A DNA stretch of 47,158 bases. It comes from a virus. The DNA is taken from positions 1 to 47,158 of IMG/VR virus record IMGVR_UViG_3300028197_000025; one strand, given 5' to 3'. Below the pieces are notes generated by a model. It saw only the letters and a program-made list of their open reading frames with translations, had not been told where the DNA came from and searched no databases. The translations under genes and the position numbers were made by a program. Positions within the stretch are counted from its first letter, which is position 1. Each line of letters starts with the position of its first letter. Below are positions 1 to 47,158 of the stretch, one piece after another.

Positions 1-95
1 ATCCAACCAGCACAAGGTGCATCTTCGCCCTGTTGTTCAATAAGATTTTCTACCCTTGCTTTGAGTGCTTTGAGTGAATAGAACTGATTTGCCAT
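1..95 (-). CDS. hypothetical protein, N-terminal part only
   Basis: The gene starts with ATG at 95 (MANQFYSLKALKARVENLIE...) and runs off the left edge, so only about 31 residues are visible. The visible part looks helical, with alternating charged and hydrophobic residues. No family is recognised. It is the last visible member of the minus-strand small-gene series. Confidence 0.55.
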   Translation of the reverse strand, partial: MANQFYSLKALKARVENLIEQQGEDAPCAGW

Positions 96-144
96 GATGT
101 TAGTTAGTAGGGACAATAAAAAAGAGGGGATATACCCCTCTCAC

Positions 145-471
145 TTAAGCGTACTCACAAAATGTGTAACCGTTGACGAAATCATGGGTCACTTTGTTAT
201 CACGAACGAACCACTGAAAGTCCTTTTGAAATACACCATCAGTGAATGCATTGCAGAACTCGTTGATGATAGCGTTCAATCTAGACTTGGTGGTAGTGGA
301 CTGCCAACCTCCATCAAATACAGTGACAAAATCATCACCAACCTTTGCAATCTTGTTACCGTGGAGATACACAGTGGAGATGGTGCCTTCGGTGACGACT
401 TGAGTATTAGCGTTCTTCCAGTTGGTGTTCGCTGTGATGGCAGCGTTCATCTGGGATTCAATCTTACGCAT
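145..471 (-). CDS. conserved small cyanophage protein of unknown function
   Basis: 108 residues starting MRKIESQMNAAI. The open frame extends upstream, but this ATG is preferred because the sequence before it reads as an intergenic hairpin region and because the MRKIESQMN start fits a family I recall from cyanophages. The core holds NTQVVTEGTISTVYLHGNKIA followed by an FDGGWQS motif and a repeated aromatic tail (KDFQWFVRD). It looks like a compact soluble beta-rich domain. Function is not known. Confidence 0.75.
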   Translation of the reverse strand: MRKIESQMNAAITANTNWKNANTQVVTEGTISTVYLHGNKIAKVGDDFVTVFDGGWQSTTTKSRLNAIINEFCNAFTDGVFQKDFQWFVRDNKVTHDFVNGYTFCEYA

Positions 472-521
472 GTTTGGTGTCGGTTTGGTTGACTTCTTTA
501 TAATACAGGAGATGAGAGGCA

Positions 522-541
522 GCACAACCGGTTGTGTGCCA
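522..541. repeat. copy of the TGTGCCA 3'-end element with hairpin
   Basis: CACAACCGGTTGTG (523-536) is a perfect palindrome fused to TGTGCCA (535-541). Read on the minus strand it follows the stop codon of the 554-787 gene as GTGGCACA plus hairpin. It belongs to the element family at 815, 4546, 5603, 6226, 12016 and 14237. A likely role is transcript 3'-end formation or processing; this is inferred from position. Confidence 0.6.
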
Positions 542-553
542 CCTTGTGGATCG

Positions 554-787
554 TCACAGACCAGCGATGTAGTCTGCAAGTGCCTCATCATATTCTGCCT
601 TGGTGTCAAAGGTGCGACCATAGATCGTGCGAGGATAGGAAACCTCACGACCAGCAGCGGCAACCATCTCACAGTCTGCCCGATCGTATCCCATCTCTAC
701 GAGGTTTGCCACGTAGGGGTTATGAATGTTCATGAGAACCTCATCAGTCTCAAGAGCAAGGGTGCAGGGGTCTTTGATTTTGTTCAT
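554..787 (-). CDS. small hypothetical protein
   Basis: 77 residues, starting MNKIKDPCTLALETDEVL. It is acidic and mostly helical, with a central YDRADCEMVAAAGREVSYPRT segment. No recognised motif. It stands alone between two copies of the GTGGCACA element, so it may be a monocistronic unit. A TATTGT box 10 bases before the ATG could be a -10 element. Confidence 0.7.
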   Translation of the reverse strand: MNKIKDPCTLALETDEVLMNIHNPYVANLVEMGYDRADCEMVAAAGREVSYPRTIYGRTFDTKAEYDEALADYIAGL

Positions 788-814
788 GTGTCTACAATAG
801 AGGATTTTGAGTGC

Positions 815-838
815 TGTGCCACGCTAGGGTGACAGTTG
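815..838. repeat. degenerate copy of the TGTGCCA...AGTTGG element
   Basis: TGTGCCACGCTAGGGTGACAGTTGG sits directly after the stop of the 840-1022 gene (minus strand reading: CCAACTGTCA...GTGGCACA). The inverted repeat is less perfect than at 14237 or 5603, and no following hairpin is evident. Confidence 0.4.
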
Positions 839-839
839 G

Positions 840-1022
840 TCAATCGTCCAACAGTGGATCTTCCTTCTCAATGTCGTCTTGCATGTCCAAGGGCATGGCG
901 TCTCTATCGTCAATGTCACAATCAAACGAGAGAACGGACGGGATGTCATCGGTCACATCTCCCATATCAAAGATCTCTCCCATCATGTCCTGAATCTCGT
1001 CCCACATTGGTTTTTCTCTCAA
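840..1022 (-). CDS. very acidic small protein
   Basis: 60 residues, starting MREKPMWDEIQDMMGEIF. About one third of residues are Asp or Glu, in clusters such as DDIPSVLSFDCDIDDRD and KEDPLLDD. Such acidic phage proteins can be DNA mimics or partner-binding proteins, but nothing here proves it. A palindrome CCGACCGTGGTCGG (near 1085) separates it from the 1105-1257 gene. The ATG lacks a strong Shine-Dalgarno sequence (GAGAG upstream). Confidence 0.6.
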   Translation of the reverse strand: MREKPMWDEIQDMMGEIFDMGDVTDDIPSVLSFDCDIDDRDAMPLDMQDDIEKEDPLLDD

Positions 1023-1104
1023 CTGAAGTCATCCTACAGCAGCACCGACCCCTGACATGCTACCATGTGACAGTTCGCCAACCGACCACGGTCGGCTGAA
1101 TAGT

Positions 1105-1257
1105 TTATGTTAGAAACTCCTCCATGTAGTAGTCTACAGTAACTTCATAGAATGCAGCACGTTCTTCTAAACTAGCAGCGAATTCTTCTGCGAAGATATG
1201 AGTCTCTTCATCTGAGTTGTTATCATCACAGAAGAGATCTAGAGTTGATTCATGCAT
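1105..1257 (-). CDS. small acidic hypothetical protein
   Basis: 50 residues, MHESTLDLFCDDNNSDEE... ending in YYMEEFLT. The open frame continues upstream, but that part is out-of-frame shadow of the 1262-1507 gene, so the ATG at 1257, four bases after that gene's stop, is the sensible start. It is acidic and helical. Function is unknown. It is the distal gene of a three-gene chain (1662 to 1105). Confidence 0.65.
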   Translation of the reverse strand: MHESTLDLFCDDNNSDEETHIFAEEFAASLEERAAFYEVTVDYYMEEFLT

Positions 1258-1261
1258 AGTA

Positions 1262-1507
1262 TTAAACGGCGACTTTACGAGTTTCACGAAGTAACTGTCT
1301 TTGTGATGATTTGATTGTGTGGAGGCAATCATACAGTTGATGTAAATTAGTGATATCAATTCCACGAGAGGATTTAATATCAATCCGAGAAGCATCTGCC
1401 CACTGGATGTTATTCCTGCGGTCAACGATTGTTGTGTAATAGTTGCCATCTTTTTCCCAGTATGCATACCCTTCGCATACAACGTAGTTGTCAATAGTTG
1501 GTTTCAT
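1262..1507 (-). CDS. small hypothetical protein
   Basis: 81 residues. The N-terminal 45 residues look like a small beta barrel (MKPTIDNYVVCEGYAYWEKD, then YYTTIVDRRNNIQWADASR) and the rest is helical. Its ATG overlaps the stop of the upstream gene (ATGA), so the two are translationally coupled. No family recognised. Confidence 0.75.
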   Translation of the reverse strand: MKPTIDNYVVCEGYAYWEKDGNYYTTIVDRRNNIQWADASRIDIKSSRGIDITNLHQLYDCLHTIKSSQRQLLRETRKVAV

Positions 1508-1662
1508 AGTGGTTGTACATCAAGGTAAGTGATCTTGAGTTTCTTATGCTCTTTTTTAATCTTTTTGACTGCATTTTGGTGAGTATTTGCTGTCACAAAT
1601 CCCTCTTGATTTACTCCATCTGCAGTCTCAAAGTAGAACTCAAACTTGTTTGAAGAAGACAT
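1504..1662 (-). CDS. small basic hypothetical protein
   Basis: 52 residues: MSSSNKFEFYFETADGVNQE, then a lysine-rich stretch (NAVKKIKKEHKKLKI). The N-terminal half reads as two beta strands and the C-terminal half as a basic helix, a shape compatible with nucleic-acid binding, though that is a guess. It is the first gene after tRNA-Leu in the transcript from the tandem promoters near 2.0 kb and overlaps the next gene by ATGA. Confidence 0.7.
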   Translation of the reverse strand: MSSSNKFEFYFETADGVNQEGFVTANTHQNAVKKIKKEHKKLKITYLDVQPL

Positions 1663-1715
1663 TATAGTCTTTGTAAGTGTTATTAACTTGAGAATATTTA
1701 GTATAATATTCTCTA

Positions 1716-1801
1716 TAGGACTAGTCAGACTTGAACTGACAAAGATATTTAAATCTGACAGATTTTAAGTCTGTTGTGTTTACCAGTTTCACCATAGTCC
1801 T
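1716..1801 (-). tRNA. tRNA-Leu (anticodon UAA)
   Basis: On the minus strand AGGACTA pairs perfectly with TAGTCCT as acceptor stem. The anticodon stem-loop ACAGA-CTTAAAA-TCTGT gives anticodon UAA. There is a long class II variable arm, and the T arm GTCAG-TTCAAGT-CTGAC is intact. The CCA end is not encoded. It would decode UUA, rare in GC-rich Synechococcus hosts but common in this AT-rich phage. Confidence 0.95.
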
Positions 1802-1810
1802 TAATAATTA

Positions 1811-1838
1811 AATATAAAGTTTTCCACAGTTATGTGAA
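1811..1838 (-). promoter_or_regulatory. possible sigma70-like promoter before tRNA-Leu
   Basis: TTCACA (1833-1838), a 16-base spacer, then TATATT (1811-1816), 10 bases before the tRNA-Leu 5' end. The spacer contains a DnaA-box-like sequence, so protein binding there could repress it. The upstream AAGAACTT context is shared with the stronger promoter at 1948-1976. Confidence 0.45.
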
Positions 1839-1889
1839 GTTCTTAAATACTTAACTTTTAAGATTTCTGAGGTTTTTATAATTCCTCAG

Positions 1890-1936
1890 TTTCTACAGTT
1901 TCTGAGGTTCTATAAGTTTCTCAGAAACTGTAGAAA
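1890..1936. repeat. 17-bp perfect inverted repeat
   Basis: TTTCTACAGTTTCTGAG (1890-1906) and its exact reverse complement (1920-1936) flank a 13-base loop. TTTCTGAGG also occurs as a direct repeat at 1864 and 1900, and CCTCAG at 1884 and 1937. There is no T-run, so it is not an ordinary terminator. It lies in the candidate origin region downstream of two promoters and would fold in the transcript leader. Confidence 0.8.
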
Positions 1937-1947
1937 CCTCAGTTATC

Positions 1948-1976
1948 ATCATACTACAGAACTGAGTGTTTGTCAA
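1948..1976 (-). promoter_or_regulatory. strong sigma70-like early promoter
   Basis: TTGACA (1971-1976), a 17-base spacer, TATGAT (1948-1953) on the minus strand. It is the second of two near-consensus promoters in tandem and would transcribe the inverted repeat, tRNA-Leu and the 1662-1105 genes. Confidence 0.7.
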
Positions 1977-2035
1977 GTTCTTAGAAATTCCTCGGAAAGC
2001 CTCATAGGGACTGACCTTTGAAACCCTACAGAGTT

Positions 2036-2064
2036 ATTATAATACATTCGGAGAGTCTTGTCAA
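2036..2064 (-). promoter_or_regulatory. consensus sigma70-like early promoter
   Basis: TTGACA (2059-2064), exactly 17 bases, TATAAT (2036-2041) on the minus strand. Both hexamers are full consensus, which fits host-RNA-polymerase early transcription right after infection. Confidence 0.8.
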
Positions 2065-2265
2065 GTGCCAACTGTGAGAACCTTCTGACATGTTTGTGAA
2101 GTTCTTATACTATGGGTTGACAATCGGTAGGATGCACGCTAAGACGGTAAGGCATCCGCACATTATCAAGTATTTCACACATTTATCCACACTTATCCAC
2201 AGGCATGTGGAAAACTTAAGTATATTTAAAATGACATTTAAATCACACGGTAAATACCCTCCAAG

Positions 2266-2940
2266 TCACTTAGAATGCTCTTCCCAGTCACTTCGTTGCA
2301 CACCAACTGCCTCATTAATCATCCACCAACCAGTCATAATATACTTGGTTTGATTGATAGGCGGAACACCACGATGAACATAAGTCCATGATGCGGGAAA
2401 CAATAATAGATGACCTTGCTTAGGTTGAATCTTTGTTCCATCATAGAACTCAGTATACCCATCATTCTCTTCATCAATAGTATTCATATAATAGATGTAT
2501 GAGATACCACGATAATACCCACTCATATTACCACCTAACATATACCTATCATCACTATGCCAATGAAAGTAACCACCAGGATCAGTACGTTGTATATTAT
2601 ATCCTGTCATCCTTGCTTCACTACGCATGAATGGATAAACTAAATTATGATTCTTCTCTTGTAATAGACTATCATACAAATCTAATTGTTCGTATGTTAT
2701 GTCAGAGATATAATTATGTTCTTTAAAGTAATTGGTGGCAGATGATATATGTAAGTCAGTTGATAGTTTAATTGGAGTATTGACCTTAGACTGTGATACC
2801 GTAGTTTCATTAAGAGCATATCCACTACCTGTAACACCAGCATGTTTATTACTATCTCTCTCAAACTTACGAATAAGATTATTCAAGAATGTATGATCTA
2901 GAACTGGGGCATCACTATAATAAATGTTATTATGAAACAT
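2266..2940 (-). CDS. 2-oxoglutarate/Fe(II)-dependent oxygenase
   Basis: 224 residues with a double-stranded beta-helix pattern. Iron ligands are visible as H128-x-D130 in FHWHSDD and a distal H189 in YVHRGVP; K199 or nearby residues would hold 2-oxoglutarate. The segment DGYTEFYDGTKIQPKQGHLL... with LFPASW is typical of prolyl-4-hydroxylase-like members. The substrate (protein, nucleic acid or small molecule) cannot be told from sequence. It is the last gene of the chain that begins at 4491. Six such enzymes occur in this window, all divergent from one another. Confidence 0.88.
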   Translation of the reverse strand: MFHNNIYYSDAPVLDHTFLNNLIRKFERDSNKHAGVTGSGYALNETTVSQSKVNTPIKLSTDLHISSATNYFKEHNYISDITYEQLDLYDSLLQEKNHNLVYPFMRSEARMTGYNIQRTDPGGYFHWHSDDRYMLGGNMSGYYRGISYIYYMNTIDEENDGYTEFYDGTKIQPKQGHLLLFPASWTYVHRGVPPINQTKYIMTGWWMINEAVGVQRSDWEEHSK

Positions 2941-2942
2941 GT

Positions 2943-3131
2943 TTAATCAGGGAGAAGGTGAAAGTCTACAGTATTTACACCATATCCAGTCACATTAATA
3001 ATCTCCGTGATTAACTCTTCTGGGTCACTTACTTCCCATTCAGCATTTAATGTATCAGTAATAATATCATTCTCTTGTTCATCTGTGAGATCTTTAAAGT
3101 TGAATTTGATCTCGGTAACTTTATATTTCAT
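2943..3131 (-). CDS. small acidic hypothetical protein
   Basis: 62 residues starting MKYKVTEIKFNFKDL. A start 57 bases further upstream is possible but would overlap the preceding gene, so the ATG at 3131 is chosen. It has a beta strand at the N-terminus and an acidic helix (DEQENDIITDTLN). No known family. Confidence 0.7.
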   Translation of the reverse strand: MKYKVTEIKFNFKDLTDEQENDIITDTLNAEWEVSDPEELITEIINVTGYGVNTVDFHLLPD

Positions 3132-3135
3132 AGTA

Positions 3136-3864
3136 TCAACCTGCTGTGTAATATGCATTACGATAAAGATAACCGCCTGCCCAGTCACAGTTCTTTAATA
3201 CAAACTCACGCTCGGTGATAATGAGAAGATTAAAGCGTACTCCTTTAGCAGGTTGTTTGAATGATGCTGCCTTGTATACTTCACCAGACTTACGATCAAT
3301 GAAGCAATGCACTGATTCAGTCTCACCATTCACACACTGCATCACCTTGTGATACTTACGACCAGAGACTAATGCATAAGAATAGTTCTGACCATTAGGA
3401 TGTGAACGCTGATGAGACTGTTGAAGTGCATCACACAACATTAGACCATACTTAGTCACATTGATTTGATTGGTGTTCTGTGCATCCTTCTGAGCACAGT
3501 AATCAGAAAATTCTTTGTTCAGTGTGGTGGTGGTCATGGTGGTGTCCTTTGCTGATGAATCAATCATAACAGATACTGGAGCGTCATCGGTGGTGTCCAG
3601 TGCCAGTTTAAGAAGTGGCATAGCACTGTATGCACTGGTGCGATCTGGTGCTACGATCTTACCTGGACGTTTGTGTGTGATTGGTGCAATGTAACACCGT
3701 TTCTTTGTGTTGTAAAACCCCCAGATGGATTTAACATCTTCAGAGTAACTAAACAAAGCGTGATTGCGAATCCAGATACCAATGATATTTGGTTTATGTT
3801 GCTTGATTTCATAACTGAAACCTTCTGGTGCAATGTGTGGGAAATCAACAGGTAATTCGTGCAT
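3136..3864 (-). CDS. fused two-module hypothetical protein
   Basis: 242 residues in one open frame starting MHELPVDFPHIAPEGFSYEI. Module 1 (about residues 1-95) has an IWGFYNTKKRCYIAP core. Module 2 starts at an internal ATG (3537, MTTTTLNKEFSDYC) and has GRKYHKVMQ, SVHCFIDRKSGEVYKAASF and DWAGGYLYRN. I recall both modules from cyanophages as separate genes. The DNA encoding the linker contains TATGAT and AAGGA before the internal ATG, like leaders of independent genes near 5350 and 5560. So either a real fusion or two in-frame genes with readthrough. Functions are unknown. Confidence 0.7.
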   Translation of the reverse strand: MHELPVDFPHIAPEGFSYEIKQHKPNIIGIWIRNHALFSYSEDVKSIWGFYNTKKRCYIAPITHKRPGKIVAPDRTSAYSAMPLLKLALDTTDDAPVSVMIDSSAKDTTMTTTTLNKEFSDYCAQKDAQNTNQINVTKYGLMLCDALQQSHQRSHPNGQNYSYALVSGRKYHKVMQCVNGETESVHCFIDRKSGEVYKAASFKQPAKGVRFNLLIITEREFVLKNCDWAGGYLYRNAYYTAG

Positions 3865-3958
3865 CGTACAGTTCAGCGTGGCGTTGCAATTCATTGATGT
3901 GGTGATCTTCAATCGCACCATCAATGGTCTCACCAATCATTTCCACCGAACGAAACAT
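3845..3958 (-). CDS. possible 37-residue overlapping small ORF
   Basis: ATG at 3958 opens MFRSVEMIGETIDGAIEDHH..., ending in ELYDARITC. It overlaps the gene before by 29 bases and the gene after by 20 bases, in a different frame from both, and fills the gap between them. Overlaps of this kind are frequent here, but its shortness keeps confidence low. Confidence 0.45.
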   Translation of the reverse strand: MFRSVEMIGETIDGAIEDHHINELQRHAELYDARITC

Positions 3959-4085
3959 TGACTCCCATAACTGTTGCTGATGGGTTCCTTGCGAGTGCAG
4001 TTTTGCGGGCATCTTGAGGGTTAGCAGCGATTACTTTTTCTTCAAAGACTTTGCCAGCGGCAAACATTTTAACAATGTAAGTCAT
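3930..4085 (-). CDS. small hypothetical protein
   Basis: 51 residues: MTYIVKMFAAGKVFEEKVIA, then NPQDARKTALARNPSATVMGV. Two strands and one helix with a beta ending resemble small single-domain phage proteins. The ATG overlaps the preceding stop (ATGA). Function is unknown. Confidence 0.7.
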   Translation of the reverse strand: MTYIVKMFAAGKVFEEKVIAANPQDARKTALARNPSATVMGVNVSFGGNDW

Positions 4086-4276
4086 GAATTCATTACCTTA
4101 TTGTAGAGTTGATTGAAAGTCTCACGATCATCAATCAGAATAGGATGATCCATAAGATCACTACTATCAATCATGACCAGCAATTCTTGAAGAAGTACAA
4201 CTTCTTCATAGTAAAGACCCTTGATTGAGAGACTCTGATTCATCATCATTTCATGACTAAATTCCATTAGTTCCAA
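4082..4276 (-). CDS. small helical acidic protein
   Basis: 64 residues, MELMEFSHEMMMNQSLSIKG... with a long leucine-rich helix (YEEVVLLQELLVMIDSSD). Part of the 4491-2266 chain; it overlaps its neighbours on both sides. No family recognised. Confidence 0.65.
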   Translation of the reverse strand: MELMEFSHEMMMNQSLSIKGLYYEEVVLLQELLVMIDSSDLMDHPILIDDRETFNQLYNKVMNS

Positions 4277-4491
4277 CCTGTTGATTCATCAGGTTCGTGA
4301 TCAGGTTCCTCATCCTTATCACTAACTAACAGTTCAGGGTAGTATTGTTTAACCTCCTCTGATAATTCTGCGTCAGAATAATCATCATAAGAGGTATTCA
4401 TATAATCATACAACACTGACATAAGAGTCTTGAGATCCATGTCTTCCAGCATTGTGTGAATCAATTTTGATTGGAGGAGATCGCGATTCAT
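4267..4491 (-). CDS. acidic hypothetical protein, first gene of its chain
   Basis: 74 residues beginning MNRDLLQSKLIHTMLEDMD with an acidic tail (DKDEEPDHEPDESTGWN). TATACT lies 26 bases before the ATG as a possible -10 box without a clear -35. Mostly helical; function unknown. Confidence 0.7.
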   Translation of the reverse strand: MNRDLLQSKLIHTMLEDMDLKTLMSVLYDYMNTSYDDYSDAELSEEVKQYYPELLVSDKDEEPDHEPDESTGWN

Positions 4492-4530
4492 AATGTGTTG
4501 TGTTGACTTCTATAGTATAGAGTGCTGAGA

Positions 4531-4572
4531 GGACGCTAGGAGCGTCCCTGTGCCACTTATCAGACTGTCTGG
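4531..4572. repeat. TGTGCCA element with adjacent 7-bp hairpin
   Basis: GGACGCT-AGG-AGCGTCC (4531-4547) abuts CCCTGTGCCACTT (4546-4558). On the minus strand this follows the TGA of the 4560-4817 gene as AAGTGGCACAGGG plus hairpin. No T-run follows, so a classical intrinsic terminator is unlikely; RNA processing or stabilisation is possible. Confidence 0.6.
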
Positions 4573-4817
4573 ACCAGATCACCGACGCGGCGAGCATCTG
4601 CTACAATACCGCCCAGTGACATACTCATAAGATCTTCTGCTTCAACGATCTGAGTCAGTTGTGATACAAATGCCTGAGATTCGCTGGTGAACTCATACAT
4701 TTTATCAGGATTAGACTGATATGAAATAGTTACAACTGCATCTTCAATCTTGATGAATGCAACTGCACTAGATTGTTCGGCAGTGAGAATACGAGCGATA
4801 GGAGCGTTCACGATCAT
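4560..4817 (-). CDS. small hypothetical protein, weakly KTSC-like
   Basis: 85 residues. The stretch SSAVAFIKIEDAVVTISYQ then YEFTSE resembles the alternating beta pattern of KTSC-type domains, but the namesake motif is absent. The C-terminal half is helical and acidic. It stands as its own unit between intergenic segments, with the GTGGCACA element immediately 3'. Confidence 0.65.
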   Translation of the reverse strand: MIVNAPIARILTAEQSSAVAFIKIEDAVVTISYQSNPDKMYEFTSESQAFVSQLTQIVEAEDLMSMSLGGIVADARRVGDLVQTV

Positions 4818-4918
4818 GATGATAAAAAAATGTTAGTGTTTGTTTGTTCTGGGACTTACCGATGCAATGCTAACGTGCCCAGTGTGTTGTCTAGGTCTTA
4901 CGCTTAATACTGTGCAGC

Positions 4919-5083
4919 CTAGGTGAATGGAACGAATAAGCAATAGTTGTTGTTATCGTAGACACCAATGGTCTCACGTTCAACCTCAACACGCTCAAAC
5001 AATTCGTCCCAATTGTTTACCCACTCTTGGATAGAGTAGTAGGGGATAATGTTACCCCCATATAGAGCGTAGTTAGTATGCAT
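4919..5083 (-). CDS. small aromatic-rich hypothetical protein
   Basis: 54 residues: MHTNYALYGGNIIPYYSIQE, then WVNNWDELFERVEVERETIG and YCLFVPFT. The TGATG overlap with the upstream stop indicates coupled translation. Function is unknown. The 100 bases between it and the 4560-4817 gene hold no obvious feature. Confidence 0.7.
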   Translation of the reverse strand: MHTNYALYGGNIIPYYSIQEWVNNWDELFERVEVERETIGVYDNNNYCLFVPFT

Positions 5084-5334
5084 CAGCAACCCATAGGAGC
5101 ATACTCGGAGCGTGGCATCTGCTCAAGGTTAAGGTCAGTGACCTCAGCACCGTTAGCAAGGCGATCTGCCCACTCGTTACGTGCTGTGAGTGCTGTGACG
5201 GTGCTGTAGGACTTCTGACCGTTGACGTTGAAGGTGATACGCTTCTGGAAACGCTTGACGATCACACCATCTGCCTCAGCAATGAATGCTTCAGGAAAGA
5301 AGTCAACAGTGGTGATGGTGTTGGTGAGTTGCAT
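5083..5334 (-). CDS. small beta-rich hypothetical protein
   Basis: 83 residues, MQLTNTITTVDFFPEAFIAE with a probable beta sandwich (RFQKRITFNVNGQKSYSTVT). It is preceded by a repeated leader with an extended -10 box (TGCTATAAT) and an AAGGA ribosome binding site 5 bases from ATG. Not recognised. Confidence 0.75.
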   Translation of the reverse strand: MQLTNTITTVDFFPEAFIAEADGVIVKRFQKRITFNVNGQKSYSTVTALTARNEWADRLANGAEVTDLNLEQMPRSEYAPMGC

Positions 5335-5345
5335 GGGGTTCCTTG

Positions 5346-5364
5346 GTTGATGAATTAATTATAG
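5346..5364 (-). promoter_or_regulatory. extended -10 promoter within a repeated leader
   Basis: Minus strand TGCTATAAT (-10 at 5358-5363) followed by TAATTCATCA, which recurs in the leader at 5556-5574 and in altered form at 3552-3570. No good -35 is seen, so the TGn extension may compensate. Confidence 0.5.
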
Positions 5365-5377
5365 CATATGGAGAGCG

Positions 5378-5542
5378 TTAGCCCTTACTGACTGTGACAC
5401 TATGCGTACCGTCCTTATTCAGTTGACGGCAGAGCAATTCAGAATGTAGGCTACGTGCGAACTGCTGATCAAGAGTCTCATAAGATACTTCACCATCTTC
5501 AGGAGTGACAGCACTGACCTTGTAGTATTCGGAGACGAGCAT
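5378..5542 (-). CDS. small hypothetical protein
   Basis: 54 residues: MLVSEYYKVSAVTPEDGEVS, then QFARSLHSELLCRQLNKDG and THSVTVSKG. The start lies about 26 bases after a TATAAT box, with CAAGGAA as ribosome binding site. No recognised family. It and the 5083-5334 gene carry matching leader sequences and may be co-regulated. Confidence 0.7.
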   Translation of the reverse strand: MLVSEYYKVSAVTPEDGEVSYETLDQQFARSLHSELLCRQLNKDGTHSVTVSKG

Positions 5543-5567
5543 TGGTGTGTTCCTTGCTGATGAATTA

Positions 5568-5595
5568 ATTATAGAGCATCAGGCAGCGATGCCAA
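5568..5595 (-). promoter_or_regulatory. sigma70-like promoter inside the 3' end of the nuclease gene
   Basis: TTGGCA (5590-5595), 16-base spacer, TATAAT (5568-5573). It would fire the 5542 gene. The -10 flank CTATAATTAATTCATCA matches the leader at 5346-5364. Confidence 0.6.
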
Positions 5596-6163
5596 CGGTC
5601 TTTGTGCCAGTTTGGGAACTGTCACAGGACCACTGGACAATGGGGCGAGCAATGGCAGTCTGCATCAGTGCTGCAACGTTGGTGCAGATGTAATCATCAT
5701 TACCTCCACTCTGTCCACCCTGTTGCACATTGAATAAGCAATCATCACTCTTGAGATGTGCTTCAAAATCTTCTTTAGTGATGTAGAAGATACGAACATC
5801 CGCATCAGATGGATTAATTCCGCAGAAGATGAGGCGTTCCCAGTCCTTACATACGGAAACATGATTGATGATGAACTTATCAACGATCACACCACCTTTT
5901 TTAGCGCGAGTGGCGATAGAGAACTTAATCTCTGTGAGGATATTACTGATCACACGATCATGTCCTGCCGTAGATGTTGCGGCACGTTTGACTTCACAGA
6001 ACATAGTCTCCATGAACTTAGACACAAAACGCTCACCAAACTCACCCTTTTGCTTAGGTGACATAAACACATAACCCTCAAAGGGTGTGCCTACCCAAGG
6101 ATCACTCAGATTGCTCTCAACATAAGAGCGAAGACTACCATCAGCGAAAAGATTGTCAAACAT
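5579..6163 (-). CDS. PD-(D/E)XK-like nuclease candidate
   Basis: 194 residues from MFDNLFADGSLRSYVES. Conserved-looking acidic and basic residues follow nuclease order: GEFGERFVSKFME, then GHDRVISN and LTEIKFS, compatible with E...D...ExK of restriction-endonuclease folds. An ATG 33 bases upstream (6196) exists, but the promoter -10 lies over it and AAGG sits 6 bases before the chosen ATG. The last codons (CDSSQTGTK) are encoded by a copy of the TGTGCCAGTT repeat, so the C-terminus may be an add-on. The target, host DNA or phage DNA processing, is unknown. Confidence 0.65.
   Translation of the reverse strand: MFDNLFADGSLRSYVESNLSDPWVGTPFEGYVFMSPKQKGEFGERFVSKFMETMFCEVKRAATSTAGHDRVISNILTEIKFSIATRAKKGGVIVDKFIINHVSVCKDWERLIFCGINPSDADVRIFYITKEDFEAHLKSDDCLFNVQQGGQSGGNDDYICTNVAALMQTAIARPIVQWSCDSSQTGTKTVGIAA
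5603..5626. repeat. near-complete TGTGCCAGTT-N4-AACTG(T)CACA element inside a gene
   Basis: TGTGCCAGTTTGGGAACTGTCACA is the most symmetric copy in the window, with one mismatch between arms. It lies in the coding 3' end of the nuclease gene, while other copies follow stop codons. Confidence 0.65.
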
Positions 6164-6186
6164 GAGTGCCTTGCGTTGATACAGAT

Positions 6187-6215
6187 AGTATGGCATAAAA
6201 AAAGCACCCTGTCAA
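6187..6215 (-). promoter_or_regulatory. promoter embedded in a terminator
   Basis: TTGACA (6210-6215) forms the loop and part of the stem of the hairpin at 6204-6221, then 17 bases and CATACT (6187-6192, 4 of 6 matches). It would transcribe the nuclease gene. Terminator and promoter share DNA. Confidence 0.5.
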
Positions 6216-6221
6216 GGGTGC
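6197..6221 (-). terminator. intrinsic terminator
   Basis: GCACCCT-TGAC-AGGGTGC hairpin (6204-6221) followed by seven Ts on the minus strand (6203-6197). It ends transcription arriving from the 6234-6431 gene, 12 bases upstream. Confidence 0.85.
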
Positions 6222-6225
6222 TGAA

Positions 6226-6248
6226 CCAGTTCATTAAGTGTCACAGGG
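6226..6248. repeat. TGTGCCA-family element in opposite orientation
   Basis: CCAGTTCATTAAGTGTCACAGGG on the plus strand, closely matching the copy at 14237-14259 read on the minus strand. It overlaps the stop codon of the 6234-6431 gene and is followed directly by the intrinsic terminator. Confidence 0.6.
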
Positions 6249-6431
6249 GGGCTTGTCAATTGGGGTTAATCTGTCCCACCATTGTGGATAGATCACTAGA
6301 TTAGTCGGACCAACTGTCAATGTAACATAGTTACCACCAACATCATCAATGAAGTTTATTACTCCAACATGTTCAATACCATTGGTAGTGTAGGCATATC
6401 CGTCTCCCTTTACAAAATCACTAATCTTCAT
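6234..6431 (-). CDS. small beta-barrel-like hypothetical protein
   Basis: 65 residues: MKISDFVKGDGYAYTTNGIE, then HVGVINFIDDVGGNYVTLTV. The pattern of short strands around glycines resembles SH3-like barrels. It overlaps the upstream gene by 11 bases. Last gene of the 8.4-6.2 kb chain. Not recognised. Confidence 0.7.
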   Translation of the reverse strand: MKISDFVKGDGYAYTTNGIEHVGVINFIDDVGGNYVTLTVGPTNLVIYPQWWDRLTPIDKPPCDT

Positions 6432-6648
6432 ATACTAAACACTCAGGTTCTGATGGGTTAGCATCACAATACAGTTCTAATGGTGATGGATCATGATGAT
6501 CACCTGCTTCAATCTCTGCCTTGTGATGTTCTACATAATCTTCCAGTTCATGCAACTCACCTTCAATATGGCGACGTTGATTGGGTGAGATCATGGGATT
6601 GTCAAGGATTTCTTTGTCCTTCGCAATATGAGATTCTATGTTCTCCAT
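6421..6648 (-). CDS. acidic helical hypothetical protein
   Basis: 75 residues, MENIESHIAKDKEILDNPMI... with a predicted helical hairpin (NQRRHIEGELHELEDYVEHH). It carries a His/Asp segment AGDHHDPSP and two cysteines near the end (YCDANPSEPECLVYED). No function can be assigned. Confidence 0.7.
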   Translation of the reverse strand: MENIESHIAKDKEILDNPMISPNQRRHIEGELHELEDYVEHHKAEIEAGDHHDPSPLELYCDANPSEPECLVYED

Positions 6649-6680
6649 ATTTTTGGTAATAGTGAGCGTAAACTTATGTA

Positions 6681-6857
6681 TTATTTATCTGAGGTTTGCT
6701 CAGACTGTAGACATTTTACCATAAGATGGGAAAAACGTTCCATTTTGTTGTGATGTACTGACGCAGGATGTTCTTTAAGTGCTTGTCGTAATGCATTGAG
6801 TTCCTCCAGTTCATTAGGAGTTAATGTACTACAGCGATCTGCTGGCAAGAATGACAT
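6681..6857 (-). CDS. small hypothetical protein
   Basis: 58 residues: MSFLPADRCSTLTPNELEEL, then NALRQALKEHPASVHHNKM and ERFSHLMVKCLQ. A helical pair is likely. The stop overlaps a TATTTAT motif. It is separated from its neighbours by about 30-40 bases. Not recognised. Confidence 0.65.
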   Translation of the reverse strand: MSFLPADRCSTLTPNELEELNALRQALKEHPASVHHNKMERFSHLMVKCLQSEQTSDK

Positions 6858-6897
6858 GTCGTGATTTTGATTATGTTAGTATCCTAACATATCTAGG

Positions 6898-7077
6898 TCA
6901 CTTACCCTGTTCTTCTAACAATGTCGTAAGATTTGTAGAAATCACTTCTTGAATTTCTTGCTGACTAAGACCGTTCAACCAACTCCATTTAGGATCTTTA
7001 TCATCCCACTGAAGTTTCATCTGATGTGTGACATCATCGTATTCTACGAGCAGTGAATCATCTTCGTGATTAGTCAT
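6898..7077 (-). CDS. small acidic hypothetical protein
   Basis: 59 residues: MTNHEDDSLLVEYDDVTHQM, then KLQWDDKDPKWSWLNGLSQ. The ATG overlaps the end of the 7070-7210 gene. The WDDKDPKWSWLNGLS segment is distinctive but unplaced. Confidence 0.65.
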   Translation of the reverse strand: MTNHEDDSLLVEYDDVTHQMKLQWDDKDPKWSWLNGLSQQEIQEVISTNLTTLLEEQGK

Positions 7078-7210
7078 TAGATTCCTCTTGTTTTTTTAAT
7101 TGTTTCTTGATTAGTTTAGCATAGATAACTTCTTCCTGGGTATACCAGTCAGGATGTTTCTTAGATCGTTTGATTATCTTTTTGATTGCTTTTTTATCGG
7201 ATAAGTCCAA
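7070..7210 (-). CDS. small lysine-rich protein with TTG start
   Basis: 46 residues: (M)DLSDKKAIKKIIKRSKKHP, then DWYTQEEVIYAKLIKKQLKK. A stop codon lies two codons before the TTG at 7210 and no ATG is available, so TTG is the only start. It is strongly basic with a DWYT(Q/K)EE motif that I recall from cyanophage small proteins. Nucleic-acid binding is plausible but unproven. Confidence 0.6.
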   Translation of the reverse strand: MDLSDKKAIKKIIKRSKKHPDWYTQEEVIYAKLIKKQLKKQEESND

Positions 7211-7236
7211 AGATTAGTATTAAATATTTTAAGTAT

Positions 7237-7863
7237 TTAACACTTTTTCTTCTCAAGATAGATATTAAACGAAAATGTTAGACGTTGAACGTCTTCTTTT
7301 AGGTTTCCGCATTTGACTCCATGATTTAAATGTGGGGGAAATAATACTATATCACCATCAATAAAATTCATGGGCATAAATTCCTTATAATATTCAGAGA
7401 GATTAGATTTCACATAAGGAAACTGTTGTTGTGTCCTCCAGGCAAAGTCATGATTGGCAAAGAAAAATGATCCTGGATCACAATTCTGTGCAAAGTATAC
7501 ACCAGACCATAATGGGTTCTGATCATTATGCATACTCAAATGATTATGCACCTCTTGTCCCTGTCCCTTACGGTAAGCGTTATACCAAAAGCATTCATAT
7601 TCAACCTTAGTAGGAATATTGTATTTCAACAATGTCCTCCTAATGTCAAACATGATATCTTCTTTGAGACTATCCCTTGTCTCCTGATTGACATAAGGAT
7701 CATCATCCTGAATTAAAGGAAATGACGTATTAAGAGGAACTAACCAATTTGATGGTTTACGATCAACTTTGTCCCAAGTATCAAACATTCCAGCATACTT
7801 TGCATGTTTGCTGAAATTGATTTTAATAACAGGAGTAGAGAATAGAGGTACAATCTTACTCAC
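7237..7863 (-). CDS. 2OG-Fe(II) oxygenase-like protein
   Basis: 208 residues. EVHNHLS near residue 104 gives the first metal-binding histidines, H181 in PPHLNHGVK is the distal ligand, and R194 in QRLTFSFN fits the 2-oxoglutarate salt bridge. The layout matches the putative 2OG-Fe(II) oxygenase family common in cyanophages (PF13759-type). The usual HxD is replaced by HxH, as in that family. It starts 4 bases into the end of the preceding gene. Substrate unknown. Confidence 0.82.
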   Translation of the reverse strand: MSKIVPLFSTPVIKINFSKHAKYAGMFDTWDKVDRKPSNWLVPLNTSFPLIQDDDPYVNQETRDSLKEDIMFDIRRTLLKYNIPTKVEYECFWYNAYRKGQGQEVHNHLSMHNDQNPLWSGVYFAQNCDPGSFFFANHDFAWRTQQQFPYVKSNLSEYYKEFMPMNFIDGDIVLFPPHLNHGVKCGNLKEDVQRLTFSFNIYLEKKKC

Positions 7864-8126
7864 AACTTAACACCTTGGGTACTATTGACAACTCTAGTGT
7901 ATAGATGTAGTGTACCCTCCTGTTCACATTTAAGATGCCAACGTGTCATAATAGTGACACCATCTTTAGTGCCACCAGTCATCATCTGACGACCTTGTTT
8001 AGTCATTGATGAATACAAACCATAACGAGTCTCCCAAACATAGAATACATCATCAATGAGTTCTGCACCATCAGGAACTTTAATTTCTTGGTTCTGTTGC
8101 TCCGATAGTTGCTTTTCTTCTGTCAA
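7860..8126 (-). CDS. conserved small hypothetical protein
   Basis: 88 residues, MTEEKQLSEQQNQEIKVPDG with a beta-rich body (FYVWETRYGLYSS, MTRWHLKCEQEGTLHLYTR). It overlaps the 8080-8397 gene by 47 bases in another frame. Both frames look coding at their distinct ends. Not recognised. Confidence 0.65.
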   Translation of the reverse strand: MTEEKQLSEQQNQEIKVPDGAELIDDVFYVWETRYGLYSSMTKQGRQMMTGGTKDGVTIMTRWHLKCEQEGTLHLYTRVVNSTQGVKL

Positions 8127-8397
8127 CTTTATACCTCTCTATGTGTGTGTTCATGTGACCTTCACATTGGAAATAACAATTTCTGTTACTACCATCAATA
8201 TCCTTATAGTGGAGATGGTAAGGAAATACCATATGAAATCCTCCTTCCGTACAACGAGGAGGATCAATTACGGGTCCGCGTGGTACACGAACTTTCTTAG
8301 TTTTAGGTGCCTCAGTTTTTTTAGGGCGTCCTGGTTTGCGTTTGGTGGTATCACCATCAGCAGCAATAGTGTTGCCTTTGCGATTACGAATTGCCAT
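8080..8397 (-). CDS. basic protein with an AT-hook-like motif
   Basis: 105 residues. KRKPGRPKK (about residues 19-27) matches the AT-hook core GRP flanked by basic residues, which binds the minor groove of AT-rich DNA. A more ordered part follows (FPYHLHYKDIDG, CYFQCEGHMNTHIERYKVD) with scattered Cys and His. I recall similar proteins from cyanophages. A DNA-associated role is inferred from the hook only. Confidence 0.7.
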   Translation of the reverse strand: MAIRNRKGNTIAADGDTTKRKPGRPKKTEAPKTKKVRVPRGPVIDPPRCTEGGFHMVFPYHLHYKDIDGSNRNCYFQCEGHMNTHIERYKVDRRKATIGATEPRN

Positions 8398-8403
8398 GAT
8401 GAA

Positions 8404-8970
8404 TTAATAAGATTTGATGTTGAATGATATTACCATCCGTTCATGTTCATTAGGTAGAACCTTATGATACAGTTCAGATGGGAAGATTATAACATGACCC
8501 TCAGTTAAATAGTGAGTGTCATGCATAAACCTTTGGTAAGTTTGATTTGCTGCACCACAACCAAAGAAAATAGTTTTATTAGGTTCTGTGGAGTGTAAGA
8601 TGTAGATACCAGAGAACGTACAATTACCATGAGTATGTTCTTTGTGATGACCACTTCTTTTATAGTATTGATACCACAACTCTGTGATAGAAGATCTTCT
8701 AGTTGGATTACGAATCTCAAATGGCATTTGTGCAAGCATATTATCCAGTGGATCCCAAACAATATGATCTAAAAAACCCTTTGTATTAATGAAATTATAG
8801 AAGTAAGCATCTTTATCATGGTAAGAACTATATGCTCTCTCAACGGGAGAATCAATCTCATTTCTAGCATCATCTTTAATAAAAGAAACTATGCTGTCTT
8901 TAATCTCTGAGTGGTTGCTTACTTTAGTGATGTAAAGAAAGGGACCAGGGAATAAAACAAAATTACTCAA
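8404..8970 (-). CDS. 2OG-Fe(II) oxygenase-like protein, TTG start
   Basis: 188 residues. H112 and H114 in HKEHTHGNC, H169 in SELYHKVLP and R178 in ERMVISFN mark the metal and cosubstrate sites of the same family as the 7237-7863 protein. The frame opens with TTG at 8970, overlapping the TAA of the AbrB-like gene (TTGAGTAA). No ATG occurs in frame until far inside the domain, so TTG is taken as start. Substrate unknown. Confidence 0.8.
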   Translation of the reverse strand: MSNFVLFPGPFLYITKVSNHSEIKDSIVSFIKDDARNEIDSPVERAYSSYHDKDAYFYNFINTKGFLDHIVWDPLDNMLAQMPFEIRNPTRRSSITELWYQYYKRSGHHKEHTHGNCTFSGIYILHSTEPNKTIFFGCGAANQTYQRFMHDTHYLTEGHVIIFPSELYHKVLPNEHERMVISFNIKSY

Positions 8971-9118
8971 TTTTCCTTAGTGTGAATGATTCATCTGGAT
9001 TAACTAACCATTCCAGTTTATCTCCGGGTTTCCAACCTAATTGATTTAACAGATCTTCAGGTATAGTAAGCACACCTTCGTCATCAACAGGAACAGTATA
9101 CCTATTGTTATTAGTCAT
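8963..9118 (-). CDS. AbrB/SpoVT-like small protein
   Basis: 51 residues. YTVPVDDEGVLTIPEDLLNQ followed by LGWKPGDKLEW is the swapped-hairpin barrel signature of AbrB/SpoVT-type domains. In bacteria these bind DNA as dimers, often as antitoxins or transition-state regulators. No toxin partner is next to it. It overlaps both neighbours (TGATG before, TTGAGTAA after). It may regulate phage or host genes; that is inference. Confidence 0.72.
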   Translation of the reverse strand: MTNNNRYTVPVDDEGVLTIPEDLLNQLGWKPGDKLEWLVNPDESFTLRKIE

Positions 9119-9294
9119 CAGTCAGAAGCTCTCCATTCGTTCGTCTTTGTTGCTTGTTTTTCTTGGAACTGCTCAACTAACTGAAGAATTTTATATGATC
9201 TCTCCTGTGCTATCGCTTCATTCCATTCTTTTTGATTAAAAGATCTGCGAAGTTCTTTTGAAATTGCTTCAAGTAACATATGATAGTGTGTCAT
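9118..9294 (-). CDS. small helical hypothetical protein
   Basis: 58 residues, MTHYHMLLEAISKELRRSFN with one long charged helix (EWNEAIAQERSYKILQLVE). Its leader carries a TATAAT box 23 bases upstream, so it heads the 9.3-6.2 kb chain. Not recognised. Confidence 0.65.
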   Translation of the reverse strand: MTHYHMLLEAISKELRRSFNQKEWNEAIAQERSYKILQLVEQFQEKQATKTNEWRASD

Positions 9295-9313
9295 TGCGGG
9301 TAGACAACTAATA

Positions 9314-9325
9314 GTAATTATAACA
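9314..9325 (-). promoter_or_regulatory. extended -10 promoter
   Basis: Minus-strand TGTTATAAT (-10 at 9317-9322) with no convincing -35. It lies just after the stop of the 9331-9849 oxygenase gene and before the 9294 start. Confidence 0.45.
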
Positions 9326-9330
9326 CATCT

Positions 9331-9849
9331 TTACACCCAAATATGCAAGACTATAATTTTCTTGATACCTTCTATAACAGGACAACCACGATGAGGAAAT
9401 GTAAATGAAGATGGGAATATAACTGTCTTTCCTGATTCTGGTACGATCAACTGATCTTCAAACTCTGTCTCACCACCTTTAAAGTCATCATTCAAATATG
9501 TTATTGATGAAATAATCCTCCCCCAATCGGTATTCACTGGATGCGTTGCATCACCATCATGATGCCAGTTATACTGTTGGTTTACATTATACAGACTTAA
9601 CCTTGCATCAATAGAATATCCATGAGAGACAGATTTAATCAATTGAGCGGCAACTCTATCTGATAGAGAGTTTACATATTGACCGATCAATAGGGATGGA
9701 TCAGGATAATCATCACTAATGTCTACCAGTTCACGATCACCATTACCGGGAAATGATTGTTCACCCTTCCAGTCATTAAACATTTCACGATAGCGACATA
9801 AGTGTGCCTCTGACCAAACCTCACCATAAAATATATTACTGTTCCTCAT
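9331..9849 (-). CDS. 2OG-Fe(II) oxygenase (prolyl hydroxylase-like)
   Basis: 172 residues. H96-x-D98 in NWHHDGD, H153 in FPHRG, and K163/K164 after IEGI in place of the usual Arg or Lys for 2-oxoglutarate. The segment ITYLNDDFKGGETEFEDQ is the classical P4H-like core. It is short, so mostly the catalytic barrel. It overlaps the membrane-protein gene by 14 bases. Substrate unknown. Confidence 0.88.
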   Translation of the reverse strand: MRNSNIFYGEVWSEAHLCRYREMFNDWKGEQSFPGNGDRELVDISDDYPDPSLLIGQYVNSLSDRVAAQLIKSVSHGYSIDARLSLYNVNQQYNWHHDGDATHPVNTDWGRIISSITYLNDDFKGGETEFEDQLIVPESGKTVIFPSSFTFPHRGCPVIEGIKKIIVLHIWV

Positions 9850-10057
9850 TGTCTTTCATAATTTTTTTATATCTACGCTTCATCATCCACGTATCAAATT
9901 TAATCCGTGGATACATACGAGCAATGAAAAGGAGACGACGGATGTTTATCCATGCTCCCCGTACTTGTAAGTCAATGTAAAGTGATGCGTTGGGTTCAGT
10001 AAAAATTAAATAAGCAAAGATAGCAACCACCACAAAAATGGTGTATTGGTATATCAT
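9836..10057 (-). CDS. small membrane protein
   Basis: 73 residues from MIYQYTIFVVVAIFAYLIF, one clear N-terminal transmembrane helix followed by a basic cytoplasmic tail (MKRRYKKIMKDNEEQ). The longer frame start is rejected because the ATG at 10057 overlaps the preceding stop (ATGA). Function is unknown. Confidence 0.7.
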   Translation of the reverse strand: MIYQYTIFVVVAIFAYLIFTEPNASLYIDLQVRGAWINIRRLLFIARMYPRIKFDTWMMKRRYKKIMKDNEEQ

Positions 10058-10239
10058 TGCTCGCTCAATACCTCCAGGCACATGACATCAATATCTTTCT
10101 CATTGTTATAATCCATGAACCACTCACCGAATTCTTCTGCCAGTGCTTTAGCATTTTCGGTTTCTCCTGCATCCAAGGCAGCACCAATAAGACCATCAAT
10201 GTCGCAAAGAATGTCTTCAACTTGATTAAGATTATTCAT
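10054..10239 (-). CDS. small acidic helical protein
   Basis: 61 residues: MNNLNQVEDILCDIDGLIGA, then ALDAGETENAKALAEEFGEW. Two amphipathic helices, resembling tetratricopeptide-like or partner-binding small proteins. Not recognised. It follows tRNA-Ser. Confidence 0.68.
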   Translation of the reverse strand: MNNLNQVEDILCDIDGLIGAALDAGETENAKALAEEFGEWFMDYNNEKDIDVMCLEVLSEQ

Positions 10240-10277
10240 GAAAAAAAAGCGAAGGATTTAGTGGAGTTAAACTCCAA

Positions 10278-10365
10278 CGGAGAGGGTGGGATTTGAACCC
10301 ACGGATGCTACTAACATCTCTAGTTTTCAAGACTAGCGCGATCAGCCGGGCTCTGCCACCACTCC
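10278..10365 (-). tRNA. tRNA-Ser (anticodon UGA)
   Basis: Minus strand GGAGTGG...CCTCTCC forms the acceptor stem with one U-U mismatch. The anticodon arm CTAGT-CTTGAAA-ACTAG gives UGA. A long variable arm and T arm GTGGG-TTCAAAT-CCCAC are present. No CCA is encoded. It reads UCA codons. The mismatch might weaken aminoacylation or be corrected by modification. Confidence 0.93.
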
Positions 10366-10390
10366 AATAAAAGAGAGACCGTAGTCTCTC
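10366..10390 (-). terminator. intrinsic terminator after the beta-barrel gene
   Basis: GAGAGAC-TACG-GTCTCTC (10390-10373 read on minus) followed by TTTTATT, 13 bases after the 10404 stop and directly before tRNA-Ser. The UACG tetraloop is unusually stable. Confidence 0.8.
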
Positions 10391-10403
10391 AGAGTTAATT
10401 AGA

Positions 10404-10778
10404 TCAGAAGTTGTACTTCACACCCAATTTACCAGCATATCCACGGTCAAGATCTTCGTCACCTGAACCGACGAATGAAACTTCACCATATGCACCGAGT
10501 GCTTCAGTCAGACTCAAACCAAGACCTGCCTTACCTGAAGGAACGGTGTCAGCATCACCACCGTCAGGAGTCAGCACGGTAGCACCACCCTGAACGTAGT
10601 AAGAACCTGTGTCACTGAAGGCACCTTCGTACCCTACGTGAACGTCCGTTCCAGCACCGTTGTACTCTGATCCAGTCCAACCGGCATTGGTTTCTACGTT
10701 GACGTAGGGACCGGCTAGGGCAGCTGCAGGAGCGAATGCAATAGCGGCGGCTGCAGCTGCAATAGTCGTTTTAAACAT
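10404..10778 (-). CDS. secreted beta-barrel-like protein
   Basis: 124 residues. An N-terminal signal peptide (MFKTTIAAAAAAIAFAPAAALA) is followed by GPYVNVETNAGWTG and alternating beta strands, ending in LGVKYNF, with the terminal Phe typical of outer-membrane proteins sorted by the BAM complex. It is too short for more than about six to eight strands. It has its own late-type promoter, 5' stem and terminator, so it is probably highly expressed. The role may be host envelope modification or superinfection exclusion; that is inference. Confidence 0.82.
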   Translation of the reverse strand: MFKTTIAAAAAAIAFAPAAALAGPYVNVETNAGWTGSEYNGAGTDVHVGYEGAFSDTGSYYVQGGATVLTPDGGDADTVPSGKAGLGLSLTEALGAYGEVSFVGSGDEDLDRGYAGKLGVKYNF

Positions 10779-10839
10779 TGAAATAATTCTCCGTAGTGAA
10801 TAGTTTGTAAGTATGTCTTAGCGTTATGCTAGGACGATT

Positions 10840-10847
10840 TATTTATT
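10840..10847 (-). promoter_or_regulatory. T4-type late promoter
   Basis: Minus strand AATAAATA, 7 of 8 to TATAAATA, within the last bases before and overlapping the end region of cobS. A TAGC/GCTA mini-hairpin follows and CGGAG lies 11 bases before ATG of the beta-barrel gene. Confidence 0.55.
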
Positions 10848-10850
10848 GTA

Positions 10851-11960
10851 TCAGAAAGTCTGTGGACTGTCAACCTTTTCGGTTTCCACACCAACGCTAG
10901 CGTCAAGTTTATCATACAACTCAATGAAAGACTGTTTAGTCTCATCATCAAAGCGGTTGACACAAACCTCAATAGACTTCATACGCTTACCAAAAATTTT
11001 GAATGCATGGATGATGTGGACCAGGCGACGTGTTGAGATCACTTCATCAATGCCTCCGTCATTGAAGGTCTTACGAATAATATCTGCCCACTGAGCAAGT
11101 TTCTCACAGAACTCACGATCTTCCAGACCAAGATCAAGAGAAACACCTTCAAGGATGCGCTGCTCAATCTTAGGTGTAGGATAGTCCTGCTCAAAGGTAA
11201 GAGCAAAACGCTCAAGAAATGCTTCATTCAGTACATTAGTACCGATGAAACGACCGTCATCAGAACCCTTACCTTTAGTATTGGCAGTGGCGATGACATT
11301 GAAACCAGCAGAGGGTTTTACATATTGACCAGTCTTCTTGAGGAATACACCTTTGCCCTCAAGAATTGATTGGAGACACATAATTTTATTGCTGGCAAGA
11401 TCAATCTCATCCAACAACAGAATAGCGCCGCGCTCCAATGCTTCAATCACAGGACCATTGTGCCAAACAGTGTTACCATTAATTAAACGGAAACCACCGA
11501 TCAAGTCATCCTCATCAGTTTCAATGGTAAGGTTGACACGAATAAGTTCACGACCAAGTGCAGCACATGCTTGCTCTACACTGAAAGTTTTACCATTACC
11601 AGATAAACCAGTGATAAACACAGGGTAAAAGATGTTAGAAGAAATAATCTTCTTGAGATCACCATAGTTACCAAAAGGGACGAAGGTATCATCTTTAGAT
11701 GGTACTAAGTTTTGTGTGATCGGTTCAACTACAATAGGAGCAGAAGGTGCTTCATATGTTTGCTCAAGTTTTTCTTGAACTGAAAGATTCCACTTGCCAT
11801 AACCGACCTTGTACTTATCAATACGCTTCATGATAGTAGGATAAGACACACCAAACTCGCTCGCGGCAGAGCGAACAGCACTAGCACCAAACTCATCACC
11901 GTGGTGAGTTGAGATGAATGCAGTCAGAGCGTTCATGTCAATGTTAATCTTGCGGGGCAT
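10851..11960 (-). CDS. cobS: CobS-like AAA+ ATPase (MoxR type)
   Basis: 369 residues. Walker A GLSGNGKT (about 118-125), Walker B AILLLDEID (about 179-187), sensor-1-like NVIATANT, and arginine-rich C-terminal lid (STRRLVHIIHAF). In bacteria CobS is the ATPase subunit of aerobic cobaltochelatase, inserting cobalt into the corrin ring with CobN and CobT. The first 60 residues form a helix-turn-helix-like head (SAASEFGVSYPTIMKRID) not typical of chelatase. The CobT-like gene lies immediately upstream, so the pair may act as a MoxR-VWA chaperone system. No CobN-like large subunit is seen here. Confidence 0.9.
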   Translation of the reverse strand: MPRKINIDMNALTAFISTHHGDEFGASAVRSAASEFGVSYPTIMKRIDKYKVGYGKWNLSVQEKLEQTYEAPSAPIVVEPITQNLVPSKDDTFVPFGNYGDLKKIISSNIFYPVFITGLSGNGKTFSVEQACAALGRELIRVNLTIETDEDDLIGGFRLINGNTVWHNGPVIEALERGAILLLDEIDLASNKIMCLQSILEGKGVFLKKTGQYVKPSAGFNVIATANTKGKGSDDGRFIGTNVLNEAFLERFALTFEQDYPTPKIEQRILEGVSLDLGLEDREFCEKLAQWADIIRKTFNDGGIDEVISTRRLVHIIHAFKIFGKRMKSIEVCVNRFDDETKQSFIELYDKLDASVGVETEKVDSPQTF

Positions 11961-12000
11961 GTGCTTTGGTTGTGAACAATGTTAATATACAGTATTTGGA

Positions 12001-12038
12001 GGGTCATGGGTGAGACCCTGTGCCACTTTACAAACTGG
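12001..12038. repeat. TGTGCCA element with hairpin after the CobT-like gene
   Basis: GGGTC...GACCC hairpin (12001-12018) abutting CCCTGTGCCACTTTACAAACTGG (12016-12038). On the minus strand it starts right after the TGA of the CobT-like gene and ends about 40 bases before cobS. Confidence 0.6.
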
Positions 12039-14183
12039 TCAGGAGATCAGCGTGGCGAACGAAGAGAGAAGTTTCTTGTTTGTAGTTTTCTTTCTCAGAT
12101 TGTCGCGAAATGCTTTACGAACCTGAGCAACACTAGCATCATCAGAAACTTCAAATGTAGTTTCTGCAGATATACTTGTGCTGGAAATGGCATAGAACGC
12201 ATCATAACCTGTAGGAGTCATCTCTAATGACTTAAACTTACGCCAGTTCTTCATATCATTTTCCGGCATATCAACATATGAACGGATGCTATTAACGTAA
12301 CGATAGAAGCGACTGAATTCAGAACCAGAACAGATACGGAATCCCAGAATGTTAACATCAGGGTTGCGATCCTTCAGGTTTTGAAGCAGAATAGCGGTCA
12401 AAGATTCGCTATAGTCACCACCCCATGTGGAGAATTGTTTGTATGTACGACCAATTTTACGATCACGTAATGTAGCAGAACCATTACAACGATGACGACC
12501 GAGATTGTTTGCTCCATAGGGATAGTCATAATTATAAGCAAGATCGCAACCTTCGCCATCAGTCAAGATAACAACATTTACTTTCTGAAGTTTGTTGACA
12601 TTCTTGAATTGAGGTACAATACTATTAAGTGCAATAATACTTTCATTCAAAGGTGTGCCAGATAACCCCAGACCATGAGGACAACGATAAGCACAAGAAT
12701 GACGGTAACTATAAGCACAACGGAAAAGATTTAAACACTGTTCATCAAATTGCTTAGAGTTAGTACGGGAACTAAGCAAATTCAACAGAGAAAAATTCTT
12801 AGAAATATCAAACGTACCTGCTTTCTTTTCTGCTTTATACTCAAAGTGATCACGTTCAGGATCAAGAATATTAGGATACCATTCATTGGTAAAAGCATAG
12901 ACTTCAAAAGGAATCTGTACTTTCTTACAGAACCATGTAAGATTGATCAGTTGTTTAACAGTATCCATCAGTACATCAACCATAGAACCTGACCAGTCCA
13001 GAACAAAGATCATGCCATGATTCTTACCATCAGGAAGTGCAGTTACTTTTTTGAAAAGATCTTCATTGTACTTATAAGTATGAAGTGATTTAGTATCAAG
13101 AACACCAGTGCGTGATGTTGTCTGACGAGCATAAGCATCAGCAGACTTCTTACATTCAAACTCTTTTACAAGATAGTTTACTTCTTTCTGAGCAGACTTC
13201 TTGTATGTATTATATGCATTATCAACCTCCTCAAAAACATCCCCCCAGTGCTTAATACGCTCTGCGCGAACAGTAGCGAAGTTTTTAGTAATATAGGGAG
13301 TCAGAACTTTAGAATCAACAATGATCTTATCCATATACAATTCAGGCAGTTCCACATACTCAGTCTGGTTAGCATACTCAGACTGATTAGCAAGATCCTC
13401 AGCATTCTCATCAAAGGCACGTTGAGTCATAGACTCATTCTCATCATAAGTATCAGCGGCACCATTATTATAAGAAGGTGTATCTAAATCAGCACGATCA
13501 CCATCTTGATTAGTCTCTTCACCCTGAACCTCTCCCTGTGGATTCTCTTCCTCTCCTTGTTCTTCTTCTTCAGTGTCACCCTGCTGACCTTGTGGTTGAG
13601 GGGGCATAGGAGCGGGTGTCTGTTGCTTCTCCTGCTCTTTCAGGTAGTCAACAATATCTTCACAGATAGCAAGAACTTCTTCAAATGTCTCAGCATCACC
13701 TACACGAGCAACAAATTGCTGCTCAATATCATTGGCGAAAGGAATCATAGCGAAAGAACCAACCTTGAAATGAAGGTTGATACGATCAATGAACGACAAC
13801 TGTTCAGCGTTGATTTCTTGAATCTCAAAGAAGTCCTGATCATTCAGTTCTTCATATCCTTGATAGAAACTACGAGAGAGACCAGGAAACTTACGCTTCA
13901 TAAGTTTCTCAATACGAGCATCCTCAACAACATTCACAAAGTCTTTAGGAACATTGTTACGAACAGACTCACGCCAATCAATATCAGGAGTGTATAATGC
14001 ATGTCCTACCTCATGCCCCACCAGCATATCGTATACGGTCGCTGACGCCTTATCCCAGACAGGTAAGGTCAGAACACGGCGAAGAGTATCAAATGACGCT
14101 GTAGGCACCGTGCGATGCTCAACGATAAGATTCTCGGTGGCAAGCAGTTTGGCAAGATTGCCTTTGATCTCCTGATTAATCAT
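12039..14183 (-). CDS. CobT-like VWA protein with HExxH metallopeptidase head
   Basis: 714 residues. Residues 57-61 are HEVGH followed by NVVEDARIEKL (third ligand Glu near 87), a gluzincin-like zinc site. A Glu/Gln-rich disordered linker covers about 185-250. A VWA domain begins near 390 with the MIDAS motif D396-W-S-G-S400 (FVLDWSGSM). This order, metalloprotease-acidic linker-VWA, matches cyanophage proteins annotated as peptidase or CobT-like. With cobS next door it is best seen as the VWA partner of a MoxR ATPase. Whether it makes a chelatase or a protease/assembly machine is unresolved. Start ATG has AGAGGA 6 bases upstream. Confidence 0.88.
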   Translation of the reverse strand: MINQEIKGNLAKLLATENLIVEHRTVPTASFDTLRRVLTLPVWDKASATVYDMLVGHEVGHALYTPDIDWRESVRNNVPKDFVNVVEDARIEKLMKRKFPGLSRSFYQGYEELNDQDFFEIQEINAEQLSFIDRINLHFKVGSFAMIPFANDIEQQFVARVGDAETFEEVLAICEDIVDYLKEQEKQQTPAPMPPQPQGQQGDTEEEEQGEEENPQGEVQGEETNQDGDRADLDTPSYNNGAADTYDENESMTQRAFDENAEDLANQSEYANQTEYVELPELYMDKIIVDSKVLTPYITKNFATVRAERIKHWGDVFEEVDNAYNTYKKSAQKEVNYLVKEFECKKSADAYARQTTSRTGVLDTKSLHTYKYNEDLFKKVTALPDGKNHGMIFVLDWSGSMVDVLMDTVKQLINLTWFCKKVQIPFEVYAFTNEWYPNILDPERDHFEYKAEKKAGTFDISKNFSLLNLLSSRTNSKQFDEQCLNLFRCAYSYRHSCAYRCPHGLGLSGTPLNESIIALNSIVPQFKNVNKLQKVNVVILTDGEGCDLAYNYDYPYGANNLGRHRCNGSATLRDRKIGRTYKQFSTWGGDYSESLTAILLQNLKDRNPDVNILGFRICSGSEFSRFYRYVNSIRSYVDMPENDMKNWRKFKSLEMTPTGYDAFYAISSTSISAETTFEVSDDASVAQVRKAFRDNLRKKTTNKKLLSSFATLIS

Positions 14184-14211
14184 GCGTTCCTCTCAACTGA
14201 CACTAGTATAA

Positions 14212-14259
14212 AGGGTGGACCCCATAGAGGAGACCACCCTGTGCCAGTTCATGAACTGG
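14212..14259. repeat. TGTGCCAGTT element with 7-bp hairpin after the fibre gene
   Basis: AGGGTGG (14212-14218) pairs with CCACCCT (14234-14240), which runs into GTGCCAGTTCATGAACTGG (14241-14259). The second part is itself a perfect palindrome CCAGTTCATGAACTGG. Minus strand order: fibre stop, palindrome, GGCACAGGG, second hairpin, then TATACT and the CobT-like gene. Confidence 0.7.
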
Positions 14260-14269
14260 TTTTGATTGA

Positions 14270-17200
14270 TCAGAGCTTCATAATATAAAGGAGAGCATAG
14301 TATGGTGGTGTCACGCTGAATGTAACCGAGTGTGTGTGAGTGGTATTACTAAGTGTAACACTTCCAGAAAGCTGGAAACCGTGCTCGTGGGTTTCATTAT
14401 TTACTCCCCAATCTTGCCCATTACCACTCTTTCTATCAGGGGTCACGTTATCAATTGGAACAGTTCCAGTAATTGCTCCACCACCTCCAGGGGTTGTGTT
14501 TTTTGTCTCGGACTCATATGATCCATCACCGCTCTTCTCACCATGTTCTTCACTACCCTGATTATCTGTTAAGTATTTGTCCACATAGCTGTGGAAGTGA
14601 GGTGGTGCAGTACCAGTAATAGCTCCATGTCCATGGTTAATGCCATGGTTATGATATGGTAGTTGACCTACGGTCAGTCCGTGACCCTGCACATCACCCG
14701 CCAGAGTATTAGTAATAGATGCTTTGATATTATTGTCTGCAGTGGTGACTGTATAAGAAGTAGTACCACCAGTAGAGTTTGTAGCATAACTACTTCCTGA
14801 CCCAACAATAAATCTATCTCTTAAATCAGGAGTCGTCACACTCGCCCCTTCCTTATTGACATATGTGGAACCGTTACAAACTACCCAACCATTAGGAGTT
14901 CCTCCACCAGACCACATTGCGATAATACCAGATTGAACGCCATACTTGGTCAATAAGTGTTCAGCGCCTGAATTAAGTTCTCCCGTATTATCTCCACCAC
15001 TCCAACCAACACCAGCACTAAAGTCTGCGTATGGGCTGCCATCAAAAACGAAGGCATTGCTTCCTGTGTTTTTGTTCCAATCATTAGGAGTAATACGAAG
15101 GGAACCCATTCTACATCTCGCTAATCTACCATATGGAGCATCAAAGCTGTTAGTTTCATTGATATTATCATTATTATTTGGAGCATCCATGAAGAACCTA
15201 AAGTTCATTCCCGAAACATCATAAATCATGTATGCTGATTTTTCTCCTACTCCAGTGGACCAGTAGTGAGATCCATCATCATAATACTTAAGTTCAAGAC
15301 CTCTATCTTTTGTATCATTAACAGTAAGAGTAGCACCGTTTACGCCGCCACCAAGTGTAATGATAGGATCTATAATTCTTGATACAGTAGAATTAACAGT
15401 GGTAGTTGTACCATTAACTACAAAATTACCATCAACATGAAGATTATTGTTGATTCTTGTAGTACCAGTTGAAGCACCAAAGTTTAAGTTAGTAGCACCA
15501 GTGAAAGCATTAACTTCCTGAGTAGCAAAATTAACCGTGTTAGGTGTAGTCATGAAGTTAGCAACTTCTGCCGTCACAGTGGCATTGAATGTCTTAGAAC
15601 CAGTAGTTCCAGTATCAAACTTACCAGAGAATTCAACATCACTCTTAATAACAAGTTTATCACTCATGAGTGTTGTAACAGAAGTTCCTCCTGTTGTTCC
15701 AGCACCATTAGGAGCATTAGAAGCAGCAATGTTTAGTGTTGTCGCACCAGTAGAGAAATTAACATCGGTAGAACTATTAGTATAGTTGAATGTAGAAGAG
15801 GAAGTGGTAAGATCACCACCATTAATAGCAAGATCTCCTGTGATTACTCCATCACCACCGACACTAAGATTATTTTCAAACAAAACATCACCAGTACCAA
15901 CATGAAGTGATGCAGTTGGAGTATCTTGGTTGATACCAAACTTACCAGTAACTTCATAAGGTTGCTCATCCAACATACCACCAACGACTTGGCTATAAGT
16001 TTCTTCAATAGAAGTTAAATGTCCAGTACCAACTAGACCAGTATGTCTCCATCCAGCGTTAAGTAAATTACCTTGACCATTTTTGAGATCATCACCAACA
16101 TAAATGTATCCTTCATGTCTAGTGTCTACATTGATCTTGTTCTTATAGTAATGGTCGCCCAGGAAAGTAGACTCAACACCTACAACAGGTGTTTTGTTCG
16201 TATTCATGTACGCCATCTGCTTAATATTACCGTTTAGAGTTGGCACTCCAAGGGCAAAACCTTTAGGACGTAGATTAAGATCATGAGAAATAAGTGCTCT
16301 GTTATTGTTTACAGGATCCTTAGTTGATATCTGAATACCCTCATTACACAATAATTCATTGTTAAATGTGTTAGGAACTTTGCTATCACCACCTTTTGTT
16401 ACAAGTGTTCCTTCAATCAGAACGTTTTTAGTTCCAGCGATAAAAGGAACGAATTCTGAATTAACAACAGCAGCAGATCCAGCAACCTTAAGGATTGGTT
16501 TATCAAGAATCTCAACTTCACCAGTAATAGCGTTAATCTTCTGATTACCAACATACAGATCACCATATGCGTTCAGACCAGAATAGAATACAACACCAGC
16601 ACGACGACGTTGTGACTGTGAATAAAGAACTTCTTTATCATTCAGAACTCTTTCTTGCTTAGAAGGAAAACCAGTTGAGTAGTTACCTGAACCGAAACCA
16701 GTGTATTCAAACGTCTGGTTACCAGCACGAACCTGTGATGTTCTTCTAAGTTCAATATCAATTTCAGCAAGATTGCTATCAAATGATATTAGTCTGTTTT
16801 CTTGACCTGATACTGCCTTTCCACTTTGAGCATTAAGACTTCCCACAAGGTTAGAGAATCCAGCATCAATTAAGAATGTATTAACTGCTTCTCTAGTGAC
16901 GGAAGATCTATCATCATCCTGATAAACAAGACCATGAATAAGGTTATCAGCAACCGAGACAGCAGCATCAGGGTTTCCATTAGGGTTATCCTTATCAAGA
17001 TCAGGATAAATCTTAGATACATCTTGTGAATACTTAAGGAATCCAAATGTATCTGTTGGTGAGTTAAACTGTTCCCCTTTAGGAGCAATATCACCAACTA
17101 GCATTGTCAAGTAATAGATACCATCTTGTTCACCAGGAATATGTGGTAAGATAGTATCTGATCTATAGACGAAGTAAACTCTATCAAGACCAGCGGTTTG

Positions 17201-19945
17201 ATTACTTTGATTTTGTGTGTTATAGGGTACAATAACATTACTAGCATCAGTCTTCCTTTGAATAACATAACCAATCAAAGGTGGTCTTGCATTTAACTGA
17301 GTCTTAGGAATAACATAGCGCATACGGTATGTTCTATCCGCTAATGCTCTGTTATCAGAAAGTCTTTTGAAGAATACGTTCTCAGTATTGCTCAGCTGAG
17401 GATTATTATAGATATTGCCAGCATTACTGCTAGTCAAAACTGGATGAATAGTATTAGTAATGTCTGCTTTAACAGCAATAAACCAATTTGACAGAGCAGG
17501 ATCGTAACGTAATGGTGACTTCTGAATGTTTCTATAAACAGTCAGCACATTAGCATCGCCATTTGTCTCAATGGGAATGGGGATGTTATTGTTAGCATTA
17601 GATTCTGTATCAGAAATCTTAAAGGTAAATGCATCTTCAACATATACAAAATATTCTGTAGTTAAACTCAGATCTTGTAATGCACTCTGCTGTGTAATTT
17701 GAGGGAGAGCACCTTGTGCAGGGTCTCCATCGGGCTTAATTTTACGCTTAAAGAATACCTTATCACCAGTGGTGAAACCATGAGGGAATGTACCTGTAAG
17801 AAAGGTCTCTAAGTTTGCATTTACAGTGACATCAAATCTAGGAAGTTCGGGATTTGTATCAGATACATATGCCTTAACTTTAAATGAAGAGGAGCTATCG
17901 CCTACTGATCTAAGGTTGATAATACTATTTGCTGCTCCGCCTGCACCAGATCTTGCATCTTCCTCAGAAGGTGCAATCTGAAATGATGTATTAGTTAATT
18001 TAATTACATAATATAGTCTGTTAGATTCCATTCCGAGAGGAAGGTAACCTGTACTGCTATAAATCCTGATAGGTGTAGCAGTTTCAAATTCGTTTGTACT
18101 TGCAGTTGTAAATGTGTTAGTGGCAGTATTTACATTAGTAATTTCATGTTCTTCAATGCCATTAGGATCAATAAAAGCTTCTCTTAAAACAATTCTAGCA
18201 GTAGTAGGATCAGTTAAGTTAGCAAAGATCTTATCATCAATCCTACCACCCAACTTATTCTGATTAATATCAAATGCTGGTGTCTTATTAGCGTCGGTTT
18301 GTTCAAATAAGAAGAGTTTAGTGCCAACACCATTACTGGCGACTCCTGATCTACTCTTTTGAACATCCAATGGGTAATATGGCACATCACCAAGAAAAGT
18401 TCCTAATGCTTGAGGAGGAACAACATGAGTAAACTTACCCTTCTTATCAAGTGTAAATGCATCAGGACGGAAACCATCAGCACAAAGTGCCATTGTACCG
18501 AAGTTAGAGTTAGAGTTGGTGATAGAATAGTCACCACCATTCTCAATCAAATGCTGCTCCGCATAACCAACGGCGAACACAGAAACTGACTGAATGAATG
18601 CATTATTAGACACACGAATGTGATAATGTCTCCATCCATCTGTAGCATCACCACGATAGTAAACATAACCCTGAGAATCTTGGTGAAGTGCAATGGAATC
18701 AGATGCACCACCTTCTAATACAAAACTAGGTTGGGGAAGTCCATTCCCATCTTGGGTAGTTTCAGTAAACTTAACAAAAGCACGGTCATCCTTCTGAAGT
18801 GAAACTCCAGTAAACTGTGCAACAACCATGGATTTAAATCCACTTACCTTGCTACCATCAGCCCATAGTCCACAAAGACCATAGGTAGATCTTAGTGAGC
18901 AGTTAAAAATGTATGGTGAAGATGAGTCAACAGTATCAATCTCAGCTTTAACAATAGCATTGGCAAGATCTGATGATGGAACAGTACCAGGAGTAATTCC
19001 CTGAATTGTGATAACTAATTCACTATCATTGTTGACAGAGGTGACATAGTATGTACCATTAAGACTACTGTAAGCGCCAGAAATGTCTTCAACAGTAATC
19101 TGCTGACCTTCAAATACTTCATGAGGACCAGTCGTTACGATGGTGACAAGTGATCCAGAAATAGTAACAGCAGAAATACCTTTCTGTCCTGACTGTTGTA
19201 GAGGACCAACAATCCTAGTCTCCTGAGTTCTCGCTTCTAGTTCACCCGGAGTTGTAGGAATAGATGCAAATGCTCTAGAACATTTTGCATAGAACTTATC
19301 AAGATCAGACTGATCAGAATATGTGAAACAGGTGACCTTATGGTGGGAATAATTAGCATTTACAATAGTAGTGCTGTTGGGAGTATTATAAACACCACCT
19401 TGACCAGAAACATCAGATGTAGGAAGAGCATCAAATAATGAGAATTGCCAGAAATAACATGCACCCGTTACCTTAAAAATTGAAGTTTTGGCATATGCAC
19501 TATTTGCAGGATCTGGAACATACCTAGGACGAACTCTTGTCTTCCTCAAGTCCATACCCACAAGTGAAGTACCTCTAGGGATGACAAGACCACCCTCTAC
19601 AGAGTTAAACTTATAAAGATCATTATTAGGATCTAAAATATCAAAGTTTGACTGATCTGATAACTCAGGGACCTCAGCAGTGTTGTCCTTACCAGGACGG
19701 TTGTCAATAATATACTCACCCGGAGACAAGTTGATTGTAAATTGATCGTACTTATCGTTATTCTGACCTTGAATATATGAAAATCTTGCTACTTCCAGCA
19801 ATGCACGCTGGATAGTTTTGAATGGTCTCGTGGGCGAGTTGCCGTTATTTGAAATCAAATCCGACGCATTAAAGTCGTCAGGGTTGACATACAACATCCT
19901 TCCAGTTCTGGAAGCAATCAAATTGGTTAGTCTGGTTAATGCCAT
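14270..19945 (-). CDS. large tail fibre-like structural protein with tail collar domain
   Basis: 1891 residues, by far the longest gene. The first 200 residues (RPFKTIQRALLEVARFSYIQ, INLSPGEYIID) have a pectate-lyase-like beta-helix start. The middle is repetitive beta structure rich in Thr, Asn and Ser. From about 1660 a phage tail collar domain follows (GIIAMWSGGGTPNGWVVCNG, then TPDLRDRFIVGSG), as in T4 gp12. The end is His/Gly-rich (HNHGINHGHGAITG), suiting metal-bound fibre tips. It probably forms a baseplate-anchored fibre recognising the host surface. A TATAAATA late promoter lies 35 bases upstream. Confidence 0.85.
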   Translation of the reverse strand: MALTRLTNLIASRTGRMLYVNPDDFNASDLISNNGNSPTRPFKTIQRALLEVARFSYIQGQNNDKYDQFTINLSPGEYIIDNRPGKDNTAEVPELSDQSNFDILDPNNDLYKFNSVEGGLVIPRGTSLVGMDLRKTRVRPRYVPDPANSAYAKTSIFKVTGACYFWQFSLFDALPTSDVSGQGGVYNTPNSTTIVNANYSHHKVTCFTYSDQSDLDKFYAKCSRAFASIPTTPGELEARTQETRIVGPLQQSGQKGISAVTISGSLVTIVTTGPHEVFEGQQITVEDISGAYSSLNGTYYVTSVNNDSELVITIQGITPGTVPSSDLANAIVKAEIDTVDSSSPYIFNCSLRSTYGLCGLWADGSKVSGFKSMVVAQFTGVSLQKDDRAFVKFTETTQDGNGLPQPSFVLEGGASDSIALHQDSQGYVYYRGDATDGWRHYHIRVSNNAFIQSVSVFAVGYAEQHLIENGGDYSITNSNSNFGTMALCADGFRPDAFTLDKKGKFTHVVPPQALGTFLGDVPYYPLDVQKSRSGVASNGVGTKLFLFEQTDANKTPAFDINQNKLGGRIDDKIFANLTDPTTARIVLREAFIDPNGIEEHEITNVNTATNTFTTASTNEFETATPIRIYSSTGYLPLGMESNRLYYVIKLTNTSFQIAPSEEDARSGAGGAANSIINLRSVGDSSSSFKVKAYVSDTNPELPRFDVTVNANLETFLTGTFPHGFTTGDKVFFKRKIKPDGDPAQGALPQITQQSALQDLSLTTEYFVYVEDAFTFKISDTESNANNNIPIPIETNGDANVLTVYRNIQKSPLRYDPALSNWFIAVKADITNTIHPVLTSSNAGNIYNNPQLSNTENVFFKRLSDNRALADRTYRMRYVIPKTQLNARPPLIGYVIQRKTDASNVIVPYNTQNQSNQTAGLDRVYFVYRSDTILPHIPGEQDGIYYLTMLVGDIAPKGEQFNSPTDTFGFLKYSQDVSKIYPDLDKDNPNGNPDAAVSVADNLIHGLVYQDDDRSSVTREAVNTFLIDAGFSNLVGSLNAQSGKAVSGQENRLISFDSNLAEIDIELRRTSQVRAGNQTFEYTGFGSGNYSTGFPSKQERVLNDKEVLYSQSQRRRAGVVFYSGLNAYGDLYVGNQKINAITGEVEILDKPILKVAGSAAVVNSEFVPFIAGTKNVLIEGTLVTKGGDSKVPNTFNNELLCNEGIQISTKDPVNNNRALISHDLNLRPKGFALGVPTLNGNIKQMAYMNTNKTPVVGVESTFLGDHYYKNKINVDTRHEGYIYVGDDLKNGQGNLLNAGWRHTGLVGTGHLTSIEETYSQVVGGMLDEQPYEVTGKFGINQDTPTASLHVGTGDVLFENNLSVGGDGVITGDLAINGGDLTTSSSTFNYTNSSTDVNFSTGATTLNIAASNAPNGAGTTGGTSVTTLMSDKLVIKSDVEFSGKFDTGTTGSKTFNATVTAEVANFMTTPNTVNFATQEVNAFTGATNLNFGASTGTTRINNNLHVDGNFVVNGTTTTVNSTVSRIIDPIITLGGGVNGATLTVNDTKDRGLELKYYDDGSHYWSTGVGEKSAYMIYDVSGMNFRFFMDAPNNNDNINETNSFDAPYGRLARCRMGSLRITPNDWNKNTGSNAFVFDGSPYADFSAGVGWSGGDNTGELNSGAEHLLTKYGVQSGIIAMWSGGGTPNGWVVCNGSTYVNKEGASVTTPDLRDRFIVGSGSSYATNSTGGTTSYTVTTADNNIKASITNTLAGDVQGHGLTVGQLPYHNHGINHGHGAITGTAPPHFHSYVDKYLTDNQGSEEHGEKSGDGSYESETKNTTPGGGGAITGTVPIDNVTPDRKSGNGQDWGVNNETHEHGFQLSGSVTLSNTTHTHSVTFSVTPPYYALLYIMKL

Positions 19946-19979
19946 CTGGAGTTAATATACAAAAATGGTTCTTCTGGGT

Positions 19980-19987
19980 TATTTATA
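19980..19987 (-). promoter_or_regulatory. T4-type late promoter for the fibre gene
   Basis: Minus strand TATAAATA, an exact match to the T4 late consensus, 35 bases before the fibre ATG and overlapping the stop region of the 19983-20657 gene. T4 late promoters need gp33 and gp55; a gp33 homologue is at 40459-40722. Confidence 0.75.
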
Positions 19988-20657
19988 AATCAAACTCTTG
20001 GCATCTTCCTATAGGGGAAGTGTTAAATTGCATGTCTCTGATAAAAAATATTAAACTTAAACGAGGTTCATAGTCATTCACCCAGAAAGAATTCTCTTTA
20101 TGAGGAACATTAGCACCTTCATACATAATCAACCTATTATATACATTGCCTACGTTGAGTACCTCTTCATATTGAGAATGATTATGCTTTAATTTCTCTA
20201 AATAATCAGATTCATTTTCATGAGTTTTATACCAATTAAATCTATGCACCGGATGATTTACAACATGATCAACCTTTTCCTTATAAAAGGTTGTACCGGA
20301 ATCACTATAAGAAAAGGGATTCAAATATATTAAACCAGCTAAATCATATCCATGATCACGGTGTATCCATCCAGAATTTAACATTGACTCTCTAGATAAA
20401 AAATCATATGGCAAAATTTTCTGGAAATTTAATGTAATCTTAGCATCATGTCTCTGCCCCGATACAAAAAATGTAGATAAAATTTTGTTGATGATCCGAA
20501 CACGTAGACCTTCATCTAAGTGACGCAATTCTCTTGTTTTCTCACCTGGAAATTTTCCATACAAAGATGGAGTAAACTTTTGTCTCAACCCAAAATCTCT
20601 GATATAGTCAGGATTCTTGAAAAAATTATCGGTGCAAGTAATCGGAAAATGTTTCAT
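19983..20657 (-). CDS. 2OG-Fe(II) oxygenase-like protein (DUF6445-like)
   Basis: 224 residues. H99-R-D101 in GWIHRDHG, H186 in NVPHKENS and R199 in EPRLSLIFF fit the metal and cosubstrate sites; YDLAGLIYLNPFSYSDSGTT is the core barrel strand pair. It sits between speD-side genes and the fibre gene in the late region, unlike the other oxygenases in early clusters, so a virion or fibre modification role is possible. Substrate unknown. Confidence 0.78.
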   Translation of the reverse strand: MKHFPITCTDNFFKNPDYIRDFGLRQKFTPSLYGKFPGEKTRELRHLDEGLRVRIINKILSTFFVSGQRHDAKITLNFQKILPYDFLSRESMLNSGWIHRDHGYDLAGLIYLNPFSYSDSGTTFYKEKVDHVVNHPVHRFNWYKTHENESDYLEKLKHNHSQYEEVLNVGNVYNRLIMYEGANVPHKENSFWVNDYEPRLSLIFFIRDMQFNTSPIGRCQEFDL

Positions 20658-20661
20658 AAGT

Positions 20662-20687
20662 AATAAAAAAGGGTCTTAAGACCCTTT
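20662..20687 (-). terminator. intrinsic terminator after the tail/speD operon
   Basis: Minus strand AAAGGGTCTTAAGACCCTTT palindrome (20668-20687) followed by further Ts. A second hairpin ACTTCC...GGAAGT lies just upstream (about 20692-20710). Together they close the operon that runs from 35.3 kb. Confidence 0.8.
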
Positions 20688-20719
20688 ATAGACTTCCTTC
20701 ACACGGAAGTTAAATTCTA

Positions 20720-20902
20720 TCATTCATATTCTATTGTGTCAAGTATGTATTCTACAGTGTTGGCAACATCATCCATAGCATCACGTAAAACTGGTTGTTG
20801 ACCAGAATATTGTTCTGCTTTAGGTGTACCATTTTTTAATTCTTCAGCAAGAGTCCAACGCCATTGCTGCATACCCTTAGAATACCACAGGTTTATTTTC
20901 AT
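20720..20902 (-). CDS. small hypothetical protein
   Basis: 60 residues: MKINLWYSKGMQQWRWTLAE, then ELKNGTPKAEQYSGQQPVLR and an acidic helix. The N-terminal strand-turn-strand with aromatic residues is distinctive. It overlaps the upstream gene (ATGA-type). Not recognised. Confidence 0.7.
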   Translation of the reverse strand: MKINLWYSKGMQQWRWTLAEELKNGTPKAEQYSGQQPVLRDAMDDVANTVEYILDTIEYE

Positions 20903-21159
20903 TCTGGTAAAATACTTTCAGGATCTAATTCTATGCCACTTAACATGGGATGTAAACCTTCCTCTAACAAATATGCTGATTTCTGATGAATTAACTCAAT
21001 AGAAACTATGGGAGATCCTATTGCTTCTGCTAAAACTACTTCATCATTCTGAGTTTCGCCATCTAAAGAGTCAAATGTAAATGGAGTATTATTGAGAAAG
21101 TATGCCTTTACAATTCCTTCTTCATCGGTGATGACATGTTTTGCGGTTACTTTATACAT
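20899..21159 (-). CDS. hypothetical protein next to speD
   Basis: 86 residues, MYKVTAKHVITDEEGIVKAY with a beta-rich N-terminus and acidic C-terminus (MLSGIELDPESILPE). It follows speD by one base, so it may work with it, but no polyamine-related motif is visible. Confidence 0.65.
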   Translation of the reverse strand: MYKVTAKHVITDEEGIVKAYFLNNTPFTFDSLDGETQNDEVVLAEAIGSPIVSIELIHQKSAYLLEEGLHPMLSGIELDPESILPE

Positions 21160-21160
21160 A

Positions 21161-21493
21161 TTAGCGTTTTATACATTTGAGGTTATATTCTCTCGCTTTG
21201 AGTGCCTCAATCATATACATCATCGCTACTTCTGGATTCGTTTCCCCACATGTAAAAACATCTAAGGCGGCAGACCCTCGTTCGGGCCAAGTGTGGATGC
21301 TGATGTGACTCTCCGAGAGTAATGCTACGATTGTAACACCTTGTGGTTCAAATTTATGGGATGAGATATCCAATAATGTTAAACTAGTTTTATTTAGAGA
21401 CTGAATAATTTGCTCTTTTAAATAATTTTCATCATCAAGAAGTTCGCGAGGACATTCATATGCCTCCGCAAAACAATGTTTACCAAGCGCCAT
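21161..21493 (-). CDS. speD: S-adenosylmethionine decarboxylase proenzyme
   Basis: 110 residues. LLSESHISIHTWPERGSAAL contains the E-S-H cleavage site where Ser becomes the pyruvoyl cofactor, and DVFTCGETNPEVA has the catalytic Cys. Length fits the short class 1B bacterial and archaeal enzyme. It makes decarboxylated SAM, the aminopropyl donor for spermidine. speD is a known auxiliary metabolic gene in marine cyanophages; here it is embedded at the end of the tail operon, sharing a base with the spike gene stop, so it is expected to be expressed late. Polyamines could help DNA packaging; that is inference. Confidence 0.95.
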   Translation of the reverse strand: MALGKHCFAEAYECPRELLDDENYLKEQIIQSLNKTSLTLLDISSHKFEPQGVTIVALLSESHISIHTWPERGSAALDVFTCGETNPEVAMMYMIEALKAREYNLKCIKR

Positions 21494-22686
21494 TAGTTTA
21501 AATTAATTTTCAATGCAGTGGCAGAAATTTCTTTTGTCGCAAGCATTTGAATCATGCCCAAAGCACCTAATGCTTCAGTTCTAATTGATCCACCCATATT
21601 TTGAAGTAGGATGACATTTGCAGGAATAGAACCTGCCTGAATACCAATACTACCTTGAAGAGAAGTTTGGATAATAGCATCACCTTTTGTTTTTGTATTG
21701 ACAGACCATCCAGTAAGACCAGGGGCAGCAGCAGTGATTTCTGTAAATGAATTACCTAAAGGAATATTTACATAATCCTGAGCATACTGAAGAATAGGAT
21801 CCATGAGTAAATTTGATGTTCTACTACCCATGATCTCATACTTTAATGCTTCTTTAGGCATCTCTAAGAACAACGGTCCAGCTTTTTTAAATGGATTGTT
21901 ATTGACTTTAACTTTCATCTTACCATCAACTTCAATAATATAATCATGACCGACTTTATGCACTAAAGTCCCCACAGTTTCATGTGTGGTAATATGTGCT
22001 CCTGGTCCTAATGCGGCAGGTTCTAAAATGTTTAATTTTTGTTCTTGTAATACCTCACCATAGTTCTCTTCTAATTTAGAACCAGTTACAACTTCCTTAT
22101 AGTCAGAAGTAGAAAGTTCATACTTACCAGTAGAGATGCTTAATTTACCGCTACCGACTGATTTAGATGGTCCAAATGGTACAGGATCCTGACTACCAGT
22201 GTTTAAACTAATCTGTTCTGCTGCCTTCATTTTAATGCTACCACCAGCATTCAATTCAATGTCCTTAGCAGCAGTAATGATAACGCCACCTTTTCCATTT
22301 CCTTGAATTAAAACATCACCGGTTCCAAAAATTTCTACACTTTTTTCTTCATCACTACCAGCTTCCCCACCACCAGTTACTGAATGACCCTTAGCACTAA
22401 GCATAATATCATGCTCAGACGTAAAATGCATATATCCAGATGATGTAACATCAAGATAACCTTGATTAGGTGTTAACTCTGCACTATGTGCAATCAGAAG
22501 AACAGCACCATTCTCTTGCCAACGAATCATTGATCCGCGATAATGACGCATCTCATAGTTTGAATCTCCACCTCCACTAGTCTCACTGATTTTAAAAGAA
22601 CCATTAGTGATCTTCTGAACGACCTCATTTAATTCTGATCTAGTTTGAGAAGCACCTGTTTCTATGGACTGTTTATTTTCTAACAT
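21493..22686 (-). CDS. beta-helical baseplate spike-like protein (gp5 C-terminal type)
   Basis: 397 residues. Repeats such as DVLIQGNGKGGVIITAAKDI and ELNAGGSIKMKAAEQISLNT show the short-strand ladder of T4 gp5 C-terminal and VgrG prisms. A region near 240-265 (VGTLVHKVGHDYIIEVDGK) is gp5-like too. In T4 this is part of gp5; here it is a separate gene next to the OB-fold hub. It likely trimerises as the membrane-piercing needle. The last 60 residues look beta with Gly and Ala. Confidence 0.72.
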   Translation of the reverse strand: MLENKQSIETGASQTRSELNEVVQKITNGSFKISETSGGGDSNYEMRHYRGSMIRWQENGAVLLIAHSAELTPNQGYLDVTSSGYMHFTSEHDIMLSAKGHSVTGGGEAGSDEEKSVEIFGTGDVLIQGNGKGGVIITAAKDIELNAGGSIKMKAAEQISLNTGSQDPVPFGPSKSVGSGKLSISTGKYELSTSDYKEVVTGSKLEENYGEVLQEQKLNILEPAALGPGAHITTHETVGTLVHKVGHDYIIEVDGKMKVKVNNNPFKKAGPLFLEMPKEALKYEIMGSRTSNLLMDPILQYAQDYVNIPLGNSFTEITAAAPGLTGWSVNTKTKGDAIIQTSLQGSIGIQAGSIPANVILLQNMGGSIRTEALGALGMIQMLATKEISATALKINLN

Positions 22687-22690
22687 AATT

Positions 22691-25600
22691 TTATGGGCAA
22701 TCTACGATGCTTACAGTTCCGACTTTGCTTTCATTATATTTATTGACGACATTCAAGTAACGATCAGAGACTTGATCACATGGTACATAGTTTACCACAG
22801 ATTTTGCATATGCACCAATACCGCCAGCACCATCAATATAAATCCTTGGAATTCTATCATAAACGATATCTTTAGGGTTGGTAATTCTAATCTCTACTAC
22901 TCTACCATTTTCATCAATCGCTGCAACAGCAATATTGGGATCACCATCCACAAAAACTGTGGGAGATGATTTAAAATATCTCCCAGGATTTTGAATCACA
23001 ATAGAAGTTAAAATACCACAAAGATTAGGTTCAGAAGCAGCATATCCTGTACCAGGAGACATAATAATAATGTCAGTTAGATTCCCGTCATCATCAATTT
23101 CTGCCTTCGCGATGGCACCAAAACCTAATCCGCTGATCGGAACAAGAGGAGGTTGTTTATATCTTGGAGTAATGGGTCGGGGGAATGAGACAACACCACC
23201 ACCAGGACCTATGACAATAGGAATTGATATAATACCAGGATCGGTATGCGGGATAATAACTTTAATTGGATCTCCACTAGGATTTGGAAGACCTACTCCA
23301 ATAGGAACATCATCATCAGGTTCTGGAATTACGGGTTGATCAATATCATCTGGAGGAACTTCTGGAGATGGTTCAACACAAAGACCAGTGGTTGCTGATA
23401 TTGCCGTCTGAGGATTAGGTGCGGTATTAGGATAGGTAATAGTGTTACCATCACTCAGAGTTCCTGGAGGAGCACAATTTACTGTGCTAAGATAAACATT
23501 ACTCTTAGTCACACCAATATAAATGTTATCTGTTGTTTTATTCAATACAGGAGTAATAGTAGACTGTGTTACTGGTGTTGCAGTGATCTGACAACGATAG
23601 TATTCCTCATCACAAATTAAGTAAGAGACAGGGTCAATTAAGAGTTCATTTGTAGTAGCACCGGCATATGTAACACTAGCGGATTGTGCCACTGTACTAG
23701 TATCCCAACCATTCAAAGTAACACTTTGACCAGTATTAGAGTCAGTGAACGTGACATCAGATGGTCCATATGTTGTAACTAATTCATTAATAGTTTCATT
23801 TCTAACTCCATTTGCAACATCAGTCCATACTCCATTAGGTTCATATGTTCTCTGCCATTGATACGTGAATGTATATCCAGGGACACTAGCCTTAGAAATA
23901 AATCCTAACTTCAAAGGAATACTTTCCTCTTGAACAATACATGTAGAGGGTAGAGTTGGCAATAAAATTTCAGCATTACATGAAGCAGATGGTTTCTGTG
24001 TCGGTACATAACTAATAACCCCGATTTTAGTGATACCAGCACCAACAGCAGTTCCTCCAGTTGCTCCTGACCCACCTAAGTTTGAAGAAGATCCTTGTGG
24101 TAATAATACATCTTGGAAAAGAACACTAAAATCAAATGTTTGATTGCTATAATTAGGATTAATATTCGTTGGAACTGAGAAAGTTACCGAAGAAACTCCT
24201 GGTCCGAATTTGAGAACTGCAGTACCACCAGTAAAATGTGTACCTGATAACGCTGTATTATCTTGTGTAGTAGCTTTAATCTGAGTTTCTTCGGAAAGAT
24301 TCGGACTGCGAATAACTGTAAAATTAGCTAATTCTCCAGCAATTACACTAACATCGTCTACGATATAATTAATGTTCTGAGTGATCATCTCAGGAGGATT
24401 AGATATAACAGTAGTATCTGGTGCAGGAGCAGGATCTATAACATATTTAATTTTAAGTTGTCTGGTGTTTAATATAGATGATGTAGATGGAGTATTTTTA
24501 TATGGATATTTGCCAAGATCTAAATCTTCAACTGATCTGTATATACTTGCTTGATATGTGACAAAATCCTTCTGTTTATCAGCACTATGGAACTTATCAG
24601 AGGCAATTGTGACTAGAGGTGCCTTGTTTTTAAGAGTTTGAATATTTACAATCTTAGATTTTTCCCCAGCAGCGAAATAAAGTTTTTCAGATTTTACAAT
24701 ATTAGTTGCGATTGGTGGAATGGTTGCACTGTCAGCATATTGATCCTGATCAATATTAGGTCCAAATTCAATATCACCACCAGTATTAACTCCAGGAGTA
24801 ATACCAGCAACTCTTGCAGTATCAGTTGATTTTAAATGAACAGCAAAAATAATTGTCGCAGGTTGATTAGTATTGTTTCTTTTGATTTTAATTTTCTGTA
24901 CTTGACCATTTTGCACCTCACTACCTATAGGTGTCATTACATAAACAGCATCATACTTATCATCAGGTTTACCGATTACCACGCCCGTTGTAGTTGATGG
25001 ACTATAATCATCAACATCATCACCTCCAGGTGGTGGAGGGAAGTTGCCATCATCATCAGGAATTCCTGGATTATCAGGAGTTGTTCTAGAACCACCACCA
25101 GTATTTCCATCGCTAAGATTATTACAGAAGTCAAATACATCTGAAATCTCTGGAGATAGGAGATTCGCTGCAGTAGTAAATGCATTCTTTAAATCTTCAT
25201 TGTTGGCAGAAACACCTGGAACTTTAGCAGTACCTAGATCAACACCTTTTGCAAAGTTTGCTGCTTCAGCGTTAAGTTTTGATGTTTCTTTACCAATAGA
25301 AGCTGATACTCCATCAAGAGCACTTAGACCTGAGTTGAGATTTTTTTTGAGTCCGGTAGTAAGTCCAAATTCACCAGGATTGTTAAATGCATTAATTAAA
25401 TTTTTTGATGCCGCTGTACCACAATCACCAGAACCACCACAACTGATACCCAAGAAGTCAAGAATAGCATTGATTGCTTCTCCTAACATGTCTCCAAATC
25501 CACCAATAATACCTGCAATAGATGAAATTCCTGCCATAATATCATTCATCATCCCAAGAACTTCTCCAAGGACTTCATTTAAAACACCATCTATAAGTGT

Positions 25601-26560
25601 GGTTAAACATCCAAATACACTGCCAATAGCAGAGTCAACCAAAGTGTTCAGTAGATCTTCAATCATATTAGAGAGCATACTCTCAATATCACCAAAGCTA
25701 CAAAAAACACTATTTAAAATTTCTTCAAATACCTCAGTAATTGTTGATGTAATTCCCTTAATAGGGACCATTATCGCCTTAACAAGTGCGTCAATTGCTT
25801 GCCTCACATACTTAGTGACAATTGCCTTAATCCATGCAAGACCACCACGCATGATTCCCATGATACTGGCAAGATATTTTTGAAGATATCCCGTAATAGA
25901 GAACAATTCTCCAGTAACATTATTGACAAACTTTGATCCAATCTTACCATCAGTATCTTGAATGATTTTTAAAAAATCTCCAATCACAGCATTCATTGAG
26001 TTACCAATGCTACCATTCTCACCACATTTATTGGCACCTTTTACATCTTTACCATTCTCCGGGATTCTATCTGAAGCAGTAACAATTTCAAAACAACCAT
26101 TGTTACCCTGAGATGCACTAAACACATTGTTGTGTTTGTTAACAAGAGTCTCTATGACCTTAGGCGCTACTTTTGAAAAAGTGTTTTCATCAGCAAAAAC
26201 TGAGTCCGTTTCTTTATGTGATGATAATATTATAGGATCCCCATAATCGTCAGCATCAAATTTAACTAATACAAAATCTCCTTTTCCGAAAGTTGCTAAT
26301 GCATTATTTGAGATACCTGAATTAACATTCCCGTGAGTAGATTTAAGAGTTGCTGCAATTGGAAGAGCATCCTTTGCTACATGATCTTCTTCGCAGTTCT
26401 GCTCATTGATATCACAATATCCATGAATAGCAGGACATCTAACCTGATAAGTTCCAGGTCTTTGAGTATTAGCGTCAACAATAAACCCAAGAAGGACTGT
26501 ACCTTTCTTACCTAAGTTTGTTCCCTCTATTGAGAGATTTTTACTCCAATCTTGTTCCAT
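22691..26560 (-). CDS. giant gp5-like baseplate hub protein
   Basis: 1289 residues. Residues 20-120 match the gp5 OB-fold (TVLLGFIVDANTQRPGTYQV, FGKGDFVLVKFDADDYGDPI). Residues about 200-345 are unusually hydrophobic helices (GITSTITEVFEEILNSVF, GMMNDIMAGISSIAGIIGGF). A Pro/Asp/Gly linker follows, then beta domains: a Calx-beta-like unit (VSVIAGELANFTVIRSPNLS), an Ig-like unit (YTFTYQWQRTYEPNGVWTD) and C-terminal GxGYxxxP repeats (IIIMSPGTGYAASEP). T4 gp5 is 575 residues and has lysozyme after the OB domain; none is seen here. It should trimerise under gp27 at the baseplate centre. Confidence 0.8.
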   Translation of the reverse strand: MEQDWSKNLSIEGTNLGKKGTVLLGFIVDANTQRPGTYQVRCPAIHGYCDINEQNCEEDHVAKDALPIAATLKSTHGNVNSGISNNALATFGKGDFVLVKFDADDYGDPIILSSHKETDSVFADENTFSKVAPKVIETLVNKHNNVFSASQGNNGCFEIVTASDRIPENGKDVKGANKCGENGSIGNSMNAVIGDFLKIIQDTDGKIGSKFVNNVTGELFSITGYLQKYLASIMGIMRGGLAWIKAIVTKYVRQAIDALVKAIMVPIKGITSTITEVFEEILNSVFCSFGDIESMLSNMIEDLLNTLVDSAIGSVFGCLTTLIDGVLNEVLGEVLGMMNDIMAGISSIAGIIGGFGDMLGEAINAILDFLGISCGGSGDCGTAASKNLINAFNNPGEFGLTTGLKKNLNSGLSALDGVSASIGKETSKLNAEAANFAKGVDLGTAKVPGVSANNEDLKNAFTTAANLLSPEISDVFDFCNNLSDGNTGGGSRTTPDNPGIPDDDGNFPPPPGGDDVDDYSPSTTTGVVIGKPDDKYDAVYVMTPIGSEVQNGQVQKIKIKRNNTNQPATIIFAVHLKSTDTARVAGITPGVNTGGDIEFGPNIDQDQYADSATIPPIATNIVKSEKLYFAAGEKSKIVNIQTLKNKAPLVTIASDKFHSADKQKDFVTYQASIYRSVEDLDLGKYPYKNTPSTSSILNTRQLKIKYVIDPAPAPDTTVISNPPEMITQNINYIVDDVSVIAGELANFTVIRSPNLSEETQIKATTQDNTALSGTHFTGGTAVLKFGPGVSSVTFSVPTNINPNYSNQTFDFSVLFQDVLLPQGSSSNLGGSGATGGTAVGAGITKIGVISYVPTQKPSASCNAEILLPTLPSTCIVQEESIPLKLGFISKASVPGYTFTYQWQRTYEPNGVWTDVANGVRNETINELVTTYGPSDVTFTDSNTGQSVTLNGWDTSTVAQSASVTYAGATTNELLIDPVSYLICDEEYYRCQITATPVTQSTITPVLNKTTDNIYIGVTKSNVYLSTVNCAPPGTLSDGNTITYPNTAPNPQTAISATTGLCVEPSPEVPPDDIDQPVIPEPDDDVPIGVGLPNPSGDPIKVIIPHTDPGIISIPIVIGPGGGVVSFPRPITPRYKQPPLVPISGLGFGAIAKAEIDDDGNLTDIIIMSPGTGYAASEPNLCGILTSIVIQNPGRYFKSSPTVFVDGDPNIAVAAIDENGRVVEIRITNPKDIVYDRIPRIYIDGAGGIGAYAKSVVNYVPCDQVSDRYLNVVNKYNESKVGTVSIVDCP

Positions 26561-26561
26561 A

Positions 26562-27935
26562 TTAGGAATTTATTAGTTTACAAAGTTCCAGATGTGTGTA
26601 TACATGTTGAATCTCTTCAACTTTATGATTTAACTGCGTAATCAAATAGTATCCTGAATATTTAGGACTAATTTCAGGTTCCTTACCACTGTCAGCTTTA
26701 ATTTCAGGAAACTCTAAGTATACATGATCACCCACACGAAGTGATAGATTTCCCGGTATTCTCATTGATGCTCTCTTTTGCTTGAGCAATGCTAATGTTG
26801 CTGGATAATTCAGTGATGTAAGAACAGGAGACGTAGGTTCATTATCTAATGCAGATGGATCGCATACTCTATAAAATTCAGTTTGATATTCTGATTGATC
26901 TGTAATAATGATATCAGTAAGTTGTCCATCCGATGCTGCTTTAAGACATGGATCTACAGAAGATTCTGATGGAAGTTTCTCTATACGTTTAAACTTATTT
27001 CTAGCAACATCCAATAGACGATGTTCCTTTTTACCTCTTTTGCCCGAAGCAATTTCTTCTAATAATCCTGACTGACTACCACTATCATAAAAACTAAAGG
27101 TCAGAATAGTATATGCTGCATCTTTACCATCACTAGTACTAGTATTATTAGGACGAACAGTATATGCACCATGAGACTGATTATAGTTTGATGCTTGAGT
27201 CATCAAATTATAAATTGAATTAAACCTATACGTGTCATATGTCTCATAAAAAACATATCCGGTTGCTCTAGTTTCTTGTTTGCCACTACCAGTATTTGTA
27301 CTTTTAGGTGTTGCTTTTCCGCATATATGATTGATAAATTGATATGTTTTCTTACCATTACCCATAATTTTAGCAACAGGTTCTGTCATTTCTGTGCTAA
27401 TATCAGCTGATTTAGCAGTTTTAATATATTTACCCATCACCATGTCAATCGCAGTGTTATAATCAACTTTAGTAGTCTTATCAGGAGGGAGGGCAGATTT
27501 TACTGTAGTATTAAAAGCAACAATAGCATCTTTGTTGATTAACTCTAATGTATAACTTTTTTTCTTACCCTTTACATTTTGAGAAATCACTCTATTCACA
27601 TAAAAACAATTAGACCCTGCAAAGATCATTGTAGTTATTTGTCTTTCCCAATCACTCCCAGCCGCAGGATCATGTAGTTCAATCTCAACAGGGCAAAATT
27701 GTCTAATCCCACAGTTATTGAATGCTGCATCAACTCTACCCGCAGAGTCAAGAATCGTAAGTCTTGCCCTCAGAAAAGACTCATGAATTGATTCAAAATA
27801 GTTGAATGAAATAATCTCAGGAAATTCAACAGATTCTCCTGTCGGAGAAATTCCTGCTAAGGTATCCGCTTCAGGAATATTATAAAATTTACCCGATATA
27901 GATTTAATTTTGTTTGGTTCTGTTGCAGACGACAT
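26562..27935 (-). CDS. gp27-like baseplate hub protein
   Basis: 457 residues. The N-terminal part (EFPEIISFNYFESIHESFLR, ARLTILDSAGRVDAAFNNCG) and the later RIPGNLSLRVGDHVYLEFPE segment match the gpD/gp27 hub fold, which forms a torus linking tail tube and gp5. T4 gp27 is 391 residues. It overlaps the tail-lysozyme gene by one base. The central LEEIASGKRGKKEHRLLDVA region is more variable. Confidence 0.82.
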   Translation of the reverse strand: MSSATEPNKIKSISGKFYNIPEADTLAGISPTGESVEFPEIISFNYFESIHESFLRARLTILDSAGRVDAAFNNCGIRQFCPVEIELHDPAAGSDWERQITTMIFAGSNCFYVNRVISQNVKGKKKSYTLELINKDAIVAFNTTVKSALPPDKTTKVDYNTAIDMVMGKYIKTAKSADISTEMTEPVAKIMGNGKKTYQFINHICGKATPKSTNTGSGKQETRATGYVFYETYDTYRFNSIYNLMTQASNYNQSHGAYTVRPNNTSTSDGKDAAYTILTFSFYDSGSQSGLLEEIASGKRGKKEHRLLDVARNKFKRIEKLPSESSVDPCLKAASDGQLTDIIITDQSEYQTEFYRVCDPSALDNEPTSPVLTSLNYPATLALLKQKRASMRIPGNLSLRVGDHVYLEFPEIKADSGKEPEISPKYSGYYLITQLNHKVEEIQHVYTHLELCKLINS

Positions 27936-29620
27936 TATTCCTCGGTTGCGTAAATATCTTGTGTGAGCAGAATAATTGGCGGACCAAAGACATTTTCAGT
28001 CCTCTGTGCCACAGTATCTATATTAGATACTTGTTTGGGTGATGAGAAAATAGAAGGTACTATAGTGCTTTGAATGGTACTATGTGCTTCAGAAAATACC
28101 TCACTTATGGGACCCGATGCTAACGAGGGATCATATTTACTAATTATAGCACTCTTTACATCAATCGGGGTGTCCATTTTCATATCAGGATTATATGACG
28201 ATTTTTGATCAGGAGATTTAGGTATAGATGTCCTATTAATTGAAGTTATATTATTCTGAATCTGAATAGGAGACCTTGCTTTCGTTTCTTGACTATACTT
28301 TCTTTCAAAAATTTCTTCAATCTTTCTAAATGGTTCTTTGAACAGAATGTTCAGAACTTCTTTACCAATAGGTCTCTCTGTTGGAATAACAACAACTGGT
28401 TCTCCAACTTCAGCAACATCAACGATAGTAGGTCTATCAATTATCAAATCGCCAATACTCTTTGTGGGGTCATTGTAAATGATTGGAGTGTCAAGTAATT
28501 GCGGAATAAGAATGGCACCCGCTGCTTCTTTCTGAAGACCATTATAAACACTAGATGCAGAGTCAAGACGACGCTGAAGAAAATCAGGTCCATGCATGTC
28601 AAAGTAAGGTTGAAGATCTCCACCAGCTTCATATATTGTGGTGAATACTTCTGTTGCTTCTGCAACATCACTAGTATCTTTCAATTCTTCCATCATGCCG
28701 GGAAATAATTTACCTAATTCCCAATCAAATGCCCTTAGGTTGTCTGAATTTGTCCATGGTCGGTCAGTTACCCCAATAGCATTAGCAACTTGATCTAATC
28801 TTCCTCCAGGTGCCATGTTAGTCCATTGAGCCCATCCATAACCAACCCTGCTAGATCCAATAGGAGGTGGTCCAAAGTCACCATATTGAGCAGCATAAGA
28901 ATCTTCAATATCATCGGGTCTACCTTTACCCATACCCTCATTCATCCAAACACCAACAATTGCTGATGCTTGATAATCCTCAAGGTCATACTTTCGCATC
29001 AGATAGCCAGCGATTTTTGTGTAGTCAGCATCTGCGGGTGGCATGTCAGGATCATATACACGACTAGCCGCATAACCTAATCCCCCAGCAGCGATTAGCG
29101 CCGTAGCAGCAACAGCAAGATTATTTGATTTCTCATCATCAGACTTCTTATTATCTTTTCTTTCATTTACTTTCTCCAGGAGTTTTTCAGTAATCTTTAA
29201 CTTCCTAGTCTGAATTTCTTGCTCAAACAGTTTATCAGCAACTATCTTATGATAATTTACTCTTCTGATATTATCTAATACTTTGATTAAATTGCCGATA
29301 AGACCATTAAATCTCTCTAATAAGTAAGTCCAATCATTGATATCTTCATCAGCGACAATCATTTCTAACTGAGATTTTGCTAGAATATAATTTTTCTCCT
29401 CATACTCTAGTTCCAGTAACCACGGAGGAACAATAGGACTAAACATACCAACAACATTTCTCAACTTACTCTGCTGTTTCTTAGCAGGAATAATTTCAGT
29501 TAATGCCTTAATCTTCGGTGGTTTTGCATCACCAACTATGGGAGTCTTTGCTGATGCCTCATCCCATTCATTGAGATCATAGTCATCACCCTCTATAAGT
29601 TTTATTAGTGCTTTAATCAT
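27935..29620 (-). CDS. tail-associated protein with phage tail lysozyme domain
   Basis: 561 residues. Residues 50-160 are coiled-coil-like; 165-190 is a hydrophobic segment (NLAVAATALIAAGGLGYAAS). Residues about 200-362 match the phage_tail_lysozyme domain (AGYLMRKYDLEDYQASAIVG then WMNEG, with Glu about 228 as catalytic acid, and GYGWAQWT). The remainder is disordered. It probably digests peptidoglycan during DNA entry. Architecture, coiled coil-hydrophobic-enzyme-disordered tail, is shared with the 656-residue protein upstream in the operon. Confidence 0.82.
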   Translation of the reverse strand: MIKALIKLIEGDDYDLNEWDEASAKTPIVGDAKPPKIKALTEIIPAKKQQSKLRNVVGMFSPIVPPWLLELEYEEKNYILAKSQLEMIVADEDINDWTYLLERFNGLIGNLIKVLDNIRRVNYHKIVADKLFEQEIQTRKLKITEKLLEKVNERKDNKKSDDEKSNNLAVAATALIAAGGLGYAASRVYDPDMPPADADYTKIAGYLMRKYDLEDYQASAIVGVWMNEGMGKGRPDDIEDSYAAQYGDFGPPPIGSSRVGYGWAQWTNMAPGGRLDQVANAIGVTDRPWTNSDNLRAFDWELGKLFPGMMEELKDTSDVAEATEVFTTIYEAGGDLQPYFDMHGPDFLQRRLDSASSVYNGLQKEAAGAILIPQLLDTPIIYNDPTKSIGDLIIDRPTIVDVAEVGEPVVVIPTERPIGKEVLNILFKEPFRKIEEIFERKYSQETKARSPIQIQNNITSINRTSIPKSPDQKSSYNPDMKMDTPIDVKSAIISKYDPSLASGPISEVFSEAHSTIQSTIVPSIFSSPKQVSNIDTVAQRTENVFGPPIILLTQDIYATEE

Positions 29621-31587
29621 GCCTCTTGGTAATAAACTGTGGGTTTGAATAATGCAACTATACTACTCTTAGAATTGCCGAATGAGAACTCTTCTTGAGT
29701 TTCACTAGCAATTTCCATTTGATTACTATCTGGTATACTATTTAACGATGATTGATCACCATATTTACCTGGATTGAAAAACTTATCAATAGTAAGATCT
29801 GGAATAAATGGCATCCCAGCACCAACCTTACCAGCACCAACTTTCTTTTCTCCAACAATACCAGGACCAACAATCTGCAGGGGACCAGATCTTAAAAGCA
29901 TCTTCTCAATCTTCTCTCTAGTAGGAAGTCCTCTATCATTTTGTTCAGATGCTTCCCTAAGATTTCCCTCTTCTATAGCCTTACTAAAGTCAGGAGCACT
30001 ATACCAGAAGTATGGTTGGTTAAATCCATATAAGATGACACCAGCCTGCTGTTCAGGCGTGAAATACTTAAATTTTGGAAAATGTTTTGTATCTAAGAAA
30101 TTGTCATGATAATCCCTAACTTGATATTCAAGTAACTCATCAGCTTCCTTTTTGGTCATTGTCATACCAGGAAATACTGCCCTATTACCTTTAGTTATTT
30201 CGTCAAGGAATGTGAATCCCCAACCGATAGTAGTTCTATCATTAGCAACTCCAGTCTCATAAGCATGGAACACCGTACTATCAGTAATATTCTTATACCT
30301 TGGTGAAGATGGTTTCACCCACTTATTTCCATTAGGAGATAATGAAGAGATTCCTTCCTCTTCCTTAATCCACTCAATACCCTTAGCAATTCCACCTTCA
30401 CCCATCATATTTTGACTAAACCCAGATTGTCCCTCAACACCAAGATCAGTAAGACTCTTCGCAATATAATACTCAGGAAGAATGGATTTAATCTTTTCCT
30501 TCATCATCAGTTCAGCAAAGATTTGCATCTGACTCATTGGAACCACAAATTCAGGACCAGCTTCACCAACCATAATTTTACTAAGATTAATACCCCCCTC
30601 AGATTCCATATCAGGTTGATTATCACGAGTCCATTGTGCAGGATCAACCATGTTTCCATTCATAAGAACATTCCAATGTAAGTGAGGTCCGCTGCTTCTT
30701 CCAGTGTTTCCAAGTTCACCGATTTTAGTACCTGCTTTAACTTGATCATCAATCTCAACGGTCATACTATCTAAGTGAGCAAAGTCCATCTCAATCTCAC
30801 CAGCTCTCACAGTGACCATTTTTCCATATCCACTGACAACGTTAGAGCGAGTAATCACACCAGTGATTGGAGTAATAATGGGAGTTCCTACTACACCTGC
30901 AATATCAATACCCCCATGAAGTCTAGTTGCACCGCCCATGGTTCTTTGACCATAACCAGATGTAAATACTAACCCTTTAGTTCCTTTAGGAAAAGGAATC
31001 CATGCTGGTCTTGAACCAAGGTTTTGACCTTGACCCATAGTATAATCTTTTTTCCCAGCAATATCTTTAAATACTTTCTTATTAGTAAATAAGTTAGTAA
31101 CTGAGGTAACTGCTGTATCTGCTAGATCTAATCCATATGCAGTTGCTACTGCCAGAAGTAAACTAGTATCATCAAGAGTAGCACCAGATGTTCTAGATCT
31201 CGCACTCTTAGATAATCTTTTAAAGGTTCTCTTTGATCTTTGTGTTCTTACCTTCTGTTCACTTTCTTCAGAAGCATAGATAGACTTTTTTTGTGAAATA
31301 GCTATCTTATAAGACTCTGCAAGTTGACCCAGAAAACTTTGCAGAGAATCTAGATATGAACTAGTTCTATTAAAAAACTTATTGAGTGGATTAGTTTCTT
31401 TATTCTGTACTACAAGTCGCTTTACTTGAGTCTCAGGAACAATTTGCTGCTGTTCACTAAAATCAGTATTAATAATATATGATGCACTTGCTTCGCGAAC
31501 AGGAGTGATTTCATTGCCAATGACAAAATACTCGGGGGATGATGCCTCCGAGTTAGATGGAACTATTTTTGTCTTTGCTTCAATCAT
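29617..31587 (-). CDS. tail protein with M23 endopeptidase and GH24 lysozyme domains
   Basis: 656 residues. M23: RLHGGIDIAG (H224, D228), FAHLD (H271) and GPHLHW (H302, H304) are the LytM/lysostaphin zinc and catalytic residues. GH24 lysozyme: IEWIKEEEG (about 404-412) and ETGVANDRTTIGWGF (444-458), then the helical lobe (TPEQQAGVILYGFNQPYFWY). The N-terminal 175 residues are coiled-coil and basic, with a hydrophobic segment near 143-165. One virion protein thus cuts both peptide cross-links and glycan strands. GH24 is the domain T4 carries in gp5. Confidence 0.88.
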   Translation of the reverse strand: MIEAKTKIVPSNSEASSPEYFVIGNEITPVREASASYIINTDFSEQQQIVPETQVKRLVVQNKETNPLNKFFNRTSSYLDSLQSFLGQLAESYKIAISQKKSIYASEESEQKVRTQRSKRTFKRLSKSARSRTSGATLDDTSLLLAVATAYGLDLADTAVTSVTNLFTNKKVFKDIAGKKDYTMGQGQNLGSRPAWIPFPKGTKGLVFTSGYGQRTMGGATRLHGGIDIAGVVGTPIITPITGVITRSNVVSGYGKMVTVRAGEIEMDFAHLDSMTVEIDDQVKAGTKIGELGNTGRSSGPHLHWNVLMNGNMVDPAQWTRDNQPDMESEGGINLSKIMVGEAGPEFVVPMSQMQIFAELMMKEKIKSILPEYYIAKSLTDLGVEGQSGFSQNMMGEGGIAKGIEWIKEEEGISSLSPNGNKWVKPSSPRYKNITDSTVFHAYETGVANDRTTIGWGFTFLDEITKGNRAVFPGMTMTKKEADELLEYQVRDYHDNFLDTKHFPKFKYFTPEQQAGVILYGFNQPYFWYSAPDFSKAIEEGNLREASEQNDRGLPTREKIEKMLLRSGPLQIVGPGIVGEKKVGAGKVGAGMPFIPDLTIDKFFNPGKYGDQSSLNSIPDSNQMEIASETQEEFSFGNSKSSIVALFKPTVYYQEA

Positions 31588-31590
31588 TTA

Positions 31591-33774
31591 TCAGAACCTA
31601 CTCCCAAAACTAGGATCAATAAATGTAGTACTTCTACCAAATGGGGAAGCTTCCACATCAATTCCTGGTGAGTCATATCCAACTTCTTGTTTCTTTGGTT
31701 TTTTACCAGGAAGTTTGATATAATTTGGTGGCAGTGGAACAACCTGAGGTGTAGAATTGTTATCCGACTGCATCATACTACCTTGAGCATTTTCAAGATT
31801 TTGTGATGGCATTGGACCCTTATATCCAGGAGCATTAAAATAAGCATTAGGACCAGTAACTTGGTCATACGTTGCTGTAGGAGCAGGATTAACCAGTTCA
31901 TTAATAATTAACTCAGCAAACAATGCAAATGGATTCAGTGCAGAAGAAGGATTGATACCTCTTCCTACAGCACGAACAGGTCTTTCAAATGCCTGACGAA
32001 CAGCAGGAGTAGGACCAGTTTTTACCATATCTGGGGTGAATGCTTTCAAAGGATTCCATCCTTTAATTCCAGTTGCACCAGATTTAAATGCTTTATTACT
32101 TCTAGTAAGTTGTTTAGCATCATCTGCCATCAAACCATCTGCTCCTCTCCATCGTGCAGTATTCTCATTAGGAACTCTAGCATTTCTACCTTTATTCCAC
32201 CAATCAACAACGCCACCACCACCGAAATTAGGGATTTTCATATTATTAGATACTTTCTTGAAATATTGTTTTGAACTGGATTCATACAAATTCATATTAT
32301 TAATACCACCAGAAGCTTGGGGTACTAAAACTGCTGGATCAGCGGCAGCAGGAGTGGTGGCAGTGGTGGTGGCGGTAGTGGTGGCGGAAGCAGCACCCGT
32401 CGTTGGTAGAGCAGCACCAGTAGGTGCTGGAGCTGGCGCAATCTTGGTTTGTGGCGCTGCGTTGGATTGTGGTGATCCAGTTTGTGTTGCTGCTGGTACT
32501 GGTTTTCGCTGGAATGGGACGACTTTATTTCCTGGTCTTAGTTTTAGAGGACCCTTAGGAAGTGAAGTGCCAGGAACAGTTATGCCATTCTTCGCACCTC
32601 TAAGTGGAACGATTGGCATCCAACCGCTCAAATTAGACCAATTTAATCCGCCTAGTAATAGTTGCTGTTCTTGAGTAAGAGGTTCATGAACATAAATCTC
32701 ACCCTCTTTTTTTATGATTAAATGACCGGTATCAACTCTAGCACCAACACCAAGTTTCCGATCTAAATCACTACCTGGATTATTCTCAACATATTCTAAA
32801 ATATCACCAGCTAATATTGACTTACCTTCCTCTGTAGTTACATTATATTTTGATGGGAGTGTGATTACTGGAGCGGTTGCCTCAGTTCCTGCTTGTCTAA
32901 TGGTATCAGGAATATAAATTGGCGCTGGTTTAATTCCAGGAAGAACAGGAACTTTTAATGGTTCTTTTTTTGGAACCATAGGAGTCGTTGGTTCAGCTTC
33001 CTCTTGTTCCAGTTCTTCAGGTACTGGGACTCCTTTAGGAGCAACCTTAGTTTCCTGTTGTTTACGTTTTTCAAATTCTTCAGCTTTTTTAATAGCTTCT
33101 CGTTCTTTTTCAGCGGAATTATCATCAAAGTCACGAGTACCTAAACCCTCAGCCTCATCAGTTGCCGTATCCGCATCATCCGCCGCTGCAGCTTCGGCGT
33201 CCGGGAGTGGAGGAAGAACAGGTGGGATACCCCCACCACCGCCGCCACGGCGACGTTTGCGACCACCACCAGCAAATGGGAATCCACCGCCAGGTTTCTT
33301 GGGTAAGTTTATGCAAGTGCAGTCAGGATTATCTTCATCACCAAATCCGACTGTCTTATCTAATAGATATTCTTCAAATGTGTTTTGATATAACTCTCTC
33401 TTACGCTCATGTAACTCTTTCTCAGTTATAATCTGAACATTCTGTAGTTTTACTACATCCTTCATCAACTTTTCAGTTGCGGTCATCTTAGCTTCAATAG
33501 CCTTCAGATAACCTTGAATGCTTTTATTTTGTACCTTAGGAACCCTAATTTTTTCCAGTTTTATTTCTGGAAGAGTAACAGCAGGAGTTTCTGCCAGACT
33601 TACAACTTGGTCAGGGGTAACAGGAGGATTAATTGCACGAACAACAACCTTAGGATTAGGATCAGGATCTAATCCAGGTTTAGGCGCAGAGGTTCCAGAT
33701 TGTTCAGGGGGAGGTGTTTGAGCTCTCTCCTTAGGTGCTTCTTCCGGTGTTTTTTTTGCTGCGGGATCTGCCAT
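31591..33774 (-). CDS. Pro/Ala-rich virion protein in tape-measure position
   Basis: 727 residues. The N-terminus is disordered (PKERAQTPPPEQSGTSAPKP), followed by a helical segment (SIQGYLKAIEAKMTATEKLM), a Gly/Arg stretch near 170 (GRKRRRGGGGGG), Ala/Thr-rich linkers near 450 and a C-terminal region with FALFAELIINELV. It follows the gp26/frameshift gene directly, where lambdoid phages place the tape measure. It lacks long uninterrupted helices, so a tape-measure role is uncertain. It is most likely a tail or baseplate component. Confidence 0.65.
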   Translation of the reverse strand: MADPAAKKTPEEAPKERAQTPPPEQSGTSAPKPGLDPDPNPKVVVRAINPPVTPDQVVSLAETPAVTLPEIKLEKIRVPKVQNKSIQGYLKAIEAKMTATEKLMKDVVKLQNVQIITEKELHERKRELYQNTFEEYLLDKTVGFGDEDNPDCTCINLPKKPGGGFPFAGGGRKRRRGGGGGGIPPVLPPLPDAEAAAADDADTATDEAEGLGTRDFDDNSAEKEREAIKKAEEFEKRKQQETKVAPKGVPVPEELEQEEAEPTTPMVPKKEPLKVPVLPGIKPAPIYIPDTIRQAGTEATAPVITLPSKYNVTTEEGKSILAGDILEYVENNPGSDLDRKLGVGARVDTGHLIIKKEGEIYVHEPLTQEQQLLLGGLNWSNLSGWMPIVPLRGAKNGITVPGTSLPKGPLKLRPGNKVVPFQRKPVPAATQTGSPQSNAAPQTKIAPAPAPTGAALPTTGAASATTTATTTATTPAAADPAVLVPQASGGINNMNLYESSSKQYFKKVSNNMKIPNFGGGGVVDWWNKGRNARVPNENTARWRGADGLMADDAKQLTRSNKAFKSGATGIKGWNPLKAFTPDMVKTGPTPAVRQAFERPVRAVGRGINPSSALNPFALFAELIINELVNPAPTATYDQVTGPNAYFNAPGYKGPMPSQNLENAQGSMMQSDNNSTPQVVPLPPNYIKLPGKKPKKQEVGYDSPGIDVEASPFGRSTTFIDPSFGSRF

Positions 33775-33899
33775 TACTGTTGTGCTGCTCTACGGGCGTT
33801 TTCTTTTTCAATAAACTCTACTAAAAGACTCACGTATACATCCCGTTCCCAGGGCATCATATTCTCAATCTCTGTCAAACTATATTTATGGTGCTGCAT
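33774..33899 (-). CDS. gp26 -1 frame extension (tail assembly chaperone GT-like / gp51-like)
   Basis: 41 residues counted from an internal ATG, MQHHKYSLTEIENMMPWERD, ending KENARRAAQQ. The same frame is open upstream through RLAVFQNNLENYYRLNFNLM to the slippery site at 33956-33965, with coding character before the ATG. A TGA closes the frame four codons upstream of that site. This is the layout of lambda G/GT chaperones. The MMPWERD(V/I)YV motif is typical of the downstream part. It should be expressed as a gp26 fusion by -1 frameshifting, though independent initiation at 33899 is possible. TAATG overlaps the next gene. Confidence 0.7.
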   Translation of the reverse strand: MQHHKYSLTEIENMMPWERDVYVSLLVEFIEKENARRAAQQ

Positions 33900-33949
33900 G
33901 AGATTAAAATTGAGGCGGTAATAATTTTCCAGATTATTCTGAAATACCG

Positions 33950-34663
33950 CTAGGCGAAAAAATTTGCTAACCCTTCAATTGTTACATCATTAACAACTTT
34001 AGTTTTAGGATTTTTAACTTTAACCGTATGCGTTAATTTAGGCATTGTTGTGAAAAAATTCTGAACTTTCTGATACTGCTTTGAATTCAACTGTTCAACA
34101 AACTCAGAAATTTCTTTCTTTGAAGAGTCTGCTGATTCCCATGATTCTTCATCATTGTAGATAGAATCAACACACTCAACAGCATATTCAAATGTGCTGT
34201 CAATAAGACTTTTCTTATCATCAGGATTCTTTTCCATAATATATTTCATCGTGGGATACTTCATCTTAATAAAGTAACCATTCTCAAGATCAACGATGTC
34301 AGTATGACCCTTAGGATTACTTACTTTAATATCATCAATATTAATTTCTACTTCAACCTGAGTCTCTCCATCATCAGGACATGTGATGGAAAATTCAAGC
34401 ATTTCACCAACTGACTTAGCACGAACATTGAGAAAGACATATTCAACATCAAATGTAGAAAGATTATCTAAATCAATTTTAGACTGAACACAGTTACTAA
34501 TAATTTGAATAATTGCATTAGTGATTTCTTGTTGATCTTCAGACTCCAATGCAAGAAGAAGAATTTTCTCTTCTTTGACCATAAATGGTCTATACTTAAT
34601 CTTCTTTTTTGTTGATGGGATTGTCAACTCATGAATAGGAGCGTTAATCTGTGGTAATGCCAT
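33950..34663 (-). CDS. gp26-like baseplate hub / tail assembly chaperone
   Basis: 237 residues, similar to T4 gp26 (208 residues): KIKYRPFMVKEEKILLLALE at the N-terminus is the hallmark of the T4 baseplate family, with FDVEYVFLNVRAKSVGE and a Cys-containing strand (LEFSITCPDDGETQ). T4 gp26 acts in hub assembly. Here the last codons contain A AAT TTT TTC, a canonical -1 slippery string, two codons before the TAG. The product is probably two proteins, short gp26 and an extended form. Confidence 0.85.
   Translation of the reverse strand: MALPQINAPIHELTIPSTKKKIKYRPFMVKEEKILLLALESEDQQEITNAIIQIISNCVQSKIDLDNLSTFDVEYVFLNVRAKSVGEMLEFSITCPDDGETQVEVEINIDDIKVSNPKGHTDIVDLENGYFIKMKYPTMKYIMEKNPDDKKSLIDSTFEYAVECVDSIYNDEESWESADSSKKEISEFVEQLNSKQYQKVQNFFTTMPKLTHTVKVKNPKTKVVNDVTIEGLANFFA
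33956..33965 (-). promoter_or_regulatory. programmed -1 ribosomal frameshift site
   Basis: In gp26 reading frame the end is GCA AAT TTT TTC GCC TAG. Two overlapping X XXY YYZ heptamers are in register: A AAT TTT and T TTT TTC. A slip back by one base at either joins the open -1 frame. No stimulatory stem was defined; a small stem downstream is possible. Confidence 0.75.
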
Positions 34664-34680
34664 AATTTAAAATTGCCTAA

Positions 34681-35325
34681 TTAAAGTTTATAAAAATAGT
34701 GTTTTTCGTATCTAAACGACACTCTCAATTTATTTAGTGTGCTTGCACCATATGCCATTGGCACACTTTCAATGGTGTAAGGATAGGCATTAATTATGTC
34801 ATATCCTACTGATTCTCCCCCATTGTATGCTGCATTAGACTTATAAGTCTTTTTAATATTCATATTACATACGATATCATCATAATAATTCAAAGTAACG
34901 ACATTTGATCTCGCTTTTCTAGTAGTATCATTAAAACGAATCTCCGATCCTTCATTCAATGGTCTTTCAGGAAAGATAGCATTAAACCATGCCTCAAAAA
35001 ATTTCTGAGGATTGCATTCATTGGTTTGAATAAAACTTAGTCGGATATCATTGTATAGTCTGCCATGAGGATACTGGATCATTCTGCCAGTGTAAATACC
35101 ATCAATTTCTTGTGTAGCAGCAAAAGTTCCTGGTAATGATGCCTCATCACACAAAAATGTCATATTTTGAGTTGCTGCTGATATATTACTACTGAATCCC
35201 ATACTAGTCAAATTGCTTTGAATTTTTGCAGGAAAAGATTCAAAGGTTACTTCATACTCATTAGAATATGAAGCGCCACCGTCCCTATCAATTATACCCC
35301 TTAATTTTGTTATTGCTGATGACAT
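34681..35325 (-). CDS. tail-tube-fold protein, possible gp54-like tube initiator
   Basis: 214 residues from MSSAITKLRGIIDRDGGA. The pattern FLCDEASLPGTFAATQEIDG, RMIQYPHGRLYNDIRLSFIQ and NAYPYTIESVPMAYGASTLN matches gp19/gp54-type tail-tube proteins. Its place beside gp48 (tube cap) and gp26 favours a tube-initiator role; the main tail tube is normally elsewhere in these genomes. The 20-residue longer frame is rejected because the late promoter lies in it. Confidence 0.68.
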   Translation of the reverse strand: MSSAITKLRGIIDRDGGASYSNEYEVTFESFPAKIQSNLTSMGFSSNISAATQNMTFLCDEASLPGTFAATQEIDGIYTGRMIQYPHGRLYNDIRLSFIQTNECNPQKFFEAWFNAIFPERPLNEGSEIRFNDTTRKARSNVVTLNYYDDIVCNMNIKKTYKSNAAYNGGESVGYDIINAYPYTIESVPMAYGASTLNKLRVSFRYEKHYFYKL

Positions 35326-35329
35326 TAAA

Positions 35330-35364
35330 TCTAAATAGAAATAATTATTGTAATTATATTTATG
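35330..35364. promoter_or_regulatory. divergent late promoter region
   Basis: Minus strand CATAAATA (35357-35364, 7 of 8 to the late consensus) lies 32 bases before the tube-protein ATG. Plus strand TCTAAATA (35330-35337, 7 of 8) lies 25 bases before the gp4 ATG. The 36 bases between the two start codons thus hold facing late promoters. Confidence 0.5.
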
Positions 35365-35796
35365 GCGTATTCGGGACGCTATCAAACAATGAACCCCAAA
35401 AAGTACAAAGGTGATCCAAGACTGGTCATTTACAGATCATTATGGGAGTTAAAATTTATGAAGTGGTGTGATATTCATGATCATATACTTGAGTGGGGAA
35501 GTGAAGAAATTGTAGTTCCCTATCGTTCTCCTTTAGATGGAAGAGTACATAGATACTTTCCTGACTTCTATATAAAAGTCAGAAATAAGAATGGAAGTTT
35601 TAAGAAATATATCATAGAAATAAAACCAAAGAAACAAACACTTGAACCTAAAATACCCAAAAGAAAAACTAAACGTTATCTTACAGAGGTGACAACATAT
35701 GTAACCAATCAAGCAAAGTGGGAAGCAGCAAAAGAGTGGTGCTTAGATCGTGGACTAGAATTTTTGATACTAACTGAGAAGGAGTTAAATGTCTGA
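35362..35796 (+). CDS. 4: gp4-like head completion protein
   Basis: 144 residues, similar in size to T4 gp4 (150). It has an endonuclease-like core: LVIYRSLWELKFMKWCD, YFPDFYIKV and YIIEIKPKKQ, i.e. D and ExK residues. T4 gp4 (also called gp50/65) completes filled heads before tail joining. Starts with ATG GCG after the late promoter and overlaps the next gene by 8 bases. Confidence 0.85.
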   Translation: MAYSGRYQTMNPKKYKGDPRLVIYRSLWELKFMKWCDIHDHILEWGSEEIVVPYRSPLDGRVHRYFPDFYIKVRNKNGSFKKYIIEIKPKKQTLEPKIPKRKTKRYLTEVTTYVTNQAKWEAAKEWCLDRGLEFLILTEKELNV

Positions 35797-36247
35797 AGGA
35801 TTCGGCAATAGTTCAAAAACAAAAGGTGGATTGGAGAAGCATATCATAAAGAATTCTGGTGGTCAGAAAAAAAGTAGAGAGTGGTATCGTAGAGAAGTCT
35901 TTGAATACCTTTACGATAACATGACTGATGAGATTCAACCAGAAAAACTTTACTTCTATGAATATGATCCGAAATATAAGGAAAAGATGGATAAATATGA
36001 CATATATCCTTTAGTATATGCCTTTGATCGTGGTAAAGATAACTTTCTAGGTTCTAATATTCATTACCTTCGTGACAGAGAGAAAGGTCCATATGCTCTT
36101 GCCCTCCTAAATAAAAAAGCAAGGATTATTAAAAAGACAATCCATCGTTACATCTTCAAACAAGCTGATAATTTATTCTTTGAAGTGAAAGAAGAAGATT
36201 GGGAATTTATAGCATCTCTACCCATCCATAAATTTATAGACAACTAA
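35789..36247 (+). CDS. conserved phage protein between gp4 and gp48
   Basis: 152 residues. KSREWYRREVFEYLYDNMTD and LYFYEYDPKYKEKMDKYDIY then PLVYAFDRGKDNFLGSNIHY form a motif set I recall from other T4-like marine phages, without a known function. It is basic and overlaps gp4 by 8 bases and gp48 by one base. A structural or DNA-end role is suggested only by location. Confidence 0.72.
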   Translation: MSEGFGNSSKTKGGLEKHIIKNSGGQKKSREWYRREVFEYLYDNMTDEIQPEKLYFYEYDPKYKEKMDKYDIYPLVYAFDRGKDNFLGSNIHYLRDREKGPYALALLNKKARIIKKTIHRYIFKQADNLFFEVKEEDWEFIASLPIHKFIDN

Positions 36248-37338
36248 TGGCAGCACTGACTTACCCATCTGAGTTTAAATCGGACGCAAGCACCGACTAT
36301 ATCATGATGCAATTTATTAGAAGAGATTATACAAAAAATACTGTAGTATATGAGAAAACAAATTTAAGTAATATCGTATTAAACGTCCCTCAAAAAATTA
36401 CTGAGACATTTACACAAAACTTTCAAAATGCTGCCCTTGGTGAATTAGGTATTCTAAATGGTTTTGGCAATAGACAAAATGTAAAGGCACCTGAAGGGGT
36501 TGGAGCATTAGGCAATATGCTAAAAAGAGTGGTTGAAAATACATTTTTAGACAAAGCAGTTGATCTTGGGAACAAGATGGGTGCCAGTGGTCTCTCAGCA
36601 AATGGTCTTTTATCCGGTACTAGTGGAATCGTATTCAACCCAAACCTTGAAGTTCTTTATGAGGGTCCTGACTTTAGAACATTTAATTTTCAATTTTCAC
36701 TGTTTACGAAGTCTAAAAAAGATGCACAATCAATTAAATTGATCGTAGATACACTAAGACAGGCATCACTACCAAGCAGAGGTTATACTTTCCAAGGAGG
36801 TTTTGAAAAAGGACTGGGTAATTTAATTAGTACCACTAGCTTGGCGGATGGTATAAGCGGACTTGCAAGAAACGCTCTGTCAGCCGGAGGACAACTCTTT
36901 AAAACATCTAAAGCAGGGAAAAAGATTTACGGCGGAGACAAAGGTGATCCAGATTTTAGTGGTGCCCTTGAAGGCGGATTTAAGAGTCTTGCTGGTGGTG
37001 GAGCTGGTGCTGCTGCGGCTGCTGGTGTTGGTAATGTAATTTTTTCTGGACAAAATAGATTTATCACCCAACCGCCATTGATTTATTTGAGATATATGAG
37101 GGGGGCAAATGTCCACCCTTTCCTTCAACCATTACTACCGTCATTTATTAATCAAGTCGGGTTTGATTTTACCCCAACAGGAAGTTATACCCAACTTGCC
37201 AACTATGCTGATGCATTGGCGAAAGATGTAGCAACAACTGTTGGTGTAAATATCACATTACAACTGACTGAGGTTAGCAATATTTACAGTGATGATTATG
37301 AAAATGGTCAACTTAACACTAATGTAACCCTTAAGTAA
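36247..37338 (+). CDS. 48: gp48-like baseplate tail tube cap
   Basis: 363 residues; T4 gp48 has 364. IMMQFIRRDYTKNTVVYEKT at the start, FNFQFSLFTKSKKDAQSIKL and RYMRGANVHPFLQPLLPSFI, then VNITLQLTEVSNIYSDDYEN at the end, are the conserved parts. The Gly/Ala-rich insert near 240-260 (AGGGAGAAAAAGVG) is low complexity. gp48 caps the hub and starts tube polymerisation with gp54. Confidence 0.85.
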   Translation: MAALTYPSEFKSDASTDYIMMQFIRRDYTKNTVVYEKTNLSNIVLNVPQKITETFTQNFQNAALGELGILNGFGNRQNVKAPEGVGALGNMLKRVVENTFLDKAVDLGNKMGASGLSANGLLSGTSGIVFNPNLEVLYEGPDFRTFNFQFSLFTKSKKDAQSIKLIVDTLRQASLPSRGYTFQGGFEKGLGNLISTTSLADGISGLARNALSAGGQLFKTSKAGKKIYGGDKGDPDFSGALEGGFKSLAGGGAGAAAAAGVGNVIFSGQNRFITQPPLIYLRYMRGANVHPFLQPLLPSFINQVGFDFTPTGSYTQLANYADALAKDVATTVGVNITLQLTEVSNIYSDDYENGQLNTNVTLK

Positions 37339-37339
37339 T

Positions 37340-38044
37340 ATGTTTTTTTCAAAATTACCAAATATAGAATATACTCCTTATAGAACTGAATTTAAGTTCA
37401 CTAATGAAGATTTTGTATTAGCTAAAAATATCTTTAGAGTGTTAGAAATTGACGACTCAGCATATGCGACTGATTTATTCGTAGAAGTTGAGTTAAAGGA
37501 AGGTACTCGCCCAGATATGTTGGCATCAGAATTATATGGAGATCCTACTTATGATTGGGTTATTTTATTATCAAATAAAATAAAAAATCTCAAACATGAT
37601 TGGTATCTTTCTAGTGGTGAGTTTGAAAAATTAATGAATAAAAGATATACTAATTTTGAAGGTGTGAAACACTGGGTTACGAGAGAAGTAAAAAATGATA
37701 TTGGAGAAATTGTACAACCAAGTGGAATTATTGTCAATTATAATTCTAGTGATCCTAATTCATTCAAACTTAGATATATCAAATCATACAATCCTTTTGT
37801 GGAAGAATATGAAAATGGGTCAACCCTACTAACTTCAGTTAGTAACTATAATTATGAAGTAGAGCAAAATAACAAGCGAAGAAAAATTCAACTATTAAAA
37901 CCAACCTATCTGAGAGGATTTGTTCAACTCTTTAGTGGATCAGTAAATTATCGTTCAGATTTCAAATATACTCTCAGTTCAGATGCTAAGAGAACTTTAA
38001 ACAAAACTAGTATCTTTAACAATATCACTCTTAAAACCTCATAG
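37340..38044 (+). CDS. 53: gp53-like baseplate wedge protein
   Basis: 234 residues against 196 in T4. TRPDMLASELYGDPTYDWVI parallels the RPEELANAIYGNP...W core of T4 gp53. LysM-like segment near 70-110 (SSGEFEKLMNKRYTNFEG). It glues wedges into the baseplate ring around the hub. Last gene of the plus-strand island; a strong terminator follows 12 bases later. Confidence 0.87.
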   Translation: MFFSKLPNIEYTPYRTEFKFTNEDFVLAKNIFRVLEIDDSAYATDLFVEVELKEGTRPDMLASELYGDPTYDWVILLSNKIKNLKHDWYLSSGEFEKLMNKRYTNFEGVKHWVTREVKNDIGEIVQPSGIIVNYNSSDPNSFKLRYIKSYNPFVEEYENGSTLLTSVSNYNYEVEQNNKRRKIQLLKPTYLRGFVQLFSGSVNYRSDFKYTLSSDAKRTLNKTSIFNNITLKTS

Positions 38045-38047
38045 ACA

Positions 38048-38079
38048 AAAAAATACCCCGAATTTTTTTTCGGGGTTTT
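38048..38079. terminator. bidirectional terminator between convergent genes
   Basis: CCCCGAA-TTTTTT-TTCGGGG (38056-38075) with TTTT on the plus side and TATTTTTTT on the minus side. It ends gp53 on the plus strand and the 38087 gene on the minus strand. Confidence 0.9.
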
Positions 38080-38086
38080 ATGGAAT

Positions 38087-38296
38087 TCAAAAACCCAATT
38101 CGTAGCAGGAAGATCTTGCTAGTTCTGGATTCTTTTTCAGTGTTCTGTGAACATGACCATGCACGTCTGCTTCTAAAGTAAGGTGTGCTTTAGTATGAAC
38201 AACCTGAATCACCATTAACATTCCAATGAACGTAAGGTTTAGATAAGTAACTGGGTGATTCAGACCTTTCACAAGAAACTTAATCACTTTATTCAC
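38087..38296 (-). CDS. small membrane protein
   Basis: 69 residues with one transmembrane helix (YLNLTFIGMLMVIQVVH) and a His-rich tail (ADVHGHVHRTL). It follows the 38297 gene with no gap. Unknown function; possibly co-transcribed from the gp32 promoter. Confidence 0.65.
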   Translation of the reverse strand: MNKVIKFLVKGLNHPVTYLNLTFIGMLMVIQVVHTKAHLTLEADVHGHVHRTLKKNPELARSSCYELGF

Positions 38297-38500
38297 TCAC
38301 TCTTGACTCTTTTTATTAAATCCGAAGGGTCCTTCTTTATCTTCCAGTGCAAGTTTTAATGCAATACCACCAACAGCTTCCATAACTTTTAGGATATCCT
38401 CTGACTTAGCATTCTCACCCAGTTCTTTGGCAATATACCAATACTTTGGCCAAAATGTTTCACCTGCTTTTTGATAGTCTTCAAGAGTTAAGATTTTCAT
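38297..38500 (-). CDS. small hypothetical protein downstream of gp32
   Basis: 67 residues, MKILTLEDYQKAGETFWPKY then WYIAKELGENAKSEDILKVM. Helical, with ATGA overlap to the gp32 stop. Conserved position suggests a replication-related role, but no motif proves it. Confidence 0.7.
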   Translation of the reverse strand: MKILTLEDYQKAGETFWPKYWYIAKELGENAKSEDILKVMEAVGGIALKLALEDKEGPFGFNKKSQE

Positions 38501-39462
38501 GAATCTTCTTCAGCAAGACGAGCGAAGTAGGACAGGGTGTCATCATTGTCAGTCGTAGGAGCAGAACGTGTTGCAACAGTGGGTTGCAGTTCACTCAGTT
38601 CCTTACGGATTTCTGGAGTGGCAGGACGTGGAGGAAATGAAGGTGCTCCCATAATGTCAGACTCATTGAAACTACCACGACCTTCAGACTCATCTTCCAT
38701 AGTTTCACGATCAAACTTTTGCTTCTGACCACGACCCAGAACAACATTCAAACGTGTATCAAGTTCTTCATAAGACTTAAAGTTCTTAGCATCCATAAAC
38801 TCATTCAGAGAATTCTGAGCACGCCAAACCTTCTCAAGTTCATCGTCAGTCATATCCTCAAGAGTAGAGGTAGGAGCAAAGTCAGAGGAGTCATAATTCC
38901 AGTAACCAGCAACTTTCTTAATCTTCAGTTTAAAGTTAGCACCCTGCCACAGATCAAACGGATTGATCGGGGTCTCGTCTTGGAACTCAGGTTGCATTGC
39001 TGCCTGAATCTTATCAAAGATCTTCTTACCAAACTTATAGAGGAAGACCTTACCTTCGTTAGAAGGATTAGTAGGATCACTTACAACATAGATGTTGGAG
39101 TAGTAAGAGAGTTTACGCTTCTGCTTACGAGCGATTTCCTTATCGCTATCAAGACCACTGTTCCATAGTGTACGGTTCAGTTCCGACACAGGATCTTTCT
39201 TACCGAGAGTGGTTAAAGAATTTTCAATATACCATCCACCTGTACCTTGGAAACCATGAGACCACACCTTTGCCCAAGGAAGTTCTTCGCCATCAGGAGC
39301 AGGGAGGAAACGGATAACAGCGTAACCATTACCTGACTTATCCATCTCAGGTTTCCAGAAACGATCATCATTGCTACCACCAGTAGCTTGGAGTTTGTCA
39401 ATCTCCTTAGTCAGACGATCAAAACCAAATTTAGATCCATTTTTAAGATCAGCAAAAGACAT
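38497..39462 (-). CDS. 32: gp32-like single-stranded DNA-binding protein
   Basis: 321 residues (T4: 301). N-terminal basic domain (MSFADLKNGSKFGFDRLTKE), OB-fold core with IRFLPAPDGEELPWAKVWSH, LSYYSNIYVVSDPTNPSNEG, KVFLYKFGKKIFDKIQAAMQ and FKLKIKKVAGYWNYDSSDFA, and an acidic C-terminus (TTDNDDTLSYFARLAEEDS) that recruits partners. T4 gp32 binds zinc through one His and three Cys; this protein contains no cysteine at all. It protects single-stranded DNA and works with gp59, encoded two genes upstream. Confidence 0.95.
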   Translation of the reverse strand: MSFADLKNGSKFGFDRLTKEIDKLQATGGSNDDRFWKPEMDKSGNGYAVIRFLPAPDGEELPWAKVWSHGFQGTGGWYIENSLTTLGKKDPVSELNRTLWNSGLDSDKEIARKQKRKLSYYSNIYVVSDPTNPSNEGKVFLYKFGKKIFDKIQAAMQPEFQDETPINPFDLWQGANFKLKIKKVAGYWNYDSSDFAPTSTLEDMTDDELEKVWRAQNSLNEFMDAKNFKSYEELDTRLNVVLGRGQKQKFDRETMEDESEGRGSFNESDIMGAPSFPPRPATPEIRKELSELQPTVATRSAPTTDNDDTLSYFARLAEEDS

Positions 39463-39515
39463 TCGTATTACCTGTATTGTTTGTATTTGTTGGATTACGA
39501 TGACCCAACAGGATC

Positions 39516-39544
39516 ATCATACACTATTTAGAGGTCGCCGTCAA
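39516..39544 (-). promoter_or_regulatory. sigma70-like promoter for gp32 overlapping a late-like box
   Basis: TTGACG (39539-39544), 17 bases, TATGAT (39516-39521). The spacer contains TCTAAATA, one mismatch from the late consensus, so early and late initiation may overlap. The -35 lies in the end of the DUF1825 gene. The same CTAAATAGTG string is found in the promoter at 44511-44539. Confidence 0.65.
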
Positions 39545-39869
39545 GCACCTGCTGACGCACATTCTCCATGTTTTCACGGAAACTATCATAGATCCCTAAC
39601 ATGTCAAGACCTTCAGCATCCATACCAAGAACCTTGGCTGCACGACGGAATTCTTCTTTCAGTTCCTTTGCCATAGGATCATCAGAAAGATTTAATCTCA
39701 TGTAGAATATTTTCTGGCGCTCAATCAAGTCCAGCATTGCATCAAAAAAATCTATACGATCGTCTGATGTCATCAGAGGAATAAATGGCATCCTATTGAC
39801 AATTTCTTGCTGCTTAAGACTAATCTCTTCAGCTTCTTGTTGTACTATTTTTGAATCAAAGAAAGACAT
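39528..39869 (-). CDS. DUF1825 family protein
   Basis: 113 residues starting MSFFDSKIVQQEAEEISLKQ, which matches the MxFFDSxIVQxEA opening of the cyanobacterial DUF1825 family. Helical throughout (FFDAMLDLIERQKIFYMRLN, LGMDAEGLDMLGIYDSFREN). The family occurs in cyanobacteria and cyanophages, a sign of host exchange. Its function is not known. Overlaps gp59 by 25 bases. Confidence 0.85.
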   Translation of the reverse strand: MSFFDSKIVQQEAEEISLKQQEIVNRMPFIPLMTSDDRIDFFDAMLDLIERQKIFYMRLNLSDDPMAKELKEEFRRAAKVLGMDAEGLDMLGIYDSFRENMENVRQQVLDGDL

Positions 39870-40462
39870 TGGTGATCTAATACTTTTTCCTTTAACGTAT
39901 GCTTATATTTAACAGTATCCACAGTTATGAATGACGAATACTTTATGACGGTTCTCCTTACATCACTCCAGACTATAGTCTCAGTAATCTTATTGTCAAA
40001 CTGTGGTATGAAATTTAAAATTTGATTTAAAATAACAAAAGTTTCCATGGAAATTTGTTTTCCCAAAAGAAACTTTATTAATGGTGGGTGAGTCTCTATG
40101 ATCTTGAATAGTTGATCAAACTCATTTACCTGTTGTAATAAAAAATCTACATCCTCACTAAAGTTATAGTGAAGACTCTCCATGCGTTTCTTCCATGCTC
40201 TGTAGTTATCATCACCATCTGCCCTAACCATCTTACCAATCCATCCAGATGAATCAGCAATAAAGTTTGCTACAAAGTAGGGAAGAATTTCTGCATCCTT
40301 CTTACGATTGGTAAGTTTTTTAAAGAAGTAACGATCTTTTCTTTTTTCAAAGTTAGTTTCTGTTACTCTAGTTTTGCCGTTGAATTTGAAATAATCATAA
40401 CTATCGGTCGTGAAGTGTAACTTCAGTGCGATATACATTCTATAAGATTCAAATGCGGTCAT
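39845..40462 (-). CDS. 59: gp59-like loader of the replicative helicase
   Basis: 205 residues (T4: 217). TAFESYRMYIALKLHFTTDS YDYFKF at the start is the family signature; two helical domains follow. gp59 binds forked DNA and gp32 and loads gp41. ATGA overlap with gp33 and DUF1825 indicates one replication transcript. Confidence 0.88.
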   Translation of the reverse strand: MTAFESYRMYIALKLHFTTDSYDYFKFNGKTRVTETNFEKRKDRYFFKKLTNRKKDAEILPYFVANFIADSSGWIGKMVRADGDDNYRAWKKRMESLHYNFSEDVDFLLQQVNEFDQLFKIIETHPPLIKFLLGKQISMETFVILNQILNFIPQFDNKITETIVWSDVRRTVIKYSSFITVDTVKYKHTLKEKVLDHQCLSLIQK

Positions 40463-40722
40463 AAAATAAGTCGTGCCTTAGAAGACTTCTTCATGTAGTT
40501 GAGACGTTGAGCATCATACTTTAATTTTTCTTTCAATGGTTTTGAAATTAATTTAGAAACAGTTTCAACTTCAATATTATTTTCGGCACAGAAATGAATA
40601 ATACATTCAATGTAATTCATTGTGCCGTGACTAATAGTCATTAAGTTTTCAATTTCCATAGAAAACTTTGCAGCAGTCATAAATTTCTTTTCTAAAATGT
40701 CATTAAGGTTCTCCTTAGACAT
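40459..40722 (-). CDS. 33: gp33-like late transcription co-activator
   Basis: 87 residues from MSKENLNDILEKKFMTAAKF. The ATG at 40722 is chosen over one 42 bases upstream because AGGAG precedes it and the overlap with the nuclease gene is small. The helical core NYIECIIHFCAENNIEVETV and the C-terminal LKYDAQRLNYMKKSSKARLI match cyanophage gp33. T4 gp33 bridges RNA polymerase flap and sliding clamp to activate late promoters such as those at 19980 and 10840. Confidence 0.82.
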   Translation of the reverse strand: MSKENLNDILEKKFMTAAKFSMEIENLMTISHGTMNYIECIIHFCAENNIEVETVSKLISKPLKEKLKYDAQRLNYMKKSSKARLIL

Positions 40723-41407
40723 TGGCAAATTTCGCTCCTTTATGATAGTTAATAAACTCATCAATGTACTGCTCCAATAATTTCATATAGTACATTTTAT
40801 CATACTTTTCAAATAATTGCACTTCTCCATCTTCACATGCTTGAATAATAACAAGTTTCTCCACTTCAATCCCCGTAAGATCGTAATAGAGAGCACCATA
40901 AGCAGCGCATTGAACAAAATAATGCTCAATCCACTTCTCGGGTTTTTGTTTCCGTGAAGTTTTAAAGTCTACAATTGCCAGCTCACCTTTATATTCTGCG
41001 ATACAATCAACGCGACCAGCGAGACCAAAATATTCACTATAGAGGGGAGCTTCTAGAGCATGTATATTATTTATGTCACTAAAATAAGGAAGAGAATTCT
41101 GAAACAATTGATATGGTTTACTAATCTCTTCCATGAGATCTTTTGGTTTCACCTCAAGATTATTGAAGTGATCTTCCGCATATGCATGATACTTAGTACC
41201 ACGAGTCGTACCTTGTTTAGAAATACGATCTGCTTCAACAGCACCAACACGTTTACGCCATTCTGCAATACTCTTGCGAGATTTCATTGACGTGATTGAT
41301 GTAATAGACGGTAGTTTCCTACCACTAGGGGTACGATAATAACGTACTCCATTTACTGTGGTAGGTTGAGCGAGTTCACTTAAGGAATTACCAACATGAT
41401 TAAACAT
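40715..41407 (-). CDS. PD-(D/E)XK exonuclease (RecB/Cas4-like)
   Basis: 230 residues. GLAGRVDCIAEYKGELAIVD then FKTSRKQKP shows D, D and K of the RecB-type nuclease motif, with HYFVQCAAYGALYYDLTG as the following QxxxY motif. No Fe-S cysteine cluster is evident. It lies between phoH and gp33 as in cyanophages and may degrade host DNA or process ends. Confidence 0.87.
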   Translation of the reverse strand: MFNHVGNSLSELAQPTTVNGVRYYRTPSGRKLPSITSITSMKSRKSIAEWRKRVGAVEADRISKQGTTRGTKYHAYAEDHFNNLEVKPKDLMEEISKPYQLFQNSLPYFSDINNIHALEAPLYSEYFGLAGRVDCIAEYKGELAIVDFKTSRKQKPEKWIEHYFVQCAAYGALYYDLTGIEVEKLVIIQACEDGEVQLFEKYDKMYYMKLLEQYIDEFINYHKGAKFANV

Positions 41408-41408
41408 A

Positions 41409-42158
41409 CTAAAGACCGAGATTCATTTTACTAACAAGGTAAGATTTTACAAGTCCTGAACGGACAATATCATCAACACCAAACTCAATGGAACTAAACT
41501 CATCCATGTTCTCAAGGATTTTCATAAAGTCAATGATGCCATTCTTCTCATACTGTTTCACAAGGTCAGTCTGTACAACATCACCACAGAACATAATCTT
41601 AGAATTCTCACCAACACGAGTCATGATTGAATCAAGTTCATGGAAGTTCAGGTTCTGTGCTTCATCAATCAGAAGGATAGCATTATCAAACGTAGTGCCA
41701 CGAATAAATGATGTAGACCAAAAACTTACAGTTCCCTGTGCTTTAAGGTTAGTATACAAGAGGTCAAATGAATTATCATCTGGCATCTTAAACATATACT
41801 TTACCATATTCTTATAAGGAATCTGATACAGTGAAGATTTGTCTTCATGATCTCCAGGAAGGAATCCGATTTCTCTAGTTGGTACTAAAGAACGAACAAT
41901 ATAGATTTTTTCATAAGGAGTATTTTCATTTAAAACATCTCTCAGTGCTAAGTACAATGCGACAAATGTCTTACCTGTACCAGCAGCACCATAAGCAAAG
42001 ATGTTTAGATCTGTCCCATAATCATTAAAGAATCTTTCTTGATTCTCAGTAAGAGGTTCAATTGTCTTAAGATACTCTTGATTAATAGGTTTTTTTCGTT
42101 TCATCTGTTTGATAGTCATACCAGATGTAACTGGAGCAGAATTTCTTTTTCTTGGCAT
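41409..42158 (-). CDS. phoH: PhoH-like ATPase
   Basis: 249 residues. Walker A GAAGTGKT (about 57-64), Walker B AILLIDEAQN (about 163-172), IYIVRSLVPTREIGFLPGDH and IMFCGDVVQTDL are the PhoH core. Basic N-terminus (MPRKRNSAPV). PhoH resembles the N-terminal half of superfamily 1 helicases. It is nearly universal in marine cyanophages and is part of the host phosphate-starvation regulon in some bacteria, but its phage role is unknown. Confidence 0.93.
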   Translation of the reverse strand: MPRKRNSAPVTSGMTIKQMKRKKPINQEYLKTIEPLTENQERFFNDYGTDLNIFAYGAAGTGKTFVALYLALRDVLNENTPYEKIYIVRSLVPTREIGFLPGDHEDKSSLYQIPYKNMVKYMFKMPDDNSFDLLYTNLKAQGTVSFWSTSFIRGTTFDNAILLIDEAQNLNFHELDSIMTRVGENSKIMFCGDVVQTDLVKQYEKNGIIDFMKILENMDEFSSIEFGVDDIVRSGLVKSYLVSKMNLGL

Positions 42159-42164
42159 TTTCTA

Positions 42165-42398
42165 TCAAGTATAACGGGATAAGTTAGCACCGGGGTGACG
42201 CTTCTGTACTTTTTGCATCACTTCTTTGAATCCTTGAGATTGTTTAGGTTCCCCATATATTGTACCACCAAATGTCGCTTGTGACCAGTCTTTATCCCAG
42301 TCAGGATTATCCTTCCTCCACTGTTCGTATTCCGAAATAGACATCTGAATCTCAAGTTGATCTCCGTTTTTCAAATTCTTTACATTGTATGTGGGCAT
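42165..42398 (-). CDS. small conserved hypothetical protein
   Basis: 77 residues. MPTYNVKNLKNGDQLEIQMS looks like the start of an FmdB-type domain, without the zinc cysteines. YEQWRKDNPDWDKDWSQATF and HPGANLSRYT follow. Its place next to phoH fits cyanophage order. Function unknown. Confidence 0.72.
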   Translation of the reverse strand: MPTYNVKNLKNGDQLEIQMSISEYEQWRKDNPDWDKDWSQATFGGTIYGEPKQSQGFKEVMQKVQKRHPGANLSRYT

Positions 42399-42426
42399 AA
42401 AAAAATAGTAATTTTAAGTATCTATA

Positions 42427-42954
42427 TCAAACCCAGTCAGGTTTGCGGGATGGGTCACGAAGATAATTAGATGCAACCCAAGGTTTGCTGCTAATGTACA
42501 TTTTGTAAGCAGTAATAGTATCAATGCTTGTGTCAAGTTTAAACTCATCAGGCATAGCGCGAACAAAGGGGGTTGTGTGCTTCCCTGAGCGTCCTTGTGG
42601 ATCTGCAGTAGGAAGTATCTTCTTTGCTGCTAGAAGGGTCTTCTGGCAGGTGTGGACCTTGCCGTAGCGAGCAGTGTATTCATTGCACATAGCAAGTCCA
42701 TGAGCAAGTAACCACTGCCAGTTTAGCACAAAATTATTTGCCCAGATAGTACAAGGATGATTACGAAAAGCACCCTTCTCAGTAGCATAGGGAGTACCGT
42801 CTGCTTTGGGAAGAGTGCCGAAACCATGACCCCATTTGTCAGAGCACACAATGGATAGCATCTGACAGGTTTCTAGGGGCATCTTGACGATGTGCTTGTC
42901 AGGAAGAACAACAGCAGATTTCCATGGACTAGGGTCAGTTACAAAGATGTTCAT
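42427..42954 (-). CDS. conserved phage protein with DKHIVKM motif
   Basis: 175 residues: MNIFVTDPSPWKSAVVLPDK then HIVKMPLETCQMLSIVCSDK, and later RNHPCTIWANNFVLNWQWLL. The motif recurs in T4-like cyanophages in proteins of unassigned function. Conserved Asp, His, Lys and Trp suggest an enzyme or nucleic-acid-binding protein, but no reaction can be named. Four-base overlap with the membrane-protein gene. Confidence 0.75.
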   Translation of the reverse strand: MNIFVTDPSPWKSAVVLPDKHIVKMPLETCQMLSIVCSDKWGHGFGTLPKADGTPYATEKGAFRNHPCTIWANNFVLNWQWLLAHGLAMCNEYTARYGKVHTCQKTLLAAKKILPTADPQGRSGKHTTPFVRAMPDEFKLDTSIDTITAYKMYISSKPWVASNYLRDPSRKPDWV

Positions 42955-43160
42955 AGTAACTTAGATAACGAAATGAAGAGTAGGAATGCTAACATTATAA
43001 CCACATCCCATGATTTTGTCCTTATAAAGTAAGGAATTGAAATAAGATCCGCAACGAAGTGAGCGCCCACACCAACTAATACATTTACATGAAGGACAAT
43101 GAAGTAGGCAACAATGACGAGCGCACTACCTATGACCCTTAGACGAATTACATTTACCAT
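42951..43160 (-). CDS. small membrane protein
   Basis: 69 residues, two or three transmembrane helices (VIGSALVIVAYFIVLHVNVL, VVIMLAFLLFISLSKLL). Starts within the end of thyX (7-base overlap). Unknown function. Confidence 0.7.
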   Translation of the reverse strand: MVNVIRLRVIGSALVIVAYFIVLHVNVLVGVGAHFVADLISIPYFIRTKSWDVVIMLAFLLFISLSKLL

Positions 43161-43786
43161 TCAAGTGCTTCTGATACTGCGGGGAACTGTTCTTTAAAAA
43201 TATCACGGACACCTTCAGCAACAATCATATGTTCCTTCTGAGTGCCATTGGCGGTCCTTAGATCAATATAATGCACCCATGAACGAACTGAGCCTGTCAT
43301 GTAGATTTTGGTGGGCGTACATAATGGAAGCACCATTCTTGCACACTCTTTTGCCACTCCACGTTCAAGCATCTGCTGGTATAATGCCATTGCTGAATCA
43401 AATAATGTTGTCATTTGGATTTCCATATTTTGGACATCAAATGCATCCAGATCATCAATGGAATTCTGACGATTCTTGGTGTCCTGTCTACGGAGTTCTG
43501 GTAGGGGGATCTTCGGTCCGAGTAAGGAACTATCAGCATAACGTTGGGAAAATTCTTGGAAAGTAAATGAACGGTGCCTTAGGATCTGAGCTGCGATTGC
43601 TCTAGTCGTTTCAATTTCAACAGTCATATATGCCTGCTCAAAGATACTCCAGTGTTGATGCTTAATACAATACTTCAGAAGACCACTGAACTTCTCATTA
43701 TCCTGGTTGTTGGGGTTAGACACACGAGCACAGTATGCCATGTGCTTTTCGGCATCTGGGGTAACGGAGACAATCTTAACGGTCAT
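43154..43786 (-). CDS. thyX: flavin-dependent thymidylate synthase
   Basis: 210 residues. RHRSFTFQEFSQRY is the ThyX signature RHRxxSxxxxSxR with one change at the first Ser position (F-T after RHRS). NTPT-like GTPTKIYMTGSVRSWVHYID and HIDLR-type RTANGTQKE segments bind dUMP and FAD. A GTG 15 bases upstream is possible, but ATG at 43786 is the natural start. ThyX makes dTMP from dUMP with FADH2 and methylene-tetrahydrofolate, supporting phage DNA synthesis. Confidence 0.94.
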   Translation of the reverse strand: MTVKIVSVTPDAEKHMAYCARVSNPNNQDNEKFSGLLKYCIKHQHWSIFEQAYMTVEIETTRAIAAQILRHRSFTFQEFSQRYADSSLLGPKIPLPELRRQDTKNRQNSIDDLDAFDVQNMEIQMTTLFDSAMALYQQMLERGVAKECARMVLPLCTPTKIYMTGSVRSWVHYIDLRTANGTQKEHMIVAEGVRDIFKEQFPAVSEALEW

Positions 43787-43821
43787 TCTATGATGAAACA
43801 CTATGGAGTTATTTTAGCAAT

Positions 43822-43846
43822 AAAAAAGGAGGGCGTCAAGCCCTCC
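43822..43846 (-). terminator. intrinsic terminator upstream of thyX
   Basis: GGAGGGC-TTGAC-GCCCTCC (43846-43828) followed by six Ts on the minus strand; it ends the 43855-44007 gene 9 bases after its stop. Confidence 0.88.
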
Positions 43847-43854
43847 TCCACAAA

Positions 43855-44007
43855 TCAATCTGGATAACCGTCATCGTCATCCCCTACTTTATAATTATCT
43901 GTACTTTTATACAGATCTATATCTGAATATATTTCGCTTTCCAACGCATCTACAAGTAACTTTAAATTCGTAAGTATTAACTTTAGCCTATCCCTATCTA
44001 CCTGCAT
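43855..44007 (-). CDS. small helical hypothetical protein
   Basis: 50 residues: MQVDRDRLKLILTNLKLLVD, then ALESEIYSDIDLYKSTDNYK and an acidic end (GDDDDGYPD). GGAGG lies 5 bases before ATG, an ideal ribosome binding site. Bracketed by terminators on both sides, so probably a single-gene unit. I recall similar short leucine-rich proteins from cyanophages. Function unknown. Confidence 0.72.
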   Translation of the reverse strand: MQVDRDRLKLILTNLKLLVDALESEIYSDIDLYKSTDNYKVGDDDDGYPD

Positions 44008-44021
44008 GATACCTCCATAAT

Positions 44022-44046
44022 AAAAAAAGGAGGGTTACCCCCCTCC
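44022..44046 (-). terminator. GC-rich hairpin with T-run (terminator or 5' stem)
   Basis: GGAGGG...CCCTCC (44046-44029) followed by TTTTTTT on the minus strand. It lies between the late-type box at 44051-44058 and the 44007 start, so it could end the DUF4278 transcript or cap the 5' end of the next mRNA. Confidence 0.75.
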
Positions 44047-44050
44047 CGAT

Positions 44051-44058
44051 TATTTATA
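44051..44058 (-). promoter_or_regulatory. T4-type late promoter
   Basis: Minus strand TATAAATA, exact match, directly upstream of the hairpin at 44046. A transcript starting about 6 bases downstream would begin with the hairpin, then the GGAGG site and ATG at 44007. Confidence 0.55.
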
Positions 44059-44069
44059 CTACTGTAATA

Positions 44070-44237
44070 TCACTTACTGTAGGTGCGTCCACGATAACAA
44101 AATGTGCCGTGGGTTTGCTTACTCTCTACACAACGTGTGTCATACTCAACACCACGATATGAGGTGTGAAGAACTTGTGCGTCGTGAAGTGCAGATACTT
44201 TATTGATCTGCTTCTTGATCATGTTTAGTGTGTTCAT
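44070..44237 (-). CDS. DUF4278-like small protein
   Basis: 55 residues. HTSYRGVEYD and later FCYRGRTYS carry the paired YRG motifs of the cyanobacterial DUF4278 family. A basic N-terminal helix (MNTLNMIKKQINKVSAL) precedes them. AGGAG lies 9 bases before ATG. The family is cyanobacterial, so a host-derived origin is likely. Function is unknown. Confidence 0.75.
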   Translation of the reverse strand: MNTLNMIKKQINKVSALHDAQVLHTSYRGVEYDTRCVESKQTHGTFCYRGRTYSK

Positions 44238-44280
44238 TTAATTTACTCCTGAAAGTTAGGGTTTTTAATTCCCCGTTCCT

Positions 44281-44445
44281 TCAGTCGTGTGCGTCCCATG
44301 GATAGCATTCAGGGGTTGATTCCTTCATGACCTCAATCAATTCTACCTTATATTGGGTAGGAATATTCTCATTTGCTTTCATCCGAATCATAATTGAATC
44401 GGCTTGAGTACATGTGAGTGATGAATAGAATAATATTTCTAACAT
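44281..44445 (-). CDS. small protein controlled by a glutamine-II riboswitch
   Basis: 54 residues: MLEILFYSSLTCTQADSIMI, then RMKANENIPTQYKVELIEVM and PECYPWDAHD. The start is hydrophobic, like a weak signal or membrane segment, and two cysteines may pair. I recall the MLxxLFYSxLTCxxA pattern in other cyanophages. Its leader is the predicted glutamine-sensing RNA, so its dose probably follows nitrogen status. By analogy with host glutamine-synthetase inactivating factors it might act on nitrogen metabolism, but no sequence similarity supports that. Confidence 0.78.
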   Translation of the reverse strand: MLEILFYSSLTCTQADSIMIRMKANENIPTQYKVELIEVMKESTPECYPWDAHD

Positions 44446-44446
44446 A

Positions 44447-44501
44447 GGATGAACGGCTCCGTTCCGCGACTTACTTGCGTCCTCCTTGCGGGGGATGAAC
44501 G
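44447..44501 (-). ncRNA. glutamine-II riboswitch (Downstream-peptide motif)
   Basis: The minus strand reads CGTTCATCC (44501-44493), a GCAA-capped C/G stem, GGACGCAAGTAAGTCGCGG, then GAACG. 5' CGTTC pairs with GAACG (44464-44460) as P1 and GAC...GTC suggests the internal pairing. This fits the Downstream-peptide RNA of cyanobacteria and marine metagenomes, which binds glutamine. A second CGTTCATCC (44455-44447) follows and can instead pair with GAACG, enclosing the ribosome binding site GGAG. ATG is one base further. Confidence 0.78.
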
Positions 44502-44510
44502 TATGGTAAC

Positions 44511-44539
44511 AGTGTACATCACTATTTAGTATATGTCAA
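44511..44539 (-). promoter_or_regulatory. sigma70-like promoter for the riboswitch transcript
   Basis: TTGACA (44534-44539), 17 bases, TACACT (44511-44516). Transcription would start about 7 bases on, just before the aptamer. The spacer has CTAAATAGTG as in the gp32 promoter. Confidence 0.7.
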
Positions 44540-44558
44540 CTGTATAATGTAATACACT

Positions 44559-44756
44559 TTAATATTTTCTTAAAGTTTTAAGATGTTCTAAGATATTATC
44601 ACGTACCCACATAAGTTCATGATAGCATTGTTGGTTATGAGCACACTGACGCAGTGCAGGATCTGGTTTCAATACACTCTCAATAAACAAATCTAGACCA
44701 CGATTCCACTTTACTTCTTGAGATTCGCCGTCATCAATAACATACTGATCTTTCAT
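44559..44756 (-). CDS. small hypothetical protein
   Basis: 65 residues: MKDQYVIDDGESQEVKWNRG, then LDLFIESVLKPDPALRQCAH and helical end. QCAHNQQCYH might hold a metal through Cys and His but is too little to say. One-base overlap with the glutaredoxin-like gene. Confidence 0.68.
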   Translation of the reverse strand: MKDQYVIDDGESQEVKWNRGLDLFIESVLKPDPALRQCAHNQQCYHELMWVRDNILEHLKTLRKY

Positions 44757-44989
44757 TAAATCATTCCTCGCTCTTTCATGTAGTGTAATGTTTCTTTCAA
44801 ATCACCAATGTGCCTAGCACCGATGGCAACTTGAGGATATGTAGCTTCGTATCCAAACTCTTGTTCAAATGAACGTTGAGTAAAGTGTTCGTTTAATCTA
44901 TATTCTAAAAACTCTCCTCCCAGAGAATTGAATAGTGATGTGAGTCTTTCGCATTCTTGACTACCGTTAGTATAAACGACCGATGTCAT
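44756..44989 (-). CDS. glutaredoxin-like protein lacking a CxxC motif
   Basis: 77 residues. VVYTNGSQECERLTSLFNSL has the thioredoxin-fold start with only one Cys in the place of CPYC. ATYPQVAIGARHIGDLKE has the TxPxVFI(G)-like cis-Pro strand and GG(Y/F)DDL-like end. It may work as a monothiol glutaredoxin or a non-redox variant. In T4 the analogue NrdC serves ribonucleotide reductase. ATGA overlap with the oxygenase gene. Confidence 0.78.
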   Translation of the reverse strand: MTSVVYTNGSQECERLTSLFNSLGGEFLEYRLNEHFTQRSFEQEFGYEATYPQVAIGARHIGDLKETLHYMKERGMI

Positions 44990-45663
44990 AGATCTGCCCC
45001 ATACCTAATAATATCATTCATCACTTGTGAAATGATAAATGTTGGATCAGATTGAGAGCATTCTACTGTGTCATGAGGTGCTGGTGGTGGTGGTAAAAAT
45101 CGCTTAGCTCTTCCAAGATCAGAGTACATTTGTCTTCGTCTAGAGTTTTTAATTTTGCTTTCAGTCCAAAAAACTGCTGCCGCCCTCGTTCCTTTAGTAA
45201 CCTCACATACCATATGAGACATCCCGCACGGATATGTAACCATAGACCCTGCATTTAGTTTAAATTTTTTTGAGCGACCATCAATGAATATTGAAAGTTC
45301 ACCTCCCGAATATTTATCTGGATCACTTAAAAATAAAGTGCTGCTATATTCACCCAGATCAGGTGAATCAAAATGTGGTTTATAGAATCCACCTAGATTA
45401 GTTCTGGAAAATAAAATAGGACCCGACTGATTTGGCACTGTATAGTCTGCAAAATCTACACACCTATCAATAGCAGTATACAAGATTTTACTTGCCTCTA
45501 AGTATTCATCACATTTTGAAGATAACTCAATATTTTTTTTAGTTTTACCACTAGAAGAAATCATGGTTTTGGTTCCATCATTCCAATTATCTGTAGATCC
45601 TAGGATATCTCTAATGGCAAGTAACTCTTCGCTATTAAGTACTTGCTGAATTAAGTAACTCAT
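44986..45663 (-). CDS. 2OG-Fe(II) oxygenase (PiuC/PKHX-type)
   Basis: 225 residues. H97-F-D99 in YKPHFDSPD, H150 in GMSHMVCEV and R160 in KGTRAAAVFW are the metal and cosubstrate residues; STLFLSDPDKYSGGELSIFI is the core of the PKHD-type hydroxylase family (PiuC/YbiX). Length matches that family (about 225). Proteins of this type occur in many cyanophages. The substrate is unknown. Confidence 0.92.
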   Translation of the reverse strand: MSYLIQQVLNSEELLAIRDILGSTDNWNDGTKTMISSSGKTKKNIELSSKCDEYLEASKILYTAIDRCVDFADYTVPNQSGPILFSRTNLGGFYKPHFDSPDLGEYSSTLFLSDPDKYSGGELSIFIDGRSKKFKLNAGSMVTYPCGMSHMVCEVTKGTRAAAVFWTESKIKNSRRRQMYSDLGRAKRFLPPPPAPHDTVECSQSDPTFIISQVMNDIIRYGADL

Positions 45664-45815
45664 TACTTTTCTGTATGATCGTATTCAATTACTATTTTTT
45701 TATGTTCCGTTGTTCTATCTGAACAATAAAAATATCTAACACTTTTGGCATTTAATAATTCACCAACTCTATTCACGAGGTTGTTAGCAATGTTTTGATT
45801 AGTTACGTTTGTCAT
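45663..45815 (-). CDS. small hypothetical protein
   Basis: 50 residues: MTNVTNQNIANNLVNRVGEL, then NAKSVRYFYCSDRTTEHKKI. Strand-helix pattern, TAATG overlap with the oxygenase gene and ATGA overlap with the 45812 gene. Not recognised. Confidence 0.65.
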   Translation of the reverse strand: MTNVTNQNIANNLVNRVGELLNAKSVRYFYCSDRTTEHKKIVIEYDHTEK

Positions 45816-46045
45816 AGATCAAGTTCAAGTTGTAGTTTAAGTTCTTCCTCTATTCTATTGTGCTCTGCCCACATATCAGCAACCATATCAACATTATGTC
45901 TTACTGGTTGAGGGATAGGAGTAGCATTTTGCCACTTATCAATCACTTCTTGTGTAGGGACAGCAATTCGGAATGGAGTATCATCTTTAATGAACTCTTT
46001 GTTCATATCAATGTATGTTTGAGGAGTGATCTCAATTTTTTTCAT
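45812..46045 (-). CDS. small acidic hypothetical protein
   Basis: 77 residues, MKKIEITPQTYIDMNKEFIK with a long C-terminal helix (HNRIEEELKLQLELDL). Part of the coupled chain from 46900 to 44559. Function is unknown. Confidence 0.68.
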   Translation of the reverse strand: MKKIEITPQTYIDMNKEFIKDDTPFRIAVPTQEVIDKWQNATPIPQPVRHNVDMVADMWAEHNRIEEELKLQLELDL

Positions 46046-46178
46046 TTTTCAACCAGCAAGGTTTACATAACGAATTTATATATCTTTTCTTGGACAGAAC
46101 ATAGCACCCAACTTGAGGACATTGGTTTGCTGGTGTCATTTTACCACATCCAACGCATTTTGTCTCCCACATCTTCAT
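46032..46178 (-). CDS. small zinc-ribbon-like protein
   Basis: 48 residues: MKMWETKCVGCGKMTPANQC, then PQVGCYVLSKKRYINSLCKP and CW. The CxxC...CxxxxC...CxxC cysteine pairs fit a zinc ribbon. It overlaps the 46045 gene by 14 bases. A regulatory or nucleic-acid role is plausible; no proof. Confidence 0.7.
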   Translation of the reverse strand: MKMWETKCVGCGKMTPANQCPQVGCYVLSKKRYINSLCKPCWLKNEKN

Positions 46179-46474
46179 AATGTTCTTTCTAACCTTTCTG
46201 TTGGTTGGTCAGGGAAGTCTCTTGGTCTACTGTCGGTTGCGTTGTCAGTCTTAGGAGAACCTTCATTCGCCTTCATAGTATGCTGATAGTTTGGTCTTGG
46301 GTATCTAATACGAAATGGATCAGGCATCCAGTATGTTACCTGCCATTCTTGCTCAGGACACAACTCAAGATGCTTCTCTACAGAATGAGAGAAACTACCC
46401 AGTTGAATGTACCCATCGTGACTCATGCATCTGCCATTGCCAGTGTCAACCAGGAATAGCATTTTACTACTCAT
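46175..46474 (-). CDS. hypothetical protein
   Basis: 99 residues. LFLVDTGNGRCMSHDGYIQL then EWQVTYWMPDPFRIRYPRPN is the ordered part, and the C-terminus (ATDSRPRDFPDQPTERLERT) is disordered. ATGA-type overlaps at both ends. Not recognised. Confidence 0.68.
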   Translation of the reverse strand: MSSKMLFLVDTGNGRCMSHDGYIQLGSFSHSVEKHLELCPEQEWQVTYWMPDPFRIRYPRPNYQHTMKANEGSPKTDNATDSRPRDFPDQPTERLERTL

Positions 46475-46602
46475 AGCACTTCTTGCTCTGGGTTGAGATT
46501 TTTGACAAACTGCACAGGATCTTTTTCAGACTTATGTACCCAATGATAGCGCATCATCTCAAAAATGGGATCCCATGTTGCGACACAGACATAATCAGTC
46601 AT
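46471..46602 (-). CDS. small hypothetical protein
   Basis: 43 residues: MTDYVCVATWDPIFEMMRYH, then WVHKSEKDPVQFVKNLNPEQ. The MTDYVCV start is repeated almost exactly at 46969 in the broken gene. Coupled by overlaps to both neighbours. Confidence 0.6.
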   Translation of the reverse strand: MTDYVCVATWDPIFEMMRYHWVHKSEKDPVQFVKNLNPEQEVL

Positions 46603-46703
46603 GTGTGTCTCGCAGCAAGTTCTTTGAGTTCCTTCACTGTCAACTTGTCTAACCTCTCTGTAAAGTGGTCCAACAGTAATTGTTTGTATTCTTTCTTAGT
46701 CAT
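46599..46703 (-). CDS. very small helical protein
   Basis: 34 residues: MTKKEYKQLLLDHFTERLDK, then LTVKELKELAARHT. One amphipathic helix pair. Start overlaps the preceding gene end and stop overlaps the next ATG, which supports translation. Not recognised. Confidence 0.55.
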   Translation of the reverse strand: MTKKEYKQLLLDHFTERLDKLTVKELKELAARHT

Positions 46704-46900
46704 AAGTAGTCACCATAAGAAGTATCATCCTTATGAAGAAGAACACCATCAACATTCCGAAGTAATTGCTGCATACTACTATTTAAAGCACGATATCCAG
46801 TGCCAACATAAAGTTGACCAAGAACAACCGATACTGTAGCAGTTCCCCAAAAAATGTAATACCACTTAGATTTTACTTGCGCTCTAGTCTTGGTTTTCAT
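46700..46900 (-). CDS. small membrane protein
   Basis: 66 residues with a basic N-terminus (MKTKTRAQVKSKW) and one transmembrane helix (YYIFWGTATVSVVLGQLYVG), then a soluble tail. Inner-membrane location likely. Function unknown. Confidence 0.68.
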   Translation of the reverse strand: MKTKTRAQVKSKWYYIFWGTATVSVVLGQLYVGTGYRALNSSMQQLLRNVDGVLLHKDDTSYGDYL

Positions 46901-46969
46901 AATGTTTAATCAATCGTTCTGCTTGTTTTTTATCAATCCCACAAGGGGGACACAGACATAATCAGTCAC
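46884..46969 (-). pseudogene. frameshifted small zinc-knuckle gene
   Basis: GTG at 46969 opens MTDYVCV, and after a run of five Cs the adjacent -1 frame continues as PPCGIDKKQAERLIKHYENQD up to TAG at 46884. Read alone, each frame is truncated. One extra C, or a -1 slip on C CCC, restores a 28-residue protein with a CxPPCG motif. Possible causes are sequencing error, recent mutation or programmed slippage. Confidence 0.5.
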
Positions 46970-47158
46970 GTTGCCTCCAGTCATCAGGTTTATCTCTTTG
47001 AAACCAGTCCTTGATATCATCAGCACTAGTGAACCCCGTTTTATGATTGGATGGATCGGGGTCTCCTAAACCCATCCTATTCAGAAAATCGTCGGTACTG
47101 CCTTCTTCAATGTCTTGTGCTGCTTGGCGTCGTGCTTGCTTTAACCAATCCCTAGCAA
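46962..47158 (-). CDS. hypothetical protein, C-terminal part only
   Basis: The right edge cuts the gene; about 65 residues remain (ARDWLKQARRQAAQDIEEGS, then TDDFLNRMGLGDPDPSNHKT and DKPDDWRQRD). Helical then loop-rich. Not recognised. Its TGA overlaps the GTG of the broken gene region. Confidence 0.6.
   Translation of the reverse strand, partial: ARDWLKQARRQAAQDIEEGSTDDFLNRMGLGDPDPSNHKTGFTSADDIKDWFQRDKPDDWRQRD

Follow-up and report, generated by a model that had tools for sequence, protein, structure and literature searches.

A conserved DnaA-box cluster facing an antisense promoter in T4-like cyanophages, a candidate part of a replication-origin module

The intergenic locus and its sites

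The window, meaning the whole 47,158-bp stretch of viral DNA that was analysed, holds the cluster in an intergenic gap that runs from a tRNA-Leu(TAA) gene (1716-1801, minus strand) to a 2OG-Fe(II) oxygenase gene (2266-2940, minus strand). The assignment of the DNA to a T4-like cyanophage in the earlier note is right, as gp32, gp59, an RNase H-like exonuclease, PhoH, a cobS-like gene, ThyX and baseplate genes are all present. An Rfam search matched two tRNAs and nothing else.

Four 9-mers resembling DnaA boxes had been listed at 1820, 2183, 2193 and 2206, with three of them inside 32 bp; all are found at these places (Table 1), as are two copies of the TTTCTGAGG repeat noticed in the AT-rich region. 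In the whole window TTWTCCACA occurs at these four sites only, all within 1820-2214, where dinucleotide-preserving shuffles gave a mean of 1.8 sites per window and a pair within 40 bp in 0 of 400. The looser TTWTNCACA is not over-represented across the window (6 found against 8.1 expected); the signal thus lies in the clustering and in the C at position 5, not in the total count. In the window the AT-rich block lies beyond the boxes as seen from the promoter, whereas in most other phages it lies between promoter and boxes. The outlying box is flanked on the minus strand by TTCACA (1833-1838) and TATATT (1811-1816), an arrangement kept in two close relatives (L145, L146), and this pair could be the promoter of tRNA-Leu.

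The description of the gap as an early control region is half right, since the strong promoters on the tRNA and gene side point away from the boxes, while the promoter linked to the boxes faces them and runs against the genes. The latter has a weak -10 hexamer, TAAGAC; in the relatives its -35 is unchanged, its spacer is exactly 17 bp and its GCTAAGAC core is conserved. In the tandem TTGACA-N17-TATRAT promoters (1948-2064) the -35 and -10 hexamers are conserved and the spacers are divergent. The inverted repeat exists, but with a length of 18 bp rather than the 17 bp first given (1889-1906 and 1920-1937, 100% complementary), and is an adjunct outside the conserved module.

Table 1. Coordinates of the features of the intergenic gap, in window positions
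Feature	Position	Strand	Remarks
DnaA box TTTTCCACA, outlying	1820-1828	+	Kept in L145 and L146
18-bp perfect inverted repeat, 13-nt loop	1889-1937	.	Between the gene-side promoters and tRNA-Leu
Second sigma70 promoter, TTGACA-N17-TATGAT	1948-1976	-	Towards tRNA-Leu; conserved in L145/L146
Sigma70 promoter, TTGACA-N17-TATAAT	2036-2064	-	Towards tRNA-Leu; conserved in L145/L146
Sigma70-type promoter, TTGACA-N17-TAAGAC	2117-2145	+	Reads into the box array, antisense to the flanking genes
Leader, -10 to first box-like unit	2146-2170	+	From the alignment
Degenerate fourth box TATTTCACA	2171-2179	+	Reads TATTCCACA in relatives L145, L146
DnaA box TTATCCACA	2183-2191	+	Aligned place is TTTTCCACA in relatives
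DnaA box TTATCCACA	2193-2201	+	10 bp from the box at 2183-2191
DnaA box TTTTCCACA, inverted orientation	2206-2214	-	Identical in 4/4 relatives
AT-rich block beyond the boxes	2215-2243	.	Candidate unwinding element in the window's sub-group

A nucleotide search of cultured phages with the intergenic region matched only the tRNA-Leu, and the 2OG-oxygenase protein as a query gave no close relatives; these were reached through a neighbouring protein, which led to three records ~92% identical at the locus and one at ~80%. In the alignment the inverted box is invariant and the other boxes keep a TGTGGA core, with changes falling mostly at the A/T-tolerant end of the box and spacing shifts of 1-2 bp. 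In the 80% relative, the letters of the boxes are identical at 33 of 36 positions against 304 of 393 elsewhere.

The contig of a relative, G003 (L028 / L136-L144, 177,686 bp), has both its termini within the module, where the antisense promoter has its -10 (window 2137). Its ends join without a gap, giving a box spacing of 374 bp as in L026, and the chance of a contig break falling in this intergenic gap is ~0.3%. Such a break could have arisen from a choice made in assembly or from coverage, or it could mark a physical end.

Recurrence and architecture of the module

Looking in related phages for boxes conserved at this locus, which the earlier note proposed as a check, gave a strongly positive result, and this conservation makes chance matches very unlikely. 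If two or more boxes inside 40 bp are counted as a cluster, 10 of the 21 complete cyanophage records carry one (ACG-2014b, S-RIM2, S-IOM18, S-RIM12, S-PM2, Syn9, ACG-2014d, S-SM2, Syn1 and Syn33), and neither T4 in the same scan nor a reversed-motif control on the same cyanophage records gave any. Whole-record scanning of IMG/VR contigs selected by gp32 found tight clusters in further phages, often arranged as a box followed at 12 bp by a second and at a further 23 bp by an inverted one. A perfect cluster is absent from the other 11 of the 21 cyanophages, four of which (P-SSM4, P-HM1, S-CAM4 and S-MbCM7) retain the promoter without boxes; DnaA can therefore not be universally required, and may be an optional aid.

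The order of the module is a sigma70-type promoter, a leader of ~30 nt, usually an AT-rich block, and then two to four boxes. In nearly all clusters, G020 being the exception, TTGACA-N17-TAAGAC or a close variant lies 37-79 bp upstream of the first exact box and faces the boxes. The variants at 17-bp spacing include a -10 of TATTGT in G038 and of TAGAAT in S-SM2; further variants are a -35 of TTGTGT in Syn9 and a -10 of TTAGAC in ACG-2014b. The array of Syn9 is at 52.57-52.60 kb, with TAAGAC ~75 bp upstream of it on the minus strand.

As finding promoters by way of boxes would be circular, IMG/VR was also searched by the promoter alone, which yielded 43 distinct elements. Of these, 39 have one or more exact boxes in the 150 nt downstream and 36 have two or more, with boxes upstream in 7/43 and a reversed control giving 1. 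The downstream sites comprise 86 exact copies of TTTTCCACA against 28 with one mismatch, and TTTTCCACA is the published DnaA box of most cyanobacteria (PMC4674748). Spacings of 12 bp (tandem) and 23 bp (inverted) recur; the 12-bp tandem boxes are found in a subset (Syn1, S-PM2, G026 and G005), and others have an inverted pair only. The inverted boxes were considered as an RNA hairpin signal and set aside, as inversion is not a common feature (Syn1, ACG-2014d and G005 have direct repeats only).

A+T makes up 76-84% of the 20 nt preceding the first box, and 32/37 elements have, immediately 5' of the boxes, a block with at least 12 A+T in 14, compared with 21% of random 40-nt windows. The promoter is antisense to its surroundings: the flanks are antisense-dominant in 40/43 elements, an antisense ORF is present in 38/43, and a same-strand ORF of at least 60 aa within 500 nt of the promoter in 0/43. 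The module was located upstream of gp25-gp6, at a distance of 3-11.5 kb, in every genome in which these genes were found.

Some further arrays and annotations were noticed. ACG-2014d has another two boxes (L180 5690-5709), separated by 11 bp and 0.9 kb away from its main array, which lack the conserved promoter. In S-PM2 (L425 10177-10333) an annotated tRNA-Asn and tRNA-Leu(TAG) overlap the array and promoter, and these annotations may be doubtful. Clean triple TTATCCACA arrays are found in apparently non-coding DNA of other IMG/VR phages (L007, L008, L014-L018, L021, L023, L024). Scanning IMG/VR for tandem TTATCCACA-N-TTATCCACA matched other phages, none related to this locus. Like the module, such clusters hold TTATCCACA or TTTTCCACA in tandem on a phage sequence, but they differ in that the TTGACA-N17-TAAG promoter accompanies just 11 of 86 tandem sites. 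When whole bacterial genomes were scanned for tandem boxes, the matches came from diverse phyla, with the phage promoter at 0/85 sites.

A candidate origin compared with known origins

In the favoured reading, to which we give a probability of about 0.5, T4-like cyanophages would have a conserved replication-origin module in which the cluster is the part that binds DnaA. Host RNA polymerase would start at the early sigma70-type promoter (2117-2145, plus strand in the window), and a short non-coding transcript, antisense to phage genes, would run into the array of cyanobacterial DnaA boxes. Host DnaA bound at the array would help to open the adjoining AT-rich DNA, where the transcript could remain annealed as a leading-strand primer, and the phage replisome (gp59/gp41/gp43) would be loaded at the array; in later rounds, replication would presumably switch to the recombination-dependent mode as in T4. 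Extended to the group as a whole, the tentative proposal is that T4-like cyanophages begin replication at a host-DnaA-dependent, transcript-primed origin at the place of T4 oriE.

In layout and place the candidate module resembles T4 oriE, which has an early sigma70 promoter antisense to genes, nearby repeats and a location upstream of the baseplate gene 6, and the phage of the window shares T4-like replisome genes with T4. In the T4 annotation oriE is on the (-) strand ~1.7 kb upstream of gene 6, and its primer RNA is complementary to the transcript of gene 5; the origin depends on its early promoter (PMC3016281). For the RepEA/RepEB genes of oriE, the comparison covered ORFs of at least 60 aa, of which no element has one on the promoter strand within 500 nt. 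Unlike the module, oriE has no DnaA boxes; its own repeats, a 24-bp-period array inside gene 5, were considered as DnaA-box homologues and rejected as unrelated in sequence.

Cyanobacterial oriC, as in S. elongatus, Anabaena and Cyanothece, shares with the module the clustered TTTTCCACA 9-mer (PMC4674748), and DnaA is essential in S. elongatus and binds oriC there (PMC7198777). The module differs in not lying beside dnaN, in having only 2-4 boxes, in being promoter-linked and antisense, and in belonging to the genome of a lytic phage that has a replisome of its own. AT-rich DNA alongside the boxes is usual for oriC. For the T4-like cyanophage Syn9, a single theta origin has been predicted (Weigele et al. 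2007, cited in PMC2984593), which has in common with the present reading the idea of one discrete origin; the review names neither a place for it nor DnaA boxes.

The composition of the leader, rich in A, T and C with G at 10.5%, is unlike classic R-loop-prone DNA and counts against an origin, as do the weak -10 TAAGAC, the place of the AT-rich block in the window, the promoters kept without boxes and the lack of DnaA boxes among the oriE repeats. GC skew lends the origin no support, with no switch at the element in Syn9, Syn33 or G003, though nearly all genes are co-oriented, which masks such a switch. A natural deletion in S-PM2d was considered as a knockout and set aside, as it covers 5,799-15,339 and leaves the element at 19.23-19.35 kb intact.

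Competing explanations and implications

The main rival, though an unlikely one, is a DnaA-controlled transcription switch with no replication start at this place. DnaA on the boxes, 40-80 bp beyond the antisense promoter, would form a roadblock and make the antisense RNA respond to free host DnaA; by way of that RNA, the early genes that lie upstream of gp25-gp6 would respond too. Nearly every array is faced by a promoter, which in four phages survives without boxes, the boxes in many cases overlap or adjoin an antisense ORF at its 3' end, and antisense transcription in Kyanoviridae is mentioned in the literature (PMC10976474), all of which would suit such a switch. Against it stand the origin-like A+T block next to the boxes in 32/37 elements and the antisense genes, which differ between phages and so provide no common target; nor does a roadblock need 12-bp periodic multi-box arrays. 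Less likely again is a phage-encoded initiator or regulator of the iteron type, for which the DnaA-box match would be coincidental: iteron-like spacing, box-less cyanophages that may use other sites and the oriE repeats of T4, which have no known binder (PMC3016281), are in keeping with it, but the cyanobacterial DnaA box is matched at all nine positions and in mixed orientations, with T or A at position 3 (TTTT/TTAT) as the general DnaA consensus allows.

A titration site similar to datA, which would soak up host DnaA and slow host replication, is improbable to a still greater degree. In its favour, several high-consensus boxes that fit the host consensus are carried on a genome that turns multicopy; with just 2-4 boxes per genome the effect before phage replication would be small, and titration would explain neither the promoter that goes with the boxes nor the way it points, nor the AT-rich block and the fixed place. 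A chance cluster of common AT-rich 9-mers agrees with the lack of enrichment of the looser motif over the whole window, yet the shuffles and the control motif were negative and the cluster recurs in many divergent phages beside the same promoter, and this conservation refutes it. The options raised in the earlier note (origin, repressor or decoy) can thus be partly ranked. A decoy needs neither a promoter nor a fixed geometry, and the antisense promoter, the usual AT-rich block, the absence of a downstream gene and the oriE-like place favour an origin.

A full-text search of the literature for cyanophage and 'DnaA box' returned, by title and abstract, host-genome studies only, and DnaA goes unmentioned in the comparison of 26 genomes by Sullivan et al. 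(2010; PMC3037559). In the literature surveyed, the original Syn9 genome and transcriptome papers aside, cyanophage origins are unmapped, and an earlier report may exist. The module offers a precise candidate place for the first cyanophage origin, and it bears on the old question of the role of the T4 oriE repeats. DnaA boxes are unexpected in these phages, as T4-type replication is regarded as DnaA-independent.

Cyanophages are among the most abundant marine viruses, and in their picocyanobacterial hosts the cell cycle is tied to light. A conserved DnaA-box module would tie viral replication to the host cell cycle and, if the origin reading is true, the replication of a lytic phage would be coupled to the host's own licence to initiate.

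Follow-up and report, generated by a model that had tools for sequence, protein, structure and literature searches.

A nested protein gene splits a probable type I glutamine riboswitch upstream of DUF4278 in cyanophages

RESULTS

Organization of the locus

The window analyzed here is the whole 47,158-nt stretch of viral DNA in IMG/VR record IMGVR_UViG_3300028197_000025 (positions 1 to 47,158), which belongs to a virus infecting marine cyanobacteria. An element composed of CGUUC and GAACG blocks is encoded on its minus strand, and the location first given for it, 44447-44502, was correct. Read as mRNA, its 5' part consists of CGUUCAUCC (44501-44493), a hairpin, GGACGCAAGUA, AGUCG, CG and GAACG, and from this GAACG the transcript continues through GAGC and a second CGUUCAUCC (44455-44447) to a U and the AUG (44445-44443) of a 54-aa ORF. 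The arrangement described in the earlier note, an aptamer-like RNA that ends in GAACG and is flanked by two copies of CGTTCATCC 5' of the 54-aa ORF, was thereby confirmed on the minus strand. We named the strands a (first CGUUC), b (first GAACG), c (second CGUUC) and d (second GAACG). Strand d (44278-44274) lies 182 nt past b, directly after the stop codon of the ORF, whose end reads ...CCAUGGGACGCACACGACUGAAGGAACGGGG and contains a second GGACGCA, the second GAACG and, around the stop codon, GAAGGAACG; in type I glutamine aptamers, the last of these forms the 3' core. All features are listed in Table 1.

Table 1. Coordinates of the element and its neighbors in the window, with the evidence for each.
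Feature	Position	Strand	Evidence or remark
Promoter TTGACA-17 nt-TACACT	44511..44539	-	10/12 consensus matches; -10 ends 9 nt 5' of aptamer
Strand a, CGUUC, aptamer P1 5' strand (partner d)	44497..44501	-	a:d 100% paired in 103 types; C-G to U-A in one type (7 elements)
P2 hairpin, closed by UCC/GGA	44480..44495	-	99.4% paired, many compensatory changes
Aptamer core CGCAAGUA	44472..44479	-	Aligns with CGGAAGUA of RF01739 in relatives
P3 5' strand AGUCG	44467..44471	-	Covaries with CGACU past the ORF
P4, b:c hairpin GAACG-GAGC-CGUUC, loop overlapped by GGAG	44451..44464	-	100% paired; first pair G-C in 84, C-G in 19
P5 5' strand UCCUAUG, including start codon	44443..44449	-	7 bp with CAUGGGA in minimum-energy fold; covariation across ORF
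Nested ORF, 54 aa, PHROG 504	44281..44445	-	Stop UGA is part of aptamer core
P5 3' strand CAUGGGA, within last ORF codons	44294..44300	-	Minimum-energy fold and covariation
P3 3' strand CGACU; final U is first stop-codon base	44283..44287	-	Covariation
Core GAAG and strand d GAACG (partner a)	44274..44282	-	Alignment to RF01739 in relatives; pairing
Expression platform CUGAAGG (44284-44278):CUUUCAG (44255-44249), beside DUF4278 gene GGAG (44249-44246)	44249..44284	-	
Downstream DUF4278 gene, 55 aa	44070..44237	-	PF14105 match; YRG motif in homologues

Distribution and sampling

Sequence resembling the element was present in 430 phage records, nearly all titled as Synechococcus or Prochlorococcus phages or as cyanophages, and in at least 120 viral stretches, a recurrence that is not due to chance. 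Host origin was considered and rejected, since a scan of 84,980 cellular genomes with the element pattern returned 43 contigs, nearly all without the remainder of the element, and the (near-)complete elements were confined to a handful of apparently phage-derived contigs from metagenomes, single cells or draft assemblies. Loci for comparison were fetched with patterns that fixed the first part only, the distal part only, or an altered b with c left open. Pairing was counted over 103 distinct block sets (types) from 238 cyanophage elements, which come from related phages, so that the counts do not represent independent events. Among 58 informative loci fetched through the distal part alone, the b:c unit was found upstream in 53.

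Conserved pairings

Both a:d and b:c were complementary in 103 of 103 types. The first b:c pair was flipped from G-C to C-G in 19 types with a:d complementary throughout; 18 of these kept a:d unchanged, and one further type (7 elements) also altered a:d to U-A. The alternative pairings a:b and c:d mispaired in 19 of 19 informative types, with C opposite C in a:b and, once, U opposite C. When b was allowed to be A, C or T, 64 stretches were fetched, and all 42 parsable unique elements had C in b and G in c. Because a:d and b:c are kept while a:b is broken, the conserved fold involves no competition between the two CGUUC copies for a single GAACG. The hairpin with the ribosome binding site (RBS) in its loop, proposed in the earlier note, is upheld by these counts, as is the conservation of the 3' CGUUC copy among cyanophages that the note had suggested checking. 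Its assignment of aptamer P1 to the first CGUUC and the near GAACG is not supported, the comparison pointing to d as the partner of a, and neither is its picture of two exclusive folds sharing one GAACG, since b:c lies inside the bound form and is co-conserved with a:d. Tandem independent aptamers (a:b plus c:d) were likewise ruled out as the conserved fold by the compensatory changes in the 19 types.

Pairing also extended across the ORF. The P3 covariants of ORF-bearing forms were AAUCG/CGAUU, AUUCG/CGAAU and AGUCA/UGACU, and the covariation value was reached in 0 of 5000 shuffles; as the shuffles leave relatedness in, counting distinct compensatory types gives a more reliable gauge. At the third P3 pair, 30 of 103 types had a mismatch (C.A or A.C). 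The nested ORF sits in a hairpin loop closed by P5, a stem that contains the ORF's start codon and shows covariation from one side of the ORF to the other: the base before AUG formed C-G in 46 cases, U-A in 18, U-G in 8 and A-U in 2, and was unpaired in 3 (n = 77). In five relatives (L024, L046, L060, L062 and L121), P5 is swapped for a long palindrome, UUCGCUAUUCGCAAAUAGCGAA, and a sequence resembling this palindrome occurs in P2 of L011 and L070.

Aptamer class

At the gathering threshold, Rfam returned nothing over the whole window beyond two tRNAs; the two tRNA genes lie on the minus strand at 1716-1801 and 10278-10365. The first half-element of the window alone scored 20.8 bits against Glutamine (RF01739, cut-off 35) and 20.4 bits against Glutamine-II (RF01704, cut-off 33), so that the covariance check suggested in the earlier note came out negative on the half reported there. 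The ORF-bearing form falls outside the scored span as a whole, and the ORF-length insert is presumably too long for the Rfam model. The ORF-less relatives L014 and L031 reached 43.6 and 39.6 bits against RF01739 (cut-off 35), in alignments that run from strand a to d, form P3 and place a 38-nt insert in its loop. For two other ORF-less relatives, L018 (35.3 bits) and L051 (37.7 bits), Rfam favored the c-to-d half alone as the aptamer. In the single-unit phage aptamers L021, L043, L079 and L125, P3 is an ordinary hairpin and the scores were 45.9-60.3 bits. manA and PhotoRC-II RNAs occur near the glutamine element or on its contig in L051 (586-780) and L014 (1021-1116).

The core of the elements, CGCAAGUA ... 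GAAGGAACG (AAAGGAACG in part), differs from the type I consensus, CGGAAGUA ... GAAGGAACG, by one base, C for G, with which affinity or ligand could differ; the CGCAAGUA core is also found in single-unit phage aptamers scoring 39-60 bits. The three helices of type I were present: P1 from CGUUC and GAACG (with one compensatory type), the covarying P2 hairpin after CGUUCA (99.4% paired), and P3 between AAGUA and GAAGG, covarying across the ORF with its frequent C.A mismatch at pair 3. As for Glutamine-II, the gathering score was missed and the pseudoknot of the first CGUUC with the near GAACG corresponds to a:b, which is broken in 19 of 19 informative types. The earlier designation as a glutamine-II riboswitch can therefore be retained for the glutamine type and not for type II.

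The nested gene and other insertions

Long inserts carried an ORF in 161 of 168 cases, starting 4-11 nt past c (exactly 5 nt in 149) and ending at the core UGA or UAA. GGAG was found in the b:c loop of 125 of the 161 ORF-bearing elements and of 0 of 32 ORF-less ones. The nested proteins are 49-66 aa long, with Cys12 and Cys47 invariant among those aligned, and their C-termini, (W)DAND or similar, are translated aptamer sequence. Within nested-ORF codons, changes numbered 118, 44 and 123 at positions 1, 2 and 3, respectively, position 2 being the most conserved. Nested genes are annotated solely as hypothetical proteins in the phage records examined, and the family of the 54-aa protein, PHROG 504, has no function assigned in PHROG. 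Structure prediction gave a helical hairpin (pLDDT 81), for which comparison with the PDB yielded no match with E < 1; a Pfam Hemagglutinin match (E = 0.073, below cut-off) was set aside.

A further small ORF of another family, with its stop at the core, occupies the P2 loop in 31-34 elements, including those of syn9, S-TIM5, S-CAM1 and P-RSM4. The P2-loop ORF mostly belongs to PHROG 6471 (L002, L006, L256, L259, L262 and about 30 others), and the UAA of GCAAGUAA serves as its stop codon in P-RSM4 and some relatives. In some relatives both P2 and P5 hold a nested gene. L159, L187 and L173 have, just 5' of strand c, the end of an endonuclease-like ORF (..SIRRWKNSL*), which in L173 comes after an intact GCAAGUA..b, as though a homing gene had inserted itself between b and c.

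Promoter, downstream gene and expression platform

A perfect TATAAT was found in 85 of 161 relatives, mostly 7-8 nt before the aptamer, compared with 2.6% in shuffles. Given the position of the window's -10 box, the mRNA should begin at the first aptamer strand. The earlier note had taken the 54-aa ORF as the controlled gene; as the sole target it is not supported, for the ORF is situated within the aptamer and what is conserved downstream is the DUF4278 gene. In the window, this gene matched PF14105 at E = 1.9e-4, its 22.2 bits falling short of the curated cut-off of 25.3. All 10 sampled downstream genes matched DUF4278 at E = 0.044 or better, 4 of them above the curated cut-off, and the YRG motif of DUF4278 was present in 229 of 229 readable downstream genes.

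The platform fold CUGAAGG:CUUUCAG had a computed energy of -15 kcal/mol (z = -3.7). Its variable R:Y pair was G-C in 30, A-U in 25 and G-U in 20 cases and never A-C, the other platform positions being partly fixed by the search pattern. No terminator was found, which supports translational rather than transcriptional control and leaves that part of the earlier proposal standing. With the aptamer enforced in folding, the unpaired fraction of the window's DUF4278 start codon rose from 0.16 to 0.79; among ORF-bearing relatives the start opened from 0.30 to 0.54 on average, with no opening in ORF-less ones. The DUF4278 Shine-Dalgarno sequence was hardly altered in the folding model, and the computed accessibility of the nested start was unchanged. 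By computed energy, the unbound fold comes out ahead by a median of about 7 kcal/mol (10.7 in the window), and it is covariation, more than energies, that supports the platform. Within the unbound fold as predicted, GUUCAU of strand a (44495-44500, minus strand) can pair with AUGAAC at the DUF4278 start (44232-44237, minus strand), a pairing absent in relatives in which the gene starts with AUGGCA.

DISCUSSION

Comparison of relatives establishes, at the level of sequence, the pairings of P1, P2, P3, P4, P5 and the platform, the placement of the ORF and the link to DUF4278. The element is most likely an RNA sensor for glutamine, and probably a type I riboswitch whose aptamer is interrupted by a nested gene, with DUF4278 switched on when glutamine is bound; both the ligand and the direction of switching are what we infer. 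The mRNA would start at the aptamer, P1 would form from the CGUUC at its 5' end and the GAACG 219 nt on, P2 would form locally, and P3 would join AGUCG 5' of the nested gene to CGACU 3' of it, the P3 arm bearing P4, with the nested RBS in its loop, and P5, which would hold the nested start codon and close over the ORF. Without glutamine, the aptamer 3' strand CUGAAGG would pair beside the DUF4278 RBS and keep DUF4278 low; with glutamine, P1, P3 and GAAGGAACG would build the aptamer, the 3' strand would be withdrawn and DUF4278 would be translated. Such activation agrees with the report that type I and type II glutamine riboswitches raise the expression of DUF4278-type genes upon glutamine binding (PMC6316151). 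Host relatives of the DUF4278 protein show similarity to the N-terminal part of an inhibitor of glutamine synthetase (PMC6316151).

As the nested stop codon lies within the aptamer core, ligand binding should preclude translation of the nested ORF and vice versa: a ribosome finishing the ORF would cover P3 and P1, and the bound form should keep the nested start in P5. We more tentatively suggest a two-gene switch, in which glutamine may close the nested gene, through its start in P5 and its RBS in P4, and open DUF4278, ribosomes on the nested gene may destroy the aptamer, and the RNA may compare the glutamine level with ribosome traffic. A serious alternative, on the unlikely side, is that a permissive loop carries the ORF as a passenger, on the pattern of group I introns, the riboswitch controlling DUF4278 only and leaving the nested gene unregulated. 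ORF-less forms share the same core, the ORFs in the P2 loop and the endonuclease-like ORF end between b and c (L159, L187) indicate that peripheral loops tolerate insertions, and aptamer formation leaves the nested start equally accessible in the computation; yet the RBS sits precisely in the b:c loop only when the ORF is present, and the start and stop codons fall in the covarying P5 stem and in the core, respectively.

That the same fold serves another ligand appears improbable. This idea draws on the core base, for the phage forms examined read C where the RF01739 consensus has G, a base that was itself fixed in most fetch patterns; however, GGACGCA occupies this place in the type II aptamer, another glutamine binder (PMC6698751), and the downstream gene is the usual DUF4278 target. 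Quite unlikely is a compact glutamine-II aptamer (a:b) in competition with the b:c hairpin over a single GAACG, with glutamine turning on the 54-aa ORF. Both pairings are possible in the window, all four strands are mutually compatible in most types, short-range folding could allow a transient a:b during transcription, and Huang et al. 2019 proposed a competing RBS-occluding fold for type II (PMC6698751), but the 19 flipped types break a:b and c:d and retain a:d and b:c, the type II score is below its cut-off and the full-length relatives are type I, and b:c is part of the bound form rather than an alternative to it. Very improbable, finally, is a DNA-level cassette boundary with the repeats as recombination joints for small-gene swapping and the RNA folds incidental: PHROG 504, 13397 and 6471, among many other small genes, do fill slots between near-identical repeats, but compensatory changes preserve RNA pairing while the repeat sequence changes, and the element is homologous to a known riboswitch and stands in fixed relation to DUF4278. 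Some recombination at the repeats may nonetheless take place as a side effect. Small-gene swapping through such joints has reportedly been proposed for the promoter stem-loop cassettes of T4.

If the split type I riboswitch works as we propose, translation would be coupled directly to metabolite sensing, and T4-like cyanophages would gain nitrogen-dependent control over the DUF4278 protein. With the type I (glnA) class, RF01739, the window element shares P1 from CGUUC/GAACG, P2, the CGxAAGUA core, P3, GAAGGAACG and a DUF4278 gene as target, such genes being the usual target of cyanobacterial glutamine riboswitches. It differs in that the P3 loop is replaced by an RBS hairpin and an ORF-bearing stem, the aptamer halves flank a protein gene, and the core has C for G. 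Its likeness to Glutamine-II (Downstream-peptide, RF01704) lies in CGUUCAUCC...GGACGCA, GGAACGG and small downstream proteins, whereas the window half scores 20.4 of the 33 bits needed and ORF-less relatives with the same core fit the type I model with P3 and GAAGGAACG. Glutamine riboswitches are known in marine phages, in S-CREM1, T4-like cyanophages generally and Melnitz (PMC9964418, PMC9602691, PMC9004378), and, as far as the accessible portions of these reports go, they are type I aptamers like the window element, the S-CREM1 glnA match (99 nt, 44 bits) being about the size of the ORF-less insert form, and are described without a nested ORF, a split P3 or a b:c hairpin. Our literature search, which reached mainly outside subscription journals, found no case of a protein gene lying within the ligand-binding domain of a riboswitch, and standard covariance searches overlook riboswitches split by an ORF. 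Coding sequence in a peripheral loop of a structured RNA is familiar from group I introns with endonuclease genes and from HEARO RNAs. Unlike these, which are a ribozyme and an RNA of unassigned function, the window RNA is a predicted metabolite sensor, and it has the start codon, stop codon and RBS of the inserted gene built into its helices.
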